NCBI GenBank assembly: GCA_017743475.1
Contig: JAGHYV010000020.1
Span: forward strand, 1-61,323
Direction: 5' to 3'
From: Roseiflexus sp.
GTDB taxonomy: Bacteria; Chloroflexota; Chloroflexia; Chloroflexales; Roseiflexaceae
DNA: 61,323 bases
Positions 1 through 61,323 of the stretch are shown in pieces. Positions within the stretch are counted from its first letter, which is position 1. Every line of letters starts with the position of its first letter. Below the pieces are notes generated by a model, which was given only the letters and a program-made list of their open reading frames with translations, was not told the DNA's origin and made no database searches. A program made the position numbers and the translations under genes.

Positions 1-85
1 GGCGCACGATGCGCCACCCGTAGCGGAAGGGGTCATCGGGCGGCGTGTCGGCGGCGGGAGTTGGTCTGGTCGTTGCGGTTGTCAT
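1..85 (-). CDS. Uma2-family protein, N-terminal part only (runs off the window)
   Basis: The ATG at 85-83 opens a frame that stays open to the window edge (28 codons). The peptide begins MTTATTRPTPAAD and contains DPFRYGWRIV, which resembles the N-terminus of Uma2 (DUF820, PD-(D/E)XK-like fold) proteins that are abundant in Chloroflexota. The cellular role of the family is unsettled. An extended -10 lies only six bases upstream of the ATG, so the message may be leaderless. A decayed second Uma2-type gene lies at 31591-32228. The catalytic part is outside the window, so the family call rests on the N-terminal signature. Confidence 0.6.
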   Translation of the reverse strand, partial: MTTATTRPTPAADTPPDDPFRYGWRIVR

Positions 86-91
86 AGTTTC

Positions 92-100
92 AGTATACCA
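92..100 (-). promoter_or_regulatory. Extended -10 promoter of the Uma2-type gene
   Basis: Read on the minus strand this is TGGTATACT, an extended -10 element. Six bases separate it from the ATG at 85, so transcription would start at or very near the start codon. Confidence 0.5.
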
Positions 101-240
101 TACCCCCTGGGAGGTCCGGCAAGCCCCTAATCACATTATCGGTTTTGGCCACTGAGAAGCCAGACACCCCCTCTCCAGCTATGCTGAAGAGGGAGGCGAA
201 AGGGGTGAGAAAAAAGTTGCCGGGATGCAACCGTCGTCAA

Positions 241-1451
241 TCACGCCGCCTCAGCATCAGCTAGCGTCGGAACGCGGGCGATCAGCAGGCGGTCATCAAG
301 CCGGAACATAGTGAGAATGCCTAGGATCTGAACCGCTGCCAGTGGCAGCAACAGTGCAAAGTAGGCAGGCGAGAACTTTGTCACCAAACCATTCTGCACC
401 AGACCGACGTGCAGGAAGAACATCCCAAAGACGAACAATCCCACTGCCGGACAGATCAGTCCATAGCTGGCCGAGCTGCGCTCCGAACCAAACAGATAGG
501 TGCGGAAGTATCCTACCCGCCGCAGCACTGACAGTCCGAACACTCCGGGTCAGTATCTGCATGCTGAAAAAGGCCGCCGTAATCAACAACCGGTGCGGCG
601 CTTCGATGTGCAGATCGAAGCCATTGTGCAGACCGTGGCTGATGCGAAGGAGCGCAATTCCGATCAGGGTCAACAACAGGATCGGCAACCACAGGCTTGG
701 CGACGCCTCAACCGCCAGACCCTGGCTCAACATCGCTCGTGCGCCCAGCACCAGCAGGATCAGCGCCACCACCACCGCCGCACTGGTGAAGAAGATTGAT
801 CTCAGGGATCGACAAGCCGATCGTGAGCTTCACGGCGCTCATTGCGGCTGGCGCCGCCAGACCGACGCCAACCATTGCGAAGGCGAAGGCGGCCAGCAAC
901 TGGGTGAAATTGTTGTTGTGCGTGCAGTCGAAGTGACCATTCGCCAGCGCTCGCCCAAAAATGTCGCTAAATGTGCGCAGCGCAAGAACGCCCACCGCAA
1001 CGAATGCCGTCATTGAGAGCGGGAAGAGATATTCGACAGTGTTCCAGAGACCGGGCACAAAGAGTACACCGTTGACAAAGAGAACGTTGATCGTCATTGC
1101 CAGTGTCAGGGGTAATGCCATCAGCGTTACTGCGCCGTTGGTATCGCGCAGTTGCCGATAGGCGCTGCTCTGGCGGAAACGAGTGAACTCATTCAGGTTC
1201 CACACAAGCGATTGGAAGTGACGCACGGTGAAGAGCGCTACACCCAACAGTGCGACCGGCACGAGCCCCTGCCCTATTAGATCCAACGCACCCCAGAATG
1301 CTGCGATGCTGTCAAAGGTGACAATCGGAGTCTTCGGATGTGGAACGAGGAAATTGAGCCAGATGAAGAATGAAATCGCCATGCCGCCATTGCCTAACGC
1401 TGCCAGGAAATAGGTCGGCATATACTGATCACCTGTGGCGCGCAACCCCAT
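241..1451 (-). pseudogene. Polytopic membrane protein gene interrupted by two frameshifts
   Basis: Three consecutive reading frames together make one hydrophobic multi-helix protein of about 400 residues. Frame 1 runs from the ATG at 1451 to about 797 (begins MGLRATGDQYMPTYFLAALG). Frame 2 runs from about 797 to about 550 (FFTSAAVVVALILLVLGARA). Frame 3 runs from about 545 to 241 (VFGLSVLRRVGYFRTYLFGS). Both shifts go the same way, so the frame is never restored. Hydrophobicity is continuous across both joints, which supports a single ancestral gene. The general look recalls tellurite-resistance/dicarboxylate-type or TsoY-like membrane proteins, but I cannot assign the family. Sequencing error is an alternative to true decay. 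Confidence 0.55.
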
Positions 1452-1578
1452 CAAACGACCGATCAACTGAACTCATGAGCGTTTGACCTCATTTGTTCAT
1501 AGAATGTCATCCTTTTGCCCATAAGATGCAAAACACCAGGCGGGGATTACAACTCTTATACCTTCTTCAACCTGAAAG

Positions 1579-1613
1579 AGAAAACAAAATCTGGAGGGCG
1601 TATCACCCTCCAG
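1579..1613 (-). terminator. Rho-independent terminator of the glycoside-hydrolase pseudogene
   Basis: An 8-bp perfect stem CTGGAGGG/CCCTCCAG (1591-1598 with 1606-1613) has a 7-base loop. On the minus strand it is followed by the T-rich run ATTTTGTTTTC, as expected for termination of a transcript leaving the gene that ends at 1635. Confidence 0.75.
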
Positions 1614-1634
1614 ACCTTGCTCTCCTGCCTATGA

Positions 1635-3431
1635 TCAATCCTTGGGCATTGTCTTAAGCGCCAGGTATGCCGGGCGCGGGCTCCAGTCGTCGTTGATGAC
1701 GCCATAACTTGCCTGTTCGTGCAGTTCATTGCCCTGCGCCCGCCAGGGAACAGCGAAATTGAGTTGCCACAGGAACATGCCGGTCATCCAGGGGGCATAG
1801 TTGGTGCGCGCCATCTGATAGGCGCGCACGATATACTGCGCCTGCTTCTCGAACGAGATCTGGCTGCCAAAGCCGTACCCCGGCGTATTGTTGCGCGTCG
1901 CCCATCCGAATTCCGTTACCCACATTGGCATATCACCCAGTCCCGACTGCACCATCAGCGCGCGCACATCCTCGACGCGACGGAAGTAGAACTCGCGGCT
2001 GTTCGTCCATCCCGGTCCTGGTCCCGGATTGTCGGGCCAGAAGGTGTCAGGCGGGTTGGCGGCACCGCCGGGGTGCACGCCAACGATATCGACATTGGCG
2101 CGGAATCGGGGATCGGCAAACATCTGGCGCAGGAAGACCAGGTCGCTAACTGCGATGGTTGGCACGTTCGTCTTAGTGCTCGACGGAGCGCCCGACACAA
2201 TGAGCGCTGCCGGATCGTTCGCTTTGATCGCCTGTGACGCATGTACCAGCATATCCATGTAGAACGATGCATTCGGCACACGTCCGCCATTTTCAACTGC
2301 CAGGTTCTGCTCATTCCAGTCTCATACGCCTGCACTTTGCCGCGATAGCGTTTCGCCATCTCGCCCATGTGAAATAGGCAAATGTGCCAAAATGCTCGCG
2401 CGACGGCAGTCCGTTCCTTCCATTGGGGGTCGCCCAGGATGGCACAGCAAACATGCTCAAGAGCACCTTTACTCCTTCGCGATGACAGTCTTCCACAATA
2501 TTGTCGAGTTCGCCCCAGTAGATCGCCCCGGAACGGTCGTGCAAGTCCATCCAGCGCACCTACTGACGCACCCAGCCGAAGCCGCTCTCCTTTACCAGAC
2601 GCAGAACGCGCGGGCGATCCTGCCACGATGTCGATCCGTGCCCGTACAGGATGACATTGTAACCGTAAGCAAAGGTGCTCGATGGAGCGGGTGACGGTTG
2701 ATCCGGCGCGACAGCGCCAGGGTTGAACGCCGGATTCCCCTGGTGGTGCGCATCGCGGTATTCGTTGCCGAGCAGACCAAGCAGAATGCGATAACGCGGG
2801 TCGGGTTCGTTGGGGTGCCACTCCATCCGCTGGCGCTCAAAGTGTTGCACCCAGTACACATTGCTGTCCGCCTGGTTTACTTCCTGGAACTGTTCGGAGA
2901 TCGGGCGCCCAAACACCGCAAGACCGCCATTGTTGAGCCAAAAGGTGCGGAACGGCGCTGGCGAGTTGCGTAGCGTATGGCGCGTCACTTCATCCCACGT
3001 GCCATCGCGTGGGTCGGGAACCAGCTGGAATGGCGGTTCATTCTCGCGCCCTTTGATGATTTGCGTCCCCAGCAGGCGTCCCGGGATATAGTAGGGGGTG
3101 CCATAGTTCTCTGGATGCTCCTCCAGGACTGCTCGCTCAAAGTACTGAACACGGTAATACCCGCCGGGGTTGGTGAAACTCTCTTCGATAAACGGCGCCG
3201 AAATCGGATAGCCAAGCACAAAGAGCGCGTTGGGAGTCCGTTCCCAGAAGGAGAGAAACGAATTGACGGCAGTGTGCCCGGTTTCGGGAAACAAACGCAC
3301 TTTGAACGGCGGCTTTGGTTGGAGGCACTTCACTCCGGGCTGCGCGCTGCCGCCGTCGCGCGCAGCGGCACGATCATGGCACTAGCGAGCATAATCAGGA
3401 CTGCCAGTGATAGCCATTGTTTGAAACGCAT
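1635..3431 (-). pseudogene. Decayed secreted glycoside-hydrolase-like protein (paralogue of the next gene)
   Basis: Colinear with and clearly homologous to the intact 601-residue gene at 3577-5382. The ATG at 3431 opens a good signal peptide (MRFKQWLSLAVLIMLASAMI), but the frame is lost soon after it. The next piece (to 2560) has both surface repeats (NALFVLGYPIS, GGLAVFGRPIS). It ends at an amber codon at 2562-2560, where the intact copy reads Gln in WVRQQVRW. Two more shifts near 2330-2380 scramble the stretch around the catalytic WNEQN motif. The C-terminal part (2279-1635) is open again and retains WVTEFGWAT. Several independent lesions make sequencing error unlikely. The gene arose by tandem duplication and is not functional. 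Confidence 0.85.
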
Positions 3432-3510
3432 AGACCTTCTCCGTCTATCTCTGCCACCGGTCAACGATGCAGCGTCTGCTGTTCTTGCATCCCGTGCTAG
3501 GCATTCCTGT

Positions 3511-3560
3511 GGAGAGAAGCGCGCCGTTCGCCTTTTTCAGGTGTCGCGCCCCTTCTCTCC
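3511..3560 (-). terminator. Inverted repeat after the intact glycoside-hydrolase-like gene
   Basis: GGAGAGAAG (3511-3519) pairs with CTTCTCTCC (3552-3560), with further GC-rich pairing inside the large loop. It sits just past the stop of the 3577-5382 gene on the minus strand. There is no clean T-run, so termination is only a suggestion. Confidence 0.35.
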
Positions 3561-3576
3561 AGGTCCAATACACGTT

Positions 3577-5382
3577 CTAATCCTTTGGCATCCGTTGCAG
3601 GGCAAGGTATGCCGGGCGCGGACTCCAGTCGCCATTGAGGATGCCGAACGATGCCTGTTCGTGGAGCGGGTTGCCTTCGCGCTGCGTCCACGGTATGGCG
3701 AAGTTCAGGTTCCACAGGAACATCGCTCCCATCCACGGTGCATATTCGCGCCGCCCAATCTGGAACGCTCGCACGATCCATTCTGCCTGCTGCTCAAACG
3801 AAATCTGGTTGCCGAATTCGTACCCCAGCGTATTGTTGCGCGTCGCCCAACCGAACTCCGTAATCCACATCTGCCGGTCGCCGAGACCGTACTGCAACGC
3901 CAGCGCCCGGTAATCCTCAACGCGGCGGAAGTAAAACTCGCGACTGGTCACAAAGTTTGGTCCAGGACCGGGACGGTCAGGCCACATGCTGTCGGGAGGG
4001 TTCGATGTGCCACCGGCGTGTACACCGATCGCATCGACAACCTCGCGGAAGCGTGGGTCGGCGAACATCTGTCGAAAGAATGCCAGGTCGCTAATGGCGA
4101 TATTCGGGTTGTTCGTCTCAGTGGCCGCTGGCGGACCCGATACGACAATCGCATAGGGGTCATTCGCCTTGATCGCCCGCGCACCGGCGACCAGCACATC
4201 CATGTAGAGCGCTGCCGAGGCAACCCGTCCGCCGTTCTCGACCGCCAGGTTCTGTTCGTTCCAGATCTGATACGCGCCGACTCTGCCGCGGTAGCGTTTT
4301 GCCATTTCTCCCATAAAATAGGCGAATTGACCGATGTTGGCACGGTTGGGCAACCCGTTGCGTCCATTGTCAGTTGCCCAACTAGGAGCAGCGACGACAC
4401 TGATGAACAGTTTAACGCCCATGTCATTCGCATCGCGCACAATGTCATCGAGCTCTGCCCAGTAGATTGCACCCGAACGGTCATGCAGATCCATCCAGCG
4501 TACCTGCTGGCGCACCCAGCCAAAGCCGCTGTTCTTGACCAGTTGCAGCACACGCTTGCGGTCCTGCCATGGTTCGCGATCCTGGTAGAGATGCACATTG
4601 TAGCCGTAGATGAACGGGCGCGGCAGCGAGCGTGCATCATCGCGGGGTGCAGGGGTGAATGCCGGATTGTTGCGATGATTGGCGTCGCGGTATTCATTGC
4701 CAAGCAGACCGAGCAGAATGCGATAGCGCGGGTTAGGCTCGTCAGGGTGCCACTCCATACGCTGACGCTCGAAGTATTGCACCCAGTACGTTTTGCCATC
4801 TGCCTTGTTCACTTCCTGGAACTGTTCGGAGATCGGGCGACCAAAGACCGCCAGCCCGCCGTTGTTGAGCCAGAAGGTACGGAACGGCGCTGGCGAGTTG
4901 CGCAGCGTATGGCGAGTCACACTATCCCACGTGCCGTCGCGCGGATCGGGAACTGGCTGGAACGGTGGTTCGTTCTCGCGCCCTTTTGCCAGTTGCGTTC
5001 CCAGCAATCGCCCCAGAATATAGTAAGGCGTGCCATAGTTTTGCGGATGCTCCTCGAGGATCGCGCGCTCGAAGTACTGGACGCGGTAATACTCGCCAGG
5101 ATTGGTGAAACTTTCCTCAATAAAGGGTCGAGAGATCGGATAGCCCAGCACGAAGAGCGCATTGGGCGTATTCCGCCAGAAAAGCTCGAACGAATTGACG
5201 GAAGAGTGACCAGTCTGTGGATAGTACTGGGCGAGATAGGGCGGATAGGTGTCGGGGACTTCAGCCGGGCTACGCGCTGCGGCGCGACTCTGGCGGGGTG
5301 CAACGACGATGCCAGCGATGATGGCGATCAGCATCAACAGCGACAGGAGACGGGGGATGGCGGTCTTCATTTGCTGGAACAT
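3577..5382 (-). CDS. Secreted protein with two Chloroflexota surface repeats and a clan-A-like glycoside hydrolase domain
   Basis: 601 residues. Residues 1-35 form a signal peptide (hydrophobic core RLLSLLMLIAIIAGIVV, then AAARS). Two related repeats of about 75 residues follow (roughly 63-135 and 165-232), each with the pattern F-W, G-(Y/R)-PIS, VQYFER, HP, and LLG. This repeat is common in exported Chloroflexota proteins. Residues 255-601 look like a TIM-barrel glycosidase of the GH5/GH39 type: the acid/base is probably E376 in IWNEQN and the nucleophile E509 in WITEFGW. Substrate unknown. AGGAGAG precedes the ATG at 5382. A decayed paralogue follows directly downstream. The large open frame on the opposite strand is an antisense shadow. 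Confidence 0.85.
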   Translation of the reverse strand: MFQQMKTAIPRLLSLLMLIAIIAGIVVAPRQSRAAARSPAEVPDTYPPYLAQYYPQTGHSSVNSFELFWRNTPNALFVLGYPISRPFIEESFTNPGEYYRVQYFERAILEEHPQNYGTPYYILGRLLGTQLAKGRENEPPFQPVPDPRDGTWDSVTRHTLRNSPAPFRTFWLNNGGLAVFGRPISEQFQEVNKADGKTYWVQYFERQRMEWHPDEPNPRYRILLGLLGNEYRDANHRNNPAFTPAPRDDARSLPRPFIYGYNVHLYQDREPWQDRKRVLQLVKNSGFGWVRQQVRWMDLHDRSGAIYWAELDDIVRDANDMGVKLFISVVAAPSWATDNGRNGLPNRANIGQFAYFMGEMAKRYRGRVGAYQIWNEQNLAVENGGRVASAALYMDVLVAGARAIKANDPYAIVVSGPPAATETNNPNIAISDLAFFRQMFADPRFREVVDAIGVHAGGTSNPPDSMWPDRPGPGPNFVTSREFYFRRVEDYRALALQYGLGDRQMWITEFGWATRNNTLGYEFGNQISFEQQAEWIVRAFQIGRREYAPWMGAMFLWNLNFAIPWTQREGNPLHEQASFGILNGDWSPRPAYLALQRMPKD

Positions 5383-5510
5383 GGCTCTCCTCTATACTCA
5401 CACGATTTCAACCGGTCGCTATCCGCAAGTATAGCGGGAGCGACTGATGGATTCCTGACACACTCCTGAGGTGGAAATTACCGATCCATGACTCTTGACG
5501 GCAGCGTTCC

Positions 5511-6680
5511 TCAGCGGGGCAATTCTTCCAGCATGATCCGTATGGTCTGTATGGCGTTGTCACGCCAGATCTCAATCTCGGCCTCTTCGCCAACCTGATG
5601 TCGTGCCAGCACACGCAGCAACGGATGGGCTTCATCGATGCGCTGACCGCCGAGTGATAACAGGATATCACCCGGCTGCACGCCAGCCTGCGCCAGCGCT
5701 GATCCACGCTTGACTGCCTGAATAAAGAGGCCGTAATCGACTGGCAGGTTGTACCATGCCGCCAGACGTGGCGTAATCGGTACGAATTCGATCGGCAGGT
5801 ATGGACGCGCCACCCTGCCGCGTGTTATCAATTGATCGGCGACATAGCGCACAGTGTTACTAGGAATAGCAAACCCGATCCCTTCCGCCTGTTCGGCGCC
5901 GCCACGTATGATTGCCGTGTTGATCCCAATCACCTCGCCATCCAGGTTCAACAACGGACCGCCAGAGTTGCCGCGGTTGATAGTTGCGTCCGTCTGGATC
6001 AGGTCGTCTAGCACGACATCGCGGGTTTGCAGCGAGCGTCCAAGCCCACTGACCACACCAACCGTTACCGAGTTGCGCAGATCGCCCAGGGCGCTACCGA
6101 TGGCAACCACCCAATCGCCTGCCTGGACTGCGTCAGAGTTTCCCAGTCGCGCCGTGGGATAGGTATCGCCTTCGATCTTGATCAGTGCCAGATCGCTGAA
6201 CGGGTAGTCGCTCCCGATCAATTGCGCCGGGCGCTGTCGTCCGTCGGCAAGAATGACGTACAACTGCCGCGCGCCTTCAACAACATGGTGGTTGGTGATA
6301 ATGTACCCGCGTGGGTCGATAATCACCCCCGAACCACGTGCTGGCGGCGGCTGGAATGTGCCGAAGAAACCAATCTGCGGTGGTAACTGCGACACCACCG
6401 TTACCACCGATGGTCCTGTCTCGCGCGCAATACGCGCAGGTGCAGTGCGCACCGAGTCGTTCGTTGCAGCGGTCGGCGGTGATAAAGATGGGAGCAGAGT
6501 AGAAGGCGGTGTGGCTGGTACCGGCGTCTGCGTCGTTTGATCGGCAATCGGACGCGCAACAAAGAACCAGATCAACGCGCCGCCGACAAGCGCGCCAACA
6601 ATGCCGCTCGTCAGGCTCAATCCGCCAAGAAGCGCATAGATCACGCAGGGGGAACGTTTCTCGCTGGAGCGGTTTTCCAT
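5511..6680 (-). CDS. HtrA/DegP-type serine protease with one PDZ domain
   Basis: About 389 residues from the ATG at 6680 (MENRSSEKRS). An in-frame GTG at 6734 is possible but adds an atypical leader. A single membrane anchor lies near the N-terminus (IYALLGGLSLTSGIVGALVG), followed by a Pro/Thr-rich linker and a trypsin-like domain. The triad is visible: His in ITNHHVVEGA, Asp in FSDLALIKI, Ser in RGNSGGPLLN. A C-terminal PDZ domain (AGVQPGDILLSLGGQRID) completes the S1C architecture. It should degrade or refold damaged envelope proteins outside the membrane. It may be transcribed alone. Confidence 0.92.
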   Translation of the reverse strand: MENRSSEKRSPCVIYALLGGLSLTSGIVGALVGGALIWFFVARPIADQTTQTPVPATPPSTLLPSLSPPTAATNDSVRTAPARIARETGPSVVTVVSQLPPQIGFFGTFQPPPARGSGVIIDPRGYIITNHHVVEGARQLYVILADGRQRPAQLIGSDYPFSDLALIKIEGDTYPTARLGNSDAVQAGDWVVAIGSALGDLRNSVTVGVVSGLGRSLQTRDVVLDDLIQTDATINRGNSGGPLLNLDGEVIGINTAIIRGGAEQAEGIGFAIPSNTVRYVADQLITRGRVARPYLPIEFVPITPRLAAWYNLPVDYGLFIQAVKRGSALAQAGVQPGDILLSLGGQRIDEAHPLLRVLARHQVGEEAEIEIWRDNAIQTIRIMLEELPR

Positions 6681-6892
6681 GATGCTGTGTGGCACACGTA
6701 TCGATCCAAACCAGGGTACCGTTCCTGCGCCCACAAACCCGGAAATTTACAGAAGGAAGTTCGGATCGACAAGAGAGACGTTGTATCGCAACGCTCCTGC
6801 CTTCTCAGATACGCAGAACAAGGTCGCATTTGAGGTGCGACACCGTTCCTTGACAGCGGTATTGTAGAAGAGAGCTGCCGATGCGTCAAGTG

Positions 6893-8131
6893 CTACGACG
6901 GGGGATGACTGGAGACTGGATCGACAACTGGGGCAGGCGAGGGATGACCGGCGACCGGATCGGCAACCGATGCAGGGGCAGCAGGAGGGACTAATGGAGA
7001 TGCCTCGTCGGTTGGAAGCATTATCGCTGTGCGCCTGGCGCGCTCATAGAAGAACTGGGTGATTGAGGCGATCACGCCAGCGACCGGGATGCCAAACAGA
7101 ACGCCCCAGCCCCCGGCGACTGTTCCACCGAGAAGCAGTGCTGCAAAGACGAGCAGTGGATGCAACCCGATTGCCTGCCCGACTAGACGCGGCATGACGA
7201 TATTGAACTGCACCTGCTGAACGATGAGCAGCGTTAGCAACAGCCATCCTAACCGATCAGGCGCAAGCAGAATGGCGAAAAGTGCTGGCGGGATCAGCGC
7301 GAAAAACCCTCCTACCAGCGGAATGAACACAAGTATGGCAGCGACGACGCTGGCAAGCGCAATATCGCCAAGACCGAACATCGCCATCACAATCGCGTTT
7401 GCGATCCCATACAACAGTGAGTTCACAAACTGTGCGCGCATAAACCCGCCAAACACGCGGTCGATAACTGCAAAAAGGTTATCAACTTCATCTTGCCAGG
7501 ATCGGGGCAGGACAGCCACGAAACTCTTGCCCATGCGTGGACCGTCGAGTGTGATGTAGAAACTGAGGATCAGCACTAGAAAAATATTGAATAGGACGGT
7601 AGCAATGCTGCCAGCAATGCCGAGCGACTGCTGGAGCATTGCACTGCCAAAACCTGTCAGTTGCTGTGCGATTGCTTCAGGTTGCACAATTGCGGTGAGA
7701 TCGCCGCGAAACCCGAAGCGTTCTAGACTTTCATCCAGTCGCCTGATCCAGCGGGCGATCGATTCGACCGTTGTCGGCACCGATCCCGTCAGTGTAGTCA
7801 GTTGCTGGGTGATGGTCGGCACGAACGACAAGATCACTACAATCAGCGCAGCGAACAGCGCCAGGTAGATCAGCGCCACCGAAAGCATGCGCGAGAGGTG
7901 GCGCGGAGGTTGAGGAACCCGGCGGGCACGGATTGTAATCGGTGGGAGATCGATCGCCGTCAGGCGTGACACCAGTGGCTGCAGGACGACAGCGATCAAC
8001 CAGGCAAGGGCAAAAAGGAGGAGCGGTGTAGCAAAAAAACTAACGACAACTACCGCACGCTCGAATAGAAAAACCGCAGCGCAAATGATCAGCAGCCACA
8101 ATGCTACTGTTGCGAGTCGTCCAGATAGCAT
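6893..8131 (-). CDS. AI-2E family (PerM/TqsA-like) membrane protein
   Basis: 412 residues with about eight hydrophobic segments and a hydrophilic region after the third, the layout of the AI-2E transporter superfamily. Typical stretches are LVLILSFYITLDGPRMGKSF and the paired helices around AILVFIPLVGGFFALIPPAL. The C-terminus carries repeated Pro/Ala/Asp-Pro motifs (ASVADPVAGHPSPAPVVDPV) likely to be disordered. The family includes autoinducer exporters, Na+/H+ antiporters and proteins of unknown substrate, so no substrate is claimed. An extended -10 sits six bases before the ATG, so the mRNA may lack a leader. Confidence 0.88.
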   Translation of the reverse strand: MLSGRLATVALWLLIICAAVFLFERAVVVVSFFATPLLLFALAWLIAVVLQPLVSRLTAIDLPPITIRARRVPQPPRHLSRMLSVALIYLALFAALIVVILSFVPTITQQLTTLTGSVPTTVESIARWIRRLDESLERFGFRGDLTAIVQPEAIAQQLTGFGSAMLQQSLGIAGSIATVLFNIFLVLILSFYITLDGPRMGKSFVAVLPRSWQDEVDNLFAVIDRVFGGFMRAQFVNSLLYGIANAIVMAMFGLGDIALASVVAAILVFIPLVGGFFALIPPALFAILLAPDRLGWLLLTLLIVQQVQFNIVMPRLVGQAIGLHPLLVFAALLLGGTVAGGWGVLFGIPVAGVIASITQFFYERARRTAIMLPTDEASPLVPPAAPASVADPVAGHPSPAPVVDPVSSHPPS

Positions 8132-8137
8132 GGTCCT

Positions 8138-8146
8138 ATTATACCA
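8138..8146 (-). promoter_or_regulatory. Extended -10 promoter of the AI-2E-type gene (leaderless arrangement)
   Basis: Minus-strand TGGTATAAT is a perfect extended -10, followed by AGGACC and then the ATG at 8131. A start site six to seven bases after the -10 would coincide with the start codon. Confidence 0.65.
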
Positions 8147-8187
8147 TCAGAGACAAGTTGGGACGGTGGACGTTGAAGGTTGAACCC

Positions 8188-8790
8188 CTAACCCCTGGCA
8201 GCCTCTAGCCCCTGTAAATCCACTTCCGCCAGCGCCGTATAGCGTGGTCCTTCGGGACGCAGATCGCTGCGGAACAGCACCACGCGCTGAAGATTCCACA
8301 TATGGTTGGAAGAGAGTTTCAGAGAGCGGAGCGCAGCGCCAAGCCGCTGCTGCTGTTCCGCCGACGCCTCGCGGCGCACTCGTCCCAGGGTCAGGTGCGG
8401 ACGGAACGGACGCGGGTCGGCGGGGAACCCGAGGTCGGGCAACCGACGCGCCAGTGCATCATACCACGAGCGTAGGTGCGCTTCGCCTTCCGCCAAACCA
8501 ACCCAGATAACCTGTGGTTGTTGCAGATTGGGGAAGGCACCGGGAGCGCCGAGCCGGATGTGTGCCGCATGTTGCCCGGCGAACGACAGCATCAGTGTTG
8601 TCTTCAGATCCGCAATCTGATTGTCTCGAACATCCCCCAAAAACCAGAGGGTAAGGTGCATTGCTTCAGGTTTCACCCAGCGCACCGGCGGTTGATCGCG
8701 CTTAAGCCGCGTTTGCAAACTTGCCAGTTCCTCGCGAAGCGTGTCGGGCAGTTCAACAGCAATGAAGAGACGGTATGTCGCCATATTCAT
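8188..8790 (-). CDS. thpR: RNA 2',3'-cyclic phosphodiesterase (2H phosphoesterase)
   Basis: 200 residues, the usual size of ThpR/LigT enzymes, which open 2',3'-cyclic phosphates at RNA ends. Both H-x-T-x catalytic signatures are present: HLTLWFLGD near residue 45 and HLTLGRVRR near residue 130. The N-terminus YRLFIAVELPD is typical. The ATG at 8790 is used; a second ATG two codons later is equally possible. It is followed by a short spacer with GTTGAAGG repeat units. Confidence 0.9.
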   Translation of the reverse strand: MNMATYRLFIAVELPDTLREELASLQTRLKRDQPPVRWVKPEAMHLTLWFLGDVRDNQIADLKTTLMLSFAGQHAAHIRLGAPGAFPNLQQPQVIWVGLAEGEAHLRSWYDALARRLPDLGFPADPRPFRPHLTLGRVRREASAEQQQRLGAALRSLKLSSNHMWNLQRVVLFRSDLRPEGPRYTALAEVDLQGLEAARG

Positions 8791-8889
8791 TGTACTAACA
8801 GGGACATTGAGGCATTGAGGTGTTGATCGGAAAAGACCTCAAGGATGAGGCATTCCTTTCGCCTTGCGCCTCATCCCCTCTGCCACTCT

Positions 8890-8990
8890 CAGTTCTCGAT
8901 TTCTGGTTCTCGGTTCCTGGTTCTCGGTTCTCGGTTCCTGGTTCTCGGTTCCTGGTTTTAGGTTCTTAGTGATTGGTTCTCGGTTCTCCC
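8890..8990. repeat. Spacer repeat block of GGTTCTCG/GGTTCCTG units
   Basis: About ten degenerate 7-8-base units (ggttctc, ggttcctg, agttctc) in head-to-tail order directly downstream of the polyphosphate kinase stop codon. The same unit family recurs at 52073-52135, in opposite orientation at 11665-11715, and inside bchB at about 53513-53570. It contains no credible gene. Confidence 0.8.
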
Positions 8991-11117
8991 CTACCGCGGT
9001 GTCATATTTGCGCGACTTAGGAACGTCTGACTGTCGAACGGCTCCTCGCCTTCGGGCGGGCGGGCGCGTATATACGATCCATCGGGCATCAGAATGCGTG
9101 CGCGCGACGTATCCCGCAAATACACATCGAGTAGTTGACGAATCTCCGCTTTCAAAGGCTCAGACTCGATAGGGAACAGCGTCTCAACGCGACGGTCAAG
9201 ATTGCGTTCCATCAGGTCGGCGCTGCCGAGATAGATATCTGGATTGCCATTATTCGCAAAGTAATAGATGCGACTGTGCTCAAGGAAACGCCCGACGATA
9301 CTTCGCACAGAGATGCGTTCACTCAAGCCTGGCACTCCAGGACGCAGGCAGCAGATGCCGCGCGCGATCAACTCAATAGTCACGCCTGCCTGAGAAGCCC
9401 GATAGAGCAGATCGATAATTTTTTTATCGACGATTGCGTTGCATTTGAAAATCAGATGCCCCTGCCGTCCTGCCTGCGCATGGGCAATCTCGCGTTCAAT
9501 CAACGCTTCGAGACATTCGCGCATACTCACTGGTGCGACAATCAGTTTGCGGTAGTGCCGCTGACGTGAGAAGCCAGTGAGATGGTTGAACAGTTCCGCC
9601 ACATCGGCAGCAATATCGGGGCGCGCCGTCAATAAGCCAAGGTCAGTATAGATGCGGGCAGTGGTTGCATTATAGTTTCCGGTGCCGAGGTGGACATAGC
9701 GGCGCAAGCCGTCGTGCTCGCGGCGAACGATCAGTGCTAGTTTAGCATGCGTTTTCAACCCGACTAACCCATACACAACGTGCACACCGGCGCGTTCGAG
9801 TTGTTTTGCCCAGATGATATTGTTCTCCTCGTCGAAGCGCGCCTTCAACTCAACCAGCACAGTTACCTGCTTATCCTGCTCACGCGCGTGCATGAGCGCC
9901 TTCACGATTGGCGAATTCGACCCGACGCGGTAGAGTGTCTGCTTGATCGCCAGCACATTCGGGTCCTCGGCGGCAGCCTGGATTAGCGATACCAGCAGCT
10001 GAAAGGAGTGAAATGGATGGTGCAGCAGAATATCTTGCTGACGAATAGCAGCGAAGATTTCCTCGCTGCTGCGCGCGTTATGCAACGGCGCTGGCGATAT
10101 CGGGTAGAACGGCGGATCTTTCAGGTCGGGACGATCAATGTTCGTCAACTGCATCAGATCCGACAGACCAAGCGGACCGCGCATCTCATACACGTCGTCA
10201 GGGGTCAGTTTCAGATTAGTGAGCAACAGATTGCGCACCCGTTCTGGCGTTGAGTGCTGCACCTGAAGGCGCACAACGGCGCCGAATCGTCGCTGACGCA
10301 CTCCTTCTTCAATCACACGCAGCAGATCGTCTGCCTCCTCTTCCTCAATTTCCATATCGGCGTTGCGCGTAATGCGGAACAGATAGCATTCGACGATCTC
10401 CTCGCCGGGGAAGAGCGATGCGACATTGGCAGTAATAATCTGTTCAAGCCAGGTGAAGCAATAGCGTCGTTCCGGTGGAATATCGTCCGGAGAATCGCAC
10501 GGACCGCCTTCGATTGGCACTAGGCGTGGCAGCACTGCTGGCACCTTAACGCGTGCAAAGAGTTCGCCCTCATCTGGATCGTGGATCACTACTGCAAGAT
10601 TCAGGCTCAGGTTCGAAATATGCGGGAATGGATGTGCTGGATCGATTGCTAGCGGCGTCAGCACCGGAAACACTTCACGCTCGAAGTACTCAGTACATGC
10701 TGCACGTTGCGCTGGCGTCAGTTCATGGTAGTCGAGCACATGAATGCCTTGCTCACGCAACTTTGGCTTGATGTCGTCAAGCCAGCAGGACCGATGCTGC
10801 TCAATAAGTGGAATAACGGCACGGCGAATAGCATGCAATTGCTCAGATGGGGTCAATCCGTCCGGTGAGCGAGTGGTGACGCGTGCAGCGATCTGTCGCT
10901 TCAAGCCCGCGACACGGATCATAAAGAACTCATCCAGGTTGGTGCTGAAGATCGAAAGGAACTTCACGCGCTCCAGCAGCGGGTGGCGTTCGTCCATCGC
11001 TTCTTCCAGCACCCGGCGGTTGAATTCGAGCCAGCTAAGTTCACGATTGAAGTATAGCGAAGCAGCGCTCAGATGTGCCATATCACTCTCAATTGTCTCA
11101 AAAGCAATACTCGTCAT
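8991..11117 (-). CDS. ppk1: Polyphosphate kinase 1
   Basis: About 708 residues from the ATG at 11117, which has AAGGATG upstream and begins at MTSIAFETIESD; this length fits PPK1. The open frame extends upstream to 11234 without family similarity. The N-domain motif LYFNRELSWLEFNRRVLEEA and FMIRVAGLKRQ are classical. The phospho-accepting His is in GLKTHAKLALIVRR. The second His region lies near the RGICCLRPGVPGLSERI segment, with SADLMERNLDRRVE close to the end. PPK1 makes polyphosphate reversibly from ATP. An extended -10 at 11246-11254 gives a leader of about 115 bases. Confidence 0.95.
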   Translation of the reverse strand: MTSIAFETIESDMAHLSAASLYFNRELSWLEFNRRVLEEAMDERHPLLERVKFLSIFSTNLDEFFMIRVAGLKRQIAARVTTRSPDGLTPSEQLHAIRRAVIPLIEQHRSCWLDDIKPKLREQGIHVLDYHELTPAQRAACTEYFEREVFPVLTPLAIDPAHPFPHISNLSLNLAVVIHDPDEGELFARVKVPAVLPRLVPIEGGPCDSPDDIPPERRYCFTWLEQIITANVASLFPGEEIVECYLFRITRNADMEIEEEEADDLLRVIEEGVRQRRFGAVVRLQVQHSTPERVRNLLLTNLKLTPDDVYEMRGPLGLSDLMQLTNIDRPDLKDPPFYPISPAPLHNARSSEEIFAAIRQQDILLHHPFHSFQLLVSLIQAAAEDPNVLAIKQTLYRVGSNSPIVKALMHAREQDKQVTVLVELKARFDEENNIIWAKQLERAGVHVVYGLVGLKTHAKLALIVRREHDGLRRYVHLGTGNYNATTARIYTDLGLLTARPDIAADVAELFNHLTGFSRQRHYRKLIVAPVSMRECLEALIEREIAHAQAGRQGHLIFKCNAIVDKKIIDLLYRASQAGVTIELIARGICCLRPGVPGLSERISVRSIVGRFLEHSRIYYFANNGNPDIYLGSADLMERNLDRRVETLFPIESEPLKAEIRQLLDVYLRDTSRARILMPDGSYIRARPPEGEEPFDSQTFLSRANMTPR

Positions 11118-11245
11118 TGTAACATCCTTGTTACATATACTTACTTCTCGGCGTATACGCAATCGTCTCGATTTACCATTGGGCGTTGGGTTTTGATGGT
11201 CCAGTCCGGCAGTATGGCGCGTTGTTCGAGGCATGCAGTGTTGTC

Positions 11246-11254
11246 AGTATACCA
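11246..11254 (-). promoter_or_regulatory. Extended -10 promoter of ppk1
   Basis: Minus-strand TGGTATACT, identical to the element before the gene at position 85. The ppk1 start codon chosen here is about 130 bases downstream. Confidence 0.5.
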
Positions 11255-11391
11255 TCGTGGGTAGCAAGGGCGCAACTGAGAGATTATATTATAAAGTTGC
11301 AGAATACGCCATAACAGGGCACGTTCCCTGCAGGGCAGGTAAAGGCGATCCCTTCGCTTGCTCTGCTTCCCTGTGACCCCGTGATCCCTGG

Positions 11392-11420
11392 TTGCGCAGG
11401 ATGCTGATTCGTGGTATATT
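11392..11420 (+). promoter_or_regulatory. Promoter of the tRNA-Arg gene
   Basis: TTGCGC (11392-11397), a 17-base spacer, and TATATT (11415-11420) preceded by TG for an extended -10. The tRNA begins 18 bases downstream. Confidence 0.7.
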
Positions 11421-11437
11421 AGCAATGTACAGAACGT

Positions 11438-11514
11438 GACTCTGTAGCTCAGCGGATTAGAGCGCTTCCCTGCGGAGGAAGAGGTCGGGCGTTCGAATCG
11501 CCCCAGAGTCGCCA
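11438..11514 (+). tRNA. tRNA-Arg (anticodon GCG)
   Basis: 77 bases including an encoded CCA. The acceptor stem GACTCTG pairs with CAGAGTC, the D-arm carries TAGCTCAGCGGATTAGAGC, and the anticodon stem CTTCC/GGAAG encloses CTGCGGA, giving anticodon GCG for CGC codons. The T-arm is GGGCG-TTCGAAT-CGCCC. Confidence 0.93.
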
Positions 11515-11525
11515 CCGTAAACAAG

Positions 11526-11556
11526 GGCGGCTGTGCCGGCTGGCGAGCCGCCTTTT
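11526..11556 (+). terminator. Terminator after tRNA-Arg
   Basis: Perfect 7-bp stem GGCGGCT/AGCCGCC (11526-11532 with 11546-11552) followed directly by TTTT. Confidence 0.8.
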
Positions 11557-11572
11557 ATCTAGCCTTTGAGGT

Positions 11573-11662
11573 GGGGAGGTGACGGAGTGGTTGAACGTGC
11601 TCGTCTCGAAAACGAGTTGGGTCTGAAAGCCCACGTGGGTTCGAATCCCACCCTCCCCGCCA
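11573..11662 (+). tRNA. tRNA-Ser (anticodon CGA)
   Basis: 90 bases with an encoded CCA and a long variable arm, as expected for serine. The acceptor stem is GGGGAGG/CCTCCCC, and the anticodon stem CTCGT/ACGAG encloses CTCGAAA, giving anticodon CGA (reads TCG). The T-loop is TTCGAAT. Confidence 0.95.
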
Positions 11663-11664
11663 AG

Positions 11665-11928
11665 AACAGAGAACCGAGAACTGAAAACTAAGAGTTGAGA
11701 GCCGAGAACTGGATCATAGGTTGGGGGTTCGCTTAAGCCTGTAACTCATTTCCCGCATAATCTTCAACCCTCAACCTCTACTTCATTCAACCTTCAACCC
11801 CCCTGCTGCGCTCGGAGCAGGTGTCCAACGGTTCTACCCTATAACCTTCAAACCTCCACGCTACGCCCAGAACATGCCTTCCATTATTCGCGTACACCCT
11901 TCAACATACAATCTTGTAACCTCTCCCC
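11665..11928. repeat. Gene-free stretch with two families of spacer repeats
   Basis: 11665-11715 holds GAGAACTGAAAACT-type units, the reverse complement of the 8890-8990 family. 11750-11930 holds CTTCAACC/CAACCTT units, the reverse complement of the GGTTGAA family seen at 50486, 55397 and 61205. No ORF or RNA was recognised. Confidence 0.75.
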
Positions 11929-12555
11929 CTATCCTTCAACTGTTGTAGTCGACAGGCGCGTGGGTTGTGCGCCGGTGCGCGGCAGCACCAGCAATGCAAT
12001 GCTCAACCCGCCGGTGAGCGCAACCGTTAACCACATAATGAAATCGAACGTCACGTGGCTCGACAGCGGTGGGTGATACCCCAACCCGTAATCGACGCCA
12101 AGTGCCAGGACAAACCAGCCAATGACGGTGAGCCGCTGCAGGAACGATACATCGCCCAGGCGCGTAGTGAACAGTATCCCCTCGCACAGTAAACCAATAT
12201 GGGTGACGAATAGTACCATCTCGAACGGATCGATCACGCCTGACCCCGTCCACTGACGCAACCAGAATACCAGTGTCCAGATGCCGTAGTGTGTGCATGC
12301 GAACGCTGTCAGCGTATAGAAGAGAGTCCAGCGTCGTCCTGCGCGCATGCCGAAGAGCGCAATTGTGCCAAGAAACGCTGCGAGTGGGCAATCGGGAATA
12401 AAGGGCCATGCCCATAGTGGCGATGCCGCCAGCATTGGACCATACCAGATCGCGGCACCCCATATCGCACCGATCAGGTTGGCGATAACGCAACTCCAGA
12501 AGATAACAGGGGTGCGCAGGATGAATTCGAAGAGTATGTGTGCCAGGCGGATCAT
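11929..12555 (-). CDS. DUF1405 (YpjA-like) membrane protein
   Basis: 208 residues, five to six predicted membrane helices. The sequence WYGPMLAASPLWAWPFIPDC, with the Pro-Asp-Cys-Pro turn, is the hallmark of DUF1405 proteins related to Bacillus YpjA. Function unknown. The ATG at 12555 was chosen because GGGG lies six bases upstream; a GTG two codons earlier is in frame. It stands alone between repeat DNA and a transposase remnant. Confidence 0.75.
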   Translation of the reverse strand: MIRLAHILFEFILRTPVIFWSCVIANLIGAIWGAAIWYGPMLAASPLWAWPFIPDCPLAAFLGTIALFGMRAGRRWTLFYTLTAFACTHYGIWTLVFWLRQWTGSGVIDPFEMVLFVTHIGLLCEGILFTTRLGDVSFLQRLTVIGWFVLALGVDYGLGYHPPLSSHVTFDFIMWLTVALTGGLSIALLVLPRTGAQPTRLSTTTVEG

Positions 12556-12637
12556 AATCACCCCTTTGCTGAGAAGTCAGACGCCCAGGCCCGATGAAGA
12601 TTAGAAGTAACTACTAAACTGTTACCATTTTACCAAA

Positions 12638-13330
12638 GTGGTGAAAACTACCCCCATGCCTGATCAGATATCAATGACAGCCTCTTTACTCCAATGGCTT
12701 AAGCATTCTGGCAACAGCGGCAAGAAGTCTCCAAGCGGAAGAGCGCATTTGGATGAGGAGAAAACTCGCTTACAGGCGGAAATGACTCGTCTGCAAAAAG
12801 GGCATGCTCTAGTGAAGCATGCCGAATGGCGTCGTCGCTCGCAGATGGACAGCACCACCAGCCATCAACCGCCTGGCAGTGGTGGTACAGCACGCAACGG
12901 GCGCAACCTGCGCTGTTGAAAGAAACACGTATCTCTGATGGGCAGAACGGGCACAAAGGCAGAACCTTGCGGGCAGTGGCGAAGCAGGATTCGAGAGACG
13001 TGCGCATACTAGTGCAGAGTCGAGGGTGCAGGTGGGACTTTCGTAAGGAAGCGCAGTAGTGGGTGGTGAGCACACGGCAGGAGTGCGATGTGCCAGAGCC
13101 AAAAAGTCTGGAGGCAGCCGAGGTTCAGATCGGGGGCGTGGCATGTTGCGGATATCGCTGGCAAGAGGATGTCCGCCTTTAGCAACGGCGCATATCCCGG
13201 ACGGATCAAGATGCGCGCTGATAACAAAGCGCTCCGTAGATTGCATGATATGATGCCGCTGGAGTACATCGGTACGCTGTTTGCCGACCTGGGCAGGTAT
13301 GCGTTGAACCGTTCCTCAGCCCGTTTCCTT
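12638..13330 (+). pseudogene. IS66-family transposase (TnpC) remnant
   Basis: No intact frame, but pieces in changing frames follow the TnpC order. First comes a Leu/Glu-rich coiled coil (HLDEEKTRLQAEMTRLQKG, from about 12745). Next comes a degenerate Ser/Pro segment where TnpC has the PPSSDG motif. Then DGQNGHKGRTLRAV (about 12940) corresponds to the GGQPGHKGHTL motif. Finally MMPLEYIGTLFADLGRYAL (about 13250-13310) corresponds to the LPYERT-ADL-G region. The catalytic domain is absent. This is an old, truncated insertion; the end coordinates are approximate. Confidence 0.6.
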
Positions 13331-13471
13331 ACTCGCAGGGTACGTACGCAGAATTATACTCTCAATCTTCATCAGCCCCGCAGTCACACTGTTCAGCATA
13401 CCGGATCTTTCACAAGGGACACATTGTTTCGCTCTGCTAACGCCATTATCGATAGTCATCGGACCTTATCG

Positions 13472-13807
13472 CTAGATGGGAACCTGGAGAAACGCTAGAA
13501 TGGCCAGCGCCATGAACAGAAACCATGCGATGCCGATCACACTGCCAATCCATGCCAGTATTTTCCCCTTTCTGTTGCCAACTCCCTGCTTGATCTGTCG
13601 AAGCGCAAGGACACCCGTCGCCACCGCTGCAATCATGCCCAGGTTGCGCAACGGTATGAGCAGGGAGTCAGTGATAATGATGGTCATATCATTGGGCACA
13701 GGTTGCAGGTGGAACAGCCAGAGCAGAAGCGCCGTGCTGATCAGAGCAAGGAGTCCGCTCGAAAAACTGACGATCGCCAGCGCGTTGGTTTTTGCTGGAC
13801 TGCTCAT
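13472..13807 (-). CDS. Small DUF4190-like membrane protein
   Basis: 111 residues with three hydrophobic helices. The arrangement NALAIVSFSSGLLALI, then GVLALRQIKQGVGNRKGKIL, then AWIGSVIGIAW matches the DUF4190 pattern of two helices around a Leu-Arg-Gln-Ile-Lys loop. Function unknown. It is separated from the downstream MFS gene by about 90 bases. Confidence 0.6.
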   Translation of the reverse strand: MSSPAKTNALAIVSFSSGLLALISTALLLWLFHLQPVPNDMTIIITDSLLIPLRNLGMIAAVATGVLALRQIKQGVGNRKGKILAWIGSVIGIAWFLFMALAILAFLQVPI

Positions 13808-13897
13808 TGCGAACCGCTTCTTTCCATCAAAATTGCCGCGTAGAGCATCAGGGAGCGGGGTTTGGATGTTCCTGTGCGACGTCGGGGTGCAGGACGA

Positions 13898-15202
13898 TTA
13901 TCCCTGCGCTTCTCCCGCAAGCGCTGCGAGTTCGCGTGTTGACGGCGCCGCCTCCTCGCGGAAACGCGCTGCGCTAATCCGCGGTAGCAGCATCAGTGAT
14001 ATGACCATGGCAACTGCCTGCAACAAGAAGACAACGACGTAGCCGAGCATGCGACTGTCGAGCAGGTTGGTCAGTGCATCACGGGTGAAGCCGCTCAGCA
14101 CTGTGCCCAGTAGCCGCGCCATTGAGTTGGCCACTCCCCATGCTCCCACAAATGCACCAATATGACCGGGGATTGTCATGTCGAGCATCAGTGACAGGTT
14201 GGCAGCCGTCGAAACGCCGCTGCCGAACCCAAATATGATCAGGCTGGGAACAAAGATTGCCGGTATGTTCAAAAAGCCGCTGGCAGCGATTGATGCCAGT
14301 CCGAGCGCCACCAGCGACCCGCCGATGGCGGCTGCGAATGGTTTCCCTCGTCGTCGCGCTATTGGACTTGTGACCAGCAATCCGGTCAGCAATGCCGCAC
14401 CCCAGATCGATGTATAGCGCGTCGTTACATCAACCGGTGCGCCGAATACATCGGCAGCAAATGGTTCAAGCAGCACGTCCTGACCCAGAATGGCGATCAG
14501 CAGCAGCACCAGATAAGCGAAGAACAGGCGCGCCTGCGGCGTTCCGGCGACAGTTGCGATCATCTGGGCAAAACTGCGTCGCTCAGGGGTGCGCGGCGCT
14601 CTGTCGCGCTCCTCCAGTCGCCACAGGGCAGCGATGCCGATCAGCAGCGCCACACCACACACAACGTAGAACGCCGTAAACAGCGCAGCTGGCGTGTAGT
14701 CGCGCAGCATGCGCGAGAGGCTGACGCCTGCAATAATGACCCCGACAATCAGCATGAACCACATCACGCCGACGGTGCGCGCACGATATTCTTCGCCTGA
14801 GAGTTCCGTCGCCAGCGCCAGGTACGAGACCGTCGCAAAGTTGAACCCCATGCCCCACGCGCCGAATGCCAGGATGCCGAGCGACAGCCCCAACCAGAAG
14901 TTTTCCGCCATGGCAAATGCCGCAGTTGGCGACAGCGCCGACCCGCCAGCGCACAGGATCAACCCGATGATGGTGTACGGCGTGCGGCGGAGTCCAAGCA
15001 ATGGATGTCGATCAGAGAATGAGCCGATCCAGATCTGAACCGGTGAGAAGGCATAGGGCAGCGCGATCAGCAATGCCACCAGCGATGCTGGCAGGCGCAG
15101 TTCACTGATCATAATCCGGTTCAGTGTGCTTTCGATGGGAACCGCAGTCAGTGCGACCGCAACATTGATCAGCCCCAGGCGAAAGATGGTTGTCCAGCGC
15201 AT
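13898..15202 (-). CDS. BCH2/PucC-family MFS protein
   Basis: 434 residues and about 12 membrane helices. Start MRWTTIFRLGLINVAVALTA at the ATG 15202. The segments PYAFSPVQIWIGSFSDRHP, LGLRRTPYTIIGL and GFGSGVSTAANLSLMLDMT are characteristic of the BCH2/PucC/LhaA branch of the major facilitator superfamily, tied to (bacterio)chlorophyll delivery or antenna assembly. It resembles the 48304-49677 protein, but lies about 33 kb from the bch genes and is transcribed the other way. The ligand is not established. Confidence 0.82.
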   Translation of the reverse strand: MRWTTIFRLGLINVAVALTAVPIESTLNRIMISELRLPASLVALLIALPYAFSPVQIWIGSFSDRHPLLGLRRTPYTIIGLILCAGGSALSPTAAFAMAENFWLGLSLGILAFGAWGMGFNFATVSYLALATELSGEEYRARTVGVMWFMLIVGVIIAGVSLSRMLRDYTPAALFTAFYVVCGVALLIGIAALWRLEERDRAPRTPERRSFAQMIATVAGTPQARLFFAYLVLLLIAILGQDVLLEPFAADVFGAPVDVTTRYTSIWGAALLTGLLVTSPIARRRGKPFAAAIGGSLVALGLASIAASGFLNIPAIFVPSLIIFGFGSGVSTAANLSLMLDMTIPGHIGAFVGAWGVANSMARLLGTVLSGFTRDALTNLLDSRMLGYVVVFLLQAVAMVISLMLLPRISAARFREEAAPSTRELAALAGEAQG

Positions 15203-15406
15203 AGCATGTCCTGAAAAACATCAAAGCAAGGTTGATTGCAGTCCAGCAATCAAGTTGTTACCACCTTGATCATGGCGACTGTATCTTCTGCATGCTATTA
15301 TACCTGTGAACAAGAGAACATAAACGACGGCAATCGCGCCGTCTTCTCGTTAACGGGCTGGAGCGATATTCCTCGCGCTCCCGGACACAGGAAACAGGTG
15401 ATCGTC

Positions 15407-15688
15407 ATGGAACCTCACGACCCGCAGAGCAGTGAAACGAACGAAGCCCCTGTTTACCTCTCAATCATCGGTCTCGCAGCGTTGCTGTGTTTCGCCTTCA
15501 TGCTCACCGGTAGTTTCTGGTTGACAACCGTTGTGCTGGTACTGGGATGCCTGCATCTGGCGCAGTATTTTCCCGCAGCCGATGAGATCGTGCAGAATGA
15601 CATTGCGCTCCGCTGGTTGCGCCGCCTGACCCCCCTGATTATCTTTGGCATCTTTGCGTTCCAGGTGATGGTGCAGCGATCAACGTAG
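15407..15688 (+). CDS. Small two-helix membrane protein, unknown function
   Basis: 93 residues. The ATG at 15407 (MEPHDPQSSETNEAP) is preferred over an upstream in-frame start at 15236 because the added 57 residues look unstructured and GGAAACAGG precedes this ATG. Two hydrophobic segments (YLSIIGLAALLCFAFMLTGS and RLTPLIIFGIFAFQVMV) flank a short loop (FPAADEIVQ). Family not recognised. Divergent from the MFS gene upstream. Confidence 0.6.
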   Translation: MEPHDPQSSETNEAPVYLSIIGLAALLCFAFMLTGSFWLTTVVLVLGCLHLAQYFPAADEIVQNDIALRWLRRLTPLIIFGIFAFQVMVQRST

Positions 15689-15837
15689 GATCGCTGGCGC
15701 AGGTGGATCGATTCAGTTTTCACGTGCGCCGGGCGCTGGATGATCCGCTCTGCTGACCGTCCCTGGAAATACAGGCGTCACACCTTCGTCGCCGCGCAGG
15801 CGCTGCAAGCCCTGACGCCTGTGCGACTATCGGATGG

Positions 15838-18372
15838 TCAGGTGGTCTGCCGATCCTTTCCTGGAACCATCCCCGCCTCGCGTTCCAGCGCCAGTTGCAT
15901 CTTGCGCACCCGATCCGCCAGTTTTTCAGAACTGAGACTTTCCCGCAACCGGTCGACGAGCAGCGGAAATGCGAACGGCGTCGGACGGGGAACATCGACG
16001 ACGATGATCCGTCCTGCAGCAATGCGCCTCAGCGCCATCGCCAGGCGGCTATGATCTAACTGGCGTTCCAGCACTTCACGTCGCGCCTGTTCCAGCAGTC
16101 GGTTCTCTGGATCATACTGCGCGAACACATCGTACATCAGGCTGCTTGATGCCTGAATCTGCCGTGCGCTTTTCTCGCCAGGGTATCCTTCGTACACCAG
16201 TCCGGCGATCCTTGCAATCTCGCGGAACTGGCGCTTTGCCATTTCAGTTGCATTCATGCTGGCAATGATGTCGTCTGCCAGATGATCGATACTGAAGAGT
16301 GGCGTGTGCGCACCGCTTATCTCCCATCGCCGTGTGCTGTGGGCGGTGTCGAGCATGATACCAAGCGCTTCTGACAGCGGCGCTGGTTTGGGTGCAAGCA
16401 GCTCGAAGCCGTAATCGTTCATTGCCAGAGTGAAGGTGATAGGACGCAGGCGACTGAGACGATATGCAATCAACGCGGCCATACCTTCATGTACCAGGCG
16501 TCCCTCGAATGGGTAGAAAAAGAGGTGATGCCCCTCACGGGTCTGCATTCGCTCAATCAGCAGTTCGTCGGCGGCTGGAAGCAACGACCACTGCGCCTGC
16601 ACGTCTAGCAGCGGACGCACCGCTTCCATCTCGGCATCACGAAAGACGCCGCCACGCGCCGCTTCGATCCGTGCGCGGATTGCACGGGATAGTTCGGTCG
16701 AAAGCGGCATACGTCCTCCCGTCCAGCGTGGCGTGACCCCATCGCGCCGTTCCGTCTTGCGCACGAATACGGTCGTATTGCGCAACTGCACAAACTCCAG
16801 CGCCTTACCGGCGAAGAAAAAGATATCTCCTGGCTTCAAGCGAGCTACAAACGACTCTTCGACGGCGCCGAGCGTCCCACCTCGAACATACTGCACCTTG
16901 AGCGCCGAATCGCTTACAATTGTGCCAATGCTGACCCGATGACGACGCGCGATGGCGTCATTGGTTACAACATAGCGTCCGTCACGTTCAATGACACGAT
17001 GAAATTCCGGATAGGCGCGCAGTGATGCGCCACCCTGCACCACAAAATCGAGCGCCCACTGCCATTCGGCGTCGCTCAGGTTGCGGAAGGCGTGAGTAGT
17101 GCGCACTTCGGCGAGTAGTTCATTGCCGACAAAACCACCGCCCAGTGCGCAGGTCATCAGGTGTTGCACGAGCACATCGAGCGGCGCTTCAAGTGGAGGA
17201 CGAGTTTCGATTTGATCGTGAGCGATAGCATCGCGGGCTGCCGCGATTTCGATCAGTTCCAGTGCACTGGCGGGAGCGAACGTTACGGTGCTGACAGCGC
17301 CAGGTTGATGACCGCTTCGCCCGGCGCGTTGTATCAGACGTGCAACCCCCTTGGGGCTACCGATTTGAATGACCTGATCAACGGGTGAGAAATCGACGCC
17401 GAGATCAAGTGTAGAAGTGCACACCACGCACCGCAGACGCCGGGAGCGCAGCGCTGTTTCGACCCATTCACGCACCTCGCGGTCCAGGGAACTATGGTGG
17501 AGCGCCAGCGTACCAGCCCAATCCGGGCGCGCGTCCAGCAGCGCCTGGTACCAGATCTCCGCCTGTGCGCGCGTGTTGGTAAAGACCAGCGTTGTCGCAC
17601 TGCGCTCAATCTTCGCCACGACCTGCGGTAACAATTGTAAGCCCAGATGTCCTGCCCATGGGAAGCGTTCAATGGTCTCAGGCAACAGGGTCTCGATCAC
17701 AATCGGCTTAGGGATCAGGCCGCGCACGATCCTGCCGCGCGACGGTTGTTCGGCAGCCGTAGGAAGAAGTGCATCCAGCGCCTGGTCCAGGTTGCCCATT
17801 GTCGCCGAAAGTCCCCAGATGCGCGTGGAAGGGCACAACCCACGGAGTCGCGCAAGCGCCAGTTCGACTTGGACGCCGCGTTTGGTCGAGAGGAGTTCGT
17901 GCCACTCATCGACGACAATCATTCGCAGATCGGCGAACAGATCGCGCCACTCGGGTTGGGTAAGCAGCAGCGAGAGGCTTTCGGGGGTGGTCACCAGCGC
18001 AGTCGGCAGACGACGGCGCTGACGGGCGCGAGTAGCAGTGGGTGTGTCGCTGGTGCGCGCTTCAACCTGCCAGGGAATGCCGAGGTCATTGAGCGGTGCG
18101 CGCAGTGCTTCGACGGTATCGGTTGCCAGTGCGCGCAGCGGCGTTATCCACAGGACACGTAGCGACGGCGCAGCGGGGACAGGTGGCGTGGATTCCAGCC
18201 ACTCCGCAATCGGACCCATCCAGGCAGCGTATGTTTTGCCTGCACCGGTTGTGGCGTGGATCAGTCCGTTTTCGCCTGCCAGATACGCCTGCCAGACCTC
18301 ACGCTGGAAGGGAAATGGTTCCCATCCCTGGCGCACAAACCATTGTTCGATGATCGTCAATGCACGGTTCAT
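15838..18372 (-). CDS. Ligase-associated DEXH-box DNA helicase (Lhr family)
   Basis: 844 residues. Superfamily 2 motifs in order: Q-like FPFQREVWQ, Walker A ATTGAGKT (about residues 41-48), TTPESLSLLL, Walker B VVDEWHELL (DEWH rather than DEAH), SAT in GLSATMGNL, and motif VI QRAGRSGHQ. The long C-terminal part is the Lhr winged-helix/beta region. In many bacteria this protein is encoded beside an ATP-dependent DNA ligase and a metallo-beta-lactamase exonuclease; neither partner is next to it here. Probable role: 3'-5' helicase in DNA repair. Confidence 0.88.
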   Translation of the reverse strand: MNRALTIIEQWFVRQGWEPFPFQREVWQAYLAGENGLIHATTGAGKTYAAWMGPIAEWLESTPPVPAAPSLRVLWITPLRALATDTVEALRAPLNDLGIPWQVEARTSDTPTATRARQRRRLPTALVTTPESLSLLLTQPEWRDLFADLRMIVVDEWHELLSTKRGVQVELALARLRGLCPSTRIWGLSATMGNLDQALDALLPTAAEQPSRGRIVRGLIPKPIVIETLLPETIERFPWAGHLGLQLLPQVVAKIERSATTLVFTNTRAQAEIWYQALLDARPDWAGTLALHHSSLDREVREWVETALRSRRLRCVVCTSTLDLGVDFSPVDQVIQIGSPKGVARLIQRAGRSGHQPGAVSTVTFAPASALELIEIAAARDAIAHDQIETRPPLEAPLDVLVQHLMTCALGGGFVGNELLAEVRTTHAFRNLSDAEWQWALDFVVQGGASLRAYPEFHRVIERDGRYVVTNDAIARRHRVSIGTIVSDSALKVQYVRGGTLGAVEESFVARLKPGDIFFFAGKALEFVQLRNTTVFVRKTERRDGVTPRWTGGRMPLSTELSRAIRARIEAARGGVFRDAEMEAVRPLLDVQAQWSLLPAADELLIERMQTREGHHLFFYPFEGRLVHEGMAALIAYRLSRLRPITFTLAMNDYGFELLAPKPAPLSEALGIMLDTAHSTRRWEISGAHTPLFSIDHLADDIIASMNATEMAKRQFREIARIAGLVYEGYPGEKSARQIQASSSLMYDVFAQYDPENRLLEQARREVLERQLDHSRLAMALRRIAAGRIIVVDVPRPTPFAFPLLVDRLRESLSSEKLADRVRKMQLALEREAGMVPGKDRQTT

Positions 18373-18418
18373 GATCTCAGCAGTATGCTCCGTCCAGGGG
18401 TATCGTCACACGCTCTAC

Positions 18419-18436
18419 AACAGTTTGGAAACTGTT
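18419..18436. promoter_or_regulatory. 18-bp inverted repeat between divergent helicase and acetyltransferase genes
   Basis: AACAGTTT-GG-AAACTGTT, an 8-bp perfect palindrome with a 2-base centre, lies in the 98-bp divergent gap. Its position suits an operator. The regulator is unknown. Confidence 0.4.
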
Positions 18437-18454
18437 CAGTTCGTTGCAACAAGA

Positions 18455-18463
18455 TGGTATCAT
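18455..18463 (+). promoter_or_regulatory. Extended -10 of the GNAT gene (leaderless arrangement)
   Basis: TGGTATCAT followed by ATTCCCG and then the ATG at 18471, seven bases away. Confidence 0.45.
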
Positions 18464-18470
18464 ATTCCCG

Positions 18471-19682
18471 ATGATGCGCCAGATGACCGACATCACTATT
18501 CGCTCCGCAGCAACGTCCGATGAAGTGGACGCTTTTTTCCTGCTTGCAGTGCAGACATTCGCACCAGACTCATATCCCCCGGTTGCTGCATCACGCTGGC
18601 GGCAGCGTGTCGAGGGAATGCCTGGTTATGTACCCGGACAGGTGCGTTGTGCGTTGGTTGGAACGACGCTGATCGGCGGCTATATTCTGTACGAACGGAT
18701 GATGCGTCTTGGATCGGTCGTGGTTCCGACCGGTTGTTTCGCCAGTCTGGTTGTTCATCCCGACTGGCGCGGTCACGGGATTGCCACAGCGTTGATGCAC
18801 GATGTCACGATGCGCGCACATGAGCGACATCTTGGGTTGATTCTGCTTGATGGCATTGCTGGCTTCTATAGTCGATTCGGGTATGTTGATGTTTTTGACA
18901 CCACTCGCCATACAGTCAGTCGGGCGAGTCTTGCGGCTTGGTCCCGCAGTCCGTATCACGTGCGCCCGGCAACGCTGGACGATGCACCGGTTCTGTTGGA
19001 GTTGTACGAGCGCCACTACGCCGGGTACAGTGGGAGTTTTGTGCGCAGCCTTGCCTGGCAACGACACGATCTCGCATGGCGTCTGCCAGACCATCCGCCG
19101 CTGCTCGCCTGTGATGAAACCGGTCAGGTGCGCGGGTATCTGTTGCTGCCGTTGTATGCACCCAGACACCATGCTGTCGAAGCAGCCGCCGATGATTGGA
19201 ACGCGGCGCTTGCCCTGCTCCAGTATCACGCCAGCGCCGTGGCGGATGCACCGGATATCGACTGGTCCCTGCCCCCTGACTCGCCGACGTTCTACACGCT
19301 TGCTGATCGCCTGAACCTCACCAGTCGCACCTATCGGCACCCAGACGAAGGGTGGATGGCGCTTCCAGCACACCTGCCGACCCTGTTTGCCGCTCTTGCG
19401 CCATTGTTCGAGGAACGATGGCGGATGGTTGGAGGTGAAGCATTTCGGCTTCGGATCGGTGATGCTGCACCAACGCTGGCAGTGGGGCAGGGATCGGGCG
19501 CGATGGAGCGACCGACGGTTGTGCTGACGCCGCAGAGATTCATGCAACTGCTCTTCGGTTTTCGACCCGCCCACTGGATTGCCCATCAACCGGGCGTCTC
19601 CGTCCCGGCTGCGATCCTGCCGACGCTTGATGCGCTCTTTCCGACAGGGCATGCCTGGATCGCAGGATCCGACGCATTCTAG
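18471..19682 (+). CDS. GNAT acetyltransferase with two tandem GNAT-like domains
   Basis: About 403 residues from the ATG at 18471 (MMRQMTDITIRSA; an alternative ATG lies at 18483). The N-terminal GNAT domain has the acetyl-CoA loop in VVHPDWRGHGIATALMHDVT and a C-terminal GFYSRFGYVDVF strand. A second degenerate copy starts about residue 160 (YHVRPATLDDAPVLLELYER). The layout resembles Eis-like enhanced acetyltransferases, with an SCP2-like C-terminal part possible. The acceptor substrate cannot be inferred. Confidence 0.78.
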   Translation: MMRQMTDITIRSAATSDEVDAFFLLAVQTFAPDSYPPVAASRWRQRVEGMPGYVPGQVRCALVGTTLIGGYILYERMMRLGSVVVPTGCFASLVVHPDWRGHGIATALMHDVTMRAHERHLGLILLDGIAGFYSRFGYVDVFDTTRHTVSRASLAAWSRSPYHVRPATLDDAPVLLELYERHYAGYSGSFVRSLAWQRHDLAWRLPDHPPLLACDETGQVRGYLLLPLYAPRHHAVEAAADDWNAALALLQYHASAVADAPDIDWSLPPDSPTFYTLADRLNLTSRTYRHPDEGWMALPAHLPTLFAALAPLFEERWRMVGGEAFRLRIGDAAPTLAVGQGSGAMERPTVVLTPQRFMQLLFGFRPAHWIAHQPGVSVPAAILPTLDALFPTGHAWIAGSDAF

Positions 19683-19710
19683 GGGGACACATGCCCCTAT
19701 TCCGTGCAGC

Positions 19711-20394
19711 TTACACCAGCAGTTTCTTGAACGCTTCGGCAGCGGCAAAACCGTGATCTTTACCAGCCTCCGCCATCCGCTGGCGCACCCGCTCTTCCCA
19801 ACCCTGTACCTCGTCCAGTTGTGTGTGATGCTCGCGCAGCGCCGCAATCTTCAGGTCTACATAATCTGACACATCTTCGACATAATCCGGTTGTTCCGCT
19901 CCCCACAGATAGAGCGCCTCCGGTCGCCAGACTCCAATGCCGATCTGCCCTAATCCCGGCATAAATAGATGGTCGCGCGCGCTGACCACCGCCTCGATCA
20001 CAGCGAATCCGACGGCGCGATGGTCGGGGTGGAGCATATAATGCTTCCATGGATCGTGGGTAAAGATGGCGTGCGGTTTGAAATGGCGGATGTAGAGCGC
20101 AAATTCCGCACGCAGCGCAGGCGAGGGTTCAAGTTCGCCATCGTTGTTGCGCAGGAAGATCACGCGGCGCACGCCAAGGATTTCGGCGGCAGCGCGCTGC
20201 TCCTGTTCACGAATTTCGGACAGGCGAAACGACGACATGGATGGGTCATGGCTGCCCTTGTTGCCGTTCGTGGCGATGATAAACGTTATGTCCCACCCCT
20301 GGGCGGCGAGTTTGGCGATGGTTCCGCCAGCGCCGAACTCGTTGTCGTCGGGATGGGCGCCGATCACAAGCGCGCGTTTTGGTTCGTCGGTCAT
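19711..20394 (-). CDS. PIG-L (LmbE) family deacetylase
   Basis: 227 residues. The zinc motif is AHPDD (residues 13-17) followed by E in NEFGAGG, and HPDHRAVG supplies the third ligand. Family members remove N-acetyl groups from GlcNAc-type substrates such as thiol precursors or glycolipids; the substrate here is unknown. An extended -10 TGGTATAAT lies 40 bases upstream. It ends convergently with the GNAT gene. A second PIG-L protein is at 34667-35413. Confidence 0.9.
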   Translation of the reverse strand: MTDEPKRALVIGAHPDDNEFGAGGTIAKLAAQGWDITFIIATNGNKGSHDPSMSSFRLSEIREQEQRAAAEILGVRRVIFLRNNDGELEPSPALRAEFALYIRHFKPHAIFTHDPWKHYMLHPDHRAVGFAVIEAVVSARDHLFMPGLGQIGIGVWRPEALYLWGAEQPDYVEDVSDYVDLKIAALREHHTQLDEVQGWEERVRQRMAEAGKDHGFAAAEAFKKLLV

Positions 20395-20433
20395 AGCGGG
20401 TTCTCTTCAGCAACAGTCGTTGAATTGTCGTAT

Positions 20434-20442
20434 ATTATACCA
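20434..20442 (-). promoter_or_regulatory. Extended -10 promoter of the PIG-L gene
   Basis: Minus-strand TGGTATAAT, 40 bases before the ATG at 20394. Confidence 0.6.
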
Positions 20443-20575
20443 ATCGCCTGGAGTGAAGATGACGGCTGCCGATGTGCAGCGGATGGTGCGTGCGACTCGA
20501 CGATGACGCCTGCGGACATCAACTGTCCTGGTGGCAATTCCCGGCGCTGGCAATCGCTTTGTGAACACCGGGCAA

Positions 20576-21178
20576 ATGAGGCATCCGGTGATTCGGAATC
20601 CACATCTGAAAACTGTTCTACGCGCACTCATCGCTCTTGGGCGCGGGATTGCGACAGCGCTGACGAGCACTCTCCTGCTCCTGGGGCTGACGGCAGCAAT
20701 GGTTGTCGTGCAGAGCGGACGCGATGAAGTGCGTCCGGCTGGCGCTGCGGTTGTGCCAGGCGAGGCGGTTGACAGCGCACTCACACCTGGTCAGAAAGCG
20801 CAGTGTGATCATGCTGCCAATCTCTACCGTCGCGGGATGGTCAGTCGCATTATCCTGACCGGCGTCACGGTCGCGCCGCTTGCGCGCCAGTATCTGATCG
20901 ATCAAGGGGTGCCGCCGCAGGTGTTGCTCATTGAAGAAGAGAGCGCGTCGCTGGTCGAGGGCTTGCGTGCTGCGGCGAATATGGCGCGTGCGCAAGGGAT
21001 CTCATCGATTGTCATCGTCGTCGATCCACCAGTGATGCTCACTGCCCTCAAGGTCGCGCGCGACGAAGGATTGACTGCGTATGGGTCGCCAGCTAGCGAT
21101 GCTGCAGGCGCTGATGACCCCAATGCAGTGGCGGGCGAGACCTGGCGCTATTTGAGGTATATATTTGCAGGAAGGTAA
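20576..21178 (+). CDS. YdcF/SanA (DUF218)-like membrane-anchored protein
   Basis: About 200 residues from the ATG at 20576; a GTG at 20531 would add 15 residues. One N-terminal helix (ALTSTLLLLGLTAAMVVV) anchors a domain with GAAVVPGEAVD, AANLYRRGMVSRIILTG, AREYLI-type DQGVPPQVLLIEEES and IVIVVDPPVMLTALKVARDEG, the succession of conserved blocks of DUF218 proteins. This family is linked to envelope maintenance, without a firmly known reaction. Confidence 0.72.
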   Translation: MRHPVIRNPHLKTVLRALIALGRGIATALTSTLLLLGLTAAMVVVQSGRDEVRPAGAAVVPGEAVDSALTPGQKAQCDHAANLYRRGMVSRIILTGVTVAPLARQYLIDQGVPPQVLLIEEESASLVEGLRAAANMARAQGISSIVIVVDPPVMLTALKVARDEGLTAYGSPASDAAGADDPNAVAGETWRYLRYIFAGR

Positions 21179-21180
21179 GC

Positions 21181-21467
21181 GGATGCTGGAGATCTGTCCT
21201 GGTGCATCGTCGTCGTGCCAGGCGATCTTCGCAGCGCCCGTGCATGCGGATGATTCCGCCAGAAGCCCGCTGGCGCAGCGCCACAACATTCGTACCCCTC
21301 GTGCATGCGGGTGATCCGCCACTGGCGTTCCCACCGTTCAATAGTACTGACGTATGCCGATCACCTGCGGGTCCGCGAAGTGGACCGTCAGGTGATTCGG
21401 TTTGTCAGTCGGCGTAGCTGCTCGTGCCTCTGTTCCATCAGTGACCGGAAGCACGGGTGGGCGAGCT
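21181..21467. repeat. Gene-free stretch with a duplicated 20-base motif
   Basis: GTGCATGCGG followed by RTGAT and CCGCCA occurs at 21240 and again at 21301, a spacing of 61 bases. No promoter, RNA or ORF is supported here. Confidence 0.4.
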
Positions 21468-21620
21468 TCACAATGCACCTCTGGATCGAAACTTGTAGAT
21501 GGCAAGACCAGCCAAAAACACAACCGCAATGCCGACAGAGACACGAGGGTCTAGCATCGCAGTGAAGAGAACCAGAGGCGCGGCAAGGCTATTGATGATT
21601 CCTTCCGTCTTGTTGTTCAT
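21468..21620 (-). CDS. Short membrane protein of 50 residues
   Basis: Start ATG at 21620 with a strong AGGAGG seven bases upstream. The longer upstream frame lacks such support. Sequence begins MNNKTEGIINSLAAPLVLFT and has two hydrophobic stretches separated by DPRVS, ending in the basic tail YKFRSRGAL. No family recognised, but the clean ribosome site and composition favour a real gene. It lies downstream of the broken hydrolase gene. Confidence 0.6.
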   Translation of the reverse strand: MNNKTEGIINSLAAPLVLFTAMLDPRVSVGIAVVFLAGLAIYKFRSRGAL

Positions 21621-21718
21621 ATCATCCTCCTCGTGGGACTTCGTCTGTTCTGCTAACGGCGCCGGGCTCAGCCACGCTACCAGAGGCAATGTCGGCTGGA
21701 GCGAGTGGTTGGGCAACC

Positions 21719-22724
21719 CTACCTGGACGTCAGGAACTCAAGGACTGCCCTGTTGAAGGCTTCGGGATTGTCGATATTCAGCAGATGATGGGCCGCTGGA
21801 ATGATAACAAAATGCGCGTTGAGGATCCGCCTGGCCATCTCCCGGGCCTGGGAATGGGTCTGCCTGTTCTTCTCACCGACGAGGACCAGTGTGGGTGACA
21901 TAATGTTGCCCAGGAGACGTTTGCCGTCAAAGTCAAGCGCCGCCCTCATGACTCGGATTGCAGTCTCGCGGTCGTAGCGCCCCATCTCCTGCTTGATGAA
22001 CAGAGCAACGCCAGGATGTATTCTGCCATATTGCCTTGCTGACAGGGTCACAAGCATACTTTGTGGGATCACCTTCATAAACGAGATCGCTATCCAGGTT
22101 TGTACTCGTTCCCACAGCGAGCTCTGGGTGCTGAAAGCCGTCTCTGCCAGGACAAGTTTAGCTATGCGTCCGGGGCGAGAAGTAGCCAATTGCTGTGCGA
22201 CCATTCCACCCAGGGAGTCCCCGCACACATGGGCCTGTTCGACCTTGCAAGAAATCAAGCAGGTCAATGATCGCGTCGGCAAGACGCGCTACGGTGTACG
22301 GGCCGATGGCTTTGGGCAAGTCGCCGTGCGCTGGGAGGTCGGGGGCAACTACCTGATAGGTCTTGCTGAATTCGGCGATCTGATCACGCCACACTCTCCT
22401 GCTGACAAGGGCGCCGTGTATCAGCAGGAGCAGGTGTCCTGTTCCGGCTGTCTCGTAGGATAACAAGGCATTCCTCGTCCTGTTTGGATACAGCCGCCCA
22501 ACGCTATGCTTCACATGCTGCGACTCATATGCCAGCGCATTGCGCACCGTCAAGCCAGTGGCTGCGCACGTAGGCAGGAGGCTTGCGACCATGCCAATTG
22601 CGACCGATGCGACTATCCAGAGCGCAGCGCTGTCGAGTGCAAAGTGAAAGATCTTTCGCCAGCTTGATCCGAAATCATGGTCTTCCTCATTTACTGCCAT
22701 GCCTGCGGGTAGCCACATTATCAT
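21719..22724 (-). pseudogene. Membrane-anchored alpha/beta hydrolase, frameshifted
   Basis: The 5' part (ATG 22724 overlapping the previous stop, or ATG 22700) encodes a membrane segment (ALWIVASVAIGMVASLLP) and the first half of an alpha/beta hydrolase (HLLLLIHGALVS, VVAPDLPAHG). At about 22248 the frame shifts by one base: LLDFLQ continues as VEQAHVCGDSLGGMVAQQLA, restoring the nucleophile elbow G-D-S-L-G-G. The remainder is intact to 21719 and has the catalytic His in PAAHHLLNIDNPE. A single lesion means recent inactivation or a sequencing error. Confidence 0.75.
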
Positions 22725-23158
22725 CGCCGCGCGATCCGAACCCCTGCCAGTCCACACGCCAGTACGACAATCGCATCGACCGCAAATGAGATTGCCTGTT
22801 CGCCGCTGAGGGGTGCGTTGAAGAGCCATAGCGTCATTCCAACTAGTCCGATCAGCGCCAGAATCGCTGCGCTCACAACCGGCAGAGTGGCGGATGCACT
22901 GCTATGCGCCAGGCGCATGCCACGCCAGAATGCCACTGCCGCCAGAAGTACTCTCGGCAGCGCCTGATACCACACTGCGCCGGAGAGACTCGTCACGGCA
23001 ATGTTGATCGCCTCCGGATCGCCGCGCGTCTGAAATCCGACGATAACTCCATATCCAACACTGATGGCAATCGCAGCGCCCTACGGAATAATGATCATTA
23101 AGACGCTTGACCAGATCATCGTGCCCCAGGGGAAGGGTTGCTTGTGTTGCGCTATCAT
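22721..23158 (-). pseudogene. Four-helix membrane protein interrupted by an in-frame amber codon
   Basis: ATG at 23158 opens MIAQHKQPFPWGTMIWSSVL. Codon 26 is TAG (23083-23081), after which the same frame runs on for 120 codons to 22721 with the same hydrophobic character (AIAISVGYGVIVGF, LPVVSAAILALIGLVGMTLW). A Gln codon (CAG) to TAG change would explain it. The stop overlaps the ATG of the hydrolase gene (ATGA), so the two formed an operon. Family not recognised. A downstream start at 22996 would give only a truncated form. Confidence 0.6.
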
Positions 23159-23384
23159 GGGAGTGCTCTCCTCGCCTGGTTGCATCGTCAGGAATACAGT
23201 AGCGCGCTCTGACCGATTGCAACAGCCTCGAACGATGGAATTGCAGGATGATCCCTGTCGGGTGCTTCCGCCACCCGATGTACGACATTTGGAAGAGGTT
23301 CTCCGCCCGTCTTTCCTGGTGATCTTCCCCCGACCGGCTTTCAAGAGCGGGTTATTCCAGCCGTTAAGTCGGGAGCAGGCAGAG

Positions 23385-23413
23385 TTGTGTCTCATTGCAG
23401 AATGGGTTAGAAT
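23385..23413 (+). promoter_or_regulatory. Promoter of polA
   Basis: TTGTGT (23385-23390), 17-base spacer, TAGAAT (23408-23413), 41 bases before the start codon. Confidence 0.6.
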
Positions 23414-23454
23414 ACCTGTGTTACTCATCCACACAACCGTAAAGAGAGCGTCTC

Positions 23455-26352
23455 GTGTCTAACAAGCGTCCACTGCTGCTGCTGATCGATGGCCACGCAC
23501 TGGCGTACCGCGCGTTCCACGCGCTGGCGGAGGCCGGTTTGCGCTCTTCGACCGGCGAGCCGACGTATGCAGTCTACGGTTTTACGTCGGCGATGCTCAA
23601 TGCTATCGAGGAGTATCACCCCGACTATGCAGCAGTGGCATTCGATGTCGGGAAGACCTTCCGCGACGACCTGTACGCCGAATACAAGGCGAACCGCGCT
23701 GAAACTCCTGCCGAGTTCGAGCAGCAACTCGAGCGCATTAAGCAAGTGCTGGCGGCGTTCGACATCCCGATCTATACCGCCGATGGGTATGAAGCCGATG
23801 ACGTGATCGGCACGCTAGCGCGTCAGGCGACAGAGCGCGGCGTCGATGTGCTGATCCTGACCGGCGATACCGACACGCTTCAACTGGTCGATGAGCACGT
23901 GACGGTGCTGCTCAATAATCCCTATGTGCGCGGTTCCAAAAACACAACGCGCTATGGGGTCGCCGATGTGTGCGCGCGTTACAAAGGGTTGCGCCCCGAT
24001 CAACTTGCCGATCTGCGCGGGTTGAAGGGCGATCCGTCCGATAATATCCCCGGCGTCAAAGGGATTGGGGAGGCTGGCGCCATTGCACTGCTCAATCAGT
24101 TTGGCTCAATCGAGAACCTGTACGATCATCTGGACGAAGTGCCGAAACGCTACCAGAAGCACCTGGAAGGTCAACGTGATGCAGCGTTGTTCAGCAAGAA
24201 ACTGGCAACAATTGTGCGTGATGCGCCAGTGGTGCTCGATCTTCCTGCCGCAACCATCGCCGACTATGACCGCAGTCGGGTGATCGCCGTCTTCCAGGAA
24301 CTTGAATTCAGCGCGTCTCTGGTCAGGCGTCTTCCTCTGTCGCAGACTATGGCAGCGCCGCAGGCGCTGCCGCCAGTCGAGCCGCCTGCGCCGCTTCAGG
24401 TCGATATGTTTGCATCCGTAACACCCGGACCGGAGGACAGACCGCAGCAGTTGACCCTGTTCAACGATATGCCGACGCATGTTGCACCGGTGGTTGAGAC
24501 GCCAGTGCGCGATGCGCCCGGTGAGTATCGCACCGCCTGCAACGATGCCGATCTGGAAGCAATTGTCGCGGAACTCAAGAATGCGCCGCTGTTTGCATTC
24601 GATACCGAGACTCGTGGCTCCAATCCCCTGCGCGACGATCTGGTGGGTATTGCCCTGGCGACCATCCCCGGCAGGGGATGGTATGTTCCGCTGGGGCATA
24701 CTACCGGCGAGACGCAACTGCCGCGCGAGCAAGTCATTGCTGCGCTGCGTCCGTTCTTCGCCGATCCGGCTCGATCCAGAATAGCGCACAACGCGAAGTT
24801 CGACATCGAGGTGCTGGAACGCGCTGGCATTCCGGTTTCCAGCGTAGCGTTTGATACGATGCTGGCGGCTGCACTGCTCGACAAACGGCGCAACCTGAAA
24901 GACCTGGCATTCTACGAACTGAACCTTGCTGCTCCACTCGAATCGATTGAATCGTTGATCGGGAAGGGCAAAAACCAGGTGACGTTTGCCGATGTGCCGA
25001 TTGCGCGCGCCACGCCGTATGCCGCTGCCGACGCCGATATGACACTGCGCTTGAAGCCGGTGCTTGAAGCGAAACTGCGTGCAGCTGGCAGTGTTGCGGA
25101 TGTGTTCTACCGCCTGGAGATGCCGCTTGTTCCGGTGCTGGTGCGCATGGAACAGGCAGGCATTCTGCTCGATGTTCCGTATATGCGCGCTCTTGGTGAG
25201 CGTATGGGACGGGAACTCGAACAGATTGAGCAGCAGATCTACGCAATTGCCGGGCAAACGTTCAACATCAACTCGGGTGATCAATTGAGCGAGGTATTGT
25301 TCGGTCCTAAGATCAACCTGCCGACCACTGGTCTTGATCGTACCCGAACAGGGCGCTACTCGCTGACCGCGCAGGCGCTCGAGGAACTGCAAGCCAGCGA
25401 CACCACCGGCATCATCGAGTTGATCCTGCGTCACCGTCGCCTGAGCAAACTCAAATCGACCTACGTCGATGAATTGCCAGCGCTGGTCAACCCGGAGACT
25501 GGCAGAGTTCATACTGATTACAACCAGCTCGGTGCGGCGACCGGTCGGTTGAGCAGCAACTCGCCCAACCTGCAGAATATTCCCACGCGCACCGAAGAGG
25601 GGCGCGAGGTACGGCGCGGTTTCATTGCTGCACCGGGTCACCTGCTGATCGCTGCCGACTATTCGCAGATCGAGTTGCGTGTGCTGGCGCATATGACCGG
25701 CGATCCAAACCTGATCCAGGCCTTCATTGAGGGGCGGGACATCCATGCGGCAACTGCTGCTCGTCTGTTTGGCGTCGGCTTCAGCGCAGTGGACAAGAAT
25801 CAGCGGCGGATCGCAAAAACCGTGGTTTTTGGCGTCATCTATGGCATCAGCCCGTTTGGGCTGGCACAGCGGTTGGGGATTTCGCGTGAACAGGCGCGCA
25901 GTCTGATCGATAGTCTATTCAATCAGTTCCCGCGCATCCGCGACTATATCGACCGCACACTCGATACCGGGCGGAGCGAAGGGTATGTGCAGTCACTCTT
26001 CGGTCGTCGCCGTCCCATGTTCGACCTGCGCGTATCCGGTCCACGTCGCCAGGCAGCCGAACGCGAAGCGATCAACCACCCGATCCAGTCTACTGCGGCG
26101 GACATCATGAAACTGGCGATGATTGCAGTCGATGCTGAACTCCGGCGTCGGCGGATGCGCACCCGGATGCTGCTCCAGGTTCACGACGAACTGATCTTTG
26201 AAGCGCCGGAAGCGGAGGTGGATGATGTGGTGGCGCTGGTGCGCGAGCGGATGGAAGGCGTGTTGCAAGGGATGGAACCGCCGTTTGCCGTGCCGTTGCG
26301 CGTCGAAGTCGAAACAGGACCGAACTGGGAAGAATTGACCCCGGCGGGATGA
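23455..26352 (+). CDS. polA: DNA polymerase I
   Basis: 965 residues from a GTG at 23455. Domains in order: 5'-3' exonuclease (LLLIDGHALAYRAFHAL, YEADDVIGTLA, LTGDTDTLQLV, GVKGIGEAGA; about 1-300), a Pro-rich linker, 3'-5' exonuclease (about 365-560), and polymerase. All three proofreading motifs are present (FDTET, HNAKFD, YAAADAD), so this is not the exonuclease-dead type found in Thermus. Polymerase motifs: DYSQIELRVLAH, the O-helix RRIAKTVVFGVIYG, and VHDELIFEAP. Role: Okazaki fragment maturation and repair. Confidence 0.97.
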   Translation: MSNKRPLLLLIDGHALAYRAFHALAEAGLRSSTGEPTYAVYGFTSAMLNAIEEYHPDYAAVAFDVGKTFRDDLYAEYKANRAETPAEFEQQLERIKQVLAAFDIPIYTADGYEADDVIGTLARQATERGVDVLILTGDTDTLQLVDEHVTVLLNNPYVRGSKNTTRYGVADVCARYKGLRPDQLADLRGLKGDPSDNIPGVKGIGEAGAIALLNQFGSIENLYDHLDEVPKRYQKHLEGQRDAALFSKKLATIVRDAPVVLDLPAATIADYDRSRVIAVFQELEFSASLVRRLPLSQTMAAPQALPPVEPPAPLQVDMFASVTPGPEDRPQQLTLFNDMPTHVAPVVETPVRDAPGEYRTACNDADLEAIVAELKNAPLFAFDTETRGSNPLRDDLVGIALATIPGRGWYVPLGHTTGETQLPREQVIAALRPFFADPARSRIAHNAKFDIEVLERAGIPVSSVAFDTMLAAALLDKRRNLKDLAFYELNLAAPLESIESLIGKGKNQVTFADVPIARATPYAAADADMTLRLKPVLEAKLRAAGSVADVFYRLEMPLVPVLVRMEQAGILLDVPYMRALGERMGRELEQIEQQIYAIAGQTFNINSGDQLSEVLFGPKINLPTTGLDRTRTGRYSLTAQALEELQASDTTGIIELILRHRRLSKLKSTYVDELPALVNPETGRVHTDYNQLGAATGRLSSNSPNLQNIPTRTEEGREVRRGFIAAPGHLLIAADYSQIELRVLAHMTGDPNLIQAFIEGRDIHAATAARLFGVGFSAVDKNQRRIAKTVVFGVIYGISPFGLAQRLGISREQARSLIDSLFNQFPRIRDYIDRTLDTGRSEGYVQSLFGRRRPMFDLRVSGPRRQAAEREAINHPIQSTAADIMKLAMIAVDAELRRRRMRTRMLLQVHDELIFEAPEAEVDDVVALVRERMEGVLQGMEPPFAVPLRVEVETGPNWEELTPAG

Positions 26353-26426
26353 CGAACGTCACATCCTGACCGTCATCATGTCTCATCCTCGCGTCACACC
26401 AGTATGCCACAATTGCCACAGGCATA

Positions 26427-26435
26427 TGCTACAAT
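26427..26435 (+). promoter_or_regulatory. Extended -10 before the GT2 gene
   Basis: TGCTACAAT, 15 bases before the ATG at 26451; the ribosome site GGAGG lies between them. Confidence 0.45.
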
Positions 26436-26450
26436 AGTGGAGGCGCGACG

Positions 26451-27488
26451 ATGGGCACAAGCGTATGGGGCACCCGTTCAGGAGAACTTCCACGTATGAC
26501 AGTCGTTGAACCTGTGACGCAGACGCGTCCGCGCGAACAGCGGATCATCGATGCGGAGCGTCCGACCTTCTCGATTGTGGCGCCAGTGTACAACGAAGAG
26601 GCGCTGTTGCCAGAGTTCTACCGTCGCGTCGTGGCTGCCATCGAGCCACTGGGTGAGCCATTCGAGATCATTCTGGTCAACGACGGTTCACGTGACCGGT
26701 CGCTCCAGATTATGCTGGAACTCCACGAGCGCGATCCGCGCGTCAAAGTGATCAACTTTTCACGCAACTTCGGTCACCAGATAGCTATTACCGCTGGCAC
26801 CGACTACGCACGCGGCAGGGCAGTTGTGGTGATCGACTCGGACCTGCAAGACCCGCCCGAAGTTATCGTGGACATGATCGCTCGCTGGCGCGAAGGGTAC
26901 CAGCTCGTCTATGGCGTGCGCTCCGAACGCGAAGGCGAAACAGCGTTCAAACTCGCAACCGCTTCGCTCTTCTACCGCCTCATTCGCAAAATTACCAGCG
27001 TCGATATTCCTGCCGATACGGGTGACTTTCGCCTGATGGATCGCAAGGTTGTCGATGCCCTCAAGTCGATGCGCGAGCACCACCGCTTTATGCGCGGCCT
27101 GTCTGTATGGGTCGGTTTCAAGCAGACGGGTGTGACCTATAAGCGCGATGCGCGGAAAGCGGGTGTCACCAAGTATCCTCTGCGCAAGATGCTGAAATTT
27201 GCAATAGATGGGATCACTGCCTTTTCGTACCTGCCGTTGCAACTGGCAACCTATGTCGGGTTTAGCGTCGCTGCGCTCGGCCTGCTTGGCATTATTGCGG
27301 TGATCATTCTCCGGTTGCTTGGCAACGAACTGCTCGGTCAGGCGACGACGCTGGTGGCAGTGCTGTTCATGGGAGGTGTGCAACTGGTGTTTCTCGGCAT
27401 CCTTGGTGAATATCTGGGGCGCATTTACGATGAGGTGAAGCAGCGCCCATTATATATTGTCGCCGATGCGTTCGGTTTTGATGAATGA
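26451..27488 (+). CDS. Family 2 glycosyltransferase, polyprenyl-phosphate type, with two C-terminal helices
   Basis: 345 residues; the ATG at 26451 has GGAGG seven bases upstream. GT-A fold motifs: [31 protein letters not shown], and the DxD-like [31 protein letters not shown] is typical of GtrB/DPM1-like enzymes that load a sugar onto undecaprenyl phosphate. Two C-terminal membrane helices (about 255-280 and 295-325) and [18 protein letters not shown] complete the GtrB pattern. It acts on the cytoplasmic face in glycan modification. Donor sugar unknown. Confidence 0.9.
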
Positions 27489-27535
27489 ACATGAGAGCGG
27501 TAGCAGCGGCTCTCTTCTCCTGTAGCGTTTCTACG

Positions 27536-28321
27536 TTATGGGATGGCACGCAGCCACGCCTCTGTGCCAAATTTTGTTTCGACCAGTCGTTCTGCGGCTT
27601 TCCATTCTTCTGGTGTGATCGCCGACTCGGTCAGCCCATACTGAGCGCGGAACGTCTCGATCATCCGCTCGATGATCGCCTCGCGCGGCAATCCAGTCTG
27701 GCGGCGGAGTGGATCGACCCGTTTGGCGGCGCTGGCGATCCCCTTGTCACTGAGTTTCTCACGCCCGATCCGCAGGATCTCCAGCATCCTGGCGTTGTCA
27801 ATATCGTACGCCATGGTCACGTGGTGCAGCACCGCGCCATTGCGCCGCGTTTGCGCCGCCCCGCCGATCTTGCCAGCTGCCGAGGTGATATCGTTGATCG
27901 GTTGATACCATGCCTCCACGCCAAGTGATGCCAGCGCGTCAAGCACCCACCGATCACAGAAGGCATATGAGTCGACCATACTCATGCCTGCTACCAGTTC
28001 AACCGGTGCGTAGATCGAATAGGTGATCGTATTGCCCGGTTCGATAAACATCGCTCCGCCGCCAGTGATGCGGCGGACAACCTGTACCTGGTAGCGTTGC
28101 GCACTTTCGAGATCGACCTCGTTTCGCAGCGACTGGAAACGACCGATGACCACGGCGCTTGCTGCCCATTCCCAGATGCGCAGCGTCGGCTTGCGCCGCC
28201 CAGCGGCCACTTCCTCCAGCAACGCCTCATCGAGTGCCATGTGCATAACCGGATGGATCGGCTCGCTCCGGATCAACTGCCAGTCGTATGCACGCCAGGG
28301 CGATGACGATGGAATGCTCAT
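27536..28321 (-). CDS. lplA: Lipoate-protein ligase A, catalytic subunit
   Basis: 261 residues. The BPL/LplA/LipB catalytic fold is shown by WEWAASAVVIGRFQSLRNEV, the nucleotide/lipoate loop VVRRITGGGAMFIEPGN, and the catalytic Lys region AAGKIGGAAQTRRNGAVLHH. It activates lipoate with ATP and attaches it to E2 or GcvH lysines; the E2 gene at 41447 encodes a likely acceptor. Its start overlaps the stop of the small upstream gene (ATGA), which encodes the missing C-terminal domain. Confidence 0.9.
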   Translation of the reverse strand: MSIPSSSPWRAYDWQLIRSEPIHPVMHMALDEALLEEVAAGRRKPTLRIWEWAASAVVIGRFQSLRNEVDLESAQRYQVQVVRRITGGGAMFIEPGNTITYSIYAPVELVAGMSMVDSYAFCDRWVLDALASLGVEAWYQPINDITSAAGKIGGAAQTRRNGAVLHHVTMAYDIDNARMLEILRIGREKLSDKGIASAAKRVDPLRRQTGLPREAIIERMIETFRAQYGLTESAITPEEWKAAERLVETKFGTEAWLRAIP

Positions 28322-28602
28322 GGTGTTCCTCCCTGAATAGCGCGGCGTACCGCTTCAGCGACGCCTTCCGGCGTAATCCCAATCAATTCGGCATGCGCCG
28401 CTGCCGTGCGTACCCGTGTGGCAATGGTGTCGACCGGTGTGTTCACCGGGAGACCTTCGATTGCCGCAGCCATCCACTCCAGCGCTTCCGCTGGTTCGAG
28501 AAAAAAGTCGCCACTTAATACTACATTGCGTAGTGTGCCGTCGATAATGTTGAGATCAACGACGATTAGCTTTCCGCCAGGTATTTTGTATTCGCCATGC
28601 AT
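28318..28602 (-). CDS. lplB: Separate lipoate-ligase C-terminal domain protein (LplB-like)
   Basis: 94 residues: MHGEYKIPGGKLIVVDLNII, then NVVLSGDFFLEPAEALEWM and GVAEAVRRAI. This corresponds to the accessory domain fused to the C-terminus of E. coli LplA but encoded separately in Thermoplasma, where both parts are needed for activity. Here the accessory gene comes first and is translationally coupled to lplA by a 4-base overlap. Confidence 0.85.
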   Translation of the reverse strand: MHGEYKIPGGKLIVVDLNIIDGTLRNVVLSGDFFLEPAEALEWMAAAIEGLPVNTPVDTIATRVRTAAAHAELIGITPEGVAEAVRRAIQGGTP

Positions 28603-29190
28603 CGCGTATCTCTCTCGCCGAGTCTATACGCTGGTCGCAGAACGAAGGCAGATGCAGATTGTGGTTACCAGCCAGATGTAATCAACATACACAAAAATTC
28701 GTAGGTATGCAAGAAAGAAACGCTCTAGCAATGGCAGTTGCACGCAGGGCAGATGAAGGCATGGGATGCCAAACTTTGCTGCGTCGAGAACGAATATGCC
28801 AGCAATGGCAGTTGCAGGCAGAGCAGGTGAAGGCATCGTCTTCATACACCTGGCACCGAATCACAGTGCCCGCTCAGCCGCACTCCTTGTATGCCGCTCT
28901 CCACACAAAGTGGCGACAGCGTGGGTGCATATGCTCCAACCCGCATGCAGGTACGCTCCTGAAGGCAGCTGCGCACAGGCGCGCCGATCTCTCCGCCAAA
29001 CCAGCCCAGATATGCTGCCCGAACCACACGTCTGCAGCGCTGCCCACCATTCCGTAACTATTCACACCCGGGGGAGCACACGTGCCTGGAAGCGAAGGTG
29101 TCCCGCCCTCATTGCGTCTACAAGGGCAAGATGCTCTTGCTCCCAGGAGAAAAATGAACACGTACGCCATCCCCGATCTCGTCAGATACG
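28603..29190. repeat. Gene-free stretch with duplicated GC-rich units
   Basis: AGCAATGGCAGTTGCA with a following GCAGRGCAGRTGAAGGCAT occurs at 28727 and 28801 (period 74). Near 29128-29150 GGGCAAGATGCTCTTGCTCC forms an imperfect palindrome embedded in a segment that looks like a dispersed element. No credible ORF. Confidence 0.5.
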
Positions 29191-29198
29191 CAACTTTC

Positions 29199-29207
29199 TG
29201 ATATAAT
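29199..29207 (+). promoter_or_regulatory. Extended -10 promoter of efp
   Basis: TGATATAAT, a perfect extended -10 without a convincing -35. The start codon of efp is 77 bases downstream. Confidence 0.65.
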
Positions 29208-29238
29208 TGACGTAAATCGTGTATCAGCGCTTAATGTG

Positions 29239-29267
29239 GCGCCGCTCAGAGGCGAGCGGCGCTTTCT
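29239..29267 (+). promoter_or_regulatory. GC-rich hairpin plus short T-run in the efp leader
   Basis: GCGCCGCT (29239-29246) pairs perfectly with AGCGGCGC (29255-29262), followed by TTTCT. It lies between the efp promoter and the GGAG ribosome site, so it could act as an attenuator, or as a leaky terminator of upstream transcription. Confidence 0.5.
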
Positions 29268-29283
29268 ATGGAGATCAGGCAGT

Positions 29284-29847
29284 ATGGCGACGACATCGGA
29301 TCTGCGCACCAATATGATCATTCGCTACAACGGTCAGTTGCACCGCGTTGTTGAGTTCTACCACCATGCCCCCGGCAACTGGCGCGCAATGGTGATCATG
29401 AAGCTGAAGAATCTAGAGACCGGTAAGACGATTGAAGAGCGGGTACGCGCTGGTTCCGAAATTGAGATCGTGCGCGTCGAGAAGCGCCCGATGCAGTTCC
29501 TCTACCGTGATGGCAACATCTATCATTTTATGGACACCGAAACATTTGAGCAGATCGAAGTGCCGGAAGAAATGATTGGCGAGCCAGCGAAGTTTCTCAA
29601 AGAGAACGAAATGGCGGATGTCTTGTTCTACGATGACAACAAGATTCTGGGAGTCGAACCGCCATTGTTTGTGACCTTGCAGGTCACGGAAGCCAGTGTT
29701 GCGGTGCGGGGTGATACGGCGACCAGTGTCAACAAGCAGGTGACGCTCGAAACTGGCGCGGTCATTTCGGTACCGGCATTCGTCAATCAGGGCGATTATG
29801 TGCGGGTCGATACCCGGACTGGTGAGTATATCGAACGTGTCAAGTAG
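29284..29847 (+). CDS. efp: Elongation factor P with an unusual loop
   Basis: 187 residues, the standard three-domain length; the ATG at 29284 with GGAG upstream fits the family N-terminus (MATTSDLRTNMIIRYNGQLH). EF-P relieves ribosome stalling on proline stretches. The loop that is normally PGKGQA, with a lysine modified by EpmA or a counterpart, reads A-P-G-N-W-R-A here: Asn32 stands at the modified position and Arg34 two residues on. The C-terminal signature region is normal. Confidence 0.95.
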   Translation: MATTSDLRTNMIIRYNGQLHRVVEFYHHAPGNWRAMVIMKLKNLETGKTIEERVRAGSEIEIVRVEKRPMQFLYRDGNIYHFMDTETFEQIEVPEEMIGEPAKFLKENEMADVLFYDDNKILGVEPPLFVTLQVTEASVAVRGDTATSVNKQVTLETGAVISVPAFVNQGDYVRVDTRTGEYIERVK

Positions 29848-29906
29848 GGACGGATCGCGCTTGATTCAGGTGCGCCCGTTCGGGTGCGCCGGTGTTGTTC
29901 GCAACA

Positions 29907-31577
29907 ATGAGCAAGATTGTCACTGCTGAACAAATGCGCGCTATTGAAGAGGCGGCAGTCGCCCGTGGCGCTACGTGGTCGGGGTTGATGGAACAGGCTG
30001 GCGCCGGTGTAGCGCGCGTCGCCCTCGAAGTCTCCGGCGATCCTATGGGTCGTCGTGCGCTGGTGCTGGTCGGTCCGGGCAACAATGGCGGGGATGGGTT
30101 GGTGGCAGCGCGTCTGCTGCACGATGCTGGCATGCAGGTAACGCTGTTCATCTGGCAGCGACGTGAGACTGTCGATGACATCAACTGGCGGTTGTGTCGC
30201 GAACGCGCCATCCCCGAACTAACTGCCGCCGATGATCCGCATGGTGATACGCTGCGAGCGGCACTTGCCGGGATGGATCTGGTAGTCGATGCGTTGCTTG
30301 GGTATGGTGCCAATCGTCCGGTGGAAGGCGAACTGGCGATGATTATCGCCACACTGAATGCGGCGAAGGCAACCGATGCGCGCCAGACGAAACCATACGT
30401 TCTGGCGATTGATGTGCCTACCGGTGTTCACGCCGATAGTGGTGCCGTGCTTGGCGATGCAGTGCGTGCCGACCTGACCGTTTCGACTGGTCCTGTCAAG
30501 CGCGGGTTGTTGTTCTACCCGGCGCGCGCATACGCTGGCGCGCTGCGCAGCGTCGATATTGGGCTTTCGCCCGCCGATCTAGAGAATGTGATGACCGACA
30601 TGATCGATGCGGAACTGGCGCGCTCGCTCCTTCCGCCCCGTCCGCCCGACTCGCACAAGGGTACATTCGGCAAGGTGCTGGTCGTTGCCGGATCGATAAA
30701 CTACCCCGGTGCGGCGACGCTTGCGACTGCTGGGGCAGCGCGTGTCGGCGCCGGTCTGGTGACGCTTGCGGTTGGGCGAAGTCAGGTGTACAGCCCTGGA
30801 CGTCTCCCCGAAGTTACGTTGCATATCCTTCCCGAAGCCGAACCGGGAGTGATCGGCGATGCCGCTGCCGACGAGGTGCTCTCCATCCTTGACGGATATC
30901 AGGCGCTGCTTGTCGGTCCTGGTTTAGGACGCGAGAAGGCGACACGTGCGTTTCTTGAGCAGTTGCTTGGATTGCAATCACCGCGTCATCGCGGACAGAT
31001 CGGGTTTCGGATCGCTACAGCCGGCAGCGAAAAACCGGTGGTCAAGCAGCGACCAGAGTTGCCTTTCACTGTAATCGACGCTGATGGGTTGAATATTCTG
31101 GCAGATCTGATCCATCATTCTGAAGTGACCGATGCCACATCTGGCACGGTCTGGAATTGTCTGCCGCGCGGCAGGTGCGTGCTGACCCCGCATCCGGGCG
31201 AGATGCGGCGTCTGCTTGGCGTCGAGGAATTGACCGGTCATCCGGTGGATACAGCGAAGGAAGCGGCAATGCACTGGCAGCAGGTGGTGGTGCTCAAGGG
31301 CGCTACGACGGTCATTGCCGATCCGGAGGGGCGAGTGCGCGTCAACGACGGAGGAAACCCGGCGCTGGCAACTGCCGGAACTGGCGACGTGCTGGCAGGC
31401 GCCATCGCCGGGTTGCTGGCGCAGGGGCTGGAGCCGTTTGACGCAGCGACACTCGGTGTCTATCTTCACAGCGCAGCCGGTCGCCTAGTGCGCGACGAAG
31501 TCGGCGATATGGGCGCACTTGCGGGTGACCTGCTACCGCGTCTGCCGCTGGCGATCCGCGCACTGAAACAGTCGTGA
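29907..31577 (+). CDS. nnr: Bifunctional NAD(P)H-hydrate epimerase / ADP-dependent dehydratase
   Basis: About 556 residues from the ATG at 29907. The N-terminal YjeF_N epimerase domain (residues 1-215) has VGPGNNGGDGLVAARLL and AIDVPTGVHAD. The C-terminal ribokinase-like dehydratase has SHKGTFGKVLVVAGSINYPG, LLVGPGLG, LTPHPGEMRRLL and the catalytic GTGDVLAGAIAGLL. Together they repair damaged NADHX and NADPHX. It is read in the same direction as efp, 59 bases downstream. Confidence 0.95.
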   Translation: MSKIVTAEQMRAIEEAAVARGATWSGLMEQAGAGVARVALEVSGDPMGRRALVLVGPGNNGGDGLVAARLLHDAGMQVTLFIWQRRETVDDINWRLCRERAIPELTAADDPHGDTLRAALAGMDLVVDALLGYGANRPVEGELAMIIATLNAAKATDARQTKPYVLAIDVPTGVHADSGAVLGDAVRADLTVSTGPVKRGLLFYPARAYAGALRSVDIGLSPADLENVMTDMIDAELARSLLPPRPPDSHKGTFGKVLVVAGSINYPGAATLATAGAARVGAGLVTLAVGRSQVYSPGRLPEVTLHILPEAEPGVIGDAAADEVLSILDGYQALLVGPGLGREKATRAFLEQLLGLQSPRHRGQIGFRIATAGSEKPVVKQRPELPFTVIDADGLNILADLIHHSEVTDATSGTVWNCLPRGRCVLTPHPGEMRRLLGVEELTGHPVDTAKEAAMHWQQVVVLKGATTVIADPEGRVRVNDGGNPALATAGTGDVLAGAIAGLLAQGLEPFDAATLGVYLHSAAGRLVRDEVGDMGALAGDLLPRLPLAIRALKQS

Positions 31578-31590
31578 AGGAGGGTAAGGA

Positions 31591-32228
31591 ATGACGACGC
31601 CGGAACGACCTGCGCGCACCCTGTGCGTCCACTACCCGGAGAGCGACGGCAAGCCGATGGGGGAGACCAAACGACCTGCACCGCGACCTGGTGACCGACC
31701 TGATTTTCGCGCTGAAGTAGTTTCTGTGTTCGACGCTGGCATATGTGGCGGGCAACCCTGTTCGTCTACTACGAGGAAGGCAATCCGCGCACAGCAGTGG
31801 TACCAGACGTGTTTGTAGTGCTGGGGGTGGAGCAGTAGCGGCGGCGCATCTTTCAGACGTGACGCGAAGGGTGGCGCGCGCCGGACGTAGTGATCGAGAT
31901 CACGTCGAAGAAGATGCGCAAAGACGCCAGTGAGTGGAAGCCGAGGATCTATGCGGCGCTGGGTGTGCGAGAGTATTTTATCTTCGACCCATACAGGGAG
32001 TATCTCGAGCCGCAGTTGCAGGGGTATCGACCAGTGCAGGGGGCGTATGAACCGATAGCGACCTATCCGCTACGGAGCGAGGTGTTGAACCTGGAGTTGC
32101 GGCAGGAGGAGGAAGGGCTGCTGCGGTTGTACCATTCGCAGACCGGCGCGCGTCTGCCGACGTCCGACGAGGAAGCGCAGGCGCGACATGCGGCGGAGGC
32201 GCGCGCGGCGCAACTGAGGCAGAGGTGA
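31591..32228 (+). pseudogene. Uma2-family gene with several frameshifts and stops
   Basis: A strong ribosome site (GGAGG) precedes the ATG at 31591. Pieces in alternating frames give HYPESDGKPMGET, then HRDLVTDLIFALK, GNLFVYYEEGNPRTAVVPDV, and PDVVIEITSKKMRKD, YAALGVREYFIFDPYREYLE. These are the consecutive Uma2 (DUF820) blocks, including the PD-(D/E)XK-like core. Stops at about 31711 and 31835 and at least three shifts make it non-functional. The end is a Glu/Ala/Arg-rich coiled coil. Confidence 0.8.
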
Positions 32229-32307
32229 CGCGTTTGCGCGCCGAACTCACCCGGCTCGCTGGTGCAAAGGCGGTATCAGAAATATCGTCATTGGAGGAAG
32301 CATATCC

Positions 32308-32739
32308 ATGCCAATCTACGAATATCTCTGCCCGCAGTGCAACGGGCGCTTCCAGAAACTAGTCTATGGGTTCCGCGATCCGGAAGGGCTGGCATGCCCG
32401 CGCTGCGGTTCAACCGATGTGCGGCGTGCAATCTCGCGGGTGGCAGTGCTCAAATCGGAGGAGTCGCGCATCGAGGCACTCGCTGATCCCTCAATGCTCG
32501 CCGGTCTCGATGAGAACGATCCGCGCTCTATTGCGCGCTGGGCAAAGAAATTGGGAAAGGAGCTTGGCGAAGAGGCAGGCGACGATTGGGACGAGATGGT
32601 GGACGAGATGCTGGAAGAAGAATTGCAACGGAAAGAAAAGGGCGAAGAAGCCGAAACTGATGAGGAAGAGGAAGGAACTGCATCGTCTGCTACCACGAAG
32701 AAGAGTTCGTCTAGAGCCGATGACCTTGGATGGGTGTAA
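32308..32739 (+). CDS. FmdB-family zinc-ribbon protein with acidic tail
   Basis: 143 residues. The N-terminus MPIYEYLCPQCNGRFQKLVY and the second pair CPRCGSTDVRRAIS form the four-Cys ribbon of FmdB/regulatory-like proteins, typically found at the N-terminus. Residues 85-143 are a strongly acidic, Glu/Asp/Lys-rich tail without structure-forming signs. GGAGG precedes the ATG. Function of the family is not settled. Confidence 0.85.
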   Translation: MPIYEYLCPQCNGRFQKLVYGFRDPEGLACPRCGSTDVRRAISRVAVLKSEESRIEALADPSMLAGLDENDPRSIARWAKKLGKELGEEAGDDWDEMVDEMLEEELQRKEKGEEAETDEEEEGTASSATTKKSSSRADDLGWV

Positions 32740-32870
32740 AGAGCGTCAATGCGCTCTCGCAGAACTGTCGCTCTGTAAGGGCGCTCCTGTTGGGCATCCG
32801 GACTGACTGGTACCCTGTTTATGATTTGATCAACTCGCCAGGCGCGTTTGGATCGACAGGTTCATAAATC

Positions 32871-33509
32871 GTGCGTTTTCGCGAACACTTTCTGGCAGCA
32901 GCTGCAATCGGACTGGCACTCTACCCGCAAGCGCCTTGGCGCGCCGTGCTCACAACCCTGAGCGGTGTGGCGCTCGACACCGATCATTTTCTGCTCTACG
33001 CGCTCCGCAGCGGTGACTGGAACCCGGTTGGCGCACTGCGCTACGACCGCTGGCGGCACCACCCGCCCCAGCGTGGTGATACCCGACCCCGCTATGGATC
33101 GCTCCGTTCGGTAGCGCATGAACCGCAGATTACATTACCGCTGGCATGGCTTGCAGCGCTGCTTTGGTCGCCTCTGCGTCCGGTTGCTCTCGGATTGACA
33201 GTGCATCTGGCGCTCGATCTGCACCTGCCACACTACGACTGGCGCGTTCGTCATCGGGCGCGTGGCAGGTGCGAGCGGTGCGGTATCGCTGGCGTGCCGC
33301 TCGAAGTCCACCCTCTCGTCCATCCGCGACATGGGGGCAGACGCTGGGCGGCGCACAACTACGCCCTCTGGTGCACTGCGTGCGCCCGTGTGGTGCACGA
33401 AGCGCGAACGGCAGCGCACCCATCCGGTATACCATCGTTAGAGTGCTGGTTAGAAGAGACTTCACTAGGGAGTGCGTGTGGAACCGCCGCCAGGTCTGGC
33501 CTCTCGTGA
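32871..33509 (+). CDS. Membrane-associated protein with a C-terminal Cys4 HNH-like zinc motif
   Basis: 212 residues. The N-terminal half has hydrophobic segments with conserved-looking DTDHFLLYAL and HLALDLHLPHYDWRVRH, reminiscent of YdjM-like membrane metal-dependent hydrolases. The C-terminal part has C-E-R-C-G, then LEVHPLVHP, HNYALWCTACARVVHE: the spacing CxxC, His, Asn, CxxC recalls an HNH zinc fold, but the catalytic His-His pair is not clear. The last 40 residues look unstructured. Function unknown. Confidence 0.55.
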   Translation: MRFREHFLAAAAIGLALYPQAPWRAVLTTLSGVALDTDHFLLYALRSGDWNPVGALRYDRWRHHPPQRGDTRPRYGSLRSVAHEPQITLPLAWLAALLWSPLRPVALGLTVHLALDLHLPHYDWRVRHRARGRCERCGIAGVPLEVHPLVHPRHGGRRWAAHNYALWCTACARVVHEARTAAHPSGIPSLECWLEETSLGSACGTAARSGLS

Positions 33510-33552
33510 CGCGATCCACACCATGCTGCTGGCGCTTAATGCGCACGCCACT

Positions 33553-33650
33553 GCCGGATTGTACGCAGTCATTCAGTTCCGCATCCGAGCAGTACGTAGT
33601 ATGTGCCAAAATGTATCAACGCTGCTGGATTGCGCGCGGTCATTCAGTTC
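33553..33650. repeat. Two imperfect copies of a 30-base segment in a 318-base gene-free stretch
   Basis: GTCATTCAGTTC with flanking GGATTG and GCATC/TCATC occurs at 33568 and 33639, a period of 71. Between 33510 and 33827 nothing else is supported. Confidence 0.4.
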
Positions 33651-33827
33651 TTCATCACCAGCACTGAACCCGGTGATTACTACCTGTCCATCGTCAGGAG
33701 TGAATACTTTTTCAACGAATGCGTCTTCGACAAACCAACGTACCTGACAAGGCGTTATCGGGTTGAAGCGACGTCTGGTTGTTGATCCGCCTGAAATCGC
33801 TCTTTTCGGCAACTGGAAAGGCGTGAG

Positions 33828-34466
33828 TCACACCTCGCGGATGTCAAAGACACTTTTGACGACCGGCGCAATGACTGCTCGCACCTGGTCGAGGCTCAAC
33901 CCACTGACCTTGAAGGTGATCAGGCGTGCTCCATCTTCTTTGTCGAACTGACCGAACGAGATAAAGTTACCGCTGGCTTCGAAGATTGCAGTGCTCAATC
34001 GTGCGAGCATGCCAGGGCGATCATCGAGCAACGCTGTCACTCGTACGCCATGCTCGCGCACGCTCATCAGTTCCAGCAAGATTTTGAAGAGATCGGTTTC
34101 AGTAATAATGCCGATGACCTCGTGCCCGCGCATTACCGGCAAACCGCCAATGCGCTTATCCGCCATAATGCGCGCTGCCTCCTCAATTGGTGTGTCTTCA
34201 GTCACGGTCACCACCTGGCGTGTCATCACCTCATCGACTGTCAGTTTACTCAACAGGTAGTTCATTTCCCACACGCTTAACGAAGTGACCGGCGAGGGTG
34301 AGGCATACAGCAGATCACGCTCCGACACAATGCCAACCAACTGGTGATGGGATACCACTGGTGCGCGACGGATGCGCTTTTCCCGGAACAGCATTAAGGC
34401 GTCCGAAATGGGTGTCTTTGGTTCCACCGTGATAACTGGAGCAGACATACGTTCGCCGACAAGCAT
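33828..34466 (-). CDS. CBS-pair plus ACT domain regulator
   Basis: 212 residues from the ATG at 34466, which has GGAGG upstream (the frame is open further up, without family similarity). Two CBS motifs: MSAPVITVEPKTPISDALML with GIVSERDLL, and VMTRQVVTVTEDTPIEEAAR with GIITETDLFK. A C-terminal ACT domain (VTALLDDRPGMLARLSTAIF) should bind a small ligand, often an amino acid, while CBS pairs bind adenylates. Probably a soluble energy/metabolite sensor; its partner is unknown. Confidence 0.88.
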   Translation of the reverse strand: MLVGERMSAPVITVEPKTPISDALMLFREKRIRRAPVVSHHQLVGIVSERDLLYASPSPVTSLSVWEMNYLLSKLTVDEVMTRQVVTVTEDTPIEEAARIMADKRIGGLPVMRGHEVIGIITETDLFKILLELMSVREHGVRVTALLDDRPGMLARLSTAIFEASGNFISFGQFDKEDGARLITFKVSGLSLDQVRAVIAPVVKSVFDIREV

Positions 34467-34666
34467 AAGCGTCCTCCGGTTGTGCGTAAAGGCGTCAGCG
34501 GTGTATCGAGTAACGTCTTTGGCATGCTGACACCAGCGTACCTTTAGCAATTCTCAATATGTGCGAAATCTCTTGCCGACTCACGACACCATAAGAAAGA
34601 TAGACGAAGATACTGCCTTTGCTGACCTTTTACTGTTTTTGCGGTCAGACAGATGGCGGGTATTGC

Positions 34667-35413
34667 TTAATGCGCTTGCGACCCATCCTGATGTTCGCGC
34701 ACCAGACGTATCACCCGGAAAGCCTCAGCGTATGCCAGACCAGCGGTTTTGCCAGTTTCCGCTGCCCAATTGCGCACCCAATCTCCATCGCCGACCTGCA
34801 CCTGACTGGCGTGGCAGCGCAATGCTTCGATCTTGCGTTCGATCGTGGAGGAAATGTCCACATAGACCGTATATGGTTCTCCGTGATTGGCAGTGATGTA
34901 CAACTCTTTGACCTGGTGCGGCTCCAGACCTTCGGCAAGCAACTCCGGGAAAATCGGGCGCGTTGGGGCGCTGGGAAAGACGGCAGTGACCGCAGCTTCG
35001 GCAGCCGCGCGGTGATCAGCGTGGTTGATGTACTCATCGCCGTAGAAGAAGGCTGTCGGATCGCCGCACACCACGCGATCCGGCTTGAGATGCCGAATCA
35101 GGCGAGTCAATTCGCGGCGCAACTCGAGGGTCGGTTCGAGAACGCCATCTTTATACCCCAGAAAAAAGACCTCTCTGACGCCGAGCACCCTGGCAGCAGC
35201 GCGCTGTTCTTCTTCACGAATGCGAACCAGTTCATTCAAATCCTGGTTGGGGTCGTTACTGCCAGCAGAACCATCGGTCACAATACAGTAGTAGACCTCG
35301 TGACCTTGGTCTGCCCAGAGCGCGGCGCTGCCACCCATGCTGAACTCTGGATCGTCAGGGTGAGCAAAGATGCCTAGAATGCGCAGGGTAGAAGAAGGTG
35401 ATGCGTTGCTCAT
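34667..35413 (-). CDS. PIG-L family deacetylase
   Basis: 248 residues. Zinc motif AHPDDPE (residues 16-22), the family pattern SNDPNQDLNELVRIREEEQR, and the third ligand in NHADHRAA. More similar in style to the MshB/BshB group than the 19711 copy, but the substrate is not assigned. It stands alone with no thiol-pathway neighbours. The open frame on the opposite strand is an antisense shadow. Confidence 0.9.
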   Translation of the reverse strand: MSNASPSSTLRILGIFAHPDDPEFSMGGSAALWADQGHEVYYCIVTDGSAGSNDPNQDLNELVRIREEEQRAAARVLGVREVFFLGYKDGVLEPTLELRRELTRLIRHLKPDRVVCGDPTAFFYGDEYINHADHRAAAEAAVTAVFPSAPTRPIFPELLAEGLEPHQVKELYITANHGEPYTVYVDISSTIERKIEALRCHASQVQVGDGDWVRNWAAETGKTAGLAYAEAFRVIRLVREHQDGSQAH

Positions 35414-35573
35414 AGCTCTTTCTCTATCTGAACCTTGTGTTGGGAGTACCAGCAGTGTACCGTGATTCGGGAAGGTTGTCGAGTGCAGGTGCGAGTAGAG
35501 GGGTTTTCAGAGTTTTCGTCTTTTCATATCATATACAGTTTCGACTCTGCGAACGCAAGGAGAGCCACGTGTG

Positions 35574-35703
35574 ATGAACGTTATCCAGGCGCTTAAGACG
35601 ATCCCTGACCCGCGCAGTCGCCACGGTTGCTAATATCCTCTCTATGGCCTCCTTGCCATCTTGCTGCTCGTGGCCATGCACTTCCCCCGCATGCGGGCTT
35701 TTC
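35574..35703 (+). pseudogene. N-terminal remnant of an ISAs1-type transposase
   Basis: The ATG at 35574 gives NVIQALKTIPDPRSRHGC, a stop, then YPLYGLLAILLLVAMH in the same frame. This is the N-terminal DDE-associated domain of ISAs1-like transposases (PDPRSRxGxxYPL motif). The continuation is lost where the next element begins. Confidence 0.7.
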
Positions 35704-35849
35704 ATTGCCTATGAGTCAAATCATCATGTTGATCCGGAGAAGCACGATGCAGGAGCGACCACGTCGCTGCACTATCATTTCAACCAGCGCAAACTACGCC
35801 AGATTCGTGTGCTCTCCCGGCTCGCCATCACCTTTGCGAGCCAGAAAGC

Positions 35850-37010
35850 TCCCCAACTATGCGATCCAGCGGACTGCCTGCCGCAGCGTTGGCGGGAGAT
35901 GCGGCGTCTGGTGGATCGTGCAGGCGAGCGCCTGCCATTCGTGGTGCATCAAGATCTGCATACCTGCCACCTCTTCATCCTGACGCGCTTCGCGGGTCAG
36001 CCACAACAACTGCCACGCAACTCCACCATAGATGGCCAGTGCGCGCTGCAACCGTTCGGCGGTTGCCAGGTGCAGCCGTTCGACCCGACAGCTGCTTTCA
36101 ACCTTGAGAGCGCTCAATCAGTCACCTGGTGCTGCGCCAGCGCACGATCTGGAGCGCGTCGTCCCAGGTCGTTACGTCCCCAGCGTGGTCACCACGACTC
36201 ACAGAGCGTGGTGATGCCCGGTGGCGGCGGCAGTTCCTCTGCGACCATCACCTGCCCAGGAATGTGCAGCGACGCCGCCCAGCCTTTAGTGTGCTGCGGC
36301 GGGCTCAGGCAGACACCGGTCCAGCGGATGGTCAGCTGGGCGCTCCGCGCGGGGCGCTCATTGCGCTGAGGAACCGCAATGGTGAGCGTCCCGCGGACCG
36401 GCGTTGCGGCTATCGCCGCCTCTAACGACTGCGTGTCCGCATCAACGCGCCGGTTCTGCGCGGTCCGGATGAGCACATTCATGCCTTCCTGCCGCACTGC
36501 GGCAACTAATGGGTGGAAGTCAACTTCTCGGTCGGCGACCACTACCACGCGGCAGGCGTCAGGGATGGCGTGCTGCGTCACGTGCAGACTGGTCACCCAG
36601 CCCTGGTGTTCCTTGTCTGCGGCAGCGCGTTTGGCGCGCTAGCGTTTCGTGCCCAAATGCGCCATACTGCGCACCCAGACTGACTGGTCAACCGACCCCA
36701 ACGGAACGCCGTCTGTCGTGACTGCCAGGGCGGGTGGAGGGTGCGTCCCTAATGCGCGGGATAAGATAGCCCAGAGCGGACGTCGCTGGATGATTTGGTA
36801 ACATCCAGTTCGGTGGCATCCTGAATAACCAGCGCGGTAGATTGCGCTGCGATCCGCGTCCGGGCGACGTGCTAATGCGCGGCGCGAATCGCCTCCGGGG
36901 TGACGGATGGGGAGTCGAGGAAGCGATAGGTGGCTTCGGTCGCCGTCCAGGAACCGCTCGCTGCCGGGATGATCGCCGTTGGCTGCGCGATCAGATTGTC
37001 ACCAAGAAGA
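35850..37010 (-). pseudogene. Degraded Tn5/IS4-type transposase inside the ISAs1 remnant
   Basis: Read on the minus strand, consecutive fragments follow the Tn5-like order: EATYRFLDSPSVTPEAIRAA (about 36960), ALVIQDATELDVT (about 36830), the QSRQTAFRWG region, VVVVADREVDFHPLVAAVRQ (about 36545), and a C-terminal domain with VERLHLATAERLQRALAIYG and WQLLWLTREARQ (about 36080). Frames change repeatedly and stops occur, so it is dead. The limits are approximate; no terminal inverted repeats were identified. Confidence 0.75.
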
Positions 37011-37196
37011 AACAGTCGGGTTGCGCAAGCGTGCATCCCGTATCATGACCAATTGGAGTTCGGTCGCGGTCCATAATGTCATTTTCGCCGCCGGTACAAT
37101 GGCTGAGGTTCCAGCTCTCCAGTCGTCACCCTGTAAGTGTAACGCACGTTGACAAAACACTTATGGGTAAAGAAAAGGCCCGCGAGAAGTCGGGGA

Positions 37197-37325
37197 GTGC
37201 GTGATGTCGCGTATGATGAGGACCGTTTGCCTGAGCAGATGATCGGGCATAGGTTGAGCAGGATCCGGAACGTCGCCATTATGCTCCTGCGTCAGATGGA
37301 CGATCAGTCCATTCTCGATGCGTAA
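37197..37325 (+). pseudogene. C-terminal remnant of the ISAs1-type transposase
   Basis: VRDVAYDEDRLPEQMIGHRL followed by SRIRNVAIMLLRQMDDQSIL matches the end of ISAs1-type transposases (DVTF-ED, then a leucine-rich helix) and ends at the stop 37323-37325. With the 35574 fragment on the same strand it brackets the Tn5-like remnant, indicating one element inserted in another. Confidence 0.65.
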
Positions 37326-37388
37326 CGGGCGATTGCCGCTCAGCCCGCGCTGACGTTCGCCCTCCTGGGAGGTCGAGCAGGAATTACG

Positions 37389-37417
37389 TTGCGCTTCGGC
37401 TCACTCTGTGCTATAAT
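37389..37417 (+). promoter_or_regulatory. Promoter of rpsF-ssb-rpsR
   Basis: TTGCGC (37389-37394), 17-base spacer, TATAAT (37412-37417) with TG one base before it. It gives a leader of about 90 bases. Confidence 0.85.
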
Positions 37418-37455
37418 CGCCGTCTGCAACTGAAGAATGCTTCTGCTCTCTTGCG

Positions 37456-37480
37456 CCCGCGCTGCCGCGCACAGCGCGGG
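37456..37480 (+). promoter_or_regulatory. Leader hairpin, candidate S6:S18 autoregulatory site
   Basis: Perfect 9-bp stem CCCGCGCTG/CAGCGCGGG with loop CCGCGCA, between the promoter and the rpsF ribosome site. Many bacteria repress rpsF operons by S6:S18 binding to a leader structure containing a CCG element; a CCG is present in this loop. Function is inferred only. Confidence 0.45.
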
Positions 37481-37516
37481 GTCTGACAAAGAGGGCCTGT
37501 GACCAGAGGAGGATTA

Positions 37517-37996
37517 ATGCGCGAACGTCGTCGTGACTACGAATTGTTATTCATCATTCCCCCAACACGAATGAGCGATGAAGAGATACGCAACGCCATC
37601 GAGCGTGTCTCCCAGACGATCACCAATCTCGGTGGGGTTATTACCTCAACTAATCATGGACCACCCTGGGGCCGTCGAAAATTTGCTTATCCGATCCGCG
37701 CCTATGTTGAAGGCGAGGCAAGTCGCCGCGTGTTCACCGAAGGGTACTACGTTTTGATGCACTTTCAAATGGCTGCGGATCGCGTTGCTGAACTCGAACG
37801 TCTGCTTAAACTCAACGACTCGGTGCTGCGCTATCTGCTGACGCTAGTAGAAATGCGCGGCACGGCGCCAGCGGTTGCCGCAACGGTCGGCTCCCTTGAT
37901 GGCGAAGAGAATGAAGATGAGGACGATCTTGAGGAGGACGAAGAGATTGACGACATCGAGGAAGTCGAAGAGGACGTGGATATCGACGAAGACTAA
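37517..37996 (+). CDS. rpsF: 30S ribosomal protein S6 with acidic extension
   Basis: 159 residues. The ATG at 37517 is preceded by AGAGGAGG; the upstream in-frame start at 37499 is not used. The core (RRRDYELLFIIPPTRMSDEE, WGRRKFAYPIRAYVEGEASR) is a normal S6. After residue about 125 comes a tail of nearly continuous Glu and Asp, unusual in length. First gene of rpsF-ssb-rpsR. Confidence 0.95.
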   Translation: MRERRRDYELLFIIPPTRMSDEEIRNAIERVSQTITNLGGVITSTNHGPPWGRRKFAYPIRAYVEGEASRRVFTEGYYVLMHFQMAADRVAELERLLKLNDSVLRYLLTLVEMRGTAPAVAATVGSLDGEENEDEDDLEEDEEIDDIEEVEEDVDIDED

Positions 37997-38034
37997 TGGG
38001 CGCTGGTTCGTTATAAAGGGGAGAGGAACGGACA

Positions 38035-38490
38035 ATGGCGAAGGATCTCAACAAGGTGATGATTATCGGGCGTCTCGGTAAAGACCCTGAGATGCGCTAC
38101 ACGCCTGGTGGAAGCCCTGTAACGACATTCAGCGTCGCGACAGGACGGCAGTGGAAAGACGGCAGCGGCGAATTGCACGAGGAGACGGAATGGTTCAATG
38201 TGGTGACCTGGAATAAACTGGCCGAGATCTGCCACGAGCATCTGCGCAAATCCAGTCGCGTCTACATCGAAGGGCGCCTCCAGACTCGCCATTGGGAGGA
38301 TCAGAACGGGGTGATACATTATCGTACCGAGGTCGTGGCGAGCGATATGATCATGCTCGACAGTCGCGGTCCGCGTGAGTCGTCGCATTACGGCGAGGAG
38401 TCGCCGTATCATCACCCCGATCATCGCCCTCAGCGCGGGCAGGAGTCGAAAGACGATTTTGACATCGGTGATGAGGATATTCCGTTTTAG
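38035..38490 (+). CDS. ssb: Single-stranded DNA-binding protein
   Basis: 151 residues: OB fold ([49 protein letters not shown]) and the C-terminal interaction tip DEDIPF. GGGGAGAGG lies upstream. Between rpsF and rpsR, the classic bacterial order. Confidence 0.96.
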
Positions 38491-38510
38491 TACAACAGGC
38501 GAGGTCTATC

Positions 38511-38783
38511 GTGACTGAGGATCAGGCTCGTCGCGGCGTTAGTGCGGGACGCCGTCGTTTTGGCGCTCGACGCAAGGTCTGCATGTTTTGTGCGGATCAG
38601 ATTCGCGTTGTAGACTATAAGGATGTCAAGCGTCTGCAGCGCTGCCTGTCCGAGCGCGGCAAGATCCTGCCGCGCCGACGCACTGGCGTCTGTGCGCGCC
38701 ATCAGCGTTCGCTGACAGTGGCGATCAAGCGTGCGCGCCACATGGCATTGCTGCCGTTTGTTGCAGCGCATATCCGCTCATAG
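38511..38783 (+). CDS. rpsR: 30S ribosomal protein S18, zinc-binding type
   Basis: 90 residues from a GTG at 38511. C24, C27, C61 and H64 form a CxxC/CxxH set ([18 protein letters not shown]), so this is the zinc-ribbon variant of S18. [17 protein letters not shown] is the conserved core. Partner of S6 on the ribosome and possibly in leader binding. Confidence 0.95.
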
Positions 38784-38815
38784 ATATCTGTGGTGTTCCC
38801 CGAAGGACCGCCCGG

Positions 38816-38855
38816 TTTGCTTGCGTCTGCTGCGCGATGCAGCAGTGTGAGCAAA
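38816..38855 (+). promoter_or_regulatory. Long hairpin between rpsR and the isomerase gene
   Basis: TTTGCT/AGCAAA (38816-38821 with 38850-38855) encloses an inner stem CTGCTGC/GCAGCAG with a 5-base loop; the arms are separated by a small internal loop. No T-run follows, so it may be a processing or stability element rather than a terminator. Confidence 0.5.
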
Positions 38856-38889
38856 TCGTGGCGGCTCTTGTGTGTGGGGTTTGTCTGTT

Positions 38890-40452
38890 ATGACGCTTAA
38901 TCGACGTAAACCGCAACCGCCGCGCTTGAAGGAAACGCGCTCTGCAACGCCTGCTCGTCGCTATTTGCGTCGAAGCGAGATCGAGCGTCGCCGTCAGCGC
39001 ATGATTATTGTCGGCACTGCAGCAGTGGTGGCGATCGCGTTGCTAGCGCTGGCTGTTGGTCTGGTCTATGAGCAGGTCTGGTTGCCAGGGCAACCAGTGG
39101 CGCAGGTCGGTGGTGTTGTGCTGACGCGCGGCGAGTATGTTGCGGAACGACGCGGTGAGGCAGCGCGTCTGATCGCCCAGAGCCTCTATCTGGCAACTTT
39201 TGGCTCACAATTTGCCCAGCAGTTTCTCGATCAGATTCCACAGCTCGACGCTCAGGCAGCAGCGGCGCGCAATGAGCCGATTGATGACGCGCTGGTGGAT
39301 CAATGGATTGAACTGCAACTGATCCGGCAGGGAGCGCAGTCCGGGTTTGGCATCCAGGTGACCGACGGTGAGGTGGCGCAAGAGTTCATCAATCTGTTCG
39401 GTCCCAGTTTTGCTCCGCCCGCCAATGTAGTGACGCCAACCGCAGTGCTGCTGCCAACGTCGCCGTCAACCGCTACGCCTGAGCCGACGGTGGGTCCGGG
39501 AACGCCGTCGCCAACTCCTTCCGGTCCAACTGCAACGCCAACGCCATCGCCGACACCGGAGCCGACATTAACGCCATCGCCGACGCCGCTGGCTGATGAA
39601 GCGCTTGCCAGGCAACAGACCGCGCTGCAACGGCTCTACGATGAGTATGTTAATGAGATGCGGCGGGTCGATCCCCAACGGCGCATCCATCTGACGCTCG
39701 ACGACTTCCGACGCGGGTTGTCCAACCAGTTTCTGCGTCAGGCGTTGACGCGCCGGGTGCAGGAAGCGCTGGTTCCAGACGCGAGTTTTACGCCTGGCGC
39801 CGATCCGTCCAGCATCGAGACGCGCCACATTCTGCTGAAGGTGACTGTTCCAATTACTGCGACAGAAGAGGAACGTGAGCAGGCGTTTGCTGCGCGCCGT
39901 GCGGAAGCGGAGGCGCTGCTCGCCGAGGCGCGCGCCGCTGTCGATTTCGGTGAACTGGCGCGTGAACGTTCCGAGGATTACAATACAAGAGCGGCAGGCG
40001 GGACGCTGCCGTCGTTTGATAAGAACGGAAAGACGCCAGATGGTATGCAGATCGATCCGGCGCTGGTTGCGGCTGTTGCAAATGCGTCTGAGAATGAGAT
40101 CGTCGGTCCGGTGCGCACGTCGTTTGGCTGGCATATTGTGCAGCTAGTGCGGCGCACAGTCGATTCGCGCGAGACGCAACTCAATCGGGCGCGTGCTGAG
40201 GCATTCGAGCGCTGGCTCGAGGAGCAGCGCGCCATCGTTAGCGTGCAACGCTTCCCAACCCTTGTGCCAACTCCGTCGCCATTGCCGACCGGTACGCCTC
40301 AACCGTTGCCAACAGTAGATTTGGGCGGCGAACCGACACCGACGCCACTGCCGACCGAAACTGGAGTTCCGATTGGAGAAACTCCGGTTACAACGCCAAC
40401 GCCGACGGGAACAGCCATTCCGGTCGAGGGAACGCCTGCCCCGACACCGTAA
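38890..40452 (+). CDS. Membrane-anchored parvulin-type peptidyl-prolyl isomerase (SurA/PrsA-like)
   Basis: About 520 residues from the ATG at 38890. Basic N-terminus, then one membrane helix (IIVGTAAVVAIALLALAVGL); an SurA N-like helical region; a Pro/Thr-rich low-complexity spacer (about 175-235); the rotamase domain (ETRHILLKVTVP, ELARERSEDYNTRAAGGTLP, VRTSFGWHIVQLVRR); and a second long Pro/Thr/Gly-rich tail. It should fold exported proteins on the outer face of the membrane. The repetitive ACGCCG/ACGCCA codons of the spacers make slippage likely. Confidence 0.88.
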   Translation: MTLNRRKPQPPRLKETRSATPARRYLRRSEIERRRQRMIIVGTAAVVAIALLALAVGLVYEQVWLPGQPVAQVGGVVLTRGEYVAERRGEAARLIAQSLYLATFGSQFAQQFLDQIPQLDAQAAAARNEPIDDALVDQWIELQLIRQGAQSGFGIQVTDGEVAQEFINLFGPSFAPPANVVTPTAVLLPTSPSTATPEPTVGPGTPSPTPSGPTATPTPSPTPEPTLTPSPTPLADEALARQQTALQRLYDEYVNEMRRVDPQRRIHLTLDDFRRGLSNQFLRQALTRRVQEALVPDASFTPGADPSSIETRHILLKVTVPITATEEEREQAFAARRAEAEALLAEARAAVDFGELARERSEDYNTRAAGGTLPSFDKNGKTPDGMQIDPALVAAVANASENEIVGPVRTSFGWHIVQLVRRTVDSRETQLNRARAEAFERWLEEQRAIVSVQRFPTLVPTPSPLPTGTPQPLPTVDLGGEPTPTPLPTETGVPIGETPVTTPTPTGTAIPVEGTPAPTP

Positions 40453-40521
40453 GGAGTGCGTCGCGTCCTGCGTCAGTGCGCAGGGCGCCGATGCTGCGCT
40501 GCAGGCGTGGCATAGACAACC

Positions 40522-41433
40522 ATGAGAAGCTGGAAACCACAGGTCGCCAGTGAACGATGGCTTGCGCTCGGTCTGCTACTGCTGGCGCTCGGCGGCGTTA
40601 TCGCGGCTGTTATCGGGCTGACTCGTCGTCTCTCCGGTACTCCTGATCAGTGGCAGATCAATATTGGCACCTTTGGCTTACTGCTGCTGCTGATCATCAG
40701 TCTGCTGGCAGCGGCATGGTTTGCCTACCGCTTTATCGCTGCACTGACGTTGACCTACGCCATCGACCGTAATGGGTTGTACATCCGCTGGGCTGGCAAT
40801 CAGGCGATTGTTCCGCTCGATCAGGTGGTTACGATCGAGATGGGCGCCGGTCCGGTCTTTTTGCCGTTTGGCATCTTCCAGCGAGTTGGAACCTACTGGG
40901 GAAGTGCATTTGCGGGTGATAAGCCGCTGCATCTATATGCAACACAACCACCTGATACATGCCTGATCATCTACACCACCGATGCCGCCTATGCCGTGTC
41001 GCCTGAAGATCCGGAGGCGTTTGTCCAGGACCTTGAGCAGCGTCGGAATCTGGGGGCAACTAAGGCGCTCCAACCGGCAGTTGAGTATAGTCGGATGTTC
41101 CACTACGCATTCTGGCGCGATGGAACTGTGCTGGGACTGATTGTGGCAGCGCTTGTGATCAACCTGCTGGCGCTGGCGATGATTGCTGCCGCCTACCCTT
41201 CGCTGGCTCCTGCGGTCGAGATGCGTTTCGATGCAACTGGCGAGGTCGCTGAGTTGCGTCCGCGTCATCAGGTGCTGTTTCTGCCGCTGGCGGCGCTCGG
41301 TCTCAGCCTGTTCAACACCGCAACCGGGATGCTATTGTACCAGCGCCTGCCACCCGGCGCTCGTCTGATCCAAGGCGCCTCGGTGATTGTACAACTCCTG
41401 TTCCTGGTCGCAATCGCGCAGATCCTGTGGTGA
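40522..41433 (+). CDS. PH-like domain membrane protein
   Basis: 303 residues. Two N-terminal helices (about 13-35 and 47-75), a soluble beta domain with YAIDRNGLYIRWAGNQAIVP and PLDQVVTIEM of bacterial PH type, and two to three C-terminal helices (about 215-300). Function unknown; follows the isomerase gene by 69 bases in the same direction, possibly co-transcribed, and ends 13 bases before the convergent sucB stop. Confidence 0.7.
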   Translation: MRSWKPQVASERWLALGLLLLALGGVIAAVIGLTRRLSGTPDQWQINIGTFGLLLLLIISLLAAAWFAYRFIAALTLTYAIDRNGLYIRWAGNQAIVPLDQVVTIEMGAGPVFLPFGIFQRVGTYWGSAFAGDKPLHLYATQPPDTCLIIYTTDAAYAVSPEDPEAFVQDLEQRRNLGATKALQPAVEYSRMFHYAFWRDGTVLGLIVAALVINLLALAMIAAAYPSLAPAVEMRFDATGEVAELRPRHQVLFLPLAALGLSLFNTATGMLLYQRLPPGARLIQGASVIVQLLFLVAIAQILW

Positions 41434-41446
41434 GCGCAACGTTGTC

Positions 41447-42643
41447 TTATCCTTCCAGTAACAATCGCTCCGGGTCTTCGACCAGTTCCTTTACCCGCAC
41501 CAGGAACGATACTGCCTCACGTCCGTCGATGATGCGATGATCGTAGGAGAGGGCGACATACATCATCGGACGGATGACGACCTGCCCGTTGAGTGCCACC
41601 GGACGTTCCTGAATCTTGTGCATGCCGAGGATGCCAACCTGCGGCGCGTTGAGAATCGGTGTGGACATCAGTGAGCCGAAGATGCCGCCGTTGGTGATGG
41701 TGAACGTGCCGCCTTGCAGGTCGGCAATCGTGAGTTTCGAATCGCGGGCGCGGCGCGCCAGTTCTTCGATGCTGCGCTCGATTTCCGCAAAACTGAGGCG
41801 GTCTGCGTTGCGCAGCACTGGCACAACCAGCCCTTCGTCGGTGCTAACGGCGATGCCAATGTCGTAGTAATACTTGACAATAATCTCGTCACCGCGAATC
41901 TCGGCGTTGAGGAGTGGGAAGGCTTTCAATGCGCCGATGACCGCTTTGGTGAAGAACGACATAAAGCCAAGACCAACGCCATAGCGCTCTCGGAACGATT
42001 CGCGATGCCGTTTGCGCAGATCGATCACGGCGCTCATATCAATCTCATTGAACGTCGTAAGCATTGCTGCCGTGCGCTGCGCCTCGACGAGACGGGCGGC
42101 AATCGTCTGGCGGCGGCGGGTCATGCGGATGCGTTCTTCGCGTCGCTCGGCGTCGGTTCCCGACGCTGGCTGCGGGGCAGGGGCGGGTGCTGGCGTGCCT
42201 GCTGTGACAGCCTGAACTTTCTCAGTCTGAAGTGGCGTTGGTGAACTGGCGCCGTGGCGGATTACATCATCTTTCGTCACCCGACCGCCGGGTCCACTAC
42301 CGGGAATTGCAGTAATATCGACGCCGTGCGTTTCGGCAAGACGACGGGCAACCGGCGTCGCCGTCACTCTAGTGCCGTCGTGGAGCGGTGTTGCTGATTC
42401 TTCCACCTTCTCCATAATGACCCCTAACAGTTCGCCGATGGTCACCGTTGCGCCATCAGGCTTGAGGATACGACTCAGAACGCCAGACCCAGTTGCGGTC
42501 ACTTCAACCGTCACCTTGTCGGTTTCGAGTTCGACCAGCACCTCACCTGCGGTAACTGGATCGCCCTCGTGTTTGTGCCATGCCCCGACCGTTGCTTCGA
42601 CAATCGACTCGCCCAGGGTCGGGACTTTGATTTCGACAGCCAT
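41447..42643 (-). CDS. sucB: 2-oxoglutarate dehydrogenase E2, dihydrolipoyllysine succinyltransferase
   Basis: 398 residues. Lipoyl domain with the acceptor K43 in ETDKVTVEV; Ala/Pro linker; E3-binding domain ([31 protein letters not shown]); an acidic/basic hinge; and catalytic domain ending with [17 protein letters not shown], the active-site His-Asp. Partner of the E1 gene 12 bases upstream. The lplA/lplB pair at 27536-28602 could lipoylate it. Confidence 0.95.
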
Positions 42644-42655
42644 AGACTCCTCGTG

Positions 42656-45511
42656 TTATCGATACTTTTCGACAGCTGGCGCACGCAGCGCTTCGGCTAT
42701 TAACCGTTGCTGTTCGATCAGGTGCAACGCCAGCGATCCTTCTGATGGACTCGCTGACTCGGGGCGCCCGACATAACTGAGGGTCATATCGGGACCGATC
42801 AGTTCGCGCAGGCGTGGCGCGACGTAACGCCACGCTCCCATGTTCTCCGGTTCCTCCTGCAACCAGACGACTTCCTGAAGGTTCGGATAGCCTTGCAGCA
42901 CTGCACGCAATTCGTCCACAGGGAAGGAGTACAACTCTTCGAGACGCACCACGGCAACGCCGTTTGTTAGCGGCGTATCATTGGCACTGAGCAGATCGAC
43001 GTAGATTTTGCCAGAGCAGAGCACCAGGCGCGCCACATCGGCAGGACGTTCGCGCGCCTGCGGATCGTCGATCACACGCTGGAAACGCCCCTCGGTGAAG
43101 TCGCGCAGCGACGAGCCAGCGCGCGGGTGGCGTAGCAGACTCTTGGGCGTCATGATGATCAGCGGGCGCGGGTCCGTATTCAGCAGCAGCGCCTGACGTC
43201 GCAGCAAGTGAAAATACTGCGCTGCCGTCGTGCAGTTTGCCACGCGAATATTGTCTTCGGCAGCAAGTTGCAGAAAGCGTTCGAGACGCGCGCTGGAATG
43301 TTCCGGACCCTGCCCTTCGTAGCCGTGGGGTAACAGCATCACCAGCGCTGGCGTTTGTCCCCACTTCTTGCGCGCCGACACGATAAACTGGTCAATAATA
43401 ACCTGTGCCCCGTTAGCGAAGTCGCCAAACTGCGCTTCCCAGATCACGAGCGCACGCGGATTGTGCGCCGAATAGCCGAACTCGAACCCCAGCGCAGCAG
43501 CTTCGGAGAGCGGACTGTTGTAGACCGCAAATGAGGCACGCGCCTGTGGCAGCGCCTGAAGCGCACACCAGCGTTCATCGGTTTGCACGTCATGCAGCAC
43601 CAGGTGACGCTGACTGAACGTGCCGCGCTCGACATCCTGCCCGGTCAGGCGGATCGGAATTCCCTCTTCCAGCAATGATGCAAACGCCAACGCTTCGGCG
43701 TGCGCCCAATCGATAGCGCCTGGCATATGGAGCGCAGCGCGCCGTCGTTCCAGCATCCGTTCCAGGCGCGGATGGACATGGAAACCGGGGGGCCACTGGA
43801 GCAACGCCTCATTGAGCGCTGTCAACCGTTCTGCTGACACGGCAGTGTGGGTGCGGCGCGCAATACCAGGCGGCGGCAACGGCGGCGGTTCCTCAAAGTG
43901 CGGGTGGGCTTCGGCGTCGCTGCGCGCCTGTTGCAACCTGTCCCACACCTTTCTAACCATCTCCTCCGCTTCGGTAGCAGACACCACTCCTTCGGCAATC
44001 AGTTTCGACGCCCACTGTTCGCGAACGGTCGGATGGCGGGCAATAATGGCATACATGAGAGGTTGCGTAAATGCTGGTTCATCGCCTTCGTTATGTCCCC
44101 AGCGACGATAACCAACTAGGTCGATCAGAAAGTCTTTGCCAAACCGTTCGCGATAGGCGTATGCCATGCGTGCAACTGCAATACACCCCTCCACATCATC
44201 AGCATTGACGTGCACAATTGGGATTTCAAACCCCTTCGCCAGGTCGCTGGCGTATAGGGTCGAGCGCCCCTCGTGCGGCGATGTGGTGAACCCGATCTGA
44301 TTATTGACGATAATGTGAATGGTTCCGCCAGTGCTGTATCCGGCGAGGTTGGAGAGGTTCAGCGTCTCGGCGACGATCCCCTGCCCCGGAAACGCAGCAT
44401 CGCCGTGGATGAGGATAGGAAGCGAGGCGTGCTTGTTCTGAAGCGGCGCGCCAGCGCGATTGCATGTTTCCTGAGCAGCGCGCGCACGTCCGGCGACAAC
44501 CGGGTTGACAAACTCTAGATGGCTGGGGTTGGGCGCCAGGGTGATCGGCATCTGCTCGATCCCCGCCTCACGGAATGCGCGGCGGGCGCCGAGGTGGTAT
44601 TTCACATCGCCAACCCAGCCAGGCGCGCCGCGTCCTTCCGGCGAAAGCGCCGCATCACGCCCCGCCAGCAAAAACTCGCTGAGAATGGCACTGTATGGTT
44701 TGCCAAGAATGTGCGCCAGGACGTTCAATCGTCCGCGATGCGCCATGCCGATCACCACCTCGTGCACCCCGCTGGTCGCCGCGTTGCGAATGATCGAGTC
44801 GAGCATTGGGATCAGCATGTCGCATCCCTCGATCGAAAACCGTTTCTGTCCGACGAAGGTCTGATGAAGATATCGCTCAAAGGTCTCGACCTCAGTCAGG
44901 CGTTCCAGAAGTTCACGTTTGCGAACCTCATCGAATCCATAGAAGAAGCGTCGGCTCTCGACCGCTTCACGAATCCAGGCGCGCTCCTCAAAGACCTGCA
45001 CGTGATCCGTTTCGTAGCCGATTGTGCCGCAGTAGACGGAGCGTAGTTTCTGAACCCCTTCGAGCGCATTGCGCGACTCTGCCGCCAGCGGTCCACGCAC
45101 AATATGGGCGGGCAGGAGCGCCAGGTCAGCATCGTTGACATCGTGGATCGCGGCATCGAGACCCGGATCGCCGGGAGGATCGCTGCCAAGCGGATCGATC
45201 CGCGCAGCCAGATGCCCCAGTTCGCGGATATAGCGAATGAGACGGGCGGCAGCGACGGTATGGGTGACATCGATTGGCGATGTTGGTCCGATGTGCGCTT
45301 TGGACATGTCAATGTCCGATGTCGTCGAAAGGTCGATGGTCACAGGGATTGCGGGGGCAGGCGTCGCTGTCGGCAATGCCTCTTCCGGTGACCATTGCGC
45401 AAAGAAGGCGCGCGTTTCCGGATCGACCGATGCGGGATCGGTGCAATACCGTTCGTAGAGTTCGACCACATACCCGGCGTTCGGGCCGTGAAAACGTGTA
45501 TCTGAGGGCAT
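42656..45511 (-). CDS. sucA: 2-oxoglutarate dehydrogenase E1 component
   Basis: 951 residues, normal for E1o. ATG at 45511. Thiamin diphosphate region HGDAAFPGQGIVAETLNLSN with NNQIGFTT, conserved GMAHRGRLNVLAHILGKPY, RRWGHNEGDEPAFTQP, and FSQRHLVLHDVQT near the transketolase-like domain; C-terminus EEPENMGAWRYV and YVGRPESASPSEG. Converts 2-oxoglutarate with sucB and an E3 not in this window, allowing a complete oxidative TCA cycle. Confidence 0.97.
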   Translation of the reverse strand: MPSDTRFHGPNAGYVVELYERYCTDPASVDPETRAFFAQWSPEEALPTATPAPAIPVTIDLSTTSDIDMSKAHIGPTSPIDVTHTVAAARLIRYIRELGHLAARIDPLGSDPPGDPGLDAAIHDVNDADLALLPAHIVRGPLAAESRNALEGVQKLRSVYCGTIGYETDHVQVFEERAWIREAVESRRFFYGFDEVRKRELLERLTEVETFERYLHQTFVGQKRFSIEGCDMLIPMLDSIIRNAATSGVHEVVIGMAHRGRLNVLAHILGKPYSAILSEFLLAGRDAALSPEGRGAPGWVGDVKYHLGARRAFREAGIEQMPITLAPNPSHLEFVNPVVAGRARAAQETCNRAGAPLQNKHASLPILIHGDAAFPGQGIVAETLNLSNLAGYSTGGTIHIIVNNQIGFTTSPHEGRSTLYASDLAKGFEIPIVHVNADDVEGCIAVARMAYAYRERFGKDFLIDLVGYRRWGHNEGDEPAFTQPLMYAIIARHPTVREQWASKLIAEGVVSATEAEEMVRKVWDRLQQARSDAEAHPHFEEPPPLPPPGIARRTHTAVSAERLTALNEALLQWPPGFHVHPRLERMLERRRAALHMPGAIDWAHAEALAFASLLEEGIPIRLTGQDVERGTFSQRHLVLHDVQTDERWCALQALPQARASFAVYNSPLSEAAALGFEFGYSAHNPRALVIWEAQFGDFANGAQVIIDQFIVSARKKWGQTPALVMLLPHGYEGQGPEHSSARLERFLQLAAEDNIRVANCTTAAQYFHLLRRQALLLNTDPRPLIIMTPKSLLRHPRAGSSLRDFTEGRFQRVIDDPQARERPADVARLVLCSGKIYVDLLSANDTPLTNGVAVVRLEELYSFPVDELRAVLQGYPNLQEVVWLQEEPENMGAWRYVAPRLRELIGPDMTLSYVGRPESASPSEGSLALHLIEQQRLIAEALRAPAVEKYR

Positions 45512-45543
45512 GCATCACCTGTTCTTTGTTCTTTTTCACGCCC

Positions 45544-45552
45544 ATTATAGCA
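45544..45552 (-). promoter_or_regulatory. Extended -10 promoter of sucAB
   Basis: Minus-strand TGCTATAAT, 32 bases before the ATG of sucA. No convincing -35. Confidence 0.65.
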
Positions 45553-45917
45553 CTCGTGAGCGAAGGGATAGCCCGAACTTTCCCGCCTTCTCGGGCGAGA
45601 GCAGAGTAATTGTTCAAAGACCATAAGCCCTCGTCTATCCAGGGCGAAGACCGCCTGCGCGGGCTATACCGGAATATTTCTGCAAAGTCCATTATTTCGG
45701 TCTACCCTCCTCCGGAAGCAAGCGCATCGCGCGACACGTCAGACACGGACGATAGTCAATGTATCGGAGAAACGCTGGCTTGATATGCATGAGCTCTGCT
45801 ACCTGGCATAGAAGCTCTCACAGGTTGTCCGCTCAAATCCGGCGAATCTTTTGGAAATTCAGCGCGGGCTTTCACCCGATAGCATCAATTTCGGTTAACA
45901 ACATGTGTTCAGATCAC

Positions 45918-45948
45918 TTGAGTTCGTCCGCTCCTGTGCACTATAGTG
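45918..45948 (+). promoter_or_regulatory. Desaturase promoter overlapping a palindrome
   Basis: TTGAGT (45918-45923), 18-base spacer, TATAGT (45942-45947). The -10 is the core of CACTATAGTG (45939-45948), a perfect 10-bp palindrome that could be an operator. The rest of 45553-45917 shows nothing recognisable. Confidence 0.55.
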
Positions 45949-46041
45949 AGTAGAAGCAGTAAGGTGCTCTCTGGCCATGATGATTCGTCTCAACGGGAGA
46001 GATCAGAGCAGAGAGCGTAGTGTATGTAGAGGATCGATATC

Positions 46042-47082
46042 GTGTCGTCAGTAAGCAACGCAGAGTACATCGCACTCAAGAAAATCATCAAGGAACGCGG
46101 CCTGCTCGACAAACAACCCTGGTTTTTCATCGGCGTCATCGCGCTCAAGGTCGGTCTGCTGATCGCCAGTATCGTCATCCTGTTTCTAGTCGACAACTTC
46201 TGGATTCAGGCGTTGAACGCGATCTTTATGGGTTTCGTTCTGGCGCAGATTGGTTTCACATCGCATAGCGCCTGCCACCGGCAGATTTTTCACAAGGTGG
46301 CCTGGAACGACGCCGTCGGCATCTTTCTAGGCAACCTGCTGCTGGGGTTAAGCGCCGAATGGTGGACGGGCAAGCACAATGCGCACCATGCGCACCCAAA
46401 TCACGACGGCATGGACCCCGACCTGGATGTGCCGGTGGTGGCGTTCACCCCGGAACAGGTGGAGTCGCGGCGCGGCATCTGGCGCTGGATGACGAAGAAT
46501 CAGGCGTTTCTGTTCTTTCCGCTGCTCATGTTGCAGGGGTATGCCCTGCGCGAGGTCAGTTATCGCTTCGTGCTGAGTCCTGAGTCGCGGCGGCGCGGGA
46601 TCGAGATCGTGATGATGGCACTCAATCTGGTCTGGTATCTTACGCTGCCGATCATCGCGCTGGGACCGTGGGCGGGGATCGGGTTCATTCTGATCAGCCA
46701 GGCGTTCTTTGGCGTCTATCTGGGGACGGTTTTTGCGCCCAATCACAAGGGCATGCTGATCGTCGATGACAACACGCAGATCGACTTTTTGCGCCTGCAG
46801 GTGCTGACGGCGCGCAATGTCAGCGGTCATCCGATCACCGACTTCTGGTATGGCGGTCTGAACTATCAGATTGAGCATCATCTGTTCCCGTCGCTGCCGA
46901 TGCATCGCCTGCGCGAAGCGAGCGAGATCGTCAAGAAGTTCTGTGCAAAGCACGGCATTTCCTACCACGAAACGTCGATGATCCAGTCGTACCGCGAAAT
47001 CCTCGGCTATCTCCACGAAGTCAGCGCGCCGCTGCGCGCGTCGAAGGCAGTTTCGGCGTCGTCGTCGACACCGGGCGCGTAA
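46042..47082 (+). CDS. Membrane fatty acid desaturase (acyl-lipid type)
   Basis: 346 residues from a GTG at 46042 with AGAGGA upstream. Three His boxes: H75-SAC-H79, H112-NAHHAH, and Q-I-E-H-H (H279, H280), the pattern of delta-5/delta-6-like acyl-lipid desaturases. Four hydrophobic segments in pairs. No cytochrome b5 domain. It introduces a double bond into membrane lipids, position unknown. Lies downstream of its own promoter and is not linked to the sucAB operon. Confidence 0.9.
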   Translation: MSSVSNAEYIALKKIIKERGLLDKQPWFFIGVIALKVGLLIASIVILFLVDNFWIQALNAIFMGFVLAQIGFTSHSACHRQIFHKVAWNDAVGIFLGNLLLGLSAEWWTGKHNAHHAHPNHDGMDPDLDVPVVAFTPEQVESRRGIWRWMTKNQAFLFFPLLMLQGYALREVSYRFVLSPESRRRGIEIVMMALNLVWYLTLPIIALGPWAGIGFILISQAFFGVYLGTVFAPNHKGMLIVDDNTQIDFLRLQVLTARNVSGHPITDFWYGGLNYQIEHHLFPSLPMHRLREASEIVKKFCAKHGISYHETSMIQSYREILGYLHEVSAPLRASKAVSASSSTPGA

Positions 47083-47089
47083 GTCGGGG

Positions 47090-47362
47090 ATGAGCGGAAT
47101 TGCGTTGAAGCCGTCGGGTTTGACCCGGCGGCTCTTCGATTCTGAGCACAACCCACGACGATCCTCTGCGCCCGCACAGATCAAGCCAGCGCTTGATGAA
47201 ATGGGGCAAAGAGAAGGCGCCTCGCTTGACGAACTGATCGCCAGGGCCATCGAAGAATACCTTTTTGCACATCGGTTTCGGTTGCTCCGGGAACGGATGG
47301 CGCCCAGAGCGCAGGAACAAGGCATTTATACCGATCAAGATGTCTTTGAGCGCGTTTCATGA
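47090..47362 (+). CDS. Ribbon-helix-helix-like antitoxin
   Basis: 90 residues. The middle (QIKPALDEMGQREGASLDEL, IARAIEEYLFAHRF) has the CopG/RHH look of VapB-type antitoxins and the C-terminus GIYTDQDVFERVS is the usual toxin-binding tail. The first 25 residues are atypical; an internal start may be real. Its stop overlaps the ATG of a PIN-domain remnant (ATGA), the classic antitoxin-toxin order. Confidence 0.65.
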   Translation: MSGIALKPSGLTRRLFDSEHNPRRSSAPAQIKPALDEMGQREGASLDELIARAIEEYLFAHRFRLLRERMAPRAQEQGIYTDQDVFERVS

Positions 47363-47514
47363 GGGTTGTCCTCGATACTCATGTGATTATTGCTGCCTTT
47401 ATTGCGCGGGGTGTCTGCAGCGTCAACCTGCTAACATTATACGACCCGCAGAATTTGCAGAATATGAAGTCTCCAGATCGGGAGAATCCACCTGATCGGC
47501 GCCGTTCCAGGTAA
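47359..47514 (+). pseudogene. Truncated PIN-domain toxin (VapC-like)
   Basis: MRVVLDTHVIIAAFIARGVC is the start of PIN toxins with the first catalytic Asp in VVLDT. After about 25 residues the frame continues into unrelated sequence and stops at 47512. The later acidic residues are absent, so the toxin is dead and the antitoxin is an orphan. Confidence 0.75.
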
Positions 47515-48061
47515 AGAGGCGTCTCAACTCCAGGTTCCTGTTACTTCTCACAAAGGTTGAGCCCCAACTTAAGATGACCCCCCCGCAGGCTCTCAGTGTT
47601 GGTACGATGCACATGCCACACGTTCCGCTCCTCTTGGGTGCCAGGTACACCTCACAGGTGTAGATTTTTTGGCAAGCCCCTGCGTGCCATCTCCCTTTTC
47701 AGCCATCAGGACGCCCAAAATCCCCCTTCAAGGGGAGAAGGGGGTTGGGGGAGAGGGCCAAAGGCGCACGGGAATGCAGAACATCGCTCATCTCTCCCAA
47801 AAACTCTACCCTTGAGAGGCCGGGTACACGGGTGTTGTGCGCGCCCGATGCGCGCGGTCCCGGCGGTCAACTGCTCTGTGCGTTACTGTTAAAGACCCCG
47901 CTCCCTTTGCGCCTCTTCGTCGCATTTTTGCAGCGACGTCGTGATTGCCGAATCCGAATGCAAAGGTTTTGAAAGCGCTTCGCAAATCATATGCAAAATA
48001 TTGACAGACATTTCGAGCTATTGCGCAGAGAAGATGTAAGTGATGCGTAGTGAAAATAGTG
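47515..48061. repeat. Gene-free stretch with a GC-rich inverted repeat
   Basis: CCCCCTTC (47722-47729) pairs with GAAGGGGG (47737-47744), inside a G-rich segment that looks like a dispersed element. Apart from this I see no gene; the stretch precedes the photosynthesis operon promoter. Confidence 0.5.
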
Positions 48062-48089
48062 TTGAAACTTCGGTAACGTATGCTATAGT
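48062..48089 (+). promoter_or_regulatory. Promoter of the BCH2-bchNBLM operon
   Basis: TTGAAA (48062-48067), 16-base spacer, TATAGT (48084-48089) with TG one base upstream. The predicted start gives a leader of about 205 bases carrying several ACTACA sequences. Confidence 0.65.
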
Positions 48090-48101
48090 AAAACTACAAA
48101 C

Positions 48102-48180
48102 TCTGAACTACATGAATTTGCCGTGTTATGCTGTGCATATAGTTTTGTCTTCTATTTTTTTCTCATACCTGTAGTTCAGA
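48102..48180. repeat. 11-bp inverted repeat in the photosynthesis operon leader
   Basis: TCTGAACTACA (48102-48112) and TGTAGTTCAGA (48170-48180) are exact reverse complements 57 bases apart. The right arm overlaps the candidate operator at 48170-48192. A further ACTACA is at 48093-48098. Confidence 0.6.
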
Positions 48181-48192
48181 TTTGTTACTACA
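48170..48192. promoter_or_regulatory. Candidate operator TGTAGT-N11-ACTACA, copy 1
   Basis: TGTAGT at 48170-48175 and ACTACA at 48187-48192 with an 11-base spacer. The same palindrome with identical spacing occurs at 55757-55779, before the acsF-bchH operon. Confidence 0.55.
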
Positions 48193-48303
48193 AGGTTGTC
48201 GAACTTTCACTCTTCTCACAGTACGTTGATTTGGATGTTCTTCGTTCTGGATCGAACTGATAGGAAGGTGAAGAGATTGAAGGCATGTTGATGGAGGCAA
48301 CGT

Positions 48304-49677
48304 ATGAATCTGCTTCGCGCAATTGGTCGGTTCCTGCTGGGCGCTCTCAAGGTTTTGCGTCTGGCGCTGCCCAAACTGGGTGTCGGCTGGATGTTCGCTC
48401 TGCTGACCAGCAACTTCAACCGGGTATCGATTGTGGAGTTGGGCGTAATGGCAATCATCGTCACAACGATGATCGGTTTGCACCACTTCCTGTCGCCATT
48501 CCAGGTGGTGTGGGGACGGATCGCCGATAGTCGTCCGGTCTTTGGGTTGCGCCGCACACCATACCTGCTGCTCGGCGCGACGGTCGCCAGTCTGGTCTTC
48601 CTGGCGCTGCCATCGGTGGCGGTTGCAATGGGTGAGGGTTCGGTGCTGGCAATTGTGGCGGGGTATGCGTTGCTGATCCTGTTCGGCGTCGGCATTGCGG
48701 CGATGGGCGACTGTCATCACGCGCTGATCGCCGAGGTGACCAATCCCAGGACGCGCGGCGGTGTGGTCGCGGTGGTGTGGACGTTCACCATTATGAGCAC
48801 AATCATCGCCGCAACGGTCATCAAGGCGCAGATGCCGTCCTACACCCCTGAAGCGATGCAGGCGCTCTACAATCTAACCCCGCTGGTGGTTATTGGTTCG
48901 GCGCTGCTTGGTGTTCTCGGCATTGAGAAGCGCCTGAGCCGCGAAGAACTGGCGGTCGCCCTCGAGCGCGCGCGTGCAGCGGCGCCTCCCGGAAATCCGT
49001 TGCGTGCGGCTGTCGGTCTGTTTCGCCAGAACCCGCAGGTGCGCGCCTTCTTTGGCTTTGTGTTCCTCTCGATCGTCGGCATCTTCCTACAGGACTCGAT
49101 CCTAGAAGTCTTCGGCGCTAAGGTCTTCAATATGACGATCAGGGAGACGACGACATTCACCCAGACGTGGGGCGGCGGCGTGCTTGGCGGTATGTTGGTG
49201 ATGGGTCTCTTGAGCTCCATTTTCCCGATTGGCAAGAAAGTGATCGCACTGATCGGCGGCATCGGCACCGCGTTTGGGTTGGGGTTGCTGGCGGTCTGCG
49301 CGTTGACTGAGCAGCGTTCGTTGCTCAACCCGGCGATTGTGCTCATGGGCTTCAGCACCGGTCTCTACAACGTCGGCGCGCTGTCGTTGATGATGGATAT
49401 GACCGTCGAGGGCGCCACGGGTCTCTATATGGGTATGTGGGGCATGGCGCAGGCGTTCGGGACGGCGACGGCGAATATTCTGGCTGGCGCGCTGCATACC
49501 GCGCTGATCGAGACGCAGGTGCTGAGTCAGACGCTGGGGTACGGGGTGATCTTTGGTCTGGAAGCCGTGCTGATGGTCTTCGGCATTGCGCTGCTGTCCG
49601 GTGTCAGCGTCGAGGCGTTCCGCGGACTGACCCGCGCCGATCTGACCCGCGCAATGGAAGCTGGCGCAGTGGCATGA
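48304..49677 (+). CDS. BCH2/PucC-family MFS protein of the photosynthesis operon
   Basis: 457 residues, about 12 helices; the ATG at 48304 has GGAGG upstream. The segment PKLGVGWMFALLTSNFNRVS, then LHHFLSPFQVVWGRIADSRP, GLRRTPYLLLGA and YNVGALSLMMDMTVEG, mark the BCH2 branch. Proteins of this branch (PucC, LhaA) assist antenna complex assembly or pigment delivery in the membrane. As first gene of the run with bchNBLM, a role in handling bacteriochlorophyll or its precursors is likely; the ligand is not known. Confidence 0.88.
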   Translation: MNLLRAIGRFLLGALKVLRLALPKLGVGWMFALLTSNFNRVSIVELGVMAIIVTTMIGLHHFLSPFQVVWGRIADSRPVFGLRRTPYLLLGATVASLVFLALPSVAVAMGEGSVLAIVAGYALLILFGVGIAAMGDCHHALIAEVTNPRTRGGVVAVVWTFTIMSTIIAATVIKAQMPSYTPEAMQALYNLTPLVVIGSALLGVLGIEKRLSREELAVALERARAAAPPGNPLRAAVGLFRQNPQVRAFFGFVFLSIVGIFLQDSILEVFGAKVFNMTIRETTTFTQTWGGGVLGGMLVMGLLSSIFPIGKKVIALIGGIGTAFGLGLLAVCALTEQRSLLNPAIVLMGFSTGLYNVGALSLMMDMTVEGATGLYMGMWGMAQAFGTATANILAGALHTALIETQVLSQTLGYGVIFGLEAVLMVFGIALLSGVSVEAFRGLTRADLTRAMEAGAVA

Positions 49678-49698
49678 TGAGATGATCGAGGTGTGCGG

Positions 49699-50499
49699 AT
49701 GACCGATGTGCTGCCTATTCGATTCGATGCAATTGCTGGCAATTACGACAGCGTGCGCGGTCATCCGCCTGAGGTTGCGGAGCAGATTGGCAGGGCGATT
49801 GCGGCAGTGGCAGGAACCAATGCACATGTGCTTGAACTCGGCGTTGGCACCGGTCGCATCGCTCTGCCCGTCGCCACAGCCGGTTGCCGGGTCGTCGGCA
49901 TCGACATCTCGGAAGAGATGCTGCGGATTGCTCGTGCGAAGGATCATGGTCAGGTGTTGTGGTTGCTCCAGGGCACGATTGAGCATCTGCCGTTTGCTAA
50001 TGGGGTGTTCGATGCAACCCTGGCGGTGCATGTGCTCCACCTGGCGCGCGACTGGCGCGCCGCACTTGCCGAGGCGCTGCGCGTTCTCCGTCCCGGCGGG
50101 GTCTTTATCCAGGGGCGCGACTGGCGCGATCCGCAGAGTTGTGTGGGGCGTCTGCGCAGCAAACTGCGAGAAACGCTGATCGAACTGTTGCCCGGTTCGC
50201 GTCCGCCAGGTGCGGGTGCTGCTGTCGGGCAGGCGCTGGCAAAACTGGGGGCGACGGTCGAACCAGAGATGGTGGCAGCGACCTGGGTTGCGCCGATCAG
50301 TCCGGCGCAGGTGCTGGAGGGCATGGAGTCACGCGCCGATGCCGAAACCTGGGTGCTCGACGATGCAACCCTGCATGCTGCGATCCAGCGGTTGCGCACC
50401 TGGGCGGAGAGCGTCTACAACGATGTACAGCAACCGGAGATGGTTGAGCGGCGCTTCGTCATCCAGGTGGCGCGGCGGGGGTTGGAGGTTGAAGGTTGA
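49699..50499 (+). CDS. Class I SAM-dependent methyltransferase of unknown substrate
   Basis: 266 residues; the ATG at 49699 has GAGG seven bases upstream. SAM motif I is VLELGVGTGRIALPVA, followed by IDISEEMLRIAR and VFDATLAVHVLHLARDWRAA with the ALRVLRPGGVF strand: a Methyltransf_11/UbiE-like protein. It is not BchM, which is present downstream at 54693. Its position between a BCH2 protein and bchN suggests a pigment or quinone substrate. It runs into a GGTTGAAG repeat: its last codons (ARRGLEVEG) are made of repeat units. Confidence 0.8.
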   Translation: MTDVLPIRFDAIAGNYDSVRGHPPEVAEQIGRAIAAVAGTNAHVLELGVGTGRIALPVATAGCRVVGIDISEEMLRIARAKDHGQVLWLLQGTIEHLPFANGVFDATLAVHVLHLARDWRAALAEALRVLRPGGVFIQGRDWRDPQSCVGRLRSKLRETLIELLPGSRPPGAGAAVGQALAKLGATVEPEMVAATWVAPISPAQVLEGMESRADAETWVLDDATLHAAIQRLRTWAESVYNDVQQPEMVERRFVIQVARRGLEVEG

Positions 50500-50578
50500 G
50501 GGTTGAAGGTTGAAGATTGAGGGTTGAAGGTTGAAGGTTGAAGGTTGAACTTTGGAAGGTTGAAGGTTGAGGGTTGCG
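50486..50578. repeat. GGTTGAAG spacer repeat overlapping the methyltransferase stop
   Basis: More than ten 7-8-base units (ggttgaa, ggttgag) in tandem. The same units follow bchM (55397-55640) and bchH (61205-61290) and, reversed, occupy 11750-11930. Part of the repeat is translated as the C-terminus of the methyltransferase. Confidence 0.85.
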
Positions 50579-50625
50579 GGCGCCTCTGACCCCTGACCCT
50601 TAACCCCTGACCAAAAGGTGATGCC

Positions 50626-51873
50626 ATGCCTGCAACAGTGATCCGGGAAGACGGTGCCTACCATAGTTTCTGTGGTCTGACATGTGTTGGCTGGTTGTAC
50701 CAGAAGATCAAGGACAGTTTCTTCCTCGTGCTCGGCACGCACACCTGCGCCCATCTGCTCCAGAATGTGCTCGGCGTCATGATCTTCGCCCGTCCGCGCT
50801 TTGGCGTTGCGCTGATAGAAGAAGCCGATCTTTCAAAGCAACAGCCGGAACTGGATCGGATCATTGATGAGATTGTCGCCGATCATCATCCTTCGGTGAT
50901 TTTCCTGCTGTCGTCGTGTACGCCGGAAGTGATGAAGGTCGAGTTCGACGGTCTGGCGCGTGCAGTCAGTCGCCCCGACCTGCCAGTACTCTTTGTGCCA
51001 GCCAGTGGTCTCGACTATACCTTCAGCCAGGCGGAAGATTCGGTGTTGCAGGCACTGTTACCTTTCTGCCCCATCGCTTCCCCCGACGACCGGCGGGTAG
51101 TATTCCTCGGCTCTGTGAATGATGCGATTGCCGATGATTTTCGCACTGAGGCAGCGCGCCTTGGCATTCCAGTGGCCGGTTTTCTGCCAGAGAGCCATTT
51201 TCACGACCTGCCGCCAATCGGTTCGGGGACGGTCATTGCGCCGCTGCAACCATACCTGGCGAAGGTTGCCGGTCGACTGGCGCGCGAACGTGGCGCCACT
51301 GTGGTCAGTTCGCTGTTCCCGTTTGGTCCTGATGGAACGCGGGTGTTCTGGGAGGACGTGGCAGCTGCGATGGGGATCGCCGTCGATCTGCGTGAACGCG
51401 AGCGGCAGGCGTGGGAGCGTCTTGAACCACACCTCGAGATATTGCGTGGCAAGAAAGTGTTCTTCACCGCAGATAACCTTATGGAATTGCCGCTGGCGCG
51501 TTTTCTCAAGCACGCGGGATGCACCATTCTCGAATGCAGCAGTCCGTATATCAATCGCAAGTTCCATGCTCGCGAACTGGAAGCGCTCGATGGTGTGCGC
51601 GTCGTCGAGCAGCCCAACTTCGACCGGCAGTTGCGCGACATCCAGGAGTTGCGCCCCGACCTGGTGATCAGCAACCTGGCAACCACCAACCCGCTCGTCG
51701 GGCATGGCGTGGTGGCAAAGTGGAGCACGGAGTTCAGTTTTATGCCGATCCACGGCTGGAGTGGCGCCGCAACGCTCGCCGGGATGTTTACCCGCCCGCT
51801 CAAGCGCCACGCCCAACTCGATCCACTTATGGACGATCCACTCTGGGTGGCGGGGTTGATGCCGGCACGGTAG
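50626..51873 (+). CDS. bchN: Dark protochlorophyllide reductase subunit N
   Basis: 415 residues. Cysteines expected to hold the NB cluster are C16 (FCGLTC), C41 (GTHTCAH) and C98 (LSSCTPEV), matching the three BchN ligands; the fourth ligand is Asp36 of Bch[20 protein letters not shown] is typical of the C-terminus. With BchB and BchL it reduces ring D of protochlorophyllide without light. AAAAGGTG precedes the ATG. Confidence 0.97.
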
Positions 51874-51875
51874 CG

Positions 51876-52135
51876 TTGCAGGTTGCAGGTTGCGGGTTAC
51901 GGATTGCAGGTTGCAGATTGGACAGTGATAGTACGGTAGAGGGTGACAGACATACTCAGGTGAGAGCAGGCAGTCCAGGTTCATTCTGCTTCCCAAGTGC
52001 GCCTGCCGTGCCCACAGCGCGACGGTAGCAGTGGCAGAAGTAGAGCAGTTGAGCAGTGAAGTGCAGGAACGATTCTCGGTTCTCAGTTCTTAGTTCTCAG
52101 TTCTTAGTTCTCGGTTCTTAGTTCTCAGTTCTCAA
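51876..52135. repeat. Spacer between bchN and bchB with two repeat types
   Basis: 51876-51925 holds GGTTGCAG/GGATTGCAG units; 52073-52135 holds GTTCTCAGTTCTTA units of the 8890-8990 family. Between them nothing is recognised. The gap of about 270 bases is long for an operon. Confidence 0.75.
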
Positions 52136-52147
52136 CAGGACACTGCT

Positions 52148-53854
52148 ATGCGACTGGCTCTCTGGATGTATCAGGGCACTGCCCATCATGGCGTCGGGCG
52201 GATCGCTAACAGCATGCGCGGTGTGCACGCCGTCTTTCACGCCCCCCAGGGAGACGACTACGTCAATCCGATCTTCACCATGCTGGAACGCACCCCTGAT
52301 TTCCCCCGCATGACGACCAGCATTGTCAGCGGGCGCGACCTGGCGCAGGGTACGGTGCGTCTCCCCGAAACACTGCGTGCAGTCGATGCGCAGGTTCATC
52401 CCGATCTGATCGTCGTGTGCGCCAGCTGTTCGACCATTCTGCTCCAGGAAGACCTGGAACGGATGGCACGCAGCGCCGGAACGAAGGCAGACGTGCTGGT
52501 GTACGACGCCAATCCGTACCGGATGCAGGAGGTGCGTTCCGCCGACGGGCTACTGACGACGCTGGTGCAGCGTTTTGCGCGTCCGCAGGCGCCGCTGCCG
52601 ACGCCATCTGTCAATATTCTCGGTCCGGCATCGCTCGGCTTCCACAACCGCAGCGACCTGATCTGCCTGCGGCGCATGCTTGCGACACTCGGCGTGCAGA
52701 TCAACGTGGTGGCGCCGCTCGGCGCATCGATCCACGATCTGGAGCGTCTGCCAGCGGCATGGGCAACAATTGCGCCGTACCGTGAATTGGGTCAGAACGC
52801 CGCCCGCTGGCTCGAAGATCAGTTCGGCATCCCGGCGTTGACCGACGCTCCTATCGGGGTGCAACCGACATTACGCTGGCTCCGACGACTGGTTGAGACG
52901 CTGAATGAAACCGGTGCGCGCCTGCAACGCCTGTCAACACCGCTGCGCCTGCCGCCGCTGACTGCTTTCTCACTCGACGGGATGAGCGCGCCGAGTTCGG
53001 TTCCCTGGTTCGCGCGCACTGCCGACATGGAAAGCTACAGCATGAAGCGCGCCTTTGTCTTCGGCGATGCCACCCATACCGTCGGCATGGTGAAGTTTCT
53101 GCGCGACGAGTTGGGCATGCAGATCGCCGGAGCGGGAACCTACCTGGAGGAAGAGGCAGAGTGGGTGTACCAGGAACTCAAAGAGTATCTGCCCCCCGAT
53201 GATTCGGGATCGCCCAAATCTTCCTTTCTGGTGACCGATGTGTTTCAGCATGTCGCGCGACGGATCGCCGACCTGTCGCCCGAACTGGTCTGTGGCACGC
53301 AGATGGAACGTCACGCCTGCCGCAAACTCGACATTCCCTGCCTGGTGATCGCGCCGCCGACGCATATCGAAAACCATCTGTTGAGCTACCGACCGGTGCT
53401 CGGCTTCGATGGCGCCGACGTCCTGGCGGACGCAGTCTACACCACAGCGACGCTGGGTATGGAAAAGCATCTGATTGATATGTTCGGCGACGCCGGGCTG
53501 GACTATGACGAACCGCGAACCGGGGAACCGCGAACCGAAAACCAGGAGTTGAGAGTCGAAAACCGGGCATCGGCAAGCGGACATCCGGAAGCAGGCGTTA
53601 GCGTCGGCGCCGCTGAACCTTCGGCTGCTCCATCCAGGAGCGTCGTGACGGAAGAATCCAATCGCGCAACCACACCATCATCTTCTACCGTTCACCCCGT
53701 CTGGACTCCAGACGCACAGGCGATGCTGAAGAAGATACCCTTCTTCGTGCGGGGACGGGTGCAAAAGAACGTCGAACGGTACGCGATGCAGCACGGGTAT
53801 GCAACGATCACCGCTGAGGTTCTGGTTGAAGCGCGAGAGGCATTGGGCGGTTGA
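52148..53854 (+). CDS. bchB: Dark protochlorophyllide reductase subunit B with an enlarged linker
   Basis: 568 residues. N-terminus [20 protein letters not shown] and HAPQGD with D36, the unusual aspartate ligand of the shared 4Fe-4S cluster. The catalytic domain ends near residue 455. The C-terminal PCP_red domain ([20 protein letters not shown] to the end) is separated by an unusually repetitive linker of about 65 residues ([20 protein letters not shown] and on) that is encoded by DNA like the intergenic spacer repeats. Stop overlaps an in-frame TTG for bchL, but the better bchL start is at 53875. Confidence 0.96.
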
Positions 53855-53874
53855 AACACAGGCGGAGGAAGGGT

Positions 53875-54696
53875 ATGAGTCTCACACTTGCCATTTACGG
53901 AAAAGGTGGCATCGGCAAGAGCACGACCAGTTCGAACCTGTCGGCAGCGCTGGCGCTCAAAGGCGCGAAGGTGCTTCAGATCGGCTGCGATCCCAAGCAC
54001 GACAGCACCTTCGCCCTGACCGGAACGCTGCAACCAACGGTCATCGATGTGTTGACCGAAGTTGATTTCCATCACGAAGAGGTATCAGTCGAGGATGTGG
54101 TGCGTACCGGTTTTGCCGGGGTGGACACACTGGAGTCAGGCGGTCCGCCGGCTGGCAGCGGCTGTGGCGGTTACGTCGTCGGTGAGACGGTCAAACTGCT
54201 GCACGAATTCGGGCTGTACGACAAATACGATGTGATAGTGTTCGATGTGCTTGGCGACGTAGTGTGCGGCGGGTTCTCGGCGCCGCTGAACTATGCGGAC
54301 TACGGCATCATTATTGCCTGCAACGACTTCGACAGCATCTTCGCTGCCAACCGCCTGTGCCTGGCGATCAAGCAGAAAAGCGCGCGCTACCGCGTCGAAC
54401 TTGCTGGCATCATCGCCAATCGTGTGGATTACGAACTTGGCGGCGGTACGACGCTGCTGGAACAGTTTGCCGAAACCGTCGGCACACGCATCATCGGTCG
54501 AGTGCCGTACCACGATCTCATTCGGCGCTCGCGGTTGATGGGCAAGACTCTGTTTGAGATGGAGGGTCCAGGGAAGGAGGAATGCACCGCACCCTTCCTG
54601 GAGATGGCGGAGGAATTGCTGAATCGTCCGCGCTCGACCGTTCCAAAGCCCCTGGGTGATCGTGAGATCTTCAATGTAATCGGCGGTTGGCGATGA
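53875..54696 (+). CDS. bchL: Dark protochlorophyllide reductase iron protein
   Basis: 273 residues. The ATG at 53875 has GGAGGAAGG upstream and begins [17 protein letters not shown]; an upstream TTG adds eight atypical residues. P-loop G9-KGGIGKST-17, and cluster ligands C97 (GSGCGGY) and C131 (DVVCGGF) at the family's usual numbers. A NifH-like homodimer that passes electrons to BchNB with ATP hydrolysis. Overlaps bchM by four bases (ATGA). Confidence 0.98.
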
Positions 54697-55400
54697 CCGA
54701 CGTCTCTCGACATAAGCAGCATCTGCGCGATTATTTCAATGGTGAAGGATTCCAGCGCTGGAGCGCGATCTATGGTGAGGCGGAGGTTTCGCGCGTTCGG
54801 CGCACCATCCGTATCGGACACGCCCGTATGCTGGCGCGCGCCGAAACCTGGTTGCTCGAATGGGTCAGCGCCACCGGGCGCGTCCCGCACACCTTGAATG
54901 CGTTCGACGCCGGGTGTGGCACGGGGGTGTTCAGTACCACGCTGGCGCAGCACGGTTTCAGTGTGACGGCGGTAGACATTGCGCCGCAGATGACCGCCGC
55001 AACCGCCGAACGGGTTCGAGCCGCAGGTGTCGCGCAGCGTGTGACATGTCTGACCTGCGACATTGATGCGGTTGCTGGAACCTTCGATGTGGTGGTGTGC
55101 TTCGATGTGCTGATCCACTACCCGCAACCGGCATTCGATCAGTTGATCGCTCATCTGGCGAATTGTACGCGCAGTTTGCTCCTGTTCACCTATGCGCCAT
55201 ACGAACCGTTGCTTGCCGCGATGCACTGGATCGGCGGGTTCTTCCCGCGCGCCCATCGGCGAACCGAGATTCAGATGATTCGCGAGGAAGATGTGCGTCG
55301 ATCAGTGAGCCTGAATGGGTTGCACGTCGGTCGGATTGAACCGATCCGCAGCGGGTTCTACCACGTCAATCTGGTCGAGGCAGTGCGGGGTGAACGGTGA
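54693..55400 (+). CDS. bchM: Magnesium-protoporphyrin IX O-methyltransferase
   Basis: About 235 residues from the ATG at 54693 that overlaps the bchL stop. [20 protein letters not shown] is the BchM signature near the N-terminus; SAM motif I is [28 protein letters not shown] and [20 protein letters not shown] follow, and the C-terminus [11 protein letters not shown] is typical. It makes the monomethyl ester that AcsF cyclises. The stop runs into spacer repeat DNA. Confidence 0.95.
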
Positions 55401-55740
55401 AGGTTGAAGGTGGGAAGGTGGGAAGGTTGAAGGTTGAAGGTTGAAGGTGGGAACTCAAGGGTCGGTTGGGAGACGATGTTCCAGACAAGTGGGAAGGTTG
55501 AAGGTTGAAGGTTGAAGGTGGGAACGGTGAAGGTGCGGACGGTGCAGGGTGAACGGTGACTGGTGAAGGTGGGAACTGTGAACGTTTAACGTTGAATGTT
55601 GAAGTTGGGAAGGTTGAAGGTGGGAAACTGGAAGACGTCCCAAACCTTGAGGTCTTCGCCTTGGTCTGTGGTCGCATTTCTCCTGGGATAGATTGCATCT
55701 TGCCATCTATGATCGTTGCTGTAGTGAAGAACGTGAATGG
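55397..55740. repeat. Repeat-rich spacer after bchM
   Basis: GGTTGAAG/GGTGGGAAGG units fill most of 55397-55640, with a short unrelated insert at 55455-55490. No gene in the interval; open frames on both strands here are made of repeat units. Confidence 0.85.
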
Positions 55741-55755
55741 TCTTATTCATTGTTA

Positions 55756-55780
55756 ATGTAGTAACGAATATGAACTACAT
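55756..55780. promoter_or_regulatory. Candidate operator TGTAGT-N11-ACTACA, copy 2
   Basis: TGTAGT at 55757-55762 and ACTACA at 55774-55779, with outer A/T extending it to 7-bp arms (ATGTAGT and ACTACAT). Same sequence and spacing as copy 1. It ends 31 bases before the ATG of the 109-residue gene. Confidence 0.6.
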
Positions 55781-55811
55781 CATTTGGAATAAATAAAGAA
55801 TGTGAGGTCGT

Positions 55812-56141
55812 ATGAAGCGATGGTTTCTGACGATGCTGGCGCTGGTTGCCGGAGCAGTATGGCTCTGGTATCGCCGTGAGACTGTAATTGAAGGCGAAGG
55901 GGTGGTTCATCTCCAGAGCGAACACGAACACTTCCACCTGCACGTTGATCTTCCGCCGGGCATGGAGATCGAGCCGGGTGATACGCTGGAAATTCTCACG
56001 GTTCCCAAAACCCATGGTCAGACGAATGGCGAGATCACCTATTCAAGCCGTGTCCGGTTGACCAAGGCGAGCAGCCTGCGACGTGAGCTGGTGCGGCGTA
56101 GCAGCCTGGTCGAAATCAAAGAACTGGTTGAGCATCCCTGA
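55812..56141 (+). CDS. Small membrane-anchored protein next to acsF, unknown family
   Basis: 109 residues; GAGGTCGT precedes the ATG. One N-terminal helix (FLTMLALVAGAVWLWYR) followed by a beta-rich domain of about 85 residues. Striking is the His-rich strand HLQSEHEHFHLHVDLPPGME, then PGDTLEILTVP and a Ser/Arg-rich tail with two S-S-L-x repeats (SSLRREL, SSLVEIKEL). No cysteine. It is the first gene of the acsF-bchH run, 60 bases before acsF. I do not recognise the family; a helper of the cyclase or of the chelatase is possible. Confidence 0.8.
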   Translation: MKRWFLTMLALVAGAVWLWYRRETVIEGEGVVHLQSEHEHFHLHVDLPPGMEIEPGDTLEILTVPKTHGQTNGEITYSSRVRLTKASSLRRELVRRSSLVEIKELVEHP

Positions 56142-56201
56142 ACGCAGCACGATCGCCTGTTCTAACGCTGAAGCGATGGATTACAAAAGGAGAGAGCGAC
56201 A

Positions 56202-57317
56202 ATGATGAACATACCTGGCGAATACACGCCGACGACGCGCCATGCGTTACGCGAGGCGATCCTGAACCCGCGTTTCTACACGACCGACTTTCGTGCAATT
56301 GATCGGCTGAATGTTGCGCACATGCGTGATGAGTTTGATTGGATCCGCAATGAGTTCGAGGTTGATTACAACCAGAAGCATTTTGTGCGCAACGATGAGT
56401 TCCTGGCGAATTTCGACGATATGCCAGCGCGAGATCTCTTCATCGAGTTCCTTGAACGAAGTTGCACGGCGGAGTTCAGTGGATGTCTGCTCTACGCAGA
56501 AATGGTCAAGCACCTGCACGATCCGACACTCAAGGCGATCTTTCGCTGCATGAGCCGCGATGAAGGTCGTCATGCCGGTTTTCTGAACAAAACCATGGCT
56601 GACCTGGGCGTCGAGATGAATCTGCAGGTGCTTCATAAGCGCAAGAAATACACCTATTTTCAGCCGAAGTTTATTTTCTACAGCGTCTACCTGTCGGAGA
56701 AGATCGGTTACGCCCGCTACATCACGATTTATCGTCACTTGCAGCAATACCCGCAGGGCATGATCCATCCGATCTTCAAATGGTTCGAGAAGTGGTGCAA
56801 CGACGAATACCGCCACGGGGAGTTCTTCTCGTTGTTGATGCGCAGTCAGCCGGATCTGCTAAGTGGCGGCAATCTGCGCTGGATCCGCTTCTTCATGCTT
56901 GCGGTGTACGCCACGATGTACCTGAACGATGCCCGTCGCGCCGGTTTTTATAAGGCGCTCGGTCTTGACTGGCGCGACTACGATCAACGGGTGATCCGCC
57001 TGACGAACCATATCGCCACGCAGGTGTTCCCGGTGACGCTGCCGGTCGATGATCCGCGCTTCTTCCGTCATCTCGACGCATGTGTGAAGTATGACGCTCA
57101 GATGCGTGCGCTCGAAGGGCGCAGCGATCCGATTGCGACTGCGCAGCGGGCGCGGCTGGGTGCTGCGATTGCGGCGCGTCTCCTGGCGACCTACCGCCTG
57201 CCGGTCGTGCCGACCACCGACGCCAACCGCTGGCAGGGGCTTGAAGGCTTTCCGAGCTATCCGGGTCCAGGCTGGAAACAGGATGCAACGCTCAATCAGC
57301 GGGTCGTATCCGCATGA
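56202..57317 (+). CDS. acsF: Aerobic Mg-protoporphyrin IX monomethyl ester cyclase
   Basis: 371 residues, standard AcsF length. GGAGAGAG precedes two adjacent ATGs (56202 and 56205). Diiron motifs: E85/E91 region in LERSCTAEFSG, E121-GR-H124 (SRDEGRHAGFLNK) and E202-YR-H205 (NDEYRHGEFF). It closes ring E using O2, making protochlorophyllide. Upstream lies the 109-residue protein and downstream bchH. No Ycf54 homologue is evident in the window. Confidence 0.96.
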   Translation: MMNIPGEYTPTTRHALREAILNPRFYTTDFRAIDRLNVAHMRDEFDWIRNEFEVDYNQKHFVRNDEFLANFDDMPARDLFIEFLERSCTAEFSGCLLYAEMVKHLHDPTLKAIFRCMSRDEGRHAGFLNKTMADLGVEMNLQVLHKRKKYTYFQPKFIFYSVYLSEKIGYARYITIYRHLQQYPQGMIHPIFKWFEKWCNDEYRHGEFFSLLMRSQPDLLSGGNLRWIRFFMLAVYATMYLNDARRAGFYKALGLDWRDYDQRVIRLTNHIATQVFPVTLPVDDPRFFRHLDACVKYDAQMRALEGRSDPIATAQRARLGAAIAARLLATYRLPVVPTTDANRWQGLEGFPSYPGPGWKQDATLNQRVVSA

Positions 57318-57364
57318 ATGATTGGATGCACCGCATTCCATAACGTAACTATAAGGACTCTGCC

Positions 57365-60300
57365 ATGCGATTCGTCTTTTTGACCATGGACGGTAATCAC
57401 TTCGCGGCGTTGCGCAAAGGAGCGGAATTGTTGCGCCGCGATGAGGGGATCGCCCTGAGCCTGGGATGCTATGACACGAATGCGCTGCGAACCGAAGCGG
57501 ACTGGCAACGCCTGGCGGATGATGTGGCAGCATGTGATTTCGTCTTCGGCTCGATGCTCTTCGGCGAGGAGTTCGTTCGCCCGCTGGAGCGCGTGCTGGA
57601 ACAGGCGCACGCGCCAGTCTGCATTATCACCAGCAATCCGGCGCTGATCCGGAAGACGCGCATCGGTCATTTCGATCTGCGGAAGAAGGTGGAGGAGCAG
57701 GAGGCGTCGCTGCTCAGTCGCTGGATGCATAAGTTCCGTCCAAAGAACGGGCGCGGCGAGGGGCAACGGCAACTGGCGCTGATACGCAACCTGGGGCGTG
57801 TGTTGCAGCATATTCCCGGAAAAGCGCGCGATCTGGCAACCTACATCGCTGTTCATCAGTACTGGATGCACAGTTCGCCGGAAAATCTGCGCCGCATGTT
57901 GGCAATGCTGATCGAACGCTACGTGCCGGGGTATCAGTGGCGCCTGAAGGTGCTGCCGCCGATTGAGTATCCCGATGTGGCGCTGCTGCATCCCGATGCG
58001 CCGGAACCGTTCGGTGACGAGCGGGAGTACGCACAGTGGCTGGCGCAGCGTTCCAGACGGCGCAAGGGTGAGACGGTCAAGGGAACCGTCGGTTTGCTGA
58101 CGTTACGCACAGTGGCGTTGAGCGGCAATATGGCGCATTTGCACGCACTCTACCGGGCGCTGGAGCAGCGCGGTCTTGAGGTTCGCATGGCATATGCTGC
58201 TGGTCTCGATTTCCGTCCGGCGATTGAGCGTTTCTTCATGGAACGCCAGGCGCAGCACCACTGGTTCGGCGCTGCAAAGACCCCTCGCCATCCCCGCCGG
58301 GCAACGGTCGATGTCCTGGTCAACGGCGTGGGCTTTGCCCTGGTCGGCGGGATGGCGGCAAGCCAGCCAGAGGAAGCGGTTGCAGCGCTCAGCGATCTCG
58401 ATGTTTCGTATCTGAGTCTGGTGCCCCTCTCTTTCCAGCGAGTCGAAGAGTGGCAGCGCGACGATGCCGGACTCTCCCCGATTCAGGTGGCGATGAATGT
58501 GGCGCTGCCGGAACTCGATGGTGCGACCGAGCCGCTGGTTTTTGGCGGACCGACCGCCGGCAGTGATCAGTTTGTGCCGTTGCCCGATCAGATTGAACTT
58601 GCCGCCGGGCGGATCGAGCGGCATGTGGCGCTGCGACGCACGCCAAACCATGCGAAAAAACTGGCGCTGGTGCTCTTCAACTTTCCGCCGAATCTCGGCA
58701 ACGCTGGCACTGCCGCGTATCTCGATGTGTTTGCATCGCTCCATCGTCTGCTCCTGGCATTGCGCGACGCCGGATACACGGTCGAGGTTCCAGAAACGCC
58801 GGAAGAACTGCGCTATCGCGTGGTGCAGCAGAACGCTGAACTGTTCGGCACGCCCGGCAATGTGGCTGCACGTCTCAGCGTCGCTGATTACCGGCGGCTC
58901 TTCCCGGCATACGTGGCTATCGAGCCATTCTGGGGAGCGGCCCCCGGCGAGTTGCTGACCGATGGACGAGATTTCTTCATTTGTGGTCACTTTTTTGGCA
59001 ATGTGTTCGTCGGATTGCAGCCATCCTTCGGCTATGAGCGCGACCCGATGCGTCTGCTGATGGCGAAGGATGCGGCGCCCAACCATGCATTTGCCGCTTT
59101 CTACACATGGTTGACGCATGTGTTCGGCGCGCACGCGGTGGTGCACTTCGGCACCCATGGCGCGCTGGAGTTTATGCCCGGCAAGCAAGCCGGCCTCAGC
59201 GCACAGTGCTGGCCCATGCGGTTGCTCGGTCCGTTGCCGAACATCTACTACTACAGCGTCAACAACCCCAGCGAAGGCACGATTGCAAAGCGACGCAGCG
59301 CAGCAACGCTGGTGAGTTATATGGTCCCGCCGCTCCAGCAGGCTGGTCTGTACAAAGGGTTGCGTCGCCTTAAGGACACGCTCGATGCCTTCCGTGCGCG
59401 ACCCGATCCGGGTGTGCTGGCGGATATTCGCGCACAGGCGGAACAACTGGGCATTGGCAGCGAGTCGCTCGATGCTGCAAACGATGAAGCATATGTGGCA
59501 TCACTGGCGCATGAACTGATCCAGATCGAGCAACGCATGATCCCGGTGGGATTGCACGTTCTCGATAAGGCCCCCGATCCCGCCGAACTTGCCGATGTGC
59601 TGGCGCTGGTTGCCGCATTCGCCCGTCCTCCAGGTGTCGAATACCCGCTGACCCATCTGGTGGCCACAGCGCTGGGGCACGATTACGGTCGTTTGCAGGC
59701 GGCGCTGCGCCACGATCTGCGCGCCCAGGAGATCTTTCAGCAGATCGATGTGATCGTGCGTGATGCGGTGCGTGCGCTGGTGGACGAGTATCGGAGTCGG
59801 GAGTCATCGGCGTCTCTGCTGGTTGCGACATTCGAGCGCCTGTTGCAACAGCGCGCACACTTGCCGACCGATACGCTGCGCCGGTTCCGCGCCTATCTCG
59901 AAGCGTTGCTCGACCGGATGGTGCACGACCACGAACTCCGCAACCTGTTGCACGCGCTGGACGGCGGCTACATTCCGCCGTCGCCCGGCAACGATGTGGT
60001 GCGCAACCCGGCTGCCGCGCCGACCGGACGCAATATCCACGGTCTGGATCCCTATCGTGTGCCCACGCCTGCGGCTCAGGCAACCGGCGAACGTCTGGTT
60101 GCCGACTTGCTGGCGCGCCTGACCCGTGATCAGGGACGTATGCCGGAAAGCGTCGCCATCGTGCTGTGGGGTACCGATAACCTGAAGAGTGACGGCGAGG
60201 GGGTGGCGCAGGCGCTGGCGCTCATGGGCGCGCGTCCGGTCACCGACGAACTCGGCAATGTCAGCGACGTGACGCTCATTCCGCTGGAAGAACTGGGCAG

Positions 60301-61216
60301 ACCACGCGTCGATGCAGTGATCACTGTCAGCGGCATCTTCCGCGACCTGTTCGTCCACCAGATGCGCCTGCTGGATAAGGCGGCGCGACTGGCGGCGCAC
60401 GCTGATGAACCGCCAGAGTGGAATTATGTGCGCAAACATGCGCTCGCTCATGCCGCGGAACTCAGCATCAGTCTCGATGACGCTGCCATCCGGGTATTCT
60501 CGAATGCGCCGGGGAGTTACGGTGCGAATGTCAATCACCTGGTGGAAAGCAGCACCTGGAACAGCGATGCCGAAATGAGCGAAGCCTTTGTTGCACGGAA
60601 GAGTTTCACGCTCGACGCGCGCGGCGAATGGCGTGATGCGCGCGCCATCATGGAGCGTGCGCTGGCGACAGTTGACGCCACCTTCCAGAATGTGGACAGT
60701 TTCGAGATTGGGATCAGCGACATCGATCACTACTACGAATATCTGGGTGGCGTAACGAAGAGCGTCGAGAAACTACGCGGCGTCCGCCCGCGCGTCCTGG
60801 TCGCCGAGGCGCTGGCGACCACTGGCGAGCGCATCAGCACGCTGGAGCAACAGGTGCGTATTGAAACCCGCGCCAAACTCTTGAATCCGAAGTGGTTCGA
60901 GGCAATGCTGGCGCACGGCTATCAGGGGGTGCACGAAATCGAAGCGCGCGTCAGCAACACCTATGGCTGGAGCGCCACCGCCGATGCCGTCGAGGGGTGG
61001 GTGTATCAGGGGGTGGCGGAAACCTTCATCCTCGATGAAGCCATGCGTGAGCGACTGGCAAGCCTGAACCCGCATGCTGCCACAGCTATCGCTGGCAGAC
61101 TGCTCGAAGCACACAGTCGTGGGTTCTGGGATGCAGATGAAGCAACCCTCGAAGCGCTTCAAGCCATTTATGCGGATCTTGAGGATCGGTTGGAAGGGGT
61201 TGCGGTTGGATGTTGA
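57365..61216 (+). CDS. bchH: Magnesium chelatase subunit H
   Basis: 1283 residues, full length for BchH. The ATG at 57365 follows AAGGACTC. The CobN/Mg-chelatase domain is marked by HFGTHGALEFMPGKQAGLSA, YYYSVNNPSEGTIAKRRSAA, VVRNPAAAPTGRNIHGLDPY, PESVAIVLWGTDNLKSDGEG and GSYGANVNHLVESSTWNSDA. It binds protoporphyrin IX and Mg2+ for insertion with BchI/BchD, which are not in this window. It is the last complete gene here; Chloroflexota often carry several bchH paralogues. Confidence 0.97.
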   Translation: MRFVFLTMDGNHFAALRKGAELLRRDEGIALSLGCYDTNALRTEADWQRLADDVAACDFVFGSMLFGEEFVRPLERVLEQAHAPVCIITSNPALIRKTRIGHFDLRKKVEEQEASLLSRWMHKFRPKNGRGEGQRQLALIRNLGRVLQHIPGKARDLATYIAVHQYWMHSSPENLRRMLAMLIERYVPGYQWRLKVLPPIEYPDVALLHPDAPEPFGDEREYAQWLAQRSRRRKGETVKGTVGLLTLRTVALSGNMAHLHALYRALEQRGLEVRMAYAAGLDFRPAIERFFMERQAQHHWFGAAKTPRHPRRATVDVLVNGVGFALVGGMAASQPEEAVAALSDLDVSYLSLVPLSFQRVEEWQRDDAGLSPIQVAMNVALPELDGATEPLVFGGPTAGSDQFVPLPDQIELAAGRIERHVALRRTPNHAKKLALVLFNFPPNLGNAGTAAYLDVFASLHRLLLALRDAGYTVEVPETPEELRYRVVQQNAELFGTPGNVAARLSVADYRRLFPAYVAIEPFWGAAPGELLTDGRDFFICGHFFGNVFVGLQPSFGYERDPMRLLMAKDAAPNHAFAAFYTWLTHVFGAHAVVHFGTHGALEFMPGKQAGLSAQCWPMRLLGPLPNIYYYSVNNPSEGTIAKRRSAATLVSYMVPPLQQAGLYKGLRRLKDTLDAFRARPDPGVLADIRAQAEQLGIGSESLDAANDEAYVASLAHELIQIEQRMIPVGLHVLDKAPDPAELADVLALVAAFARPPGVEYPLTHLVATALGHDYGRLQAALRHDLRAQEIFQQIDVIVRDAVRALVDEYRSRESSASLLVATFERLLQQRAHLPTDTLRRFRAYLEALLDRMVHDHELRNLLHALDGGYIPPSPGNDVVRNPAAAPTGRNIHGLDPYRVPTPAAQATGERLVADLLARLTRDQGRMPESVAIVLWGTDNLKSDGEGVAQALALMGARPVTDELGNVSDVTLIPLEELGRPRVDAVITVSGIFRDLFVHQMRLLDKAARLAAHADEPPEWNYVRKHALAHAAELSISLDDAAIRVFSNAPGSYGANVNHLVESSTWNSDAEMSEAFVARKSFTLDARGEWRDARAIMERALATVDATFQNVDSFEIGISDIDHYYEYLGGVTKSVEKLRGVRPRVLVAEALATTGERISTLEQQVRIETRAKLLNPKWFEAMLAHGYQGVHEIEARVSNTYGWSATADAVEGWVYQGVAETFILDEAMRERLASLNPHAATAIAGRLLEAHSRGFWDADEATLEALQAIYADLEDRLEGVAVGC

Positions 61217-61300
61217 GCGTTGAACGCCAGGAATGAAAGGTTAGGCGTTGAGCGTTGAACAACGTTGAACATTAGAACGTTGAACGTTCAACGCCGGGAA
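61205..61300. repeat. GGTTGAGC/GTTGAACG spacer repeat after bchH
   Basis: Units ggcgttgag, gcgttgaac and acgttgaac in tandem, with two copies of CGCC(A/G)GGAATGAAAGG (about 61225 and 61292), the second just before the next start codon. Confidence 0.75.
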
Positions 61301-61315
61301 TGAAAGGAGCGCGCG

Positions 61316-61323
61316 ATGACGCT
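61316..61323 (+). CDS. First codons of a further gene (cut by the window end)
   Basis: ATGACGCT with AAAGGAGC eight bases upstream. Only Met-Thr and two bases of a third codon are visible, so no product can be named. The direction suggests it belongs to the bchH run. Confidence 0.4.

Follow-up and report, generated by a model that had tools for sequence, protein, structure and literature searches.

Within the 61,323-nucleotide stretch of Roseiflexus sp. DNA analysed here (the window), an ATG opens a complete reading frame of 109 codons at positions 55812–56141 of the forward strand, and its product contains SEHEHFHLHVDL. We refer to it as the bciE-like gene, on the basis of the reading frame, its homologues and the profile searches described below. 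It is followed after 60 bases by acsF (56202–57317, forward strand; NCBIfam TIGR02029, 1.8e-132) and, 47 bases further on, by bchH for the large subunit of magnesium chelatase (57365–61216, forward strand), which is the last gene of the unit and was assigned from its reading frame and position. The name bchH was taken over from the earlier note on this DNA; it agrees with the position of bchH in Chloroflexus (Caur_2591) and with the conservation beside acsF, as bchH homologues adjoin acsF in most relatives. For Chloroflexus aurantiacus, the position between bchM (Caur_2588) and acsF (Caur_2590) points to Caur_2589 as the expected homologue of the bciE-like gene. The preceding transcription unit ends with bchM (54687–55400, forward strand; TIGR02021, PF07109). 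The small frame ahead of acsF, which the earlier note had treated as a gene, is a genuine one: homologues with identical start and stop positions occur in five genera of the family, and a codon comparison with three congeners gave a dN/dS of about 0.06–0.24, so that the frame encodes a protein under constraint by purifying selection.

The bciE-acsF-bchH unit is preceded by a candidate operator, the perfect inverted repeat TGTAGT-N11-ACTACA at 55757–55779 (forward strand), recognised by repeat search and conservation. With a second copy at 48170–48192, the window holds two where 0.01 are expected, and the repeat that had been put forward as a shared operator is thus real. It is also kept upstream of the bciE-like gene in relatives and still stands before bchH in three genomes without the two genes (G058, G041 and G063). 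Sites of the form GTAGT-N11-ACTAC lie before a transporter-like gene (ORF 48304–49677) heading the run on the bchM side and before bciE-acsF-bchH, and one is located about 1.2 kb before bchE (G000:C169:26470–26490). These placements recur in congeners; genome-wide, the pattern is no more frequent than its control. It has the look of an operator for a bacteriochlorophyll regulon that takes in both cyclase units, the oxygen-dependent and the oxygen-independent one. Short GGTTGAAGGTGGGAA-like repeats are arrayed at 55400–55640, between bchM and the operator, and a similar repeat region seems to be present at about 50500–50620.

According to an AlphaFold2 model based on a 39-sequence alignment (mean pLDDT 83), the protein consists of a helix (residues 2–21), four strands (24–37, 40–46, 58–61 and 74–85) and a terminal helix (88–107). 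The first helix (55815–55874, forward strand) is, from the model and from hydropathy, a predicted transmembrane segment, while residues 24–109 (55881–56138, forward strand) form the BciE domain of four strands followed by the long helix. Two stretches of this domain stand out, a strand with the sequence SEHEHFHLHV (residues 36–45; 55917–55946, forward strand), delimited by residue comparison, and a PGD turn (residues 55–57; 55974–55982, forward strand), whose glycine and aspartate are invariant in the 39 aligned sequences from both phyla. The membrane anchor proposed in the earlier note is upheld by the predicted helix and by an N-terminal hydrophobicity above that of the proteobacterial homologues, the best 15-residue mean being 1.66 to 2.65 in 24 Chloroflexales proteins and -0.63 to 1.35 in the proteobacterial ones. 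Charges flanking the anchor do not decide its topology. No anchor is present in the proteobacterial BciE proteins examined, in contrast to the Chloroflexales form, although the literature does not make this absence a defining trait.

What kind of protein is this? Searches of Pfam and NCBIfam returned no model matching the bciE-like frame, nor any matching proteobacterial BciE, and a sequence search of the PDB with the bciE-like protein gave chance matches only. Likewise, tblastn against plasmids produced nothing useful; simple BLAST thus fails to detect the BciE relationship in that set. Profile comparisons, by contrast, recovered it in both directions. An HMM built solely from 29 proteobacterial proteins ranks the bciE-like frame first among the 921 ORFs of the window with an E-value of 4.7e-10 (next best 0.87); its best E-value for other Chloroflexales proteins is 2.4e-12. 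For the reverse search, an alignment of AcsF was run against bacterial and archaeal genomes and provided 80 acsF loci with 7637 ORFs; at most of the proteobacterial loci, an HMM built solely from Chloroflexales proteins matches the frame directly before acsF (best E-value 1.7e-9), and it found no match elsewhere among the 7637 ORFs at E-values up to 1 and none in the cyanobacterial acsF loci. An hhalign comparison of 24 Chloroflexales with eight alphaproteobacterial proteins gave a probability of 94% and an E-value of 1e-7 over 76 collinear columns. In the alignment, only about 17–27% of residues are identical to those of proteobacterial BciE, with G56, D57, A86 and L105 invariant in 39 of 39 sequences of both phyla.

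The alphaproteobacterial homologue sits between puhC and acsF (L027, L028, L029 and five more loci), and calling it BciE rests on the published gene order puhBC-bciE-acsF-puhE (PMC10576062). As judged from sequence, the bciE-like product is therefore a remote, divergent BciE homologue fused to an N-terminal transmembrane helix. The suggestion that it might be an unrecognised third kind of cyclase helper has to give way to membership in the BciE family, since the profiles agree in both directions and a profile search led to the proteobacterial frame preceding acsF. The two forms share the homologous domain, the predicted order of secondary structure and the place directly upstream of acsF; the Chloroflexales protein differs by the added N-terminal helix, the His-rich strand and a C-terminal ELVEHP, and its gene is flanked by bchM and bchH rather than by puhC and puhE. 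In a model of a proteobacterial homologue (L135), strands at residues 11–22, 27–33, 44–47 and 58–69 are followed by a helix at 73–91, so that both models have the predicted element order E-E-E-E-H, with the first helix missing from the proteobacterial one.

Foldseek searches with both models, Chloroflexales and proteobacterial, yielded no significant match (E above 0.4). A second structure search gave Z-scores under 5 with a phage tailspike domain first; a few rows pointed to flavin-domain barrels of reductases (7c3b at Z 3.9 over 59 residues with an rmsd of 3.0, and 4wqm at Z 3.3 over 60 residues with an rmsd of 3.5), and these matches were rejected as too weak. Ycf54 resembles the Chloroflexales protein in being a small auxiliary protein tied to AcsF. 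According to the published description it is soluble, with a sheet that has five helices on its flanks (PMC13297055), whereas the Chloroflexales protein is predicted to have four strands, one terminal helix and a membrane anchor. The Chloroflexales protein gave no match to Ycf54 in the Pfam, NCBIfam and PDB sequence searches, and Ycf54 is not among the rows of the fold search.

The gene is strictly associated with acsF in Chloroflexales. Among 82 genomes, 39 hold the bciE-like frame and the same 39 hold acsF, 37 with both genes found and two (G013 and G062) with remnants of both; the acsF of G046 is broken into three frames, probably because of assembly errors. The two genes are adjacent wherever Chloroflexales keep acsF. 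bchM is present in 52 of the 82 genomes, and all 13 that have bchM without acsF are also without the bciE-like frame (G027, G028, G030, G039, G040, G041, G043, G045, G056, G058, G061, G063 and G064). Each of these 13 carries bchE, in pieces in G045. Genera g10, g11 and g25 include genomes with and without the pair, so the losses have recurred. In G044, G047 and G048 the pair stays together, and the stretches examined show no bchM or bchH next to it.

Several loci retain traces of the losses. The pair is absent between bchM and bchH in G058, G041 and G063 (L168–L170), all three with the operator still before bchH, and in G063 a tail scar of acsF is left. G062 (L165) has kept the last 39 or so codons of the bciE-like gene next to an acsF with its own internal deletion, which makes two lesions, while in G013:C197 (L021) one deletion fuses bciE-like codons 1–35 in frame to acsF at about codon 326. 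The loci can be arranged as a decay series running from double remnant to acsF tail scar to clean absence, the operator before bchH being retained. Two contigs of G010 (C554 and C8; L203 and L204) share an overlap of exactly 141 bases, which is likely the k of the assembler. One of them ends at the deletion codon of G013, so a deletion allele may be segregating in G010.

Across 400 genomes of the phylum we found no intact bciE-like frame without acsF, and the only acsF without a bciE-like frame is that of G341, which belongs to the same class but lies outside the order. This acsF (L161) is divergent, at 44% identity, and no BciE was detected with it. The expectation that relatives have a homologue beside acsF holds in the Chloroflexales tested and fails in G341, where acsF stands alone. 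Loss of neighbours by a single deletion can occur without any functional tie. Such a tie between the bciE-like gene and acsF is nevertheless likely, because neither gene is kept alone in any Chloroflexales genome, the two have relocated jointly and one genome carries a double lesion.

We hypothesize, with a probability of roughly 85%, that the gene encodes the Chloroflexales form of BciE, an auxiliary subunit of the oxygen-dependent cyclase that is tethered to the membrane by the added N-terminal helix. The BciE homology, the transmembrane-like segment, the obligatory partnership with acsF and the joint loss and movement were computed, and the role as an AcsF subunit is proposed from the homology and the co-loss. 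BciE has been reported as required for the alphaproteobacterial cyclase (PMC7319587). The protein would be made under the operator common to acsF and bchH, its strand-plus-helix domain would lie on the cytoplasmic side and bind AcsF directly, stabilising or activating it, and it would thus take the place that Ycf54 has in cyanobacteria. The anchor would fix AcsF at the membrane, where the hydrophobic substrate is handled.

A milder and overlapping alternative, which we regard as possible though clearly less probable, is that the protein is an accessory tuning the amount or oxygen tolerance of AcsF, with Chloroflexota AcsF catalytically sufficient alone. Cyclases are divided into Ycf54-dependent, BciE-dependent (alphaproteobacteria) and AcsF-only classes, the last comprising most anoxygenic phototrophs (PMC7319587), and Chloroflexi are explicitly listed as AcsF-only (PMC13297055). 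The AcsF-only cyclase of the Rubrivivax type has the same catalytic subunit family, and Rubrivivax AcsF was reported active alone (PMC7319587). All 30 Burkholderiales acsF loci examined (family of G442) are without a BciE gene, in agreement with an AcsF-only cyclase of the Rubrivivax type, whereas every Chloroflexales locus has one. Together with the reported activity of Rubrivivax AcsF, these loci imply that AcsF chemistry needs no BciE in principle, and the BciE-less AcsF of G341 also fits an accessory. Against it, no Chloroflexales genome has acsF without the bciE-like frame, not even G004, G057 and G076, where the search for bchE gave nothing above the cut-off, and we saw no citation of an assay on an enzyme from Chloroflexota behind the AcsF-only listing.

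Could the EHEHFHLH strand deliver metal or iron to the di-iron site of AcsF? Chloroflexales show no variation at its four alternating histidines, and H42 and H44 are mostly retained in proteobacteria; however, H42 is replaced by Glu, Tyr or Cys in several proteobacterial homologues and H44 by Tyr or Asn in 4 of 29, and H38 and H40 occur in Chloroflexales only. Because these two are absent from proteobacterial BciE, a conserved metal site is unlikely as the general function, and the His-rich strand is a Chloroflexales elaboration; we consider metal delivery improbable. Least probable is service to BchH, or handling of the Mg-porphyrin substrate between the chelatase, the methyltransferase and the cyclase, as the earlier note had also considered, for although most genomes have the frame between bchM and bchH, every bchM-bchH genome that lost acsF lost it as well, three genomes keep the pair away from both genes, and proteobacterial homologues precede acsF in a different neighbourhood.

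Outside the alphaproteobacteria, a BciE gene before acsF was found at four Polynucleobacter loci and one Granulosicoccaceae locus, and two further genomes of the latter's gammaproteobacterial class carry it. The Polynucleobacter proteins (betaproteobacteria; L101, L105, L106 and L124) have a C-terminal extension of about 20–30 residues, and Polynucleobacter IMCC 30228 (L140) is without BciE. In a quick AcsF tree (SH-aLRT only, rooted on cyanobacteria, with the single long G341 branch unplaced), Chloroflexales (12 rows) and proteobacteria (45 rows) form separate groups, and BciE occurs in both. The BciE-less Burkholderiales are nested among BciE-bearing proteobacterial lineages, which suggests that their AcsF-only state is derived. 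The simplest reading is that AcsF and BciE were paired ancestrally and that Burkholderiales lost BciE, the tree leaving root and transfer undecided. On balance we lean slightly towards BciE being an old core partner of anoxygenic AcsF that predates the split between Chloroflexota and proteobacterial AcsF, with the AcsF-only state of Burkholderiales a later simplification and the tethered form evolved or kept in Chloroflexales.

The subunit make-up of the cyclase was a long-standing puzzle and is now organised in three classes (PMC13297055, PMC7319587). A literature search, which did not extend to the primary 2017 BciE paper, found no text linking BciE to Chloroflexota. Since reviews give AcsF as the sole cyclase component of Chloroflexi, the Chloroflexales gene is, on sequence grounds, a previously unrecognised membrane-tethered branch of BciE. 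The three-class scheme is altered by a BciE homologue that accompanies acsF in all Chloroflexales genomes retaining the enzyme. The prediction follows that AcsF from Chloroflexota, expressed in a heterologous host, may not work unless the BciE-like protein is supplied. The homologue also gives an evolutionary order that can be tested, and phototrophs with bchE in which both genes were repeatedly lost together provide natural experiments on oxygen adaptation.
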